DNA of 41,790 nucleotides from Colwellia sp. BRX10-3 (GTDB taxonomy: Bacteria > Pseudomonadota > Gammaproteobacteria > Enterobacterales > Alteromonadaceae): assembly GCF_014077505.1 (NCBI RefSeq), contig NZ_JACGWA010000016.1, positions 1 to 41,790 of the forward strand. The letters run 5' to 3'. The translations under genes and the position numbers were made by a program. Of this stretch, positions 1-41,790 are shown one piece after another. Each line of letters opens with the position of its first letter. Within the stretch, counting starts at the first letter, position 1. The notes below the pieces were generated by a model. The model had not been told where the DNA came from. It did not search any database and saw only the letters and a list, made by a program, of their open reading frames with translations.

Positions 1-57
1 TTACATTCAAGTTTAGGTTATACAACGCCTGAAAAATATGAGAAATTAGGACTTTGA
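1..57 (+). CDS. IS3-family transposase (OrfB), C-terminal end only
   Basis: Only the last 18 residues and the TGA stop are present. They read LHSSLGYTTPEKYEKLGL. The HSSLGY-(T/S)P-x-(K/E)-(Y/F) pattern is the conserved C-terminal end of IS3-family OrfB (DDE integrase-fold) transposases. The catalytic residues are upstream of the window, so activity cannot be judged. Confidence 0.75.
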   Translation, partial: LHSSLGYTTPEKYEKLGL

Positions 58-86
58 AATGTGTCTACGAAAGTGGTGTAAGATCA
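1..86 (+). mobile_element. Right end of an IS3-family insertion sequence (partial)
   Basis: The window opens inside an insertion sequence. The last transposase codons (1-57) are followed by about 29 bases ending in GTAAGATCA at 86. Read on the minus strand this end starts TGATCTTAC, which matches the usual TGA-beginning inverted repeat of IS3-family elements as I know them. The sequence directly after 86 is the right half of an integron attC site, so the element was inserted in, or next to, the central loop of that attC. The left end and any target duplication lie outside the window. Confidence 0.75.
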
Positions 87-140
87 CTGCGTTCAACATT
101 TTAGCCAGCTATAAATTTCCTCTTAACGCGGCGTTATGTT
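87..140 (+). other. attC site, right half only, interrupted by the IS
   Basis: The bases after the IS end contain TTTTAGCCAGCT, then a stretch ending GGCGTTATG at about 130-138. This lines up with the right halves of the three complete attC sites downstream, which have TTTTAGCCAAC, a short arm and GGCGTTGG or GGCGTTAGC. The R' crossover would be between G133 and T134, making 134 the start of cassette 1. The left half of the site is missing because the IS3-type element ends at 86. Confidence 0.7.
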
Positions 141-192
141 ACTAAATTAAATATTACACTCTCATCAAATATAAAAGGAATTACTTCAAATT

Positions 193-762
193 ATGAAAAA
201 AGTTATGATTATTACGTCTATATTGCTTAGCGGCTGTGCAGCACAACCAATACAATATGATTTAGCTGGTAATTATGCTGGTAACCCAATTAACATAAAT
301 AAAAACATCCCTGAAATTAGCATTAATAACTTTACTTACGAACCTCATCGGAATATCAGTCAATATGCTACATCAGGATTTGGCTGTGTCCTTTGTCAAT
401 CTGATGGGAGTTGGAAAGGGTTTGTTTTCCAACAGCCTGTTAAAGATATTATTCAAGCTGAGGCTGAATTAGCTTTTAAAGAAATAGCAGCAGGTAAATC
501 AAATGGTACATGTGAACTAAACGGCCAAATACACGCTGTTGGGTGGAATAGTAACAACAGTGATACAACCGTTGATATTACTTACATATTAAAAATAGGC
601 GAGTCAGCTGAGTATGTAAAAAGAATTAAAGGCTTATACGACGGTGGCATATTTGAAATGCAAAAAATAGAAAAAATTTGGGCTAAACCTACTAGAGCTT
701 CAGTTCAAGAATTAGTTTGGGATAAAAACTTTGTAGAGTTACTGCATAAAAAGTGCACATAA
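193..762 (+). CDS. Integron cassette 1: predicted lipoprotein of unknown function
   Basis: This 189-residue protein starts MKKVMIITSILLSGC. That is a short lipoprotein signal peptide with a lipobox ending at Cys15, so it should be lipidated and held on a membrane facing the periplasm. The mature part has four more cysteines (a CVLC pair near residue 66, one near 108 and one near the end) that could form disulfides. I do not recognise the fold. The gene fills cassette 1 (134-859), with an AAGGAA ribosome site before the ATG and its TAA just ahead of the next attC. One short gene per cassette, in the same direction as the attC sites, is standard integron layout. Expression would depend on an upstream promoter or one of its own; none is obvious. 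Confidence 0.75.
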   Translation: MKKVMIITSILLSGCAAQPIQYDLAGNYAGNPININKNIPEISINNFTYEPHRNISQYATSGFGCVLCQSDGSWKGFVFQQPVKDIIQAEAELAFKEIAAGKSNGTCELNGQIHAVGWNSNNSDTTVDITYILKIGESAEYVKRIKGLYDGGIFEMQKIEKIWAKPTRASVQELVWDKNFVELLHKKCT

Positions 763-767
763 ACGTA

Positions 768-865
768 ACATAACAAGTCATTTCAGTAGGACAAATAACA
801 GTTGGCTTTGCTCCTGAGTCACTATTTTAGCCAACTGTTATTTGCCTCTGAATGAGGCGTTGGTT
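768..865 (+). other. attC recombination site between cassettes 1 and 2
   Basis: The inner arms are perfectly complementary: AAATAACAGTTGGC at 793-806 pairs with GCCAACTGTTATTT at 830-843. The outer arms (about 778-790 and 844-856) also pair, TCATTTCAGTAGG with CCTCTGAATGA, leaving unpaired extra bases as expected of the extrahelical bases of attC. The left end carries ATAACAAG (R''-like) and the right end GCGTTGG (R'-like), with the crossover expected between G859 and T860. The single-strand hairpin form is what IntI recombinases recognise. Confidence 0.88.
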
Positions 866-884
866 TTACAAGGATAGTCGCGCT

Positions 885-1175
885 ATGAATTTTGATAGGT
901 TGTTTTCCTATGAACCAGATTCTTGGGGGCTTAGAGGAGACCCTTTCCTTTGGAAAGAAATGAAGGAACACCTCAAAGATATCAGTGTTCCGAATCGTGA
1001 TAGTGAAATTTACGAAATATTGTCTGATGCGTTTCAAATATTAACCGGTTACTCAATAGAATCTAAAGAGCACTTTTTCTTAGAGCGATTTGCTCATGGT
1101 GGTATGTCTAGTGGCTATATAGAACCTGAGTTTTGGCGAACGCGTGGATTCAAATTTTTGTGTGAGTCACGGTAA
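885..1175 (+). CDS. Integron cassette 2: small soluble protein of unknown function
   Basis: The frame is open from an ATG at 852, but that ATG lies inside the attC. The ATG at 885 follows an AAGGA (869-873) at a usable distance and is the better start, giving about 96 residues beginning MNFDRLFSYEPDSWG. No signal peptide or membrane segment is seen. The protein is acidic and aromatic in its first half and ends with a GGMSSGYIEPEFWRTRGF segment that looks like a conserved signature. I cannot tie it to a named family. It occupies cassette 2 (860-1272). Confidence 0.65.
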   Translation: MNFDRLFSYEPDSWGLRGDPFLWKEMKEHLKDISVPNRDSEIYEILSDAFQILTGYSIESKEHFFLERFAHGGMSSGYIEPEFWRTRGFKFLCESR

Positions 1176-1177
1176 AA

Positions 1178-1278
1178 CATAACAAGAAAATCAAACGGGA
1201 CTGCTAACAGTTGGCTAGGTTTCGCTCCGCTTCACATTTTAGCCAACTATTAATCAGCCCCTTATTTGGGCGTTAGCT
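1178..1278 (+). other. attC recombination site between cassettes 2 and 3
   Basis: The inner arms TAACAGTTGGCTA (1205-1217) and TAGCCAACTATTA (1240-1252) pair with one mismatch. The left end has ATAACAAG and the right end GGGCGTTAGC, with R' GTTAGCT at 1272-1278. The loop (TTTCGCTCCGCTTCACATTT region) is nearly the same as in the next attC. Close similarity among neighbouring attC sites is typical of a sedentary chromosomal array. Confidence 0.88.
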
Positions 1279-1293
1279 TTACACAAGGATGAT

Positions 1294-1947
1294 ATGAAGT
1301 ATTTAACTATAATTTGCAATATTCTCTTTTATATACCATTGATAGGTCAATACATTTTCCCGATTTTAATTAGTAATTGGATCATAAATTGGATCATGTT
1401 TGCTTTGTTGTCAGTTCTCTTACCTTTAGCATATTCAAAGTCGCTAGTTAGTCATTCAACAGAAATTAAAGTTGGTATTCAATTACCAAAAAAACTAAAT
1501 GGATTTTTAGTTTTATTTTGTTTGTCAGTTGGACTACATGTTTTTTCAAGTCAAAGTTTGATATATGTAGATAACATTTTGAATAATGGATTTGAATCTC
1601 AATTTAATGAGGCTCAATTATTTGAAAAAACTTACGTGGATAATGCAGAAGAAGATAATAAGTTTGTTGCTCAAGCGATTTACATAGATTACGGTGTGGC
1701 AGTCCAGTTTAAGCTTAATTCTGGAGGGTATACGATTTTCGAGCCGTCTTCCTCTGATATTGAGTCGTATAAAGAGAATGAAGCAATTAATTTGAAAGTT
1801 AAAAACTTAAATAAGTTTAATACCGAGCAATCTAAATTAGCTATGTATTTTTCACTATTCCAAATTTTTATATTTTTGTTAATTGCTCAAATGAATTTGT
1901 ATTGGTTAAATCGTAAAGCTAACAAGAAAATCAACAAGGACACGTAA
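1294..1947 (+). CDS. Integron cassette 3: membrane protein of unknown function
   Basis: This 217-residue protein has hydrophobic segments near residues 5-50 (probably two passes), about 70-92 and about 182-204, so about four membrane passes. A hydrophilic section of roughly 90 residues lies between the third and fourth. It ends with a lysine-rich tail. The ATG follows AAGGATGAT. The final ten codons and the TAA (1945-1947) lie inside the following attC, the stop falling in the inner stem arm, so the C-terminal KANKKINKDT is encoded by recombination-site DNA. I do not recognise a family. Confidence 0.72.
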   Translation: MKYLTIICNILFYIPLIGQYIFPILISNWIINWIMFALLSVLLPLAYSKSLVSHSTEIKVGIQLPKKLNGFLVLFCLSVGLHVFSSQSLIYVDNILNNGFESQFNEAQLFEKTYVDNAEEDNKFVAQAIYIDYGVAVQFKLNSGGYTIFEPSSSDIESYKENEAINLKVKNLNKFNTEQSKLAMYFSLFQIFIFLLIAQMNLYWLNRKANKKINKDT

Positions 1948-2019
1948 CAGTTGGCTACGTTTCGCTTCGCTACACAATTTTAGCCAACCATTACTTTGCC
2001 TGTTATTTAGGCGTTAGCA
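1918..2019 (+). other. attC recombination site between cassettes 3 and 4
   Basis: The inner arms GTAACAGTTGGCTA (1944-1957) and TAGCCAACCATTAC (1981-1994) pair with one mismatch. The left end reads GCTAACAAG and the right end AGGCGTTAGC, with the crossover expected between G2013 and T2014. The 5' part overlaps the end of the cassette 3 gene. Confidence 0.88.
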
Positions 2020-2045
2020 CTTAACTCAAGTATGGAGCAAATAAA

Positions 2046-2420
2046 GTGACTGAAAGGTGGTATTCAGAAGCGGATAAATATCGACATGTCCAAATATTAA
2101 ACTTAGTTAGTAAAAAAGAGAAAGAATACTATTATTCTTTTGGCTATGGTGCCCTTTATTTATATCTATTCTTAGTTGGAAAAAATTTGGAATCAGGTGT
2201 TTTATTAGGTGTTACCAACTTTTTATTACTGACTTCATTAGTCATGTGGTTTAGAACTATTCCTATAATTAATAAAATGGAAGTCAATCAACTTATTGAA
2301 GGGACAGAGCCTGAAGATATACTCAGCCGTCATTCAACCTTTTCAAAAATATCAAATAAATTTGGAATAACATCAATTGTAATGATGTTTATTGTTAACT
2401 GGGTATATATTTGGAATTGA
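2046..2420 (+). CDS. Integron cassette 4: small membrane protein of unknown function
   Basis: This 124-residue protein starts with GTG at 2046. The ATG at 2032 runs into a TGA in its own frame, while GGAG at 2034-2037 sits 8 bases before the GTG. It has a polar N-terminus (MTERWYSEADKYRHV), hydrophobic segments near 32-42 and 50-70, and a C-terminal hydrophobic stretch (about 106-122) ending in WN. Function is unknown. It starts 32 bases after the attC crossover. No attC follows it, so this is either the last readable cassette or one whose attC was lost when the array was rearranged. Confidence 0.7.
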   Translation: MTERWYSEADKYRHVQILNLVSKKEKEYYYSFGYGALYLYLFLVGKNLESGVLLGVTNFLLLTSLVMWFRTIPIINKMEVNQLIEGTEPEDILSRHSTFSKISNKFGITSIVMMFIVNWVYIWN

Positions 2421-2793
2421 TGATACATAGTGGTTCTTCCGAATTTTTTGAGTAAAAGACTCTTTAAAAAATACATTTGTTAAAAGTAAGAACCTTTTCG
2501 CTCTAATTTGCTCTTTATCCGAAATACGTATTTTCTTTTTAGTCCTGCTGAAAATAAATCACTTTGAGAACTAAAGTTAATGTTCAGCCTTTTACTTTAT
2601 AGTAGAATCAGCATCTTCAATCGGTTTCACACCACTGGGCATCTACGTCTGGCACTAAAACCAGCAAATTGTTAGAGTTTTAAATTATTCCACTCATGTC
2701 AGCTAATAGCGAGCTGATCTTGCCCCATAAAAATGCACACCAAGAAGTCATAAAAACGAAATCGTGAAACGTCCAGTCTACGCCCTGAGACCT
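2421..2793. other. Non-coding stretch between the cassette array and the IS110-type transposase gene
   Basis: No convincing gene or attC is present. A segment at 2432-2494 is bounded by GGTTCTT and AAGAACC in inverted orientation and contains a small internal GAGT/ACTC hairpin; it resembles the tip of a small element but is too short to assign. A hairpin with TCAGCT (2699-2704) and AGCTGA (2712-2717) around a 7-base loop lies just downstream of the transposase gene on its strand. The right or left end of the IS110-type element should lie somewhere here, but I could not fix it. Confidence 0.4.
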
Positions 2794-4038
2794 TTAACAA
2801 GCTTTTTCTTTAAAAAGTAATGGGGAATTCCTATCACTCAATGCTTTTAAATATTTGGCTTCATTGTATGGCTCTTTAGTTTTCCAGCAACGATATACTA
2901 TCCTTATCCACTTAAATGCTAGTGAACGCACAGCTGCCTGGTGGGTATTACCTTTTTCCCTTTGCTGCTGATAATAAATTTCCGCCCAATAAGATTGCCT
3001 TATGCTTTTAGCTGCCCATTCTATAAATGATTGGCGAGTAAATTTAGTACACTGGTATCGCCAATGAATCCAGCTCTTTTGACCACTACGCACCGTTACG
3101 GGCGCTACCCCAGCATACATTTGAATTTCCGATGCGCTATTGAATCGACTACGGTCTTCCCCAATAGCTACGAGTAGCCTAGGCGCTAAACACGGGCCAG
3201 TACCCGGCAATGAGTTGTAAAGCTCTGCATCAGGCAAAGCATTAAACAACTCACTAATTTCTCTATCAAAGACCTTAATAACCTTCACAGCAACAAGCAT
3301 TTGATTCGCTAATGCAACTGCAAGCAGTTGATGCGACTCGATAACTGCCTTATCGAGTGTGAGCGGCTCTGCTTCACTAATAGATTGAATACGCTTAACG
3401 CTACATGCCGCAGTGCGTCCAGGGTATGAGCTAAAAAACTTTTTCAAGGTATCAGCCCTAGCTCTTTTAAGTTTTTGTAGGTTGGGCCAACGTGTAATGA
3501 AATCACAAAACATCCCCGATCCTCGATGTGAAAACCAATCAAGTAAGTGAGGGTAATATTCTTTAAGAGTAATGATTAGTCGGTTGCTAAACCGCCTTTT
3601 ATCTTCAACCAACTTACGACGCTGTTCGACTAGATATGTCAACTTCCTAACCGATTCACTTTCCATTTTTAATGCTTTAATTTTATTGGGATATCTCAGC
3701 ATTAAATCTAAAGCAAGCTCTGCGTCCGTTGGGTCGTCTTTTGCACCGCTGGGGGAAAAAGCTTTACGGTATTGAGCTAACATTGAAGTGTTAACGGGGT
3801 GAATAGTGACAAAATCAAACTTTTGAAGTGCGTAAACGATAGGCCCTTTGGATAGTTCAATAGCAACCGCTATTTGTCCTTTGTATTGCTTATGAATACT
3901 GGTTATCCATTCATTGATCGACTTAGCTGAGTGCTTAATTACTTCAAACTTTCGTGTACTTGAATTAGCCACTTGAACGCAGACATCGTGTTTATCATTT
4001 GCCCAATCAATACCAATATAAACTGAAAACTTAGTCAT
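2794..4038 (-). CDS. IS110-family transposase (DEDD type)
   Basis: This 414-residue protein has the two-part layout of IS110-family enzymes. The N-terminal RuvC-like half carries IGIDWANDKHDVCV (first catalytic Asp) and KDDPTDAELAL (the D-x-x-DA motif). The C-terminal Tnp_20 half has LPGTGPCLAPRLLVAIGED followed by YAGVAPVTVRSGQKS, which includes the region of the essential serine. The ATG at 4038 is preferred over an in-frame TTG at 4050 because GGAGGT sits just before it. The frame is intact and full length for the family. IS110-family recombinases work with an element-encoded bridge (seek) RNA and usually leave no target duplication. Some relatives in the IS1111 group target attC sites, so its position beside a cassette array may not be chance. 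Confidence 0.9.
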   Translation of the reverse strand: MTKFSVYIGIDWANDKHDVCVQVANSSTRKFEVIKHSAKSINEWITSIHKQYKGQIAVAIELSKGPIVYALQKFDFVTIHPVNTSMLAQYRKAFSPSGAKDDPTDAELALDLMLRYPNKIKALKMESESVRKLTYLVEQRRKLVEDKRRFSNRLIITLKEYYPHLLDWFSHRGSGMFCDFITRWPNLQKLKRARADTLKKFFSSYPGRTAACSVKRIQSISEAEPLTLDKAVIESHQLLAVALANQMLVAVKVIKVFDREISELFNALPDAELYNSLPGTGPCLAPRLLVAIGEDRSRFNSASEIQMYAGVAPVTVRSGQKSWIHWRYQCTKFTRQSFIEWAAKSIRQSYWAEIYYQQQREKGNTHQAAVRSLAFKWIRIVYRCWKTKEPYNEAKYLKALSDRNSPLLFKEKAC

Positions 4039-4527
4039 AATTACCTCCAATTGTTATTGTCAGCATGTATGCCAAAGCTCTTCGAAAGCAATATAGATAG
4101 CGTTTATGGGCAAGCCCTGAGTATTCGTTTTTAAGCTAAGGCGTACCTATGACATCGAAAGTAAACCGGTAACCATCAAAATGATATCGTATCAATGTTC
4201 GTATGAAATAAGCACATGATCTGAACACCCTAATTATAGGTTTATTCAGACTGAAAGGACTATATTCGTATCTAAGCGGACTATTTATGGTGAAAAATAC
4301 TTGTCTAAATTAGGTCGGCTTTGTGGCAAGAAAGCGGAAGCTAGCAACTAGTTAATTCTAGGATCCACTTCAAGATCATTTCTGACCTAATTAATTGAAG
4401 AAGAGGTCAAGCCCAAACTGAAAGAGTGTTAGATTAAGTAAGAGCTACTACAAATAAATCAAATATTTTTAGGGATTGAAACGGCAAAAATAAATTTCCT
4501 TAAGAATGTCTCTATTTTTATTATAAC
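4039..4527. other. Non-coding region upstream of the IS110-type transposase gene; possible bridge-RNA region
   Basis: The 490 bases ahead of the transposase gene (reading its strand) hold no convincing gene. In IS110-group elements the long non-coding left end, directly upstream of the recombinase gene, carries the structured RNA that specifies target and donor. This stretch, especially the part next to the gene (about 4060-4270), is the natural place to look. I could not fold it or identify the element's end, so this is inference from gene layout only. A 40-codon open stretch ending near 4351 is not recognisable as a protein. Confidence 0.3.
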
Positions 4528-4568
4528 TATGGTTAAATATTGCCACACAGTAACAATATTTAACCATA
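4528..4568. repeat. Perfect 15-bp inverted repeat, probable terminator of the S4-domain gene
   Basis: TATGGTTAAATATTG at 4528-4542 is exactly complementary to 4554-4568, with an 11-base loop. It begins 23 bases beyond the stop of the minus-strand gene at 4591, which fits a transcription terminator. The stem is AT-rich and lacks a clean U-tract on that strand, so the role is not certain. Confidence 0.5.
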
Positions 4569-4590
4569 AAAATTGTCTCAAACTATATTA

Positions 4591-4971
4591 TTAGGATTCA
4601 GAAGTGGACTTTCTTTTCGGTCGTTCGGTCGATGGTTTAGTAACCGTTTCTGATGAAGTAACCGGCGCTTTACTGTTAGCTCTTTTTTTCTTTTTTGCAT
4701 TTTTAGTCGCTGAAACAACGGTATTAATGAACTCTGCTGATTTTTGAGCGGGATTATAAGCTATTTTAATAGCTTTACCGTTAAGTTCGATAATATCGCC
4801 GTGGCGAATTTTTTTACGCTTTTGCACGGTAACTTCGTTATTCACTTTAATATTACCTTCACTGATCATGGTTTTAGCTTCGCCGCCACCGCCAACCATA
4901 TTGGCAATTTTAAGTAATTTATAAAGTTCTATAGGTTCAACACAAATGTCGTAAGTTGAGTGTGCAGACAT
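4591..4971 (-). CDS. S4-domain RNA-binding protein, YbcJ-like, with a basic tail
   Basis: Residues about 8-72 form an S4-like RNA-binding domain of the small YbcJ type: the pattern ELYKLLKIANMVGGGGEAKTMI followed by EGNIKVNNEV and RKKIRHGDIIEL matches the family's helix-turn and strand layout. YbcJ itself is about 70 residues. Here an extra tail of about 50 residues, rich in Lys, Arg, Ser and Thr, follows and is probably disordered, adding affinity for RNA. The likely role is binding structured RNA, possibly on the ribosome; no enzyme domain is attached. It stands alone with a probable terminator downstream. Confidence 0.82.
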   Translation of the reverse strand: MSAHSTYDICVEPIELYKLLKIANMVGGGGEAKTMISEGNIKVNNEVTVQKRKKIRHGDIIELNGKAIKIAYNPAQKSAEFINTVVSATKNAKKKKRANSKAPVTSSETVTKPSTERPKRKSTSES

Positions 4972-5492
4972 GAAATACGCCTAATAATTTTCAATTAATA
5001 ATATGGTTATATTCTAGCATATATAACCGTTATTGAATAAAGCGAAATAACAATACAGCTACTTTTTTGAATACAATAATCAGCGCCCCAATATTGCTTG
5101 CCGTTATCATGGAGGTATAGATGATTGCATATATGCAGTCGACTGTTGTTAGTTTTCTTGTGTTAGCGAGTTATTAGCTAAAATTACTTCATGATTTTAA
5201 ATAAGGCTATCGTTGAAGCTTAATTCAATTAATTATAAAGAAAAGGTATCGCGTTGATTTGAGCTATATATCGCTTTAAAAGTCTAGAGAAAAGTGATTA
5301 TAAATTGCCGTATTATTAACACCGACAGTCATAATTAATTTGCTGCGCATAACTTTATGGTCACATTAAAGTTAATATTTTAAGGCTGGTGTCTCTGCTA
5401 AAAATGAACCTTGAGCAAAGTTGCATGCAAAAGTTGCTAGGTTTATGCTGTTTACAAAAGCAACAGCGTTTAATAAGAGGTAAATATTCGTA
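4972..5492. other. Intergenic region with one possible very short ORF
   Basis: This 520-base gap separates two divergent genes. The only coding hint is an 18-codon frame at 5121-5177 (ATG to TAG) preceded by GGAGGT at 5111-5116. It would give a short hydrophobic peptide (MIAYMQSTVVSFLVLASY). Nothing else was recognised. Confidence 0.35.
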
Positions 5493-6338
5493 ATGTCGTT
5501 AAAAAACAAAGAGCAAAAGCAGAGTATTATATCTCGCATTGGTAATGCACTGGGCGATAAGCTTGCTACATTTTTGAATAAACCACGCGCTTATTACACA
5601 ACTTTTAGCACGCTTACTAGCGAGCAGTTAAAAGAGAGCCTTATGCCAGGCGATTTACTGCTAATAGAGGGTAATAGTCGAATAAGTACAGCAATTAAGT
5701 ATTTAACCCAGTCTACGTGGTCTCATGTCTGTATATATATAGGTGATAAATCTAACTTGTCACCCTTATTGGAAGCTGATTTAGTTGATGGTGTTATTAC
5801 CGTGCCGTTAGAAAAATACGCCGGATTTAATATGCGCATTTGCCGCCCTGTGGGACTTACTGACGAAGATACTGAGGCCTTATTAGACTTTGTTACTTCG
5901 CGAATTGGTCTTCAATACGACACCAAGAATATTATTGATCTCATGCGTTACTTGCTGCCTACGCCACCGGTGCCTCAAAATTTTCGTCGTCGACTGCTCG
6001 AATTTGGTAGTGGTGACCCGACTAAAGCAATTTGCTCTACCTTAATTGCTCAGGCTTTTCAGTTTATTCGCTATCCTATTTTGCCTTTAAAAATTCCTGA
6101 GAACATTAGTGCAGAAACGATAGTAGTACCTGCGCGAGGTTTATCAAGGCTCAAACCGCGTTTATTCGCTCGAAACCGTTTAGAGAAAAGGCATTACAGC
6201 CACTTTATTCCAAGAGATTTTGATTTATCACCATATTTTGAAATTGTAAAACCTACCCTAAAAAAGGGTTTTAACTATAAAGATATTCAGTGGGTAGACC
6301 AAACTAGCGATATTACTCGGCAACCTCATTCAAAATGA
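5493..6338 (+). CDS. Permuted NlpC/P60-fold cysteine hydrolase (YiiX/YebB-like)
   Basis: The 281-residue protein has the order of catalytic motifs expected of circularly permuted papain-fold amidases. PGDLLLIEG begins the core (52-60), His78 sits in TWSHVCIYIG, an acidic residue follows at Glu94, and the Cys comes late at Cys181 in KAICSTLIAQAF. Related proteins act on amide or thioester bonds, in some cases lipid-linked, but no substrate can be assigned here. There is no signal peptide; the N-terminus is basic and polar, so a cytoplasmic or peripheral membrane location is likely. An AGAGG ribosome site precedes the ATG. The C-terminal 70 residues are basic and have no known motif. It is a single-gene unit. 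Confidence 0.8.
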   Translation: MSLKNKEQKQSIISRIGNALGDKLATFLNKPRAYYTTFSTLTSEQLKESLMPGDLLLIEGNSRISTAIKYLTQSTWSHVCIYIGDKSNLSPLLEADLVDGVITVPLEKYAGFNMRICRPVGLTDEDTEALLDFVTSRIGLQYDTKNIIDLMRYLLPTPPVPQNFRRRLLEFGSGDPTKAICSTLIAQAFQFIRYPILPLKIPENISAETIVVPARGLSRLKPRLFARNRLEKRHYSHFIPRDFDLSPYFEIVKPTLKKGFNYKDIQWVDQTSDITRQPHSK

Positions 6339-6556
6339 AGTTCGTCAGTCATTACCATTGAGGTAAAAAGCTAGCAGTAAAAAGCTGTAAATTTATTAAG
6401 GTCATTAACTATGGCCCCATTGATTAGATTACTGAAGCCATTGATATGCATTAATATGATTAAGATATAATCATGACCAAACGAGTTTAGTGGACCATAA
6501 TGACGGTGTGCTGGTTATTCACTACAATCATCGAAGTTTGCAAAAATAAATAGTCG

Positions 6557-7429
6557 CTAAACACTCGGCGATAAATGCAGAAAACAACCCTTACCCTCAA
6601 AAGTCAGTTGATAGCTAGGTTCGTTATTGTTAGCAGAAGGCGAAACCTTTTCTAGCATGCCTTTCTCAATCAAAAAGTCCAATATGGATGTTGATAGTTC
6701 ATCTAGTTTAGCTTTTGCGGTAATTTCCATTTTAGTGGCTACCCCTTTAAAAGAATACATAGCCTTAATTATTTTAGCTTCTGTTTCAGATAGTTTTGGC
6801 ATACTCCCGGTGTATGGAGGGAATTGATGTAACGGGAATTTACCTCGAATACTTTTATAAGACGCTTGTATTGCTTTAATATCTTCTTCTTTATTCTCTG
6901 TTAACGTAAAGGTATGAAAAACACCCGACTCTTTACTTAGGTAATCCACTTTAGCTAAAAATATCGGCAAACCAGAGCCTTGGGCAACATGGTAAAAGCC
7001 TGTTTTCCATTTAGGTACTGCGCCACGGGTACCTTCTGGGGTGAATAAGAAAAATACTCGTTTTAATTTTTGGCTATCGATAAAGTCTTTTATTTGCTGA
7101 ACTTGCCCAACACCTTTTTCTGAACGATCAATCGGTATAGCACCAAGATACATTAACCAAGTGCCCAATACGGGAACTCGGCATAGACTGTCTTTAATGG
7201 AAAAGTATATTTTAACATCTTGTTGTATGGCGGCGCCAAGCGCGTAGAAAAAATCCCAATTCGAGGTATGAGGCGCAGCAATAGCAACTCCGGCTCCTTC
7301 AGGGGCATTCTTACAAAGCTTCCAACCTGTAATTTTGAACCAAAGGGTGAAAAGAAATTTTAAGAAATATTTAGTGAAAATACCGTCGAAGATAGTTTTA
7401 TCACGAATGCTGAGTGATTTTTTGGCCAT
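6557..7429 (-). CDS. PlsC-like acyltransferase with an additional C-terminal winged-helix-like domain
   Basis: Residues 1-205 match the 1-acyl-glycerol-3-phosphate acyltransferase superfamily. The catalytic HX4D motif is HTSNWD (His54, Asp59) and the substrate-binding motif is FTPEGTRG, followed by KTGFYHVAQGSGLPIF. Members transfer acyl groups to lysophospholipids or related acceptors at the inner membrane; the acceptor cannot be told here. From about residue 210 to 290 a separate segment (LSETEAKIIKAMYSFKG to the end) resembles a small winged helix, with a possible wing near YQLTFEGKGC. That is not part of ordinary PlsC proteins, which are about 200-250 residues. The gene is monocistronic. 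Confidence 0.78.
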   Translation of the reverse strand: MAKKSLSIRDKTIFDGIFTKYFLKFLFTLWFKITGWKLCKNAPEGAGVAIAAPHTSNWDFFYALGAAIQQDVKIYFSIKDSLCRVPVLGTWLMYLGAIPIDRSEKGVGQVQQIKDFIDSQKLKRVFFLFTPEGTRGAVPKWKTGFYHVAQGSGLPIFLAKVDYLSKESGVFHTFTLTENKEEDIKAIQASYKSIRGKFPLHQFPPYTGSMPKLSETEAKIIKAMYSFKGVATKMEITAKAKLDELSTSILDFLIEKGMLEKVSPSANNNEPSYQLTFEGKGCFLHLSPSV

Positions 7430-7650
7430 TATAATAGGGGGGTGTTGTTACGATGAATATAGTAAATATTGTAGCATGGAATTTTTAGAAAACATCGTTA
7501 TAGATTAAAAATTTGCTATGACTACATTTCAATAATAACTCATATAGATTACTAACTAGAACACCCAAGGTAGTTTTACTTGAATGATGACCAAGTACTA
7601 CATAGTTATATGGCTATACGTTCTTAAATAAACATGTGTACTATAAACTT

Positions 7651-7685
7651 AAAAGAGCTGGCCAATTTAATTGGTCAGCTCTTTT
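7651..7685 (-). terminator. Terminator downstream of the gamma-glutamyltransferase gene
   Basis: AAAAGAGCTGGCCAAT (7651-7666) pairs with 7670-7685 over 16 positions with one G-U pair and a 3-base loop, so it has both an A-tract and a T-tract and could work on either strand. It lies 55 bases past the ggt stop. Nearly the same sequence, including the flank from CATGTGTA, recurs at 18189-18240. Confidence 0.8.
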
Positions 7686-7739
7686 ATATTTTGAACAGGT
7701 AGGTTTAACCCTAATTAATAGTGACGTTTTTCATAGTCA

Positions 7740-9434
7740 TTATTTTATATCAATAACTTTAGACACACCGCGATCGCGCGAGTCTGATGCTGGAATGAGT
7801 TGTTCACCGTCCTTCCAAATAACTTGAATATCGCCAAATTCCCAGCTGTGAGGTTCAACTCGATAGCCTCGTTTGGTTAAGGCTTCAATCGTACTTTCAG
7901 GTAATGGAAGAGAAGGGCTTTGGGTGATCAAATCAGGTGGCAGCAATTGGTGGTGAAAACGGCTTGCGCTAGCAGCTTGGTGTGGGGTCATATTAAAATC
8001 TATTATATTAACGATTGCTTGAAATACCGAAGTGAAAATGGTGGAACCACCCGGTGTGCCGATAACCATAACGGCTTTATTGTCTTGCAACAGTATAGTT
8101 GGAGACATTGAAGATAACATGCGCTTGCCTGGCTGTATTTCATTGGCGGTATTTCCGACAACACCGAATATATTAGCTACACCAGGTTTAACACTAAAGT
8201 CATCCATTTCGTTGTTTAATAAGAAACCTGCACCTTCAACTACTACGCCAGAGCCATATGCCCAGTTAATAGTATAAGTATTTGAAACAGCATTACCGTC
8301 GGCATCAACAATTGAGTAATGTGTGGTATTAGGAGATTGAAGTCCTGGGTTAACTGACTCTAAACGCGATATTTCATTTGGTTTTACTTCCATGGCGCGT
8401 CGTTTGATGTATTCGTCACTAATTAAGTGAGTCATGTCAATATCAACAAATGCAGGGTCACCTAAATATTCAGCGCGATCAGCAAATACGCGCTTTTCCA
8501 TTTCAGCGACCAAATGAACATACTGCTCGGAATTATGGGCCACACCTTTAAACTCGTCGTTTAAATAGTCTTTCATTTTCAATAATTGGATCACGCCAAA
8601 GCCACCAGAACTTGGCGGTGGAGAAGATAGAATTTGATAGTCGCGCCAATTCGCTTTTAAGGGCTCTCGCCAAACGGCTTTATACTCAGCAAGATCTTGG
8701 GCACTGATAATACCGCCGCTTTTCTGCATTTGCTTAACAAGTAATTTTGCGGTTTCACCGTGATAAAATTCTTTACGGCCGTTTACAGCTATGCGCTTTA
8801 ATGTTGCTGCAAGTTCTGGCTGTTTAAATTTTTTGCCATGCTTAACACTGCCAAAATAGGTTTTAAAGTTAGTTAGACCATCAAAGCGTTGGTAATGATC
8901 TTGTATGTCGTCAACAAGAATATTTGCTGGAATAAAGCCTTCTTCAGCGAGCTTAATCGAGGGTGCTAATAATTTACTCCAAGACAGTTTACCAAAGCGT
9001 TGATGCGCTTCCCAAAAGCCAGCAACAGTACCAGGTACGCCAGGCGCTTTAGCACCAATTAAACTCAAATTTTGTATAACAGCCTTTTCATCATTAAGGT
9101 ACATATCGCGATGTGCTGTTAAGGGCGCTGTTTCACGGTAGTCTAAAAACAAGGCTTCGCCATCGATATAAATAAGCATGAAGCCACCGCCGCCGATATT
9201 CCCAGCATCAATGTAGGTAACGGCTAATGCGAAACCAGTGGCAATGGCAGCATCAACAGCGTTACCACCGGCAAGAAGAATGTCTTCAGCGACTTTAGCC
9301 GCATATTTGTCTGGTATCGCTACTGCTGCTTGAGAAACTTGTGGGTTAACTTTGCCCGCAGAATTAGCATAAGAAGAGAAGGTTGAAAAAAGTAAAATAG
9401 AAACGAAAATATAAAAACGAGCACCATTTATCAT
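7740..9434 (-). CDS. ggt: Gamma-glutamyltransferase (periplasmic)
   Basis: The 564-residue protein starts with a signal peptide (MINGARFYIFVSILLFSTFSSYANS), so it should be exported to the periplasm. The mature part is a full gamma-glutamyltransferase precursor: GGNAVDAAIATGFAL and GNIGGGGFMLIY near the N-terminus, and NTTHYSIVDADGNAVS containing the nucleophilic threonine at which the proenzyme cleaves itself into large and small subunits. GSGVVVEGAGFLLNNEMDDF and GTPGGSTIFTSVFQ follow. It removes gamma-glutamyl groups from glutathione and similar peptides and passes them to water or amino acids. AAGGAA precedes the ATG. It stands alone with its own terminator. Confidence 0.94.
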   Translation of the reverse strand: MINGARFYIFVSILLFSTFSSYANSAGKVNPQVSQAAVAIPDKYAAKVAEDILLAGGNAVDAAIATGFALAVTYIDAGNIGGGGFMLIYIDGEALFLDYRETAPLTAHRDMYLNDEKAVIQNLSLIGAKAPGVPGTVAGFWEAHQRFGKLSWSKLLAPSIKLAEEGFIPANILVDDIQDHYQRFDGLTNFKTYFGSVKHGKKFKQPELAATLKRIAVNGRKEFYHGETAKLLVKQMQKSGGIISAQDLAEYKAVWREPLKANWRDYQILSSPPPSSGGFGVIQLLKMKDYLNDEFKGVAHNSEQYVHLVAEMEKRVFADRAEYLGDPAFVDIDMTHLISDEYIKRRAMEVKPNEISRLESVNPGLQSPNTTHYSIVDADGNAVSNTYTINWAYGSGVVVEGAGFLLNNEMDDFSVKPGVANIFGVVGNTANEIQPGKRMLSSMSPTILLQDNKAVMVIGTPGGSTIFTSVFQAIVNIIDFNMTPHQAASASRFHHQLLPPDLITQSPSLPLPESTIEALTKRGYRVEPHSWEFGDIQVIWKDGEQLIPASDSRDRGVSKVIDIK

Positions 9435-9898
9435 GGGGTATTCCTTGGTTGTTATTCAATGGGTTGCCGGTTTATTTGCCTTAGCAACTCTACATTTTCT
9501 GACTATACCACGGATATAAATTACGCACCGTGATCAAATAATGAGTCTATGACTTTATCGTCTAGATTGAGAAAACACAAATAGCAATTTTATGTAAACA
9601 ACTCAACCTGTTTATCTAACGCTTCAGCTTTTCGTCTTGATATAAGTACCCCTTTGTCGAATGTTTATGGTTAAAGTGGTTGATTACTGTATTGTAATTT
9701 TTAGCCATATTTGAAGTGTTTTACGCTTAAAATTTCTTATGCGAACTCCTTATATTTTGCTGTTTACAACTATAACTATACTGACAGTGATTTAATTATC
9801 ATATAAAAATCAAATAAATATAAATAATAACCTGTAATTTTTATGAAAATTATAGATAAGCTGTCTTACTTGTTTGGAAAGAAATTTTGAGATAAATA
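9435..9898. other. Intergenic region between divergent genes
   Basis: This 464-base AT-rich gap must contain the divergent promoters for ggt and the di-haem lipoprotein gene. I saw no clear consensus promoter. A short minus-strand open stretch near 9590-9670 is not recognisable as a gene. Confidence 0.5.
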
Positions 9899-12800
9899 AT
9901 GAACCGACAATTAATAAATATAAGCGATTTTAGTGTGTTAATACATGCTTTAAACGTTACAGCTAAAAAAACAATCTCCTTGTTATTACTTTTAACCCTT
10001 ATCAGTTGTGGCGGGGGAGGAGGCACAGCGTCTGAACCAGAAGTTGTAAACTTAGACAACGACGGGGATGGCGTTTTTGACCAAGTCGATAGTTGTCCTA
10101 ATACCCCAACAAATAGCCAAGTAGACATTAATGGCTGCATAATTATCGTAAGTGTTGATAGTGATAATGACGGTGTTAATGATGAAATAGACAGCTGTCC
10201 TAACACGCCAGAAAACACAGAGGTTGATAGTTTAGGTTGTGAAGTTGTTTCACCAATAGCCGATATTACTATTCAAGCAGAAGATTACGTTGCTTACTTT
10301 GACACTTCACCCAGTAATGAAGGTGGTGCAAATTATCGTAACGACCAAGTAGATATAGAAGTTACATCTGATACTGGTGGTGGTTACAATATTGGTTATA
10401 CACAAGCATCTGAATGGCTTGAATATTCAATAACGTTAAGCGCGGGGACATATGACATTATTAGCCGCGTGGCTTCCGCTACAGGAGGAGGTAACTATTC
10501 CATTGCTATAAATGGTAATAATGTCGGCAGCGACAGTGTTGGTAATACTGGCGGATGGCAAACCTTTCAGACTCAACGTGTAAATTCATTTTTATCAACC
10601 GGCGGTACTTTTACATTACGCTTAACTATAAATACGGGCTCATTCAATATTAATTGGTTACAAATAAGCTTGGTTATTGATGATGATTTGGACGGCGTTG
10701 GTAACGACTATGACCTGTGTTTGAATACACCAGTCAACGCAATAATTAATGATGTTGGTTGTTCAGATACTGACAGTGACGGTGTGTTTGATAATCTTGA
10801 TAACTGCCCAAATACCCCGATTGATACGAATGTCGATGCTTTTGGCTGTGAAGCTATAGAACAGTTAATTGAAGTGGCTTTTGAGAATGACATATTGGTG
10901 GGCGGCAAAGACAGTACAAATCCCGGCTTTACATTGTATACATTCGATAATGACATTGGCTCTGAAGGTAGCAATTGCAATAACAGTTGTGCAACCAACT
11001 GGCCTCCACTTTTAGTTACTGATGGTATTGCATCAGGTGTGCCAAATTTATCTACAATTATCCGTAATGATGGCACAACACAAGCCGCATATCAGAGCAA
11101 ACCATTATATTTTTTTATTGGCGACAATTCCGCAGGTATGACTGAAGGCAATGAATTAGCAGGGTGGCATAGTCAAGCCTACGGCTTATTTGGAGATACT
11201 GTACCGCTTTATACCTCAAGTACAGTGCAAGAGCATGCCGTAATTTATGAAACTAATGATGCGGTTATCACTATGTTTGCTGACCGAGGTCGAGATCGTC
11301 ACGCTAAAGAAGATCAATTTCAACAATACGATCATTATCTTTCTCATTATTGGACTCACAGAACAGCACGTTACAAGTTTACCGATTTTGTTGAAAAAGG
11401 AGGTTCATCGATTTTAATTGAGTGGGTTACTGAGTGGCAACTCGAAGCATTAGAGTTTAGGGCGTGGTACTTCGGTATGAATACTGTTGCTCAATATCAT
11501 GGTAATTATGAGCCTAATGTTATAACGGAAGGGCGCGGCACTTATGATGAAGATCTTGTGCAAACCAGTACCACAGGTGATCAATATAAATATTCATTAA
11601 CTATAAATGAATTTCGTGGACTTAATGGTAGTACTGAACCCCTCAACATTGGCCAACATATGGAAATTGAAATCAGCCAATTTTTACTCGGGGTACCAGA
11701 AGGGCGATCAAACTATTATGGCACTACCTATCTTTATCAAGTGGGTAAGGGCGGTATGGTTCCTTGGAAAACACTCGGTGATTTTGATGATAAATCTTCC
11801 CAGCGAGAAAACTCTCACCCTATAGCTAAACAAGGCTGGTTAGGTGGTAACACAACACTTCCTTATCAATATACCAATGAGCCTAACGATCACTTTATGC
11901 AAATGGCGACTAATTTATCTAGCCTAAATGGCCAAGCATTTGTTTTGGGGCGCCGTATTCATCACACTTCTTTTGTTGATGGTATGCATGATGAAGACCC
12001 TGCAAATGGTATTTTTGCTGAGATGGTTGGTAAGTCAGGTACACATTTTGTTAATAATAGCTGTGCTAGTTGCCATGAGCGTAACGGCAGAGCAGCACCG
12101 GCTCCTATAGGCGAAGCATTAGATAAATGGGTATTTAAAATTGCCGATGCTGATGGTAATCCTGATGCCCAGCGCGGTAATGTTTTACAGCCTTCTAATA
12201 CCGGTAATGTACAAAATGAAGGCACCGTTGCTATTGCTTCATGGACCGAAGTTGATGGTTTACGCTCACCAAATTATCAATTCTCTACCGGCACCCCAGA
12301 AAAGTTTTCGGCACGTATAGCGCCACAACTTGTCGGCTTAGGGCTATTAGAAGCTATTCCTGAAGAAACTATTTTAGCGATGGCAGACGAATATGACGAG
12401 GTAGCGCCTTTTGGTATTTCAGGCAAAGCACAAAGTACGATAGACCCACAAACACAGCAAATTCGTCTTGGACGTTTTGGTTGGAAAGCTGCAACGTCTA
12501 GTATCAAGCATCAAGTTGCGTCAGCATTTAATACTGATATGGGAGTAATGACCACTGTATTGCCAATGCCAGATTGCGGCTCTGCACAAAAATTAAGGAA
12601 TGAATGTGGTGACGACCAAATAGAATTAAGCGAGCAGCATATAGACGACCTCGTGAAATATATCGCGCTATTAGGGGTGCGGGCACAACGTAACCTTGAC
12701 GATACCCAAGTGCAACAAGGAAAAGCTATATTCTCAAACATTGGCTGTGTTGATTGTCATACCCCGACTCTACAAACCAGCATATATCATCCCTTTAGTG

Positions 12801-13153
12801 AATTAAGAAACCAAACAATTCACCCTTATACTGACTTACTATTGCACGATATGGGTGAAGGCTTGGCTGATAACTTAGGTGAAGGCAACGCTACAGGTGC
12901 TGAATGGCGCACAACACCATTATGGGGTATAGGCTTGTCGGCTTGTGTTACTGGTGGCGTAGTAAACACAGTTGGCGGACAAGGTAATGAAGTTTGTACG
13001 CCGGAACATAGTTACTTACACGACGGACGTGCCAGAACCATAGATGAAGCTATTCTTTGGCATGGCGGCGAGTCACAAAGTGCTAAAGTTAAGTACGAAG
13101 CACTCTCTGATGCTGATGAAGCTGCACTGTTATCCTTTTTACAGTCGTTATAA
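9899..13153 (+). CDS. Large multidomain lipoprotein with a di-haem oxidoreductase (DHOR-type) C-terminal region
   Basis: This 1084-residue protein has a long signal sequence ending in the lipobox LISC (Cys37) and a glycine run, so it is probably an outer-membrane or surface lipoprotein. Four calcium-binding thrombospondin type 3 repeats (DxDxDGVxDxxDxCPNTP) start near residues 53 and 88 and again near 262 and 295; the third is degenerate (CLNTP). Between them, about 118-258, is a CBM6-like carbohydrate-binding module (IQAEDYVAYFDTSPSNEGGANY to NINWLQISL). About 325-430 resembles the secreted LYTFD-repeat domain (LYTFDNDIGSEG, CATNWPPL). Residues about 440-690 are unfamiliar and rich in Trp, Tyr and His. 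The last 390 residues look like the DHOR thiol-oxidoreductase/peroxidase family, with two haem sites, CASCH at 722-726 and CVDCH at 950-954, and an ending WRTTPLWGIGLS and HDGRARTIDEAILWHGGE. It may bind a polysaccharide or surface ligand and do redox chemistry there. Substrate unknown. Confidence 0.85.
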   Translation: MNRQLINISDFSVLIHALNVTAKKTISLLLLLTLISCGGGGGTASEPEVVNLDNDGDGVFDQVDSCPNTPTNSQVDINGCIIIVSVDSDNDGVNDEIDSCPNTPENTEVDSLGCEVVSPIADITIQAEDYVAYFDTSPSNEGGANYRNDQVDIEVTSDTGGGYNIGYTQASEWLEYSITLSAGTYDIISRVASATGGGNYSIAINGNNVGSDSVGNTGGWQTFQTQRVNSFLSTGGTFTLRLTINTGSFNINWLQISLVIDDDLDGVGNDYDLCLNTPVNAIINDVGCSDTDSDGVFDNLDNCPNTPIDTNVDAFGCEAIEQLIEVAFENDILVGGKDSTNPGFTLYTFDNDIGSEGSNCNNSCATNWPPLLVTDGIASGVPNLSTIIRNDGTTQAAYQSKPLYFFIGDNSAGMTEGNELAGWHSQAYGLFGDTVPLYTSSTVQEHAVIYETNDAVITMFADRGRDRHAKEDQFQQYDHYLSHYWTHRTARYKFTDFVEKGGSSILIEWVTEWQLEALEFRAWYFGMNTVAQYHGNYEPNVITEGRGTYDEDLVQTSTTGDQYKYSLTINEFRGLNGSTEPLNIGQHMEIEISQFLLGVPEGRSNYYGTTYLYQVGKGGMVPWKTLGDFDDKSSQRENSHPIAKQGWLGGNTTLPYQYTNEPNDHFMQMATNLSSLNGQAFVLGRRIHHTSFVDGMHDEDPANGIFAEMVGKSGTHFVNNSCASCHERNGRAAPAPIGEALDKWVFKIADADGNPDAQRGNVLQPSNTGNVQNEGTVAIASWTEVDGLRSPNYQFSTGTPEKFSARIAPQLVGLGLLEAIPEETILAMADEYDEVAPFGISGKAQSTIDPQTQQIRLGRFGWKAATSSIKHQVASAFNTDMGVMTTVLPMPDCGSAQKLRNECGDDQIELSEQHIDDLVKYIALLGVRAQRNLDDTQVQQGKAIFSNIGCVDCHTPTLQTSIYHPFSELRNQTIHPYTDLLLHDMGEGLADNLGEGNATGAEWRTTPLWGIGLSACVTGGVVNTVGGQGNEVCTPEHSYLHDGRARTIDEAILWHGGESQSAKVKYEALSDADEAALLSFLQSL

Positions 13154-13252
13154 GTTAATCGCTAATTCAGTGGGTTTTAGACAATGTATTGATCAATAAG
13201 GCAGAGTTAATTGTTATACCTATGACTTAGCTAGAGTTAGCGTTATTGATCT

Positions 13253-13396
13253 TTAAAGCTGACTTCTAATTTGATTAGCACACTCTGCCAAGACGATTGC
13301 ACCAGCTGTTGAAACATTAAGCGAGTTACCCATGCCAAACATAGGGATATGAATGTGTTAATGGCTCAATGTTAATGCGGCTTCACTTACACCTTT
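13253..13396 (-). pseudogene. Decayed 3' fragment of a TrmH-family methyltransferase gene
   Basis: Read on the minus strand this gives KGVSEAALTLSH, a stop (13358-13360), then HIHIPMFGMGNSLNVS, continuing TAGAIVLAECANQIRSQL and TAA. That is nearly the same as the last 45 or so residues of the intact TrmH-like protein at 18262-18810, where the stop position is Gln. The similarity ends abruptly at about 13396 on the upstream side; the frame continues open for about 20 more codons of unrelated sequence. It is therefore a broken duplicate, about 5 kb from the intact copy and in the same orientation. Confidence 0.85.
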
Positions 13397-13457
13397 GTAC
13401 TGCTGTGCTATTTGCTTTAACCACGCTAATGTATGTCGAATTACACGGCAACTATGG

Positions 13458-14645
13458 TTAAATTTGACATAATATTTCTGCCGCTTTACGTAATGTGTCG
13501 TCATTTTTTGCAAAACAAAGTCTGATCACTTTATTATTCTTATGGTAACTCGGTCTTTGTTCAACAGGGTACAGAGGGCTAAGCGGAATGGCAGCAACGC
13601 CTATTTCTTTAGTTAACCACTGACAAAACTCTCGGTCATTTAGCGTTGAAATTGCCGAGTAATCTAATAATAAGAAATATGTGCCTTTAGATGGCAGCAA
13701 GGTAAAGCGTGAGTCTTTTAATGCATTAATAAGAACATCGCGCTTTTGTTGATAAAAACTCGCTAATTCAGTGATATGTGCCGGCTGTTCTTTTAGCATT
13801 TGTGCAATAGCAATTTGTGCTGGCGTAAAGGAGCAAAAGGTCACGTATTGATGAATTTTTCTAAATTCGGCCATAAGTTCATTAGGCGCGGCGCAATACC
13901 CCATTTTCCAACCCGTACAATGAAAGGTTTTACCAAAACTAGAAACGACAAAGCTGCGGTTAAACAGTTGCGGGTAACGAAGCACACTTTCATGGCGTAA
14001 GCCGTCAAAAGTCATGTGTTCGTAAACCTCGTCACTAATAACATATAAGTTATGTTTTTCAACTAAGCTTTGCAGTGTTTCAAGATCAGACTCACTCAGT
14101 ATTGAACCCGTTGGGTTGTGCGGACTGTTAATAATAATGGCGCGGGTGTTTTCATTAATACTTTGCTCTACTCGTGGCCAGTTTATTGCGTAGTTAGGTG
14201 CATCAAGCGTGATATGGCGACAAATACCACCTGCAAGTTCAACGGCGGGCTCGTATGAGTCGTAAGCGGGATCAAAAATAATAACTTCATCATTCGGCCG
14301 CACCAAAGTTTGTATAGCAACCCATAACGCTTCAGTAGCACCAGAGGTTATTGTTACGTTGTTTAGTCCATCAAGCTTTTGCGCATCAGGTAAATGCGTT
14401 TGATATTGCCTATGCACCATTTCGGCAATTTGCGTTAATAGTTCAGGCAAACCGTTTGACGGTGAGTATTGGTTTTTCCCTTCACTGATCGCTTGATTAA
14501 TTTTATCTTTCAAAAAATTAGGGGTATCAAATTCAGGGAAACCTTGAGATAAATTAATCGCCTGATATTGATTAGCCATGATCGACATTTCGGTAAAAAT
14601 ACTGGTTTCTACATTAGGCATTTTGCTGGTAAAAGAAGATGACAC
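13458..14645 (-). CDS. ybdL: PLP-dependent aminotransferase, YbdL/methionine aminotransferase type
   Basis: The 395-residue fold type I aminotransferase follows E. coli YbdL closely through its length: INLSQGFPEFDTP at the start, TSGATEALWVAIQTLV at the cofactor phosphate region, SPHNPTG with the Asn that contacts the pyridoxal ring, ISDEVYEH with the conserved Asp, and SSFGKTFHCTGWKMGY with the Schiff-base Lys. An Arg near the C-terminus in KVIRLCFAK should bind the substrate carboxylate. The family transfers the amino group from methionine (and some aromatic amino acids or glutamine) to 2-oxo acids, and may serve methionine salvage. The start is GTG. It is cytoplasmic and monocistronic. Confidence 0.88.
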   Translation of the reverse strand: MSSSFTSKMPNVETSIFTEMSIMANQYQAINLSQGFPEFDTPNFLKDKINQAISEGKNQYSPSNGLPELLTQIAEMVHRQYQTHLPDAQKLDGLNNVTITSGATEALWVAIQTLVRPNDEVIIFDPAYDSYEPAVELAGGICRHITLDAPNYAINWPRVEQSINENTRAIIINSPHNPTGSILSESDLETLQSLVEKHNLYVISDEVYEHMTFDGLRHESVLRYPQLFNRSFVVSSFGKTFHCTGWKMGYCAAPNELMAEFRKIHQYVTFCSFTPAQIAIAQMLKEQPAHITELASFYQQKRDVLINALKDSRFTLLPSKGTYFLLLDYSAISTLNDREFCQWLTKEIGVAAIPLSPLYPVEQRPSYHKNNKVIRLCFAKNDDTLRKAAEILCQI

Positions 14646-15144
14646 AAAAACTCACTTAATTTTTATTAGGCACTCGTTAAAGTGGTTACGGTTTTAGCCG
14701 TGATAATTTAGTCAGTAATAATTAACAGCTAAGTTACTCGGTATTGTTAAACGCTATTGTTAATCGGTATAGCTCAGTGACATTAACTCAAACGCCAATG
14801 AACAGATAAATAAGATGTTAAGGCTAACGGCGATTGAGTTCAATTATTAATACGAGATTAGCTATCTGTAATGAGTTTTAAATTTAGGTTGTGCTGAATG
14901 TTGCAGATATAGCTTATTTGATAATTACCGGTTGCTTAGTTATAGTTTGGCAGAGATAGTAATGTAGTTTGGCACAAATATTTACTGCTTTATGTTTTAG
15001 AATAGCTAATTAAGGCGCTTCTTTTAAGCGAGTGGTGGCAAACCTTAACGATATAACCTTCGATTAGGTCATATCTTCCCGTAAGGTTAATATGATGACT
15101 TAAATTGACCTATAATATTTTTTAGCTCCACCGGAGTAGTGTAG
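14646..15144. promoter_or_regulatory. Divergent control region upstream of the H-NOX gene
   Basis: This 500-base gap holds two repeat patterns. TAGTTTGGCA occurs twice in the same direction at 14943-14952 and 14965-14974, with a 22-base period, about two helical turns. An inverted repeat GATATAACCT (15050-15059) and AGGTCATATC (15066-15075) has 9 of 10 positions paired. A TATAAT box is at 15111-15116 and GGAG at 15133-15136 lies 8 bases before the ATG. The inverted repeat is centred about 60 bases before the transcription start expected from that box, a typical activator place. No -35 consensus is visible. The other side must include the aminotransferase promoter. Confidence 0.45.
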
Positions 15145-15690
15145 ATGTACGGACTGATTAATAAATCATTGAAAGCTATGATTACTGAAAACCACGGGGC
15201 TGATTGTTGGAATAAAATATTTGAAGCTTCGGGCGTTTCGGTAGATTCTTTTGTTAGTATGCAACAATATGACGACCAAGTAACATATGCATTGGTAGGC
15301 GCTGCCTCAGAACAGCTTAATGCAAGTCCTGCAGAGTGTTTAGATGCGTTTGGTTACTATTGGGCGACAGTCGTTGCACCAGAGTCATATGGACTATTAC
15401 TTGATAGTACAGGCAGTAATTTGTTGGAGTTTTTACAGCATACCAATGATTTACATGACCGTATAACATCTACTTTTATAGGTTATACACCCCCATATTT
15501 TGAAGTCAGTAACAACGACAACCGCGTTGCGCTTCGTTACGAAAGTAAACGTGAAGGACTCACTCCATTTGTGATCGGTGTCATAAAAGGGTTAGCGAAA
15601 CGTTTTGGCTCTACATTAACATTTGAACCTGTAGAGAAAGTTCAGGTTAGTCAAGGTGAAACCAGTGTAATTCACTTTGTCATTCATTAA
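15145..15690 (+). CDS. H-NOX haem-binding nitric oxide sensor
   Basis: The 181-residue protein is a stand-alone H-NOX domain. It starts MYGLINKSLKAMI, has the proximal haem ligand His104 (NDLHDRI) and the propionate-binding Tyr132-Ser134-Arg136 motif in RYESKREGL. These positions agree within two residues with characterised bacterial H-NOX proteins. It should hold ferrous haem b and respond to NO in the cytoplasm. The stop is 21 bases before the start of the kinase gene, so the two are probably co-transcribed and the sensor regulates the kinase. That pairing is well established in Shewanella and Vibrio. Confidence 0.94.
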   Translation: MYGLINKSLKAMITENHGADCWNKIFEASGVSVDSFVSMQQYDDQVTYALVGAASEQLNASPAECLDAFGYYWATVVAPESYGLLLDSTGSNLLEFLQHTNDLHDRITSTFIGYTPPYFEVSNNDNRVALRYESKREGLTPFVIGVIKGLAKRFGSTLTFEPVEKVQVSQGETSVIHFVIH

Positions 15691-15711
15691 TCTGAGCTGG
15701 TTATCTTACCC

Positions 15712-17754
15712 ATGAAGACAGCAACAACAAATAATAGTATTAACGTTATTAAGCAGCTTGCATCAGTATTCTTTACTGTTAATAGACAAATGAAAGTCAG
15801 TAAGCCAAGCCCTACCTTATGCAAGTATTTACCAGACACCGACTTATGCGGGCCTGACATTTGGCAAGCAAATTTTTTTGACTTATTTGCTGTTACCAGA
15901 CCCCATAGACTCAAAGAATTTTCTAGTATTATTAATGCACGAGACAGTATGGCCTTGCTTGTTCTATGCGGTGGTAATTTTGCCATGCGAGGACAGTTTG
16001 TTACCTTAGATGATGACAGCGAGCACGTAATATTTGTTGGTGCACCTTGGCTAGCATGGATGAATACTAACCAGCCTGACACTCAATTAATGATGAATGA
16101 ATTCAAGCCTTGGGATCCTCAGCTTGATCAACTTATGCTGCTGTCTACCGAAAAAAATAATATTTCTGACCTAAAGAAGCTAACGGGTGAGCTAAGAGAA
16201 GCCCGAGATAAAGCAGAAAAAGCGAGTCAAATCCAGGCTGACTTTTTTGCTATTATGAGCCATGAAATGAGAACACCGCTAACGGGGGTAGTTACTGCTT
16301 TAGAATTAATAGATAACAGTGAATTGAGTCCTCGCAATAATGAAATGCTAAGCATTGTAAAAAATTCGGCTGAAAATTTAAAATATGTTGTAGACCATGT
16401 GCTTGATTACTCAAAGCTGCAAGCAGGTGGTTTTGAAAACCAACCTACTGATTTTGATCTTAAACATATTTTACAATCTGCTATACAGGTTGTTGATGCT
16501 CGGGCACGAGAACAAGCAAGTGAACTCAGCTTATTAATCGAAGATAATATTGCACCTTGGCTTAGAGCTGATGCTGCTAAAATTCGTCAAATTTTGATTA
16601 ATTTGTTAAGTAATGCGGTTAAGTTTACTGAAAATGGTCAAATAAAAGTCACTGTAAGTTTGAATGAACAGCAGTATTTACAGGTAAGAGTATGTGATAC
16701 AGGTCAAGGTATTCCTTTGGATATTCAGCCTAATATATTTAAACCCTTTTTAACTTTTGATGCTAAGCAAGGTGAGAAAGACAGTGGTACAGGCTTGGGG
16801 TTAAATATTTCTCGGCGACTGGTAGAGTTAATGGGGGGAACGATAAATTTTGAATCCAAGCCTGCGCAAGGTGCGGTTTTCTATTTTGTTATTCCTGTTG
16901 AAGTTGCTAAAACGCCTATCATCAAACCTCAGTTTATTCAGCCAGTCGATCAATCTTTCAATGGACATGTACTACTTGTTGAAGACAATAAAACTAACCA
17001 ATTTCTATCTCGTATTTCACTTGAAGGGAGAGGACTTACCGTTGACGTCGCAGGTGATGGTAGGCAAGCAATCGATAAAATTAGTGAAACGCATTATGAT
17101 TTGGTGTTCATGGATGTATCTATGCCAGTTCTCGATGGTGTGAGTGCAACTAAAATATTGCGAGAAACACTGAGCAATACCCAGCTTCCAATAATAGCGT
17201 TAACAGCACATGTTGGAGATCACTATCATAAGCGTTTTATTGATAGCGGCATGGATGCAGTGCTGAGCAAGCCAATTGATCGTATATTACTTGATAATCA
17301 CCTATCGCGTTGGTTACCTGTGCAATCATTAGATAACTATACAGCACCAGTTTCTCCTAAAGAACAGCTGAATATAGCGAAAAAAGACTCTTGTAAAAAT
17401 TGGTTTGTGCAAGATACTGCCAGTATATTATTAGACGATATTGGTATAAGTGCTTTTGCACAGATATCAAATTTATTTTTGGCCGAAATAGATGAAGGAG
17501 TGCAACAAATTTGTAGTGCCTATCAGCGAAGAGATATAGAGCTAGTTGCTGACCATGCGCATACCATTCGAAGCAGTGCTAGTTCAATTGGCTGTCAGGC
17601 TTTAGGACAACATCTAACATTTATAGAAACCGCATCGCAATCAAACAATATATCAGCCCTAGAACCCTTAATTAACATGCTGCCAGATATAGTCAAAAAA
17701 TCTTCTGATCCACTTATTATCTATTTGAAAGCGATTGTAAATAAACAAAGTTAA
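15712..17754 (+). CDS. H-NOX-associated hybrid histidine kinase (HNOBA-HisKA-HATPase-REC-HPt)
   Basis: This is a 680-residue soluble kinase. Residues about 10-150 form an HNOBA-type sensor region (FFTVNRQMKVSKPSPTLCKYL at the start), then a coiled coil (ELREARDKAEKA). HisKA follows with His184 in MSHEMRTPLTG. The ATPase domain has the N box QILINLLSNAVKFTENG, G1 DTGQGIP and G2 GTGLGLNISRRLVE. A receiver domain follows with LLVEDN, phospho-acceptor Asp468 in FMDVSMPVLDG and LSKP. The C-terminal HPt has His617 in DHAHTIRSSASS. All residues for a His-Asp-His relay are present, so it can pass phosphate to a separate response regulator not in this window. In related systems H-NOX bound to NO inhibits autophosphorylation and the output touches cyclic-di-GMP or biofilm control. 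Confidence 0.92.
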   Translation: MKTATTNNSINVIKQLASVFFTVNRQMKVSKPSPTLCKYLPDTDLCGPDIWQANFFDLFAVTRPHRLKEFSSIINARDSMALLVLCGGNFAMRGQFVTLDDDSEHVIFVGAPWLAWMNTNQPDTQLMMNEFKPWDPQLDQLMLLSTEKNNISDLKKLTGELREARDKAEKASQIQADFFAIMSHEMRTPLTGVVTALELIDNSELSPRNNEMLSIVKNSAENLKYVVDHVLDYSKLQAGGFENQPTDFDLKHILQSAIQVVDARAREQASELSLLIEDNIAPWLRADAAKIRQILINLLSNAVKFTENGQIKVTVSLNEQQYLQVRVCDTGQGIPLDIQPNIFKPFLTFDAKQGEKDSGTGLGLNISRRLVELMGGTINFESKPAQGAVFYFVIPVEVAKTPIIKPQFIQPVDQSFNGHVLLVEDNKTNQFLSRISLEGRGLTVDVAGDGRQAIDKISETHYDLVFMDVSMPVLDGVSATKILRETLSNTQLPIIALTAHVGDHYHKRFIDSGMDAVLSKPIDRILLDNHLSRWLPVQSLDNYTAPVSPKEQLNIAKKDSCKNWFVQDTASILLDDIGISAFAQISNLFLAEIDEGVQQICSAYQRRDIELVADHAHTIRSSASSIGCQALGQHLTFIETASQSNNISALEPLINMLPDIVKKSSDPLIIYLKAIVNKQS

Positions 17755-17823
17755 GGGTCATGAGTGTAAGTAGAGTTATACACTTCTGAACAATAAACTT
17801 CATAATCAGTGAGCTAGAAACGA

Positions 17824-18150
17824 AATGGCGGTTTATCAACGTCTTCAATGATCAATTACTTAACTGGACCGAAAAGGTATTGCTTACGGTGATGAGTTAG
17901 ACAAAACACGTCAAGTTATCAAACGTTTATCTGATGAAGATGATCTTATCTTAAAAGACCCTGAGGTTTTATTGACGTTTCAGCGTTGGCAGACAGTTCA
18001 GTTAATTTTGCTGTTAGAGCTTGGGTTAATGCGCCAGATTATTGGGGGGGACATTTCCAATTGAACGAGAAAGTATATAAAACCTTCGCAAATAAAGGAT
18101 TAAACATTCCTTTCCCACAAATGGATCTGCATTTACACAAAGACGCTTAA
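17824..18150 (+). pseudogene. Decayed C-terminal remnant of an MscS-type mechanosensitive channel gene
   Basis: Pieces in different frames spell the end of a small-conductance mechanosensitive channel. They are NGGLSTSSMINYLT, then GIAYGDELDKTRQVIKRL with DEDDLILKDPE, then ALADSSVNFAVRAWVNAPDY, then HFQLNEKVYKTFANKGLN ending in IPFPQMDLHLHKDA and TAA (18148-18150). At least three frame changes are needed and the pore-forming transmembrane part is absent. A G-run at about 18043-18050 is at one shift. It cannot be functional. It lies downstream of, and in line with, the kinase gene. Confidence 0.88.
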
Positions 18151-18209
18151 GGGGCTTTTGTAACCTTAAGACCATTTGAATTAAATCCATGTGTATTTAA
18201 ACTGATAAG

Positions 18210-18241
18210 AGCTAGCCAATTAATTGCTTAGCTATTTTTTT
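18210..18241 (+). terminator. Terminator after the mscS remnant
   Basis: AGCTAGCCAATT (18210-18221) pairs with AATTGCTTAGCT (18222-18233) with one mismatch and one G-U pair, followed by a run of seven T. It should terminate + strand transcripts coming from the kinase gene or the dead channel gene. Its sequence and its flank from CATGTGTA resemble the terminator at 7651-7685. Confidence 0.7.
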
Positions 18242-18261
18242 CATAACGGTTTGGTGTTGTT

Positions 18262-18810
18262 TTAGATTAGCTTTCTAATTTGGTTCGCACATTCAGCTAA
18301 TACAATAGCGCCAGCGGTTGAAACATTTAGTGAGTTACCCATACCAAACATTGGAATATGTATTTGTTGATGGCTCATTTCTAATGCGGCTTCACTGACA
18401 CCTTTACGCTCATTACCTAAAACTAATACGCTCTTAGCTGGGTAAGCAACCGTGGTGTAATCAACAGATGCCTGACAGAGCTCAACACTGTAAACTGAAT
18501 AACCGTCATCTAGTAACGTTTGTAAGCTTGCAGTAGTACTGTCGCTATATTCAACACAAACCCATTTGGCTTCATTTCTTGAGGCTTTTTTCATCTTTTT
18601 ATCTGAAATACTCAATGCACCAGTGCCACAAACAATCACTTTCTCAATAGCAAAAGCATCAGCCAAGCGAATAAAAGCACCAATATTGTAGCTGTTAGTT
18701 ACATTGTCTAATACTACAACCAATGGACTTTTGGGTTTAGTTAAGTATACGTCGCGGGTTAGCTTATTTTCTCTAAGCTCTTCTTTGCTCAGTTGTATTT
18801 TTGAAGACAT
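18262..18810 (-). CDS. TrmH/SpoU-family RNA 2'-O-methyltransferase
   Basis: The 182-residue protein carries the three SPOUT motifs. These are LDNVTNSYNIGAFIRLADAF (motif 1, with the catalytic-type Asn and Arg), LVLGNERKGVSEAAL (motif 2) and IPMFGMGNSLNVSTAGAI (motif 3), which forms the trefoil knot that binds S-adenosylmethionine. It should methylate a ribose 2'-OH in tRNA or rRNA; the site is not predictable. It has only a short N-terminal extension and no extra RNA-binding domain, and is compact compared with TrmH or RlmB. A broken copy of its 3' end lies at 13253-13396. Confidence 0.88.
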   Translation of the reverse strand: MSSKIQLSKEELRENKLTRDVYLTKPKSPLVVVLDNVTNSYNIGAFIRLADAFAIEKVIVCGTGALSISDKKMKKASRNEAKWVCVEYSDSTTASLQTLLDDGYSVYSVELCQASVDYTTVAYPAKSVLVLGNERKGVSEAALEMSHQQIHIPMFGMGNSLNVSTAGAIVLAECANQIRKLI

Positions 18811-19094
18811 TATTTCTACTCTAATTGCTTTGCTGATTGAAATTAAGATGTGCCGCTTAAGTTTATTTGCATATACGTTTGTGGTTTAGCGCAGGAGGAG
18901 GATTGTGCGGTTTTATCTGTTGAAGATCAAATGATAGTTCATCTTCAGTTTTCCAAACTTGCGCTAAGTAATAAAAACTTTAGTTTGAAAGTAATTAGCT
19001 AACAATGCTGGCTTAAGCACTTGAAATAAAAAACAGATAATAAGTTCATACTCTATTACTATAGTTTTTATATATACATTTAAGAGTCAACATC

Positions 19095-19556
19095 ATGAAC
19101 AAATCATCACAAGTTTTTTTCGCCAGTATTATTTTCTCAAGCTTAATCGCGTTAACTGGCTGTTCATCAAATGCGCCGATTTTAGGTGTTGATAATGGTC
19201 AATTAACGCCGTGCCCAGATAAACCTAATTGTGTTAATAGTTTTGCTGAAGATGAAGCGCACCACATTACTCCGATTGTTTCAAAAGGATCTAAAGAAGT
19301 GGTTAAAAATAACATTTTGAATGTTATTAACACGTTGGAAAATTCGAAAGTCACCGTAACCGAAAGTCGTTATGTTAGAGCTGAGTTTACCTCAGACCTT
19401 TTTGGCTTTGTTGATGATGTAGAGTTTTACTTTCCTGAATCTTCAATTAACCAAACAACTATTCATGTTCGTTCAGCGTCTAGGCTTGGTTATTCAGACT
19501 TTAATGTTAATAGAGAACGTATTGAGTCACTTCGACTTAAGCTTGAAGCACTTTAA
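19095..19556 (+). CDS. DUF1499 lipoprotein
   Basis: The 153-residue protein has a lipoprotein signal with lipobox ALTGC (Cys23). The mature part begins with the DUF1499 signature LTPCPDKPNCVNSFA, then the VTESRYVRAEFTSDLFGFVDDVEFYF and IHVRSASRLGYSDFNVNRERIE blocks. Function of the family is unknown. An Asp after the lipidated Cys is absent (it is Ser-Ser), so sorting to the outer membrane is expected. It is a single gene with its terminator overlapping the stop. Confidence 0.9.
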   Translation: MNKSSQVFFASIIFSSLIALTGCSSNAPILGVDNGQLTPCPDKPNCVNSFAEDEAHHITPIVSKGSKEVVKNNILNVINTLENSKVTVTESRYVRAEFTSDLFGFVDDVEFYFPESSINQTTIHVRSASRLGYSDFNVNRERIESLRLKLEAL

Positions 19557-19571
19557 AAATAAAGTGCTTTT
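19547..19571 (+). terminator. Terminator of the DUF1499 gene
   Basis: AGCACTTTA (19547-19555) pairs with TAAAGTGCT (19560-19568) around a 4-base A-rich loop and is followed by TTT. The left arm contains the last codons and the stop. Confidence 0.75.
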
Positions 19572-19783
19572 CTAAATTGAATTCGCTTTATTAAGTTCGT
19601 TACGCTTAAATAACGTCATGAAATAATGTGGCGTTTATTTTATTGATTTGGCGTGAGGGTGATCAGAACAAGTCATTATTGTTAATAACGTAAAGTACAA
19701 TTTTTATCGATAAGAACAGTAGGCAAATTTTTTCAAGCTTTGCCTCTAGTCTTATAAAACTCTCATATAGTTTCAACAAACTT

Positions 19784-20686
19784 TTAAATTATGCTGCTTT
19801 CAATTTCAGGGGCTATATGAGTAAACTCAAGCCAAATATTTTTATCGACGGCGTTTTCAGTCAGTATATTTTCACACTCTTCTTCAGAAATCATACCTTT
19901 TATCATCATTAAATATACTTCACTTAATTGATTGGCTTTAAATAACAATTCAGCCAAACTTGAACGGGTTTCAGTTTGCTGCAGCCTTAACGCTTCGGAA
20001 TAAATATTCGGTAGTTTCCACTCTATAGCTATAAAGTAGCTGATGTCGATAGACATTTCAGTCATCAATTCTTTAAACACTTTAGTGCCAGGTAAGCTTG
20101 ATAACTCTTCCGCTAAAGCTTCCGATAGACAATCGAATATGATGATCTTTCCTAAATCATGAATTAAACCTAAGAAATAAGCGTCAAATCCATTTTCATC
20201 ATCTTTAGTGGCTAATAGTTCACAGAGGGTCGCACATTGCACAGAATGAACCCAAATTTGTTTACCGAACATTCTGTAATATATTGGCTTGCATGGAATG
20301 ATTTTAGCCATCAAAAGCGTAGTTGCAATGCGTAACAGGCCAGACAACCCTAAAAACGTAATAGCTCGACCCAATGATACGATTTCCTTTTCGCCTCGAT
20401 GATAAAGAGCAGAGTTAGCTGTTTTTAAAACGGCTATCGCGAATCCTGGGTCTTGCTCAATAATTTCAACAAAGCTAAGTACGCTTGAATCTGGATCGTC
20501 AATTGCATTTAGGAGGCGAACTAACATCGCAGGTAGTGCTGGAATATGCTGACTGAGTCTTTTGGGATTATTTAATATGACTCTTACTTTTTGTAAGATC
20601 TTAGTTTCGAGCTTGCCCATTGGTATATTAGAATTTATATCACCAAACATGACATCATAAAAGCTTGTTGAAATGTTCGTTAGCAT
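19784..20686 (-). CDS. HDOD-domain signalling protein
   Basis: The 300-residue protein has an HDOD domain over about 40-240. It has IPALPAMLVRLLNAIDDPDS at its start, EIIEQDPGFAIAVLKTANSA, LGRAITFLGLSGLLRIA and the helix GLIHDLGKIIIFD, where the His-Asp pair is kept. HDOD proteins are related to HD phosphodiesterases but are thought mostly to act as scaffolds in signalling, stress or motility control; enzymatic activity is not assured even with His-Asp present. No other output domain is fused. AAGGAG precedes the ATG. It stands alone. Confidence 0.87.
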   Translation of the reverse strand: MLTNISTSFYDVMFGDINSNIPMGKLETKILQKVRVILNNPKRLSQHIPALPAMLVRLLNAIDDPDSSVLSFVEIIEQDPGFAIAVLKTANSALYHRGEKEIVSLGRAITFLGLSGLLRIATTLLMAKIIPCKPIYYRMFGKQIWVHSVQCATLCELLATKDDENGFDAYFLGLIHDLGKIIIFDCLSEALAEELSSLPGTKVFKELMTEMSIDISYFIAIEWKLPNIYSEALRLQQTETRSSLAELLFKANQLSEVYLMMIKGMISEEECENILTENAVDKNIWLEFTHIAPEIESSII

Positions 20687-20979
20687 TTGAATATCTCCTT
20701 ATATTCCACATGTTGAGTCATTATCTCTACAATACACTAACTACCATAAAGTAAAAGTAAGTATATCATTAGATTCATAATTACTGATAATAGATTGCAA
20801 TGTATATCGAGTCAAATTCTGATTATTTTGTACCACTTTCAATAAAATATGTACACCATGAACTATGAAAACGTGTGTTATTAATAACGCTTTAAAGCTG
20901 AACATATATCACCACATTGTGTATTTGTTGAACTTGTCTAGACTGAATTATAGTTTAATAAGGACGGTGCAATTACCCT

Positions 20980-21129
20980 ATGCGCAATGGTTATCAAAAA
21001 GATTTATCCAACTCAACAGAAGCTTTGTTAGCTGCAGGGGTAATAGAAACTGACGCGTATAATGAAGCAAAAAACCCTCTCGAGCTGAAAGTGCTTTACG
21101 ACTTAGTTGATGAATTAAGTTGGTATTAA
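20980..21129 (+). CDS. Possible small acidic protein of 49 residues
   Basis: An ATG at 20980 opens a frame running to TAA at 21127-21129. The product, MRNGYQKDLSNSTEALLAAG and so on, ends in LKVLYDLVDELSWY and looks like real protein: acidic and amphipathic, with two helix-like stretches. A weak AAGGA is 16 bases upstream, which is too far for comfort. An overlapping 62-codon frame at 20865-21053 reads less like protein. No family recognised. Confidence 0.4.
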   Translation: MRNGYQKDLSNSTEALLAAGVIETDAYNEAKNPLELKVLYDLVDELSWY

Positions 21130-21162
21130 GTGGCTATTAACTCTCTTAATTGCTGTTTAGCG

Positions 21163-22419
21163 TTAAGGTTCAGGGTTATTGATGACTAACTCAATCGTTG
21201 AAAACAGTTCATTACTTGGATATCCATCGGCAATAAGTTGATGCTTTAACTGAAATGAGCGAATAGCATCTCTGCTTTTAGGCCCCCAAACACCATCAGG
21301 TTTACCTGTTTCAAAGCCTAAGGTATTGAGTTGGCTTTGTAGGTTTTTCATCTGTGTAAAACTATACCGGTTCATCTGAGCTTGTTCTGTGTGCAAAAAT
21401 TCAAGCCCGTTCGCGCCGACTAATTTATTCGCCAATAGGCCGACTGATAGCGCATAACTTTTAGAAAAATTCCACGTCATAATGACATTAAAGTTAGGGT
21501 AGAGGAGAAATGCTGGTCCTTTATGACCTGAGGGTAGATAAAGCTCTGCCTGAATATCGTAAGTAGATAACGGTTGTTGGTTAGTTTTTGTTACCCCTAG
21601 CTGCTGAAAGTAATTAAGTGGGTAATATTGGTCGAAAGCGACTTTATCGAAAGCAAAATTTGCGGGTAATTTTACTTCTCTGCCCCAACGCTCTTTTGTT
21701 TGCCAACCTATTTTATTTAAGTAATTTGCTGCAGTGGTTAATGCATCAGCCTCGCTTTGCCAAATATCGACTTTGCCATCGTTGTCGCCGTCAACAGCGT
21801 ATTTTAAAAACGCAGTTGGCATAAATTGCATATGTCCCATGGCTCCCGCCCAAGAGCCTGTTAGTTGCTCAACAGAAACTTTTTCTGTTTCAATTAAAGT
21901 GAATAAGTTTAATAGCTCTAGCGTGAAAAATTCACTACGGCGTTGATCACAAGCTAAGGTAGCTAAAGCATTAAGGACTGACATTTTACCTTTATGCTTG
22001 CCAAAAACGGTTTCTAAACCCCAAAAAGAGACTAAATACTGTCGTGGAACACCGTACTTATTTTCTAATTTATCAAATAAAACTTTGTTTTCTTTTAGCT
22101 TCTGTTGACCTACCCGTAAATGGTAGCTAGTAACTCTTGCCTTTATATATTGCTCAAAGGTTTGAGTAAATTCTGGTTGTTTTTTATCTAAAGCAATTAC
22201 GCGCTCAATAGGGGAAATATTATCAATAACAGTTTGAGTTATATAAGTTGAAAATCCTGCGCTTTTTGCACGTTCAGCTAAATTAACTTTGCACTGTGTA
22301 AAGTCTTCATCGGCAATCGCTGCGTTTGCAAGCATAGGGAAAAATGCACCTATGGTGATTAGTGTTCGATAATTGAAAAAAGTCATCATTTGTTTAATAA
22401 GAGAGTCTGGCGAGTTCAT
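21163..22419 (-). CDS. MltB-family lytic murein transglycosylase with a peptidoglycan-binding domain
   Basis: The frame extends upstream to 22545, but the ATG at 22419 has AAGGA ten bases before it and begins a signal peptide ending FFPMLANA, giving about 418 residues. The catalytic domain shows VSFWGLETVFGKHKG with the acid/base Glu, SWAGAMGHMQFMPTAF and DIWQSEADALTTAANYLNKIGW, the usual MltB pattern. A DGDNDGKVD loop could bind calcium, as known for Slt35. The last 60 or so residues (LQSQLNTLGFETGKPDGVWG) form a PG_binding_1 domain. It cuts the glycan strand of murein in the periplasm, leaving 1,6-anhydro ends. No lipobox, so unlike E. coli MltB it is probably soluble. Confidence 0.9.
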   Translation of the reverse strand: MNSPDSLIKQMMTFFNYRTLITIGAFFPMLANAAIADEDFTQCKVNLAERAKSAGFSTYITQTVIDNISPIERVIALDKKQPEFTQTFEQYIKARVTSYHLRVGQQKLKENKVLFDKLENKYGVPRQYLVSFWGLETVFGKHKGKMSVLNALATLACDQRRSEFFTLELLNLFTLIETEKVSVEQLTGSWAGAMGHMQFMPTAFLKYAVDGDNDGKVDIWQSEADALTTAANYLNKIGWQTKERWGREVKLPANFAFDKVAFDQYYPLNYFQQLGVTKTNQQPLSTYDIQAELYLPSGHKGPAFLLYPNFNVIMTWNFSKSYALSVGLLANKLVGANGLEFLHTEQAQMNRYSFTQMKNLQSQLNTLGFETGKPDGVWGPKSRDAIRSFQLKHQLIADGYPSNELFSTIELVINNPEP

Positions 22420-22654
22420 GAAAAAACATTCCTTAGCTAAAGCTGAATCGGAGAAATATAATGTGAGTACAATACCATGGCTAAATTTAACGTTGATAAC
22501 AATATTTAAATCATTATTTGATTGAAAAATTGCAATAAAAATCACTCAAGAATGTAAACACTCAATAGCTGTAAAATTACTAGTGGCTAGGCAATCGCGT
22601 TATCAAATGGGTATAATAGCAAGCTTAATAATAAAGTAGAGGCAAGGTTAGTTA

Positions 22655-23437
22655 ATGTTAGAAAATAGGTGTCAACTTCAGCAAAATTATGAAGAACAAG
22701 GTTACTTTGTTATTAGAAATTATTTCAGTGCCTCTGAAATAGCTGAACTTAGCGCCGTAGTATTAAAGTTTCATCAATTATGGCAGCAAGACAATGCTAC
22801 TTTCTATCAAGAGGAAGCGTTTAACTCGTCGCTAATTACTGGCAGTGAATATTTAGCGGTTGATGATCGGATTAAGCTATTTAATTTTATCAGTTCGCAA
22901 AAAGTCATGAATGTTGTTGAGTCGGTTATCACCAATAATCCCGCGTTTATGAATACCCAATTATTTTTTAACCCAGTTAATCCAAAGCAAAAAGATTTTT
23001 GGCATCGAGATTGTCAATATGATCATGATGTTGAAGGGCAAAAGCTTGCTATTCAAGAGACACAAGTCTTGCATCTTCGCGTACCTTTGTTTGATGAACT
23101 TGGCATGGAACTAGTGCCAGAATCCCATAAACGCTGGGATAATGAAGAAGAATTTAATGTCCGACAAGAAGAAAAGGGCAGAGTCAGTAGTGACGACTTA
23201 TCTACGGGTAAAAAAATAAGTTTATCCGCTGGCGATTTACTCGTGTTTTCAGCAGATATGATCCATCGTGGTTTATATGGATTAGACCGATTAGCACTAG
23301 ATATTTTAGTGTTTGATTCAGCCGGTGACTTTGCCGATTATGTTGATGACGATTGTTTACCGGATAGTTCAATGCTAGATAAAATTGACGATCCAAGGTT
23401 ATTTATCAATACCATTAACTTGAAGTTGAATGGCTAG
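22655..23437 (+). CDS. Phytanoyl-CoA dioxygenase (PhyH) family oxygenase
   Basis: This 260-residue Fe(II)/2-oxoglutarate-dependent oxygenase has the iron ligands His117 and Asp119 (FWHRDCQYD) and His204 (DMIHRGLYG). The Arg about nine residues later (LDRLALD) should hold 2-oxoglutarate. The opening YEEQGYFVIRNYFSASEI is typical of the family. Substrates in bacteria vary widely (small metabolites, amino acids, lipids) and none is suggested by its single-gene context. Cytoplasmic. Confidence 0.85.
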   Translation: MLENRCQLQQNYEEQGYFVIRNYFSASEIAELSAVVLKFHQLWQQDNATFYQEEAFNSSLITGSEYLAVDDRIKLFNFISSQKVMNVVESVITNNPAFMNTQLFFNPVNPKQKDFWHRDCQYDHDVEGQKLAIQETQVLHLRVPLFDELGMELVPESHKRWDNEEEFNVRQEEKGRVSSDDLSTGKKISLSAGDLLVFSADMIHRGLYGLDRLALDILVFDSAGDFADYVDDDCLPDSSMLDKIDDPRLFINTINLKLNG

Positions 23438-23713
23438 CTTTTAGAAAAAACACCTGTTTGATATTTAATATGTGTCTTGGGTTAGTTCTTAGCTAGTTAA
23501 GCGCTAGTTCGATGTAAGCTCAATTGCCACTCTTGTGTTAGTCAGTCATTTGTCTAGCCAGTATTCTTAATTTAGTAGATAGAGCTTTAAAGTTAGCTGT
23601 TGTTATTCGTGGTATTCAGATAGAATTCGGCACTTACTTTTTTGCTATTTTTAAAAGTAACATTTAATACGCAGCATCTTCCTATTTTCCTAAAACGGCA
23701 TGAAACAAAACAA

Positions 23714-24583
23714 ATGAATGATAAAACAATAGTAACTCATAACGGTAATTTTCATGCAGATGATGTGTTCAGTATCGCTGCTCTTAAAAGTATATTTCCT
23801 GGTTTTAAACTTGTACGTACACGAGATTTAGCCGTTATAGCCCAAGCTGATATTGTGATCGATGTGGGTGGTGAATATAACCCAGACGCAGGCCGTTTTG
23901 ATCATCATCAACGTGGTGGTGCAGGCGCACGTGAAAATGGTATTCCTTACTCATCATTTGGTTTGATTTGGCAAAAATATGGCGTAGAAATATGCCAAGG
24001 TTCTCAAGAAGTGGCTAATTCGGTTGATGCTGGTTTAGTGTCTACAATTGACGCTATTGATTGTGGTCATGTTGAAGGTGTTTCAAAAGGTATTAGCCTA
24101 AGCCAAACTATTTCAATGTTTAATCCAACGTGGCAAGAAGACAGTCATTTTGATACTTGTTTTGATGAAGCCGTTGAGTTTGCATCGCGCATTTTAACAC
24201 GCTTTATTGCTTCTGCTAGCGGCGGCATTAATGCTAAATCTATTGTGGCTAAAGCGATTGAAAATGCAGCGGACCCAAGAGTCATCGTATTAGAAAAATA
24301 CACGCCGTGGAAAACAACGGTTCATACTTTATCTAAAGAAGCTTTGTATGTGATTTATCCGTCGGGCTCTGGTCCATTTAGAATTCAAACCGTTCCTGTT
24401 GAACTTGGTTCATTTGAAGACAGAAAGTCTCTACCTAAATCATGGGCGGGTTTAGCTGATAAAGCGCTTCAAGATGTAACCGGTATTGATGACGCTATGT
24501 TTTGTCATAATGGTTTATTTATTGCCGGTGCGCAATCTTTTGAAAGTACTATGAAAATGGCAGCTATAGCACTTGAAGAATAA
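23714..24583 (+). CDS. MYG1/UPF0160-family metal-dependent hydrolase
   Basis: The frame is open from 23642, but family members begin close to the T-x-V-T-H-N-G motif, so I take the ATG at 23714 (MNDKTIVTHNGNFHADD), about 289 residues. Metal-binding DHH-like motifs are clear: THNGNFHADDVFS, ADIVIDVGG and GRFDHHQRGG, with later TIDAIDCGH. Eukaryotic MYG1 has been described as an exonuclease; bacterial relatives are poorly studied. No ribosome site is strong before either start. It is a single gene in an otherwise unlinked neighbourhood. Confidence 0.85.
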   Translation: MNDKTIVTHNGNFHADDVFSIAALKSIFPGFKLVRTRDLAVIAQADIVIDVGGEYNPDAGRFDHHQRGGAGARENGIPYSSFGLIWQKYGVEICQGSQEVANSVDAGLVSTIDAIDCGHVEGVSKGISLSQTISMFNPTWQEDSHFDTCFDEAVEFASRILTRFIASASGGINAKSIVAKAIENAADPRVIVLEKYTPWKTTVHTLSKEALYVIYPSGSGPFRIQTVPVELGSFEDRKSLPKSWAGLADKALQDVTGIDDAMFCHNGLFIAGAQSFESTMKMAAIALEE

Positions 24584-24747
24584 GCAAAGTGCTTTTAAAT
24601 CTAACTATGTAATGATTCTAATTAGCAGTATTTAATGTAAAAAAATAAATTAAATACTGTTAATTAATGATGTTCATAGTGACCTATAGCTATATTTTAT
24701 GCGCTTACCTTTTATTTTGCAGGTAAACGCATATTTTAAAATGGCGT

Positions 24748-26073
24748 TTACTTAGCGTTTACTGCTGCTGCCATCGATTTTTCAGCCACTTGCTCTAACC
24801 AATTTAAGTCCATGGTTTGATGCGCTTCACAAATAAACCAAGGTTCACGTGAATCAGGTTCTAACATTACGCCATTGTCTATTAAGTTAAGGGCGAATTG
24901 CGTGTATAAATCGCTATTCGTTCTTTTCCAGTCACGATAATTTTGGGGTACGTTTGCGCCAAAATGTACCCCAAACATAGCATTAGGGCCTGCAAAACAA
25001 TGTTCAACACCAAACTTGGTAAATACACGAGAAAGCAATGCTTGAATGTTTTGGCCTACTCGGTCAATGGTTTCAAGCGCATCAGTTTCTTTAAGTAGTG
25101 TTAAGGTTGCTTTTGCTGCGCTTAATGCCACCATGTTTGCGGTATAAGTTCCGCCATGAGTAACGCCATCTTTGTCAAAAGAAATGGTGTCCATTACTTC
25201 AGCTCGGCCACCAAAAGCAGCAACAGGGTAACCATTACCCATAGCTTTAGCGTAAGTGGTGATATCGGCGTGTATATTATATAAAGCTTGGGCGCCACCT
25301 TTAGCTACACGAAAACCTGTTTTTACTTCGTCCATAATAAGTACAGAGCCATTGCTGTTACATATGTCGCGTAGTTTTTGCATGTAGGCTTGTGTCGATG
25401 CAATAGAGCCACAATTACCCATAATAGGCTCAATTAAAATGGCCGCTATATCATGGCCATGTTCTGCAAAAACAGCGTCAATAGCTGAAATGTCGTTTAG
25501 TGGCACACTGACTTGATGTTCGCGTGTACTTTGCGGAATGCCCGCGCCAAAAGGAATGATTTCTGGTGAGTTTTTATCGTCTGCATCCCAGTTATCTACG
25601 TCAGATTTCCACATAACTTCGTCATGCAAACCATGAAACCCACCTTCAACGACAACAATTTTATTGCGTTTGGTATAACCTCTAGCAGTACGTACAGCAC
25701 CAATAACCGCTTCAGTGCCTGAATTAGCAAAGCGCATTTTGTCGATGTTAGGGCAAAGTGACTTAACCAATTCAACCACGTCAGAGTCGAGACCAGTAGA
25801 AAAGCCAGAAATAGTGCCAACGTCGGTAATTGCCTTAATAACTTCGTTATCAACACGTTCATCACGGTAACCTAAAATAATAGGACCATAGGCTAAACGA
25901 AAATCAACGAATGTTTGCTCGTCGCAATCAGTAATAGTGCAGCCTTGCATGCTACTCAAAAATACGGTGTTTTCTTCACCCCAATAACGATAACTATCGG
26001 CAACGCCTAAAGGCATATTGGTGTGTGCTCTTTTGAGCATTTTAGCACTGTTGGGTTTATGTGTTTTGGTCAT
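24748..26073 (-). CDS. Class III aminotransferase, glutamate-1-semialdehyde-aminomutase-like
   Basis: The protein is about 441 residues from the ATG at 26073; a TTG four codons earlier overlaps its ribosome site (TTGGAA). It has the class III fold: RFANSGTEAVIGAVRTARG, a GGFHGLHDE loop, ILIEPIMGN, IMDEVKTGFR and the pyridoxal Lys in TYAKAMGNGYPVAAFGG. It resembles HemL-type proteins, but the active-site context differs from the conserved haem-biosynthesis enzyme (which has a GKIIGGG-type motif), so it is more likely a paralogue with another amino substrate. It lies directly beyond the choline/betaine genes, separated by their terminator, and has its own start region. A GTAAACGC/GCGTTTAC stem overlaps its stop. 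Confidence 0.82.
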   Translation of the reverse strand: MTKTHKPNSAKMLKRAHTNMPLGVADSYRYWGEENTVFLSSMQGCTITDCDEQTFVDFRLAYGPIILGYRDERVDNEVIKAITDVGTISGFSTGLDSDVVELVKSLCPNIDKMRFANSGTEAVIGAVRTARGYTKRNKIVVVEGGFHGLHDEVMWKSDVDNWDADDKNSPEIIPFGAGIPQSTREHQVSVPLNDISAIDAVFAEHGHDIAAILIEPIMGNCGSIASTQAYMQKLRDICNSNGSVLIMDEVKTGFRVAKGGAQALYNIHADITTYAKAMGNGYPVAAFGGRAEVMDTISFDKDGVTHGGTYTANMVALSAAKATLTLLKETDALETIDRVGQNIQALLSRVFTKFGVEHCFAGPNAMFGVHFGANVPQNYRDWKRTNSDLYTQFALNLIDNGVMLEPDSREPWFICEAHQTMDLNWLEQVAEKSMAAAVNAK

Positions 26074-26331
26074 AATATGTTCCAATCTAACTGATTTGTT
26101 TTCAACATTTGGGCGGCAAATTTAATGCTGAAGATAATACAGGGATAGTGCGTAGTCAGGAAGTGCTAGTTATACTTTTTCGATACTTAATAGTGAAAGT
26201 TAGACGTTTGATGAGAAGGCTTGAAGTGAAAATTTAGGTGAAGTTTTCTACCAGCTGCAGTCATTGCACTTTGCAAGTTCTCAGATAGCGTGAGCAAATA
26301 AAGTAATTGCTTAATTTTGAACTGTAAAATG

Positions 26332-26373
26332 GCAAAAAAAAAGCGCCCTTACATAGTAACTGTTAGGGCGCTT
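26332..26373 (-). terminator. Strong terminator at the end of the betaine/transport gene run
   Basis: AAGCGCCCT (26341-26349) pairs perfectly with AGGGCGCTT (26365-26373). On the minus strand this is followed by about nine T (the A-run at 26332-26340). It is 45 bases past the porin stop and marks the end of that transcription unit. Confidence 0.9.
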
Positions 26374-26417
26374 AAATTAGTATTGAGATATTAAAAAATT
26401 AATACCACCTACTCATG

Positions 26418-27137
26418 TTATAAACCGAAGGTACGAGATACGGATAAAATAATGCGTGAATCTGCAATATCAATATCCATATTTGTGTCTTCAACAGCAA
26501 GGTTAAAATCAAAACCTTCATAGCTAGTCATATACTCAAGACGAACATGATTGTATGACTCTTTGCCATTCCATGACCATTTGTTTGCATCGTTTGACGT
26601 TGAACGGTCAAAACTTGCTCTAACATTATGACCTGGCGCTACTTCAAACGTATGAGCAACCATTGTAATATAGTGCCCAGCATCAAGACCAAAATAGTCC
26701 CAGCTGTACCAGAAGTTTAATTCGGTATCACCAACAGATGAGTTATAACTAAACTTGGCGTAAGCCTCTGGATAATTGTAAGTATCTGAAGCTGAATCGC
26801 CGTGGTAAGTGTAATAGGCAATACCGGCATCAAGACCAATTTTTTCGTCTAGTTGAAAGTACTTTCCTGCGTATGCGTCCAATTCTATATTAGTGTCTTC
26901 ACCGCTACCAAAATCAACTGTAGACGCCCAAGCACCAGCATAAAAACCGTCAGTGCCTGCGTAATCTAAACTTGCTTGTAACGCTGGATCGTTAACCGTT
27001 TGGCTGACACCATTGAAGGTATAGTCAGACGTAACATTTACGGTTGCAGATACGTCTGCTAACACAGCTGAAGAGGTTGCTAGTAAACAACTTGTTGCTA
27101 CGGCGATAATACTTTTTTTCATTACTTGTATACTCAT
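26418..27137 (-). CDS. TorF-family putative porin
   Basis: The 239-residue protein has a standard signal peptide (MKKSIIAVATSCLLATSSAVLA, beginning at 27122) and a mature part starting with DVSATVNVTSDYTFNGVSQT, the recognisable opening of the TorF/Gcw_chp outer-membrane family. Alternating residues and aromatic positions through to the terminal ILSVSRTFGL (ending in a hydrophobic residue) fit an outer-membrane beta barrel. The frame can start at 27137 or 27122; 27122 gives the better signal peptide. It starts 3 bases after the transporter stop, so translation is likely coupled. It may let small solutes handled by that transporter across the outer membrane. Confidence 0.85.
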   Translation of the reverse strand: MSIQVMKKSIIAVATSCLLATSSAVLADVSATVNVTSDYTFNGVSQTVNDPALQASLDYAGTDGFYAGAWASTVDFGSGEDTNIELDAYAGKYFQLDEKIGLDAGIAYYTYHGDSASDTYNYPEAYAKFSYNSSVGDTELNFWYSWDYFGLDAGHYITMVAHTFEVAPGHNVRASFDRSTSNDANKWSWNGKESYNHVRLEYMTSYEGFDFNLAVEDTNMDIDIADSRIILSVSRTFGL

Positions 27138-27140
27138 TTT

Positions 27141-28358
27141 TTAGGTCACTTGTTCTATTTTTGTAAAGTCGATTTTATTTTCTTTTGGTGAGCTTTCTAT
27201 TGCTGCTACTTCTTTAAACTTGCTAAACAAAATATAACCAAAGCAAGTAAAGAATAGTCCAATCACTACTGCGCCAACCCATTGGATTTCTAAAAATTCT
27301 AATTTGAATAATAAGGTGAGTAAACTCAAGGCAATAATATTACCTAAGAAGTATTTCACTCTGCCTATGCGTGCTACGCCTATATTCAAATTGTCGGTGT
27401 ACAAACGAATCAATGAATCGAGCGAGTTAATCACGAAGGTTATACCAACAATCGCCATGGCAATATTATAAAAGCCCGTAGTTTCTATGCCATTCATGCT
27501 GTAGTAATACAAAACGCTAAACCAGATTGCAATCGGGATAGACGGAAATAACAACATCGCCAACAGTACTTGATAAGTGCGTAAACCACTGACAAAACGG
27601 GCGGTAAATTGGCCGATCATAATGCTCCATGCAAACCACCAGTAAAGGTAGAATTCATGATAATCATTCATCGGTAGCACGAATTCGTGAATGTTACCAA
27701 AGTAACCACCAAGCATAGAAAATATATTGGCAAATTGGCCAATACTTGAATTTTCTCCAAATAATGCGCCGCCCCACATGACCGCAATTAACGCGAGAAA
27801 AAGCCAAGTGGTAGCTAGGCTTAAAATGCGTACATAACGTATGTTGGTGCTTGAATAAACCGCAAAGGCAATCACTAATAATACAATTAAGTAGAAACTA
27901 CCAATAACAGACTCACCATCACCCAGTTCTGGCAAATACCAAGGTAAGTTCGACAGCAGTAAATAAGCTGTAAATGCACAAGTACCTATAATAACAATGT
28001 TATTTATGAATTTAACCAGCGGAATCTCAAAAAAACGTACGCGTGGTTCAATAACACAAAAGTAAAAACAGGTTAGGAAGTAAAAACTCCAGATAAGAAA
28101 GGCCCAAAAACCAAACTCAATAGCTAAAGGGTTGGTAAATCCGTATTCAGGACTGGTGGCTAAATCGGCGTACCCCGCAAACTCAGTTAATGGGAACATA
28201 ATAAGGCCCACATCAAGTCCGGAAGTAAATAAAATAGCAATAAATGTGAAGGTTTTAACTGGTGTTACACCCACACAGCGAATATTTCCCCATCGATATA
28301 AAATGAATGCGATAGCGGAAAAAGTAAACAACATTCCTGCTGATAGCCATGCGGTCAT
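27141..28358 (-). CDS. Short BCCT-like (betaine/choline/carnitine) transporter
   Basis: The 405-residue protein has about 10 hydrophobic segments and no signal peptide. The key similarity to BCCT carriers is YLYWWFAWSIMIGQFTARFV followed by SGLRT, which matches their TM8 signature (WxxSW...FxARxSRGRT) where an aromatic box binds the quaternary amine. An early SGLDVGLIMFPLTEF block parallels the GMGIGL glycine motif. It is about 100 residues shorter than ordinary BCCT proteins (500 or more), with fewer residues between the early segments and no long C-terminal osmosensing tail. With betA, betB and betI upstream, choline or a similar amine is the likely substrate. Only the family and the context support this. 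Confidence 0.78.
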   Translation of the reverse strand: MTAWLSAGMLFTFSAIAFILYRWGNIRCVGVTPVKTFTFIAILFTSGLDVGLIMFPLTEFAGYADLATSPEYGFTNPLAIEFGFWAFLIWSFYFLTCFYFCVIEPRVRFFEIPLVKFINNIVIIGTCAFTAYLLLSNLPWYLPELGDGESVIGSFYLIVLLVIAFAVYSSTNIRYVRILSLATTWLFLALIAVMWGGALFGENSSIGQFANIFSMLGGYFGNIHEFVLPMNDYHEFYLYWWFAWSIMIGQFTARFVSGLRTYQVLLAMLLFPSIPIAIWFSVLYYYSMNGIETTGFYNIAMAIVGITFVINSLDSLIRLYTDNLNIGVARIGRVKYFLGNIIALSLLTLLFKLEFLEIQWVGAVVIGLFFTCFGYILFSKFKEVAAIESSPKENKIDFTKIEQVT

Positions 28359-28420
28359 GATAATTCCTCTGTAAAGTTTTTAATCAATTTAAAGATAATT
28401 TACTCCTCTTTTTTCTTATA

Positions 28421-28508
28421 ATTATAGTGCTCATAACAAGCTTTTTCGGCTTGAAACATTAATTGTCGTCATGGTTTATGCCAAGGAAAATACCGAGATA
28501 TAAACCAT
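28421..28508 (-). promoter_or_regulatory. Possible internal promoter and inverted repeat upstream of the BCCT-like gene
   Basis: The 193-base gap between betA and the transporter gene has a TATAAT on the minus strand (28421-28426) without a good -35. It also has a perfect 9-bp inverted repeat ATGGTTTAT (28471-28479) and ATAAACCAT (28500-28508) with a 20-base spacer. The AGAGGAG before the ATG is a good ribosome site. The transporter and porin may therefore also be transcribed separately from bet. Confidence 0.4.
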
Positions 28509-28551
28509 TATGATGATAATTACTGTTTGCAAGAACACTGACGATTTAACA

Positions 28552-30237
28552 TTAGTTTGTTGTACGTTTTGGTAAATTTGAACGTTGTTGCTCTCGCCAG
28601 TTAGTCGCTAGCGTTACATCAGCGTTAGCTGGCGCTAATAGCGTTCGCCCACGAATAATATCGGCGGCACGTTCAGCAACCATAATGGTTGGTGAATTAA
28701 GGTTACCATTGGGAATTGTTGGGAATATTGACGAATCAACAACTCTTAGTCCTTCTATGCCATGTACTCGCGTTTGTGGATCAACCACTGCCATTGCATC
28801 TGTACCCATTTTACATGAGCAAGAAGGGTGGTAGGCACTTTCAACTGATTGGCGGACAAAGCTGTCAATTTCTTCATCTGTTTGCACCTTGATGCCGGGC
28901 TGAATTTCTTCGCCACGATATGCATCAAGCGCTTGCTGGTTAATAATTTCACGAGTTAGTCGCACGCAGGCACGAAACCCTTCACGGTCTGCTTCGTGTT
29001 CAAGGTAATTGAAACGAATTTCTGGATGCGCTTTTGGATCGTTTGATACAGCTTTAATTTGCCCACGACTTTTAGGTTTGTTATGGCCTACATGTACTTG
29101 AAATCCGTGGCCTGCAAATGCTTCTTTACCGTCGTAACGCATTGCTGCCGGTAAAAAGTGATATTGCAGGTCTGGCCATTCAACACTGGCTTTAGAGCGA
29201 ATAAAACCACAAGACTCAAAATGGTTGGTTGAACCTAAGCCTTTTTTACTTAATATCCAGCGTGTACCTATCAGCAGTTTACTCCACCAATCTAACTTGC
29301 CATTAAGGGTAATGGGCTGCTTGCACTTAAATTGAAAGTAAAATTCAAGATGATCTTGCAAATTTTCGCCAACACCGGGTAAATCATGTTTTACTTCGAT
29401 ATTTGCGGCTTCAAGTACGGCTTTAGGGCCGATACCTGACAATTGTAAAATGTGTGGCGAGCCAATAGAGCCTGCCGATAAAATGACTTCTTTATTTGCT
29501 GCAACATCAATTAGTTTGCCTTTACGTTCGTACCTAACACCAACGGCTTTTTTACCATCAAGTAGCACTTTATGTACCAACGCATGGGTAATAACCGTTA
29601 AGTTATTACGCGACATTGCTGGGCGTAAATAAGCATTTGCTGTTGAAGCGCGCACACCGTTTTTAACGGTCATGTGCATTGGGCCAAACCCCTCTTGTTG
29701 AGCTGCATTATAATCTTGAGTTTCAAAGTAACCGGCTTCAACTCCCGCATTGATAAATGCCTTGTAAAGCGGGTTTTTCATTTCATTGCCGTTGTTTACG
29801 CCAAGAGGGCCATCTTTTGCACGATATTCATTGGCACTAAATGCCCAGTCTTCTGACTTTTTGAAGTAAGGTAAACAATGGTCGTAATCCCATTCTTGGG
29901 CGCCATGTTCCTGCCACTCATCAAAATCTTTTGCATGTCCACGTACGTAAACCATACCGTTAATTGAAGACGAACCCCCTAAAACTTTACCCCGAGGGCA
30001 ATGCATACGGCGATTATCAAGAAACGGCTCTGGTTGGCTTTCAAATTGCCAAGCATATTTTTTTGAGTTCATCGGAATAGACAATGCCGTTGGCATTTGG
30101 ATAAAAATACTTTTATCGCTACCACCCGTTTCAATCAGTAATACATTGTTATTACTGTCTTCACTAAGACGATTGGCTAAGACACAGCCCGCAGAACCAG
30201 CACCGACAATAATGTAATCAAATTTTTCGCTTTTCAT
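28552..30237 (-). CDS. betA: Choline dehydrogenase (FAD-dependent GMC oxidoreductase)
   Basis: The 561-residue protein follows BetA. The FAD-binding [19 protein letters not shown] is at the N-terminus, [19 protein letters not shown] is GMC signature 1, and [16 protein letters not shown] is signature 2. The C-terminal active-site region has [20 protein letters not shown] (catalytic His) and [20 protein letters not shown] (with Asn). It oxidises choline to betaine aldehyde and probably further to glycine betaine, passing electrons to the membrane chain. AAAGG precedes the ATG. It lies 81 bases downstream of betB in the same direction. Confidence 0.95.
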
Positions 30238-30318
30238 TTAAAACCTTTTAAATAATTTTGTGCATTAAGACCTTTCTTACGGTCTAACTATAGAACAGTA
30301 TTCGAGTAGCTCTGTTAG

Positions 30319-31782
30319 TTAAAAAGGACTGTCGAGTGGCTGTAATCCCACATACACGGCTTTAATTTGGGTAAAATAATTAAGGGTAGCAAGACCGTTT
30401 TCTCTACCAACACCCGACTGTTTGTAACCACCAACCGGCATATGGGCTGGCGATGCACCATAACTATTGATCCAACAAATACCGGCTTGTATTTGATGAA
30501 CTACACGGTGTGCACGGGTAATATCTTGGGTAAATACACCGGCGGCTAGACCAAACTCTGTAGCATTAGCTCGGCTGATCACTTCGTCTTCATCCGTAAA
30601 TGTTAATACGCTCATTACTGGGCCGAAAATTTCTTCACGGCAAATGGTCATTTGGTCAGTACAGTCACCAAAAATAGTAGGCGCAACAAAATAACCGTTT
30701 GGTGCACTGTCTGGTTGTAACGCTTTGCCGCCATAAAGAAGCGTTGCTCCTTCTTTAACGCCAATATCGATGTAACTTTGTACTAAATCCATATGTTTAG
30801 CAGAAATTAGTGCACCAAAGTTAGTGTTAGGGTCCATAGGGTCGCCCACGACAATATTGTTTTTAGTGCGCTCGAGTAGTTTCTCGATAAAGGCTGGGTA
30901 AATTGCTTGATGAACGAATACGCGAGTACCGTTTGTACAAACTTCACCTTGGGTATAAAAATTACCTAACATAGCGGCAGAAACGGCGTTGTCGATATCA
31001 GCATCATCAAAAATAATCAGTGGTGATTTACCGCCGAGTTCCATGGTGACATCTTTAAGTGAACTTGCAGCAGCGGCCATGACTTTTTTACCTGTACCCA
31101 CTTCACCAGTAAAAGAAACTTTAGCAATGTCTGGATGATGCGTTAACCAAGCACCAACTTCACCCGCACCTTGAACAACGTTAAATACGCCGTTAGGTAT
31201 TCCTGCTTCGGTAAAAATTTCTGCTAATTTTAATGCGCCAAGTGGCGTTTCTTCAGAAGGTTTGAAAATCATCACATTACCGCAAGCTAATGCAGGCGCT
31301 GCTTTCCAACAAGCAATTTGTAATGGGTAGTTCCAAGCACCTATACCTGCACAAATCCCCAAGGGCTCGCGGCGCGTATAGTAAAAGTCGCCATTGACGG
31401 CTTGTTGATTGCCTTCAACGCCAGGAGCTAGTCCGGCAAAAAATTCGATTGAATCAGCGCCTGACAATACATCAACGACTGATGCTTCTTGCCATGGCTT
31501 TCCGGTATCAAGCACTTCAATTTTGGCTAATTCGTCATTACGTTCATGCAATAACGCAACAGCCTTAAGTAAAATTCGGCTACGTTCCATAGCGCTCATT
31601 GCTGACCAAGTAGCAAAACCAAGCTTTGCGCTAGCTATAGCTTTTTCTTGGACTTGTTCATCGGCAACTTCAACTTGATAGATAACTTTTCCCGTAGCGG
31701 GGTTAATTACATCAAATGTTTCACCACTGGCATTATCTATATAAGTACCATCGACATAATTTTTATAACGTATTAATGACAA
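30319..31782 (-). CDS. betB: Betaine aldehyde dehydrogenase
   Basis: The 487-residue NAD(P)-dependent aldehyde dehydrogenase has [18 protein letters not shown], the nucleotide loop [28 protein letters not shown] with the catalytic Glu, and [12 protein letters not shown] with the nucleophilic Cys. The ending GVGRENG and [10 protein letters not shown] is typical of BetB. It converts betaine aldehyde to glycine betaine. The start is TTG at 31782, inside the last codons of betI with GGAG eight bases before it, so translation is coupled to betI. Confidence 0.94.
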
Positions 31783-32378
31783 GTAACATCTCCATATTGG
31801 TTAATCTGTTCGTCTATAAAACTTTTACATAATTGCTCAGCTTGTATGAACTCTTCTGCTGGCGATGAACTTAAGGCACAGCGTAGCCATAAACCATCAA
31901 TCATCGCCGCGGTTTTTTTAGCCGCTACTATTGCGACATCTTCTGCTAGTAATTGACGATATGAAAAAAGCAGGTTGCTATACAAACGCTTGCTATTGAT
32001 ATTTTGTAATCTTTTCAGTTTTGGATCATGCATTGATTCTGCCCAAAAACTAAGCCATGTTTTAATGGTGGGGGTAGAGCGCTGAAATGAAGTGAAATTA
32101 GCCTCTATAATCATATTAAGTCGTTCGGTTGCATTAAGTTTTTGCGGCGAAATACGTTCAAGTAATGCTAACTTTAATTGTTCTAAAAGATGCCTAATGG
32201 TTGCTTCTATTAGGCCTTGTTTCCCACCAAAGTAATGACTAATAATTCCAGAAGATAAGCCCGCAATTTTACTGATAGTTATTATGGTTGTATTTTGTAA
32301 GCCATGTTTGCCAATCGATTCTAATGTGGCATCAATTAGCTGTTGTTTACGCAGAGGTTTCATTCCAACTTTAGGCAT
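31773..32378 (-). CDS. betI: BetI-type TetR-family repressor
   Basis: The 201-residue protein opens [19 protein letters not shown] and has the TetR helix-turn-helix [29 protein letters not shown], matching BetI, whose start and HTH are nearly the same as I recall them. The C-terminal ligand half includes [20 protein letters not shown] and DGLWLRCAL, also BetI hallmarks. It should repress the bet genes and release on choline. It is the first gene in the run, 20 bases downstream of an 18-bp perfect palindrome, and overlaps betB by 10 bases. Confidence 0.93.
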
Positions 32379-32397
32379 ATTTTCATATCTTTTTTAT

Positions 32398-32450
32398 TAA
32401 TTGAACGTTCAATTAGTTTCTATTCTAATGGTTTTTTGTAAAATTATCAA
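32398..32450 (-). promoter_or_regulatory. bet promoter with BetI-type operator
   Basis: On the minus strand TTGATA (32445-32450) and TAGAAT (32422-32427) are separated by exactly 17 bases, each one base off the sigma-70 consensus. Transcription should begin at about 32415. Starting right there is the perfect 18-bp palindrome TAATTGAACGTTCAATTA (32398-32415), which agrees with the TTGAACGTTCAA core of known BetI sites. Bound repressor would sit on the transcription start and block it. betI begins 20 bases later, so the gene controls itself. Confidence 0.88.
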
Positions 32451-32633
32451 CTCAGCTTTATAAACTGACCTTAGCGGCAGGTACTGTAAAATAAGGTTTT
32501 GTATGCTTTGTATAGGCTGTAGACAAGTTATAGAGGTTATGAAAAACATTACACATGTATCGTTAAAGGTTAGGGGTCTAATGATAAGTCATGAGGTAAA
32601 TTGATGTATGGGTTGTTATTTTCTCTAAGCAAT

Positions 32634-32669
32634 AAAAAAACCCCTAATAAAATATATTAGGGGTTTTTG
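32634..32669 (-). terminator. Terminator downstream of the endonuclease gene
   Basis: AAAAACCCCTAATA pairs with TATTAGGGGTTTTT at 32655-32668 around a short loop, with an A-run on the left and T-run on the right, so it can work on both strands. It lies about 115 bases after the nuclease stop. A separate 22-base palindrome at 32694-32715 (arms GAAGTTAATT and AATTAACTTC) lies between it and the gene. Confidence 0.82.
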
Positions 32670-32783
32670 TTGCGTTAGCTATCGTGCTATTTAGAAGTTA
32701 ATTTTAATTAACTTCTTCCGAAATAAGATACTGTATAATTAATCGGCCTCAATTATGGGTATCTCTAAAGTGCGGATTAACTT

Positions 32784-34403
32784 CTAGTTAGCTGTCCAAA
32801 TTTTACTGACATATTCTGGATGATCAACAAATGGATTACGGTTACCTTGATGAGCATAGGCCGCTTCATTTCTATCAATTTCTTTTTGGCTTACAGGATC
32901 ATTTGCGTGCCAGCGTAACAACATATTTAACTGCCAAGTTTCGAATACTTTATTACTACTGCCGTCTAATATGGCATCGCCATAGGTGCTATTTGTTTGC
33001 CAATTAGCAATAACATTTTGATAGCGAGTCGCCATGTAAAGCTGCGCTCTAGCTAAATCACCTTTAAACTCATCAATAGGTTCAAATACAGTGCCGTTAT
33101 AGCCTAAAGCCGAGGTAGCTGTACCTAATTTACTGTTGTTAGTAGAGGTGAAAGTTGCACTAGCCACTTCGCCGAATGGGAAACCGCCGCGTTTTGAGTT
33201 AACAAAACCATCGGTAGCAAATATATGATGAATATCTGAATTCATCGGCTCAATTTTTCCGCCAAACCAGCTTTTAGGGAAAGAATGTTCTCGGTTATAA
33301 CATCCACCTTCACCACTGTAAGAACCACATTGATTAGTCACTTTAGTATAAGTGTAGCTATCACTTCCGAAAGGTTTTTCAGAGTAAATATCTAAAATTG
33401 AACCATCGTTTTCGAAATAGGTATCCAGTGAGTGATTAGCATAAAACGTCCAAATTGCACCATAACCTTGAGCGGTATGGTTTTTTATTAGATCGTGTAA
33501 TGCAGTTTTAAGACTATAACCGGTTTGCGTGGTAATGCTCTGGTAATATGTGCCAGGATCACCACCTGAACCACCGCCAGTACTGCCAAGGGTAAAGATT
33601 TTACTTTCTGTTTGGGTGAACGTACCACCTGAAACGAGTGATGTACCTGCAAGTGAAATGTCGTATGAGCCATTGCCATAGGTACAACATATACCATCGC
33701 CGTAGCTGTCGTTAATAGTGAAAGTATAGGCACCATCAGTTAGACAAATATTTTCATTGTAGCTAGTTGAATTGCTTAAGTTACTGCCACTGGCTTGTTC
33801 TACGTTGTTGCTGTCTGTTATTGACCAGCTAGTTTCATAACCGTATTGATCTGTGGTTAAACTAAACGTGACATCATTAGCTAAACAGGCTGAACCACCT
33901 GTTCCTGCACTTGCTGTTGGTTCAAAATCATCGATGAAAACAGTTTCAGAACCGTCAAATCCTGTGGTGTCGTAAAAGCGTAAGCCAACGGCTATTTCTT
34001 TGGTGCTGGCAGCCGAATAGGTATAGCTAACTTGTTGCCATTGATTGACTAGATTAGGGTTTGAGTAACCTTGATAACCATCAGCAAAAAGTCTGGCTTT
34101 TAAGCCGCCTTCGGTGTGATATACCCAAACTGAAAAATCATAGCTTTGCCCTGCGGTTACGGCAATATTTTGCAGAAAATCAGTTGAGCTTTGCGTTGCG
34201 GTATTAACCGTTATGGCGGCTGAACTAGCGCCTGTTTTAATGGTAGTGGTGTTTTGGCTAACACTGATACCAGAGTCAACCGTAGTCCAATTGTCGGCAC
34301 TGGTATTTGACCAAGCTTCGAAGTTACCATTGAGTACATCAGCATTAGCCATTAAGCTAAGCCCGCTGAGTAAAGTGAGTAGTAATTTTTTATTATTTTT
34401 CAA
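32784..34403 (-). CDS. Secreted endonuclease I family nuclease with two N-terminal accessory domains
   Basis: The frame is open to an ATG at 34448, but a TTG at 34403 has AAGGA seven bases before it and begins a clean signal peptide (MKNNKKLLLTLLSGLSLMANA), giving about 539 residues. Residues about 20-165 look like a jelly-roll carbohydrate-binding module (LNGNFEAWSNTSADNWTT to VFIDDFEP). About 170-275 is a second beta domain with DQYGYETSW and SYGDGICC, of a kind common in secreted marine enzymes. After a glycine linker the endonuclease I domain shows CYNREHSFPKSWFGG, SDIHHIFATDGFVNSKRGG and RAQLYMATRY, the His-metal nuclease core. It should degrade extracellular DNA (and RNA), possibly for nutrient use. 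Single gene. Confidence 0.87.
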   Translation of the reverse strand: MKNNKKLLLTLLSGLSLMANADVLNGNFEAWSNTSADNWTTVDSGISVSQNTTTIKTGASSAAITVNTATQSSTDFLQNIAVTAGQSYDFSVWVYHTEGGLKARLFADGYQGYSNPNLVNQWQQVSYTYSAASTKEIAVGLRFYDTTGFDGSETVFIDDFEPTASAGTGGSACLANDVTFSLTTDQYGYETSWSITDSNNVEQASGSNLSNSTSYNENICLTDGAYTFTINDSYGDGICCTYGNGSYDISLAGTSLVSGGTFTQTESKIFTLGSTGGGSGGDPGTYYQSITTQTGYSLKTALHDLIKNHTAQGYGAIWTFYANHSLDTYFENDGSILDIYSEKPFGSDSYTYTKVTNQCGSYSGEGGCYNREHSFPKSWFGGKIEPMNSDIHHIFATDGFVNSKRGGFPFGEVASATFTSTNNSKLGTATSALGYNGTVFEPIDEFKGDLARAQLYMATRYQNVIANWQTNSTYGDAILDGSSNKVFETWQLNMLLRWHANDPVSQKEIDRNEAAYAHQGNRNPFVDHPEYVSKIWTAN

Positions 34404-34675
34404 AGAATGTTCCTTCTTTTTAATCGGTTTGTTGCATACGGTAAACATGACAACCGTTAATTCACAAGTAACCTTTAACCATTTAGTTAAGTTTTGTATT
34501 TATATTTTAATGTTTAAATTTACAATGCATTAAAGTTTTTTTACAAACTGTTACACTTTATGCAAAGGCATAGTGCCTCATAATTTAAGCCATTAAAAGT
34601 GATTGTTTACTTAATAAAAATGGCACATATGTGTTAGTTGACTAAATGGTTTGTTTTTATTGGAAAAAATATAAT

Positions 34676-34708
34676 AAAAAACCCTAATAATAAATATTAG
34701 GGTTTTGT
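34676..34708 (-). terminator. Terminator of dnaK
   Basis: AAAAACCCTAATA (34676-34688) pairs with TATTAGGGTTTT (34695-34706), with an A-run before and T-run after. It is 40 bases past the dnaK stop and closely resembles the terminator at 32634. Confidence 0.85.
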
Positions 34709-34745
34709 TTCTAGCATTTAGCGACTATTGATTAGCCATTAAGAG

Positions 34746-36647
34746 TTAACCATTACTAACATCTTCAAACTCAGCATCGATAACATCTTCGGTACTAGCT
34801 TCATCATTAGCAGCATTTCCTTGAGGTTGCTCTGCTTGCTGAGACTGCGCTTGTTGGGCTTGCATCATGTTAGTGTAAGCTTCTTGTAATGCTTTTTGTC
34901 GCATTTCAATTGCGCCTTTGTCATCACCATTAACCGCCATTTTAAGTTGCTCAATTAAGGTTTTAAGCTCGCCTTGTTGATCATCGCTTAAGGTGTTCAT
35001 CGAGCTTTGTACTGTATGAATTAATTGATCAGCTTGGTTACGTTGCTCAACTAACTCACGCTTTTGTTTATCTTCAGTAGCGTGCATTTGTGCATCGTTC
35101 ACCATGCGATTAACTTCATCTTCCGTTAAACCACTTGATGCGGTAATTTTAATGCTTTGCTCCTTACCGGTGGCTTTGTCTTTCGCGGTAACATTTAAAA
35201 TGCCATCAGCGTCAATATCAAAGGTAACTTCCACTTGTACCGAACCACGTGGGCCAGGGTTAATATCCGTTAAGCTAAATTGACCTAACGATTTATTATC
35301 TGTTGCCATTTCACGCTGACCTTGCAGTACATGCACATTAACCGCAGCTTGATTATCTTCAGCCGTAGAGAAGGTTTCAGAAGCACGTGTTGGTATAGTG
35401 GTATTTTTGTCAATAAGCTTAGTCATTACACCGCCTAAGGTTTCAATACCTAAGGATAATGGCGTTACATCAAGTAATAGCACATCACCGACTGTTCCTG
35501 ACAGTACACCCGCTTGAATCGCTGCGCCCATGGCAACTGCTTCATCTGGGTTTACATCTTTACGTGGCTCTTTGCCAAAAAAGGCTTTAACCGCTGCTTG
35601 TACTTTTGGCATACGTGATTGACCACCTACCAAAATAACTTCACTTATATCACCTTTGCTTAAACCAGCATCTTTTAATGCTTGTTCACATGGTGCTATG
35701 GTGCTTTTTACCAAGTCATCCACTAATGACTCTAATTTAGCGCGAGTAACTTGTACCTTTAAATGTTTAGGGCCACTAGCGTCGGCGGTAACGTAAGGTA
35801 AATTCACGTCAGTTTGTAGTGCTGATGACAACTCGATTTTCGCTTTTTCAGCCGCTTCTTTAATGCGCTGTAGGGCTAAAGGGTCTTGTTTGATATCAAT
35901 ACCACTTTCTTTTTTGAATTCATCAGCTAGGTAATTTATTAAGCGTAAATCAAAATCTTCACCACCTAAAAAGGTATCACCATTGGTTGCTAACACTTCA
36001 AATTGTTTTTCACCGTCCACATTTGCTATTTCGATTATAGAGACATCGAAAGTACCGCCACCTAAATCATAGACGGCCACTTTTTGATCAGCTTTACTGT
36101 TTTTGTCAACACCATAGGCTAATGCTGCTGCTGTAGGTTCGTTAATTATGCGCTTCACATTAAGCCCTGCAATTTTACCTGCGTCTTTCGTTGCTTGGCG
36201 CTGTGAATCGTTAAAGTAAGCCGGTACGGTAATAACCGCGTCTGTTACTGTTTCACCTAAATAAGCTTCAGCATCTTTTTTTAATTTACGTAAAATTTGT
36301 GCTGACACTTCTTGCGGCGATAAAGCTTTACCGTTCACTTCAACCCAAGCATCACCGTTACTTGCTTTAACTATTTTATAAGGCGCGAGCTTAATATCTT
36401 TTTGCACTTCTTTATCATCAAATTTACGACCAATTAAACGTTTAATTGCAAACAAGGTGTTTTTCGAGTTTGTCACCGCTTGTCTTTTAGCCGGTTGACC
36501 CGCTAAAGTTTCATTGTTGGCATAAGCAACAATTGATGGTGTAGTGCGGCTACCTTCTGCATTTTCAATGATTTTTGCAACACCGCCTTCCATCACTGCG
36601 ACACATGAGTTTGTTGTACCTAAATCAATACCAATAGTCTTAGACAT
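34746..36647 (-). CDS. dnaK: DnaK (Hsp70) chaperone
   Basis: This is a complete Hsp70 of 633 residues from the ATG at 36647 (the upstream GTG overlaps the AGGTGA ribosome site). The ATPase domain has [38 protein letters not shown], the linker-proximal [13 protein letters not shown] and [19 protein letters not shown]. The substrate domain follows, then a Gln-rich lid tail ending [14 protein letters not shown], the typical DnaK C-terminal motif for co-chaperone and client contact. Neither dnaJ nor grpE is adjacent; the nearest J-protein gene is cbpA, about 2 kb away. I saw no sigma-32 type promoter. A Crp/Fnr-type site sits at -41.5 of its likely start. It could be the only DnaK or a second copy. 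Confidence 0.95.
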
Positions 36648-36777
36648 AATAATCACCTATTCTTTTAGAACTTCATAAAAAGGTCTGATGCTTTATGGCT
36701 ATTTCCCAGTAAGCAATTTGACCGTATAAACAAACTTGTATAAATGGTTTAACACAAGCTGTTTGGTTAGTGGAGCT

Positions 36778-36821
36778 ATAATACGGAAGGTAAGAGAATG
36801 CTTCTGTCACAAATATGACAG
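36778..36821 (-). promoter_or_regulatory. dnaK promoter with a Crp/Fnr-type class II site
   Basis: CTGTCACAAATATGACAG (36804-36821) is a palindrome with 6-base arms and a 6-base spacer, in form TGTCA-N6-TGACA. On the minus strand a -10 box TATTAT occupies 36778-36783. The -35 place is poor (CAGAAG), as expected when an activator is needed. If transcription starts 7 bases after the -10 box, the palindrome is centred at about -41.5, the class II position of CRP/FNR activators. The regulator gene next door starts at 36990 on the other strand. Confidence 0.7.
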
Positions 36822-36921
36822 TTATGATGATTTTCTGTTTTTATATTTTTTAAATATAAAAATCAATAGATTAATCGGGGTTTTCGGCTAAAGCTAAGTA
36901 AATAAAAGTCATGATTATCTT

Positions 36922-36977
36922 TTGCTATATCACTACAAGAGGTTAGAATAAAATCACACACTTAAACCACGGTTTAA
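36922..36977 (+). promoter_or_regulatory. Probable promoter and leader palindrome of the Crp/Fnr-family gene
   Basis: TTGCTA (36922-36927) and TAGAAT (36944-36949) are 16 bases apart and could form a sigma-70 promoter. TTAAACC (36962-36968) and GGTTTAA (36971-36977) form a palindrome with a 2-base centre, 12 bases before the ATG. No clear ribosome site is seen, so the palindrome may influence translation or be an operator. Confidence 0.45.
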
Positions 36978-36989
36978 ATCATTGTACCT

Positions 36990-37754
36990 ATGAATAACGA
37001 TGTTACGCATTTACCACAAAAAGCCAGCCCAGTATTAGTTAAACAAGCTAATATTTTTGCAGATTTACCTGCAAAATTAATTGAAGACTTTCAACAAGAA
37101 TTCCAGCTTGATGAATGGCGCAAAGGTGACTACTTTAATTCGAACTTATTAACCCAGCGTTTTTTTGTTGTGATAGATGGCAGTTTGGAAATTAAACAAA
37201 GTAACCCTGAAACGGGCAGAGAAGCGACGTTAGATATGCTTTATGCCGGTGATTGTTTTGATTTAATGGTGTTATTAGATGATCAACCCCATGACGTGAT
37301 AGTTTCACCATTAACCACGGTAAAACTACTATCAGTAAAATTAACAACGATGCGAAATTGGTTGTGGACCTATCCAGAATTTAACCAACAATTTATGCCT
37401 TATTTAGCAAAAAAAATGCGTGAAAAAGAGCAACAGGCAAGTAGCCTAGTTTTGCATGATGTAACCACACGTTTAAGCCGTATTATTTTAGAACATATAA
37501 ATAAAATTAAGTTTTATACCGGTACCAAAGCAGAAGAACATCAGCATCATTTGGTAAATGGTTTAAACGATGAAACGTTAGCACGGATGACCGGCTCAGT
37601 CAGACAAGTTATTAATAAACAATTACAGCACTGGAAGAAAGAAGGCACCATAGATAAAACACGTAATCAACTTATTGTAAAAGACCTAGAAGCATTAGAA
37701 AAAGCAGCGAAATACACCCAAACGTTAGCGAACGCGCCTTTAGTTAAGAACTAG
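36990..37754 (+). CDS. Crp/Fnr-family transcriptional regulator
   Basis: The 254-residue protein has a cyclic-nucleotide-binding-type beta barrel over about 20-130 (GDYFNSNLLTQRFFVVIDGS and LYAGDCFDLMVLLDD), a dimer helix, and a C-terminal winged helix about 165-235. The recognition helix is in MTGSVRQVINKQLQHWKKEG. Aligned to E. coli CRP, Arg205, Gln206 and Lys210 fall at Arg180, Glu181 and Arg185. The effector pocket lacks the clear cAMP pattern (RxS) and there is no N-terminal cysteine set for an iron-sulfur cluster, so the signal is unknown. It is divergent from dnaK, with a TGTCA-N6-TGACA site between them. It is 254 residues, longer than CRP (210) at both ends. Confidence 0.86.
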   Translation: MNNDVTHLPQKASPVLVKQANIFADLPAKLIEDFQQEFQLDEWRKGDYFNSNLLTQRFFVVIDGSLEIKQSNPETGREATLDMLYAGDCFDLMVLLDDQPHDVIVSPLTTVKLLSVKLTTMRNWLWTYPEFNQQFMPYLAKKMREKEQQASSLVLHDVTTRLSRIILEHINKIKFYTGTKAEEHQHHLVNGLNDETLARMTGSVRQVINKQLQHWKKEGTIDKTRNQLIVKDLEALEKAAKYTQTLANAPLVKN

Positions 37755-37902
37755 TCAAATACGCATTCTCAAAGTGTTGTGTCTGTAACAGTTTTTATAC
37801 AGGCTCAACATAGTCGTTGATCACTTAAACATACGTCTCACTTTTATGGAAAATATAAGAATGGTAAATTAGGCAAAATAATTTTTGGAGACAATTTTCA
37901 AA

Positions 37903-38370
37903 ATGAAGAAGCAGTCAGGTTTTACATTAATAGAATTAGTTATTGTTATTATTATCTTAGGAATTCTATCAGCAACCGCATTACCAAAATTTATAAATTT
38001 ACAAGGTGATGCGCGACAGGCCGTAATGAATGGCCTTAAGGCATCTTTAGAAACAGCGTCGACATTTACATACACTAAAGCCATTATTGAAGGGGTGGGA
38101 GATTCTTTCGATGAAACACTATCATCGGGTATCAGAATTAGATACGGCTATCCTTTTGCAACGCAAGAAAATTTAAAGGCGGTACTTAATTTTACCGAAG
38201 ACGACTTTAAACTTACGGGATCAAATCCCGCAATCACTTTTACATTTACCAAAGATACCCAGGATTTGACAACAAGTGAAATCGACAGTGCTGGCGTTTG
38301 CAAGCTTGTATATACCCGAGCTAACAAGGGCGAACGACCAAACCTGACTATTTCTGGCTGCATAGATTAA
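37903..38370 (+). CDS. Type IV pilin-like protein, MshA-like
   Basis: The 155-residue prepilin starts MKKQSG then FTLIELVIVIIILGILSATA. It is cut after Gly6 by prepilin peptidase, with Phe+1 N-methylated and Glu+5 present. The mature helix passes the inner membrane and then forms the core of a pilus or pseudopilus. The C-terminal globular part has a pair of cysteines near the end (VCKLVYTR and SGCID) that would form the disulfide-bound loop, as in MSHA-type pilins. GGAG is 13 bases before the ATG; a TTG at 37885 overlaps it and is unlikely. It stands alone, far from any pilus machinery, so it may be a minor pilin or an orphan paralogue. Confidence 0.87.
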   Translation: MKKQSGFTLIELVIVIIILGILSATALPKFINLQGDARQAVMNGLKASLETASTFTYTKAIIEGVGDSFDETLSSGIRIRYGYPFATQENLKAVLNFTEDDFKLTGSNPAITFTFTKDTQDLTTSEIDSAGVCKLVYTRANKGERPNLTISGCID

Positions 38371-38413
38371 CTATTATTAAAGCCTTAGGTGTTATGACGT
38401 GCTAGGTAGAATA

Positions 38414-38450
38414 GCGCCATACTGATATCTCAGTATGGCGCACTTGTTTT
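38414..38450 (+). terminator. Terminator between the pilin gene and cbpA
   Basis: GCGCCATACTGA (38414-38425) pairs perfectly with TCAGTATGGCGC (38430-38441) around a 4-base loop, followed by ACTTGTTTTT. It probably ends the pilin transcript and may also stop cbpA transcription from the other strand. Confidence 0.8.
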
Positions 38451-38478
38451 TAGGTAAGTCAATACTAGTTAAGCTAAG

Positions 38479-39450
38479 TTAAGCATCAACTTTTTGCTTT
38501 ACACTTTCATTGCCGTTTTCATTATCATTAGTCGCTAGCTTTTTTAACGATTGATACAGTGCTTCTTCTTCTGCAGACAAACTTTTTGGGAAAACAATTT
38601 TTAGCTTAACAAAAAAGTCTCCAGCAACCTTGCTTGGAAGTCCGCGACCTTTTAAGCGCATTTTACTGCCACTACTGATCAGTTTAGGTAAACTTAAATC
38701 AATATAGCCTTTAGGTGTGGGTACTTTTACTTTTTCACCTAAAGCGGCTTGCCATGGGCTAATGGTAAGCTCAGTGGTAATATCAGCACCTTCTATAACG
38801 TATAAAGGATCAGGATTAAATCCCACTTCAAGATACAAATCGCCATTGTTTGCACCACCAACACCAGGTTGACCTTGCTTTTGCAAACGAATTTTTTGAC
38901 CCGGTTTAATGCCTTTTGGAATACTAACTTTTAAAGTGCGTTCTTTGTTTTGCATTCTGCCTTGTTGATCAACCACTTGGTCTTGTAGCGTAAAATTGCG
39001 GCTTGCACCTGTGTAAGCATCTTGTAAATCAATCAATATTTTTGCGTTGCTATCTTGCCCTTGCATAGACCGACGACCACGTGATGCGTGTTGCCCCCCG
39101 CCAAAACCGCCACCAAATAATGATTCAAAAAAGTCGCTATAATCACCTTGACCACCCGCATTGAAATTACCATTGCCTTGCTGATATTGATCTTGCCAAC
39201 TGGGGGGAGGTGTAAAACCAGATTGGCCTGCTTTCCAATTACTGCCTAATTGGTCATACGCTGCGCGTTTATCTTTATCGCGCAACACTTCATAAGCTTC
39301 GTTAATATCTTTAAAGCGAGTTTCAGCATTTTTTTCTTTACTTACATCGGGATGAAATTTTCGCGCTAATTTACGATATGACGTTTTAATTTCATCTTGG
39401 GATGCGCTTTTATCAACATCCATAATTTTATAATAATCTTTATAATTCAC
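38479..39450 (-). CDS. cbpA: CbpA-type DnaJ co-chaperone
   Basis: The GTG at 39450 is the best start: AGGAGG sits five bases before it and the product begins MNYKDYYKIMDVDKSASQ like CbpA. It has about 323 residues. The J domain (1-70) includes YRKLARKFHPDVS with the HPD motif essential for stimulating DnaK. A G/F-rich linker (FFESLFGGGFGGGQ) and two beta-barrel client-binding domains follow (SIPKGIKPGQKIRL and GDLYLEVGF). The zinc-finger domain of DnaJ itself is absent, which distinguishes CbpA. It acts with DnaK, encoded about 2 kb away in the same direction, and shares a candidate control site with it. Confidence 0.92.
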   Translation of the reverse strand: MNYKDYYKIMDVDKSASQDEIKTSYRKLARKFHPDVSKEKNAETRFKDINEAYEVLRDKDKRAAYDQLGSNWKAGQSGFTPPPSWQDQYQQGNGNFNAGGQGDYSDFFESLFGGGFGGGQHASRGRRSMQGQDSNAKILIDLQDAYTGASRNFTLQDQVVDQQGRMQNKERTLKVSIPKGIKPGQKIRLQKQGQPGVGGANNGDLYLEVGFNPDPLYVIEGADITTELTISPWQAALGEKVKVPTPKGYIDLSLPKLISSGSKMRLKGRGLPSKVAGDFFVKLKIVFPKSLSAEEEALYQSLKKLATNDNENGNESVKQKVDA

Positions 39451-39603
39451 ACTGACCTCCTGCATATATATCTTGCAGATAACTTTTTAACTAGCTTCTG
39501 TAACTAGCTTTTATAAATAATTTTAGAAGATAAAGTGGGTGATTAATAACTCAAGGTTGAAATCACCGACGATTAATTTTAGCTATTCCTATTTGATAGT
39601 ATG

Positions 39604-39646
39604 AGTATAAATGTAAAGGAAAATAACCAATGTCAGTAATGTGACA
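39604..39646 (-). promoter_or_regulatory. cbpA promoter with a Crp/Fnr-type class II site
   Basis: TGTCAGTAATGTGACA (39631-39646) is TGTCA-N6-TGACA, the same form as the site before dnaK. On the minus strand TATACT is at 39604-39609. The distance from the -10 edge to the centre of the palindrome is 29.5 bases, identical to that at dnaK, and the -35 place is again poor (CATTGG). The expected start near 39597 leaves a leader of about 147 bases before the GTG. Confidence 0.7.
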
Positions 39647-39745
39647 CTTCTGGTAAATTATGGCATGTACACATAGATATTTCGTGCTATTTTTCAGAAT
39701 GAATGAATGAATAAATATAATTAAATTATTAATAAAGGAAATAAT

Positions 39746-40021
39746 ATGTCGTACACACTGATACATAACGAATCAGCATACCAATATGAATATCATATCG
39801 ATGGGCATATTGCGTACATTACTTACGATGATCAAAATGGCAATATGCATTTAACCCACACTACTGTGCCTGAAAAACTAGCGGGGAAAGGACTTGCTAG
39901 AATACTTTTAGAAGCTGTGCTTGAGCAGATCAAAAAGGATAATAAAAAAGCCGTTGCCAAGTGTTCATATATTGTTAACTATCTAGCAAAACACCCTGAA
40001 GCAAGCGACTACTTTGCATAA
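39746..40021 (+). CDS. Small GNAT-fold N-acetyltransferase-like protein (YjdJ/COG2388 type)
   Basis: This 91-residue protein has the mini-GNAT signature of the COG2388 group: ITYDDQNGNMHLTHTTVPEKLAGKGLARILLEAVL, with GKGLA as the acetyl-CoA pyrophosphate loop, then CSYIVNYLAKHPEASDYF at the end. Such proteins are half the size of ordinary acetyltransferases; activity and substrate are unknown. AAAGGA is seven bases before the ATG and TATAAT is at 39716-39721, close to the start. It is divergent from cbpA, and the shared gap contains the TGTCA palindrome. Confidence 0.88.
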   Translation: MSYTLIHNESAYQYEYHIDGHIAYITYDDQNGNMHLTHTTVPEKLAGKGLARILLEAVLEQIKKDNKKAVAKCSYIVNYLAKHPEASDYFA

Positions 40022-40209
40022 TTATTTCTCGATAGTTAATACTTACTTTGATTTCAGCGTTTACTTCAGTAGATCAGAGTGAGCGCTTCACCTTGCGTCA
40101 ATACCCTACAGTTAATCTTTCTAGTTAAGAATAACTATCGCTGCACTCTTAACTCACCTTATATTAGTTCAATCATTGATTAAATGGTCAAGCATTTTGC
40201 ACCAGAAAT

Positions 40210-40983
40210 TTATATAGCATGGTACATTTGCATGGCATTCCAGCCAACAAACAAGGCAATAGCGTAGCTTAATAAAGTGCCTAGCATCATATATTCAGTA
40301 AGCTTCATGTCTTTGTTTTTGGTTAAATCACCAAATCTAAAGATGGTTTTAGTTGCGACTAAGAAGCCAATACCAGCAAATTGCCCCATGAAGATAAAAG
40401 AAATAGCTAAACAGCGCTCAATATAACCTATCCAAGCACCTGCTGATAACAACCCCATATTTACATTTTTGCCGTCACTGGCATGCTCCTGAGCTTCTGT
40501 AGCAGCCTTTGCTAAGTCGTCGGTATGCTTTTTTAACGCTAATGAAATAATCACTGAAGCCGGTTTACAAACCAGTAGGTACGATAGGGCAATGATCATG
40601 TTTTTAGCGGTTAAAAGTTGCCCGAAAAACAGTAAAGCCTGAGCTACTGTGAAATGAGCAAGATAGGCCCAAACAATAGAGATAACAAAAAGTTGAATGC
40701 TTTGGTCTATCAAAAAATATCGTAAATTATTTGCTCGATAATCACGGTAATACACTCTCAAAAATTGCGTTAGAGATATAACCAAAATTGCGATGATTGC
40801 TGAAAGTAATGGTAGCTCTGCGATTATAAATACCATGATATAAAGCAGGGTATGCATTAATAAATGCAGCCATAGCTTTTTAGGCTTTATTTTTTTTGAC
40901 TCGTAGCGTTCTAAACCATTAGCAGGTTGGAAATAGAAATCTGCTACAAAATGTGCCGTTAGCATTAATAGTAGTAATTCCAT
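40210..40983 (-). CDS. DUF3307 integral membrane protein
   Basis: The 257-residue protein has about six hydrophobic segments. It begins LLLLMLTAHFVADFYFQPA, the DUF3307 signature with conserved His, Asp and Gln in the membrane, then WLHLLMHTLLYI, and ends with ATKTIFRFGDLT. Function is unknown. Its start codon overlaps the satD stop (TAATG), so the two are translated together; the pairing is common in bacteria. Confidence 0.86.
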   Translation of the reverse strand: MELLLLMLTAHFVADFYFQPANGLERYESKKIKPKKLWLHLLMHTLLYIMVFIIAELPLLSAIIAILVISLTQFLRVYYRDYRANNLRYFLIDQSIQLFVISIVWAYLAHFTVAQALLFFGQLLTAKNMIIALSYLLVCKPASVIISLALKKHTDDLAKAATEAQEHASDGKNVNMGLLSAGAWIGYIERCLAISFIFMGQFAGIGFLVATKTIFRFGDLTKNKDMKLTEYMMLGTLLSYAIALFVGWNAMQMYHAI

Positions 40984-41627
40984 TAGTTGTTACCTCGAGT
41001 ACCAAGCTGCGAAACTGTTTTATTTATCATCGCCATATAATCTCTAACCAGAAAAGCGCCAATATTACCTAACCTATTACTGATATTTTGTCGGGTAGTT
41101 CCTGTAAGGTCGGCAATTTTTTTATGTTCGGCAAAGTCGCTTTCTATGTATTGATACAATAATTCGGCTTGTGTTTTCGTTAATCTATTGAGCAAGTGAT
41201 TTAAAAACTGGTTTAGCAGTTTCATATCGCTGTTATTGGCTTGTTGCTCAAAACTCACTAATAACTCACCTCTTTGCGCTTTTTCTAATCCTCTACCTGA
41301 TTCAATGAAGACAGGGCCAGAGGAAGTATTTGGCTTTTTATCATAAATTTCATACGCGCCATAGGCTAAAGATAGTGTGCATTGAATAGGCTTTGCTGAA
41401 AATTTAGATAAATGCAGGGCGAGTTTAATTAATAAGGTACTTTTTAGCGCATAAACAGCGTTTGGATACTGAATTTGAAATTCGTCACCTCTATATACTT
41501 CACCAGTCGCTTGGTATTTTTCATTAACCTCGCGAAGAAAGCCTTTAATACTTTTGATAACCTCTGAATATGTTTCATTAGTCATTTTGGTTGAATTTAC
41601 AATATCGCCGGTTAATACAGCAATCAT
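40983..41627 (-). CDS. SatD-family protein
   Basis: The 214-residue protein begins MIAVLTGDIVNSTKM and has YRGDEFQIQYPNAV, a pattern shared by SatD proteins and resembling the metal-binding core of nucleotide cyclase-like folds (GD at the first strand and RGDEF). The C-terminal part reads like a sigma-type helix-turn-helix (HKKIADLTGTTRQNISNRLG), suggesting a DNA-binding or regulatory role. Function is not established. It is first of a two-gene unit with the DUF3307 gene. Confidence 0.83.
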   Translation of the reverse strand: MIAVLTGDIVNSTKMTNETYSEVIKSIKGFLREVNEKYQATGEVYRGDEFQIQYPNAVYALKSTLLIKLALHLSKFSAKPIQCTLSLAYGAYEIYDKKPNTSSGPVFIESGRGLEKAQRGELLVSFEQQANNSDMKLLNQFLNHLLNRLTKTQAELLYQYIESDFAEHKKIADLTGTTRQNISNRLGNIGAFLVRDYMAMINKTVSQLGTRGNN

Positions 41628-41658
41628 ATTTATTTTCCCTATTTTATTCTACATAAGA

Positions 41659-41702
41659 AACTATATTTGATTGCCTGTAGATAGGCAACTATATTTAGTT
41701 GC
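41659..41702 (-). promoter_or_regulatory. satD promoter overlapped by two operator-like repeats
   Basis: AACTATATTTGATTGC (41659-41674) and AACTATATTTAGTTGC (41687-41702) are direct repeats with a 28-base period. The second is also a perfect palindrome, GCAACTA-TATT-TAGTTGC (41685-41702). On the minus strand TTGCCT (41683-41688) and TATAGT (41660-41665) are 17 bases apart, so the -35 overlaps one copy and the -10 the other. A regulator bound to both would cover the promoter, as a repressor would. Confidence 0.6.
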
Positions 41703-41790
41703 TTTTTATTTCGAAATTGTATTTTATTACCTTGAAAGTATAATAATAGGAGCTAATAGCGTTAAATATCAGATGATTGGATGTTGTTGT

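Follow-up and report, generated by a model that had tools for sequence, protein, structure and literature searches.

The analysis of a stretch of 41,790 nucleotides from Colwellia sp. BRX10-3 (GCF_014077505.1, contig NZ_JACGWA010000016.1, positions 1-41,790 of the forward strand, in a genome of 3.87 Mb; hereafter the window) makes it quite likely that a Crp/Fnr-family protein governs a dedicated regulon of two promoters, as a class II activator of a second dnaK gene, dnaK2, and of a cbpA-type J-protein gene. According to this proposal, the gene at 36990-37754 would encode a Crp/Fnr-family dimer that binds TGTCA-N6-TGACA at both promoters, and the dimer placed at -41.5 would recruit the sigma-70 RNA polymerase in the class II manner, replacing the -35 box, whereby the second Hsp70 and its J-protein partner would be co-induced by some signal that is not heat shock. 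A preliminary description of the same DNA had read the locus as Crp/Fnr class II activation of an Hsp70/J-protein pair, and the sequence comparisons below lend support to this putative arrangement. Within it, the case that the linked regulator would bind both palindromes is strong, and the case for activation as the direction of control is moderate. The features concerned are as follows, in the coordinates of the window.

34746-36647, minus strand: dnaK2, a second DnaK of 633 aa (ATG at 36647; Pfam HSP70, 858 bits)
36640-36777, minus strand: dnaK2 leader, with a conserved AGCNCCACTAACCAA stretch at its start (alignment of 17 leaders)
36778-36783, minus strand: -10 box TATTAT of dnaK2 (pattern match)
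36805-36820, no strand: palindrome TGTCACAAATATGACA, proposed regulator site, centre at about -41.5 of dnaK2 (pattern match, conservation)
36922-36949, plus strand: possible sigma-70-type promoter of the regulator gene (TTGCTA, 16 bases, TAGAAT; weak)
36990-37754, plus strand: regulator gene of the Crp/Fnr family (254 aa), running divergently from dnaK2 (Pfam domains)
38479-39465, minus strand: cbpA-type J-protein, 328 aa (DnaJ and DnaJ_C domains, without a zinc-finger match)
39604-39609, minus strand: -10 box TATACT of cbpA (pattern match)
39631-39646, no strand: palindrome TGTCAGTAATGTGACA, proposed regulator site, centre at about -41.5 of cbpA (pattern match, conservation)

The second Hsp70 and sigma-32

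The gene that the preliminary description labelled dnaK does encode a DnaK, with 980.3 and 915.7 bits against NCBIfam DnaK models (cut-offs 648 and 822.55, respectively), but it is a second copy, separate from the dnaK-dnaJ locus of the genome (C50:134663-137093), to whose DnaK its product is 67% identical (tblastn). As for the J-protein, the NCBIfam CbpA model is the best-scoring one, yet with 261 bits it stays under the cut-off of 403, and therefore CbpA-type J-protein is the safer name. From what is known of the two families, DnaK2 and CbpA probably work as partners.

Gamma-proteobacterial Hsp70 genes are usually regarded as sigma-32 genes, from which the locus had been set apart. For dnaK2 our results agree, since a sigma-32-type promoter was found at 0 of 25 dnaK2 genes versus 21 of 21 standard dnaK genes; on a scale of 13, dnaK2 scores 7-9 or none and standard dnaK 11-12, with a mean of 8.75 for shuffles, and a TTGAA-type -35 in register was seen at none of the 25 dnaK2 promoters examined. 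Directly past the dnaK2 -10 box, 22 of the 34 genomes have CCACTAAC and 9 have CCCCACTAAC; the former resembles the sigma-32 -10 region of standard dnaK. One might argue from this likeness that dnaK2 is an ordinary heat-shock gene and that the palindromes are coincidental and play no role; with such scores, without the -35 element, and with a palindrome conserved in all 34 genomes, this is hardly credible. The first Hsp70 of these cells keeps a sigma-32-type promoter, and a Crp-type activator of its own appears to control the other. More generally, Colwellia and related marine bacteria appear to have a second Hsp70/J-protein pair outside heat-shock control, jointly switched by a Crp-type regulator.

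The fold of the dnaK2 leader has z = -1.4, with 20 of 200 shuffles equally good, and in the consensus fold 3 of 7 pairs are changed on both sides, with a covariation term near zero; given these values, no RNA structure is claimed for the leader.

Palindromes and promoter geometry

Both palindromes are exact and lie where they had been placed. TGTCA-N6-TGACA has six exact copies in the whole genome versus three of the reversed control pattern, and the dnaK2 and cbpA sites are the only two outside open frames; because the other four sit in frames (murJ-, metL-, YciO- and DUF1289-like, named from translations), about 0.04 copies are expected per 42-kb window. Taken alone, the shuffle test with one mismatch allowed is unconvincing for the pair (2 seen against a mean of 1.11 expected, and at least 2 in 30 of 100 shuffles). 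The genome scan that had been suggested, as palindrome, 21 bases and TANNNT, gives both promoters with zero mismatches, at 36778-36820 and 39604-39646 on the minus strand. As to further members of the regulon, in the BRX10-3 genome the exact pattern has, besides these two, only matches in open frames, and the palindrome with -10 box, at one mismatch in four genomes, has no match common to all beyond dnaK2 and cbpA. Four of the one-mismatch candidates were inspected. Two intergenic sites with one arm broken, 5' of a radA-like gene (L148, in G005 and G008) and 5' of a purH-like gene (L150, in G000 only), may be minor targets; the candidates L147 and L149 were rejected, lying inside a fabG-like frame and a long frame respectively. 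The bare palindrome shows no clear split, with 3-12 copies per genome (mean 6.1) in 18 genomes with the regulator versus 0-9 (mean 4.6) in 18 without, where the reversed control pattern has 0-5 and 0-10.

At both promoters the palindrome centre is 29.5 bases from the near edge of the -10 box (TATTAT, TATACT), as had been claimed, and the -35 boxes are indeed poor: across relatives the best match at spacers of 16-18 reaches 1-3 of 6 positions, on average below shuffles (mean 1.88 versus 2.5 shuffled for dnaK2, 1.53 versus 2.71 for cbpA). Of 49 site-promoter pairs scored, 48 have 20-21 bases between palindrome and -10 box. By a simple score the distance is 21 at 33 of the 34 dnaK2 promoters and 19 at the remaining one (L046); in the 15 genomes whose linked cbpA has the exact palindrome, it is 21 in 10 and 20 in 5. 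The two promoters have the same spacing, though their spacer sequences are otherwise unlike. Class II geometry, namely a site at -41.5, a poor -35 and a conserved -10, is found at both promoters, a statement on geometry in which -41.5 is counted from assumed starts at about 36771 and 39597, each 7 bases beyond its -10 box.

The regulator could instead bind both palindromes as a repressor, covering the -35 region and blocking the polymerase until freed by a signal. In fact the site extends into the -35 region at both promoters, a conserved -10 box is compatible with a repressed promoter as well, and other Crp/Fnr proteins do repress, RedB being reported to act so on dnaK (PMC9603854). However, promoters whose -35 places fall below shuffles should be weak unaided, and a nearly fixed distance at two unlike promoters is needed by the geometry of activation and not by operator overlap, so that we consider repression unlikely.

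For the regulator's own promoter, the best pair averages 9.0 of 12, hardly above the 8.68 of shuffles, and the stretch at 36922-36949 is partly conserved in an alignment of 25 sequences; with such a score it was dropped as a contrast of good sigma-70 type.

Lack of conservation in relatives had been named among the outcomes that would overturn the reading, and the comparison came out in favour of the reading. All 34 distinct genomes keep the exact palindrome at dnaK2. Of the cbpA genes examined, 19 of 21 have it, namely 15 of the 17 that are linked and all 4 that are not; the linked cbpA of C. polaris (L045/L125) has a degenerate copy only, and at that of an uncultured Colwellia (L139) no palindrome was seen. 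In an unanchored alignment of 25 intergenic regions, which serves here for conservation as the 100% arms of the site-anchored alignment are true by construction, both arms are invariant and the flanks poorly conserved. Moreover, where gene order is altered the palindrome moves with its gene, which counts for the two-promoter regulon: it stays with dnaK2 where the regulator sits 1-2 kb off (L052, L054), and with cbpA where GNAT sits 1.6 kb off (L041) or where cbpA is away from the regulator (G007, G011, G012, G083).

The regulator and DnaK2 are present in the identical 19 of 147 relatives and the identical 3 of 394 genomes of the order, and no genome searched for both has one without the other. 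Common ancestry within a single clade accounts for part of this pattern. A near relative of the locus cbpA was found in none of the 19 regulator-free genomes searched, and one genome (G053) has the regulator and DnaK2 with no such cbpA seen.

The regulator and its signal

The regulator exceeds the Pfam cut-offs of cNMP_binding (30.5 bits; 27.5) and HTH_Crp_2 (38.6 bits; 27) and reaches 33.9 bits against the NCBIfam CRP model, whose cut-off is 266. At both putative targets a site of the form TGnnn-N6-nnnCA, the dyad of the Crp/Fnr superfamily, is conserved. The recognition helix has Arg205-Gln206...Lys210, as previously described, and the three residues are invariant in 34 of 34 genomes. In the nearest solved relatives, which from their entry codes we take to be Rv3676 and GlxR, it reads R-E-T-V-N-K, with the Glu kept and the Lys common to the regulator. 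Gln206 and Lys210 occupy the places of Glu181 and Arg185, which in E. coli CRP are reported to recognise base pair four of TGTGA (PMC11253593), and it is in this pair that TGTCA differs. The locus offers a compact natural system of two promoters, in which Gln for Glu in the Crp recognition helix goes along with TGTCA for TGTGA in the site.

The palindromes might instead belong to another protein, such as the standard CRP or a different dimeric regulator, the Crp/Fnr gene acting elsewhere; its linkage is not universal, as the rearranged genomes above show. Such an assignment is very unlikely in view of the strict shared presence of regulator and DnaK2, the 16-bp dyad geometry of Crp/Fnr, the correspondence of Gln206 with C:G, and the TGTGA reported for standard CRP (PMC11253593).

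A structure predicted for the regulator from 14 sequences was too poor for use (mean pLDDT 46.8). CRP binds the cAMP phosphate with Glu72, Arg82 and Ser83. Aligned to Rv3676, the regulator has at the corresponding positions Leu92, His101 and residue 102, which is mostly Asp; with the cAMP-holding residues replaced, cAMP looks an unlikely signal for the regulator. FNR carries four cysteines for its 4Fe-4S cluster, while the regulator has one invariant cysteine, Cys89, with no other in 31 of 34 sequences; His101 is likewise invariant in the family. CooA is reported to hold haem only if it lacks the stretch matching CRP 72-82 (PMC12937710), and this stretch has no gap in the regulator as aligned to Rv3676 rather than to CooA itself. 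From the sequence, the iron-sulphur cluster of FNR looks unlikely, and so, more tentatively, does a CooA-type haem.

A broader reading, possible though doubtful, would be a separate Hsp70 machine with a one-component sensor of its own, a Crp/Fnr protein whose DNA specificity is altered and whose effector is new. It would run a chaperone response apart from heat shock, would be acquired and lost as one block among marine bacteria, and would stem from a dnaK copy that left sigma-32 control. The regulator might respond to redox by way of the invariant Cys89, or free DnaK2/CbpA might bind it as feedback. A testable question is which cue demands a second Hsp70 but no heat-shock response in these marine bacteria.

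Comparison with known systems

The sigma-32 control of dnaK-dnaJ likewise serves an Hsp70/J-protein pair; in these genomes the standard dnaK has a promoter of that type, whereas dnaK2 lacks the elements. With E. coli CRP at class II promoters the proposed system has in common the Crp/Fnr domains, a 16-bp dyad at about -41.5 and the Arg at the first recognition position; it differs by TGTCA, Gln and Lys against TGTGA, Glu181 and Arg185, by two clear targets against a global regulon, and by the replacement of the cAMP-holding residues. Rv3676 and GlxR share the domain order and the Lys at the Arg185 place, but have Glu at the Glu181 place where the regulator has Gln, and Arg-Thr-Ser where its family has His-x-Val. 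CooA, credited in the preliminary description with a Gln at the Glu181 place, is alike in being a local regulator with a TGTC-type half site, and unlike in that the stretch CooA must lack aligns gaplessly with Rv3676 here and that the putative targets here are chaperones. For this CO sensor a TGTC-type site of consensus TGTCGGCNNGCCGACA is reported (PMC545781).

Among the titles and abstract openings covered, with subscription papers mostly outside, none describes this regulator-dnaK2-cbpA module. To call Crp/Fnr control of dnaK unusual, as the preliminary description did, is fair, but a precedent exists in RedB of Rhodobacter capsulatus, a CRP/FNR protein with reported direct repression of dnaK (PMC9603854). 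RedB is unlike the proposed activator in repressing, in its 115 called binding peaks and in its non-palindromic site (PMC9603854). DdrI of Deinococcus, a CRP-family protein with links to stress, heat shock included, is reported to bind DNA without cAMP, and differs from the two-promoter regulon by its hundreds of potential targets and its TGTGA-type site (PMC11253593).

The second Hsp70 gene and its neighbours

The dnaK gene at 34746..36647 (-) encodes a DnaK according to curated models. As a standard dnaK, adjoining a DnaJ match, is also found in the same assembly (contig C50, 134663-137093), the gene in the window is the second one, hereafter dnaK2; the two proteins are 67% identical by tblastn. 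One more full-length HSP70 match, the third, lies at C50:191102 and is presumably HscA. The J-protein (38479..39465, -) has DnaJ and DnaJ_C domains and no zinc-finger domain match, and CbpA is its best-scoring model, yet with a score below the cut-off of that model. The divergent regulator (36990..37754, +) has both Crp/Fnr domains above their cut-offs; against the model for CRP itself its score falls far short of the cut-off. Between regulator and cbpA lies a pilin-like gene (37906-38370) whose product carries an N-terminal methylation motif, matched in 3 of 18 relatives' stretches with no match in the other 15. Downstream of dnaK2 is a choline-to-betaine cluster (27141-32378), with BetI-, BetB- and BetA-like proteins and a BCCT-like membrane protein, all named from translations; the BetI-like gene occurs in 8 of the 18 stretches.

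Palindromes and promoter geometry

Both copies of TGTCA-N6-TGACA in the preliminary description were found exact in the window sequence, each with a minus-strand -10-like hexamer downstream:

36805-36820, palindrome upstream of dnaK2
36778-36783, minus strand, -10-like hexamer TATTAT, 21 bases from the dnaK2 palindrome
39631-39646, palindrome upstream of cbpA
39604-39609, minus strand, -10-like hexamer TATACT, 21 bases from the cbpA palindrome
36922-36949, possible regulator promoter (TTGCTA, 16 bases, TAGAAT), weak score

The whole genome (3.87 Mb, 55 contigs) has six exact copies, compared with three for the reversed control, and since the remaining four lie within open frames, the window pair, 2.8 kb apart, are its only exact copies outside open frames. 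A shuffle test on the window alone, with one mismatch allowed, was weak, and the decision therefore rests on relatives. Regulator matches at E <=0.001 occur in 59 of 147 relatives (own genome counted), near ones in only 19 (68-100% identity, E <=1.1e-123); the other 40, at E 1.8e-10 or weaker, were counted as other Crp/Fnr proteins. A scan of named genomes by two peptide patterns, which distant relatives can escape, turned up 26 loci; they belong to Colwellia, Cognaticolwellia, Pseudocolwellia, Paraglaciecola and MAGs. Removing duplicates by regulator sequence left 34 distinct genomes, the window's included.

The comparison with relatives proposed earlier bears out the palindromes: the exact site stands upstream of dnaK2 in all 34 genomes, and the cbpA counts, covering 17 linked genes (start inside the fetched stretch) and four outside the regulator's stretch (G007, G011, G012, G083), give 15/17 and 4/4. 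The linked cbpA of C. polaris (L045/L125, one genome) keeps a degenerate copy in place of the exact site, and no site was seen at that of locus L139; genome G053 has regulator and DnaK2, and such a cbpA was not found in its assembly. When 25 intergenic regions are aligned without an anchor, both arms are invariant and the flanks variable. For dnaK2, simple best-match scoring puts the -10 box 21 bases away in 33 of 34 genomes and 19 in one (L046); at the 15 cbpA genes with the exact site, the spacing is 21 bases in ten and 20 in five. The -35 boxes are poor at both promoters, as first described: with spacers of 16-18, the best match averages 1.88/6 at dnaK2 (34 promoters) versus 2.5 in shuffles, and 1.53/6 at cbpA (15 promoters) versus 2.71.

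The GNAT gene usually divergent from cbpA is about 1.6 kb off the site in L041, where the site remains at cbpA, and in L052 and L054 a distance of 1-2 kb separates the start of the regulator from the dnaK2 site, which remains at dnaK2. The sites thus travel with dnaK2 and cbpA rather than with GNAT or the start of the regulator. As far as sequence tells, both promoters show the class II pattern, with a near-fixed distance, a centre at -41.5 on assumed start sites, a conserved -10 box and no -35 box, and with the regulator as putative activator. The weaker regulator promoter and the firmer absence of a -35 box balance out, leaving the odds for this reading unchanged.

In G009 cbpA seems to span two reading frames, and in G004 to be broken into two pieces separated by 1.4 kb (loci L044:8490-9466 and L046:8525-10905), with the upstream palindrome kept in both. 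In G007, a regulator-like remnant (L118:5997-6167, 40-45% identical, with stops) some 470 bases away from the unlinked cbpA hints at a second regulator copy formerly there. The dnaK2 leader (36640-36777, -) has conserved blocks and a possible stem GGTC...GACC, with paired changes in 3 of 7 consensus pairs and a weak energy.

Shared presence and the sigma-32 question

Regulator and DnaK2 occupy identical genomes, namely the same 19 of 147 relatives and the same 3 of 394 sampled genomes of the order, at a DnaK2 threshold (E <=1e-290) that leaves out standard DnaK (~1e-273 at best) and with at most 8 and at most 3 first-look DnaK candidates scored per genome, respectively. Among 19 regulator-free genomes, 18 have one DnaK each (66-69% identity, E <=1e-200), and the best nearly full-length cbpA match reaches 42% identity (partial ones up to 47%); G035 has no DnaK at that threshold and no cbpA match at all. 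The module is patchy inside the genus, regulator and DnaK2 being absent from G006 (66% complete), G013, G015 and G016. The shared presence is due in part to common descent within one clade.

Sigma-32 promoters were scanned as CTTGAAA-N11-16-CCCCAT, scored of 13, a consensus also printed in a passage of PMC545781. Standard dnaK has 11-12 matches in 21/21 genomes (18 regulator-free ones, G053, G083 and the own genome), whereas dnaK2 (the window and 24 of the 26 named loci) scores 7-9 in 24/25 and has no candidate in the other one; the dnaK2 stretches, when simply shuffled, give a mean of 8.75. With scores at shuffle level, the second Hsp70 is without the standard one's promoter, so that the earlier "rather than sigma-32" holds for dnaK2, 0/25 coming near 11-12. 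Directly past the dnaK2 -10 box, CCACTAAC is found in 22 of 34 genomes (36766-36775, minus strand, in the window, whose own reading is CTCCACTAAC) and CCCCACTAAC in 9. CCCCACTAAC recurs at standard dnaK (leader, L120) in the own genome and 5 of 20 others, where it forms the sigma-32 -10 region with its follow-on; perhaps, as a guess, the shared stretch is a relic of a lost sigma-32 promoter.

DNA recognition, signal and known systems

The Gln206 and Lys210 described in the recognition helix are present and invariant in the 34 genomes, at the places of Glu181 and Arg185, which in E. coli CRP read the fourth base pair of TGTGA (a passage of PMC11253593). The predicted site, TGTCA, has C in place of G as this fourth base. 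The nearest solved relatives, which by entry codes we take to be Rv3676 and GlxR, have Lys at the Lys210 place and Glu at the Gln206 place, and Rv3676 and GlxR read TGTGA. As they share the Lys but keep the Glu, Gln206 is indicated for the difference, which points to a tie between this residue and the C-for-G change. CooA probably has Gln at the Glu181 place. Its TGTC-type site, in print in part of PMC545781, resembles the predicted TGTCA.

As for the signal, alignment to Rv3676 places Leu92 and His101 where Glu and Arg hold cAMP; His101 and Cys89 are invariant in the 34 genomes, and with only one invariant cysteine an FNR-type cluster is not expected. CooA must be without a certain stretch to hold haem, according to a passage of PMC12937710, and by the same alignment this stretch appears to be present in the regulator. 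DdrI binds DNA without cAMP (a passage of PMC11253593), and by analogy the regulator may be active without any effector.

In the library searched, we found no account of this regulator with a second DnaK and a J-protein. Crp/Fnr proteins with a small local regulon, such as CooA, are already known, as is direct action of one on a dnaK, RedB being reported as a repressor (in part of PMC9603854); what we rate as new is an apparently dedicated Crp/Fnr regulator whose predicted site is TGTCA and whose targets would be a second DnaK and a J-protein, co-inherited with it.
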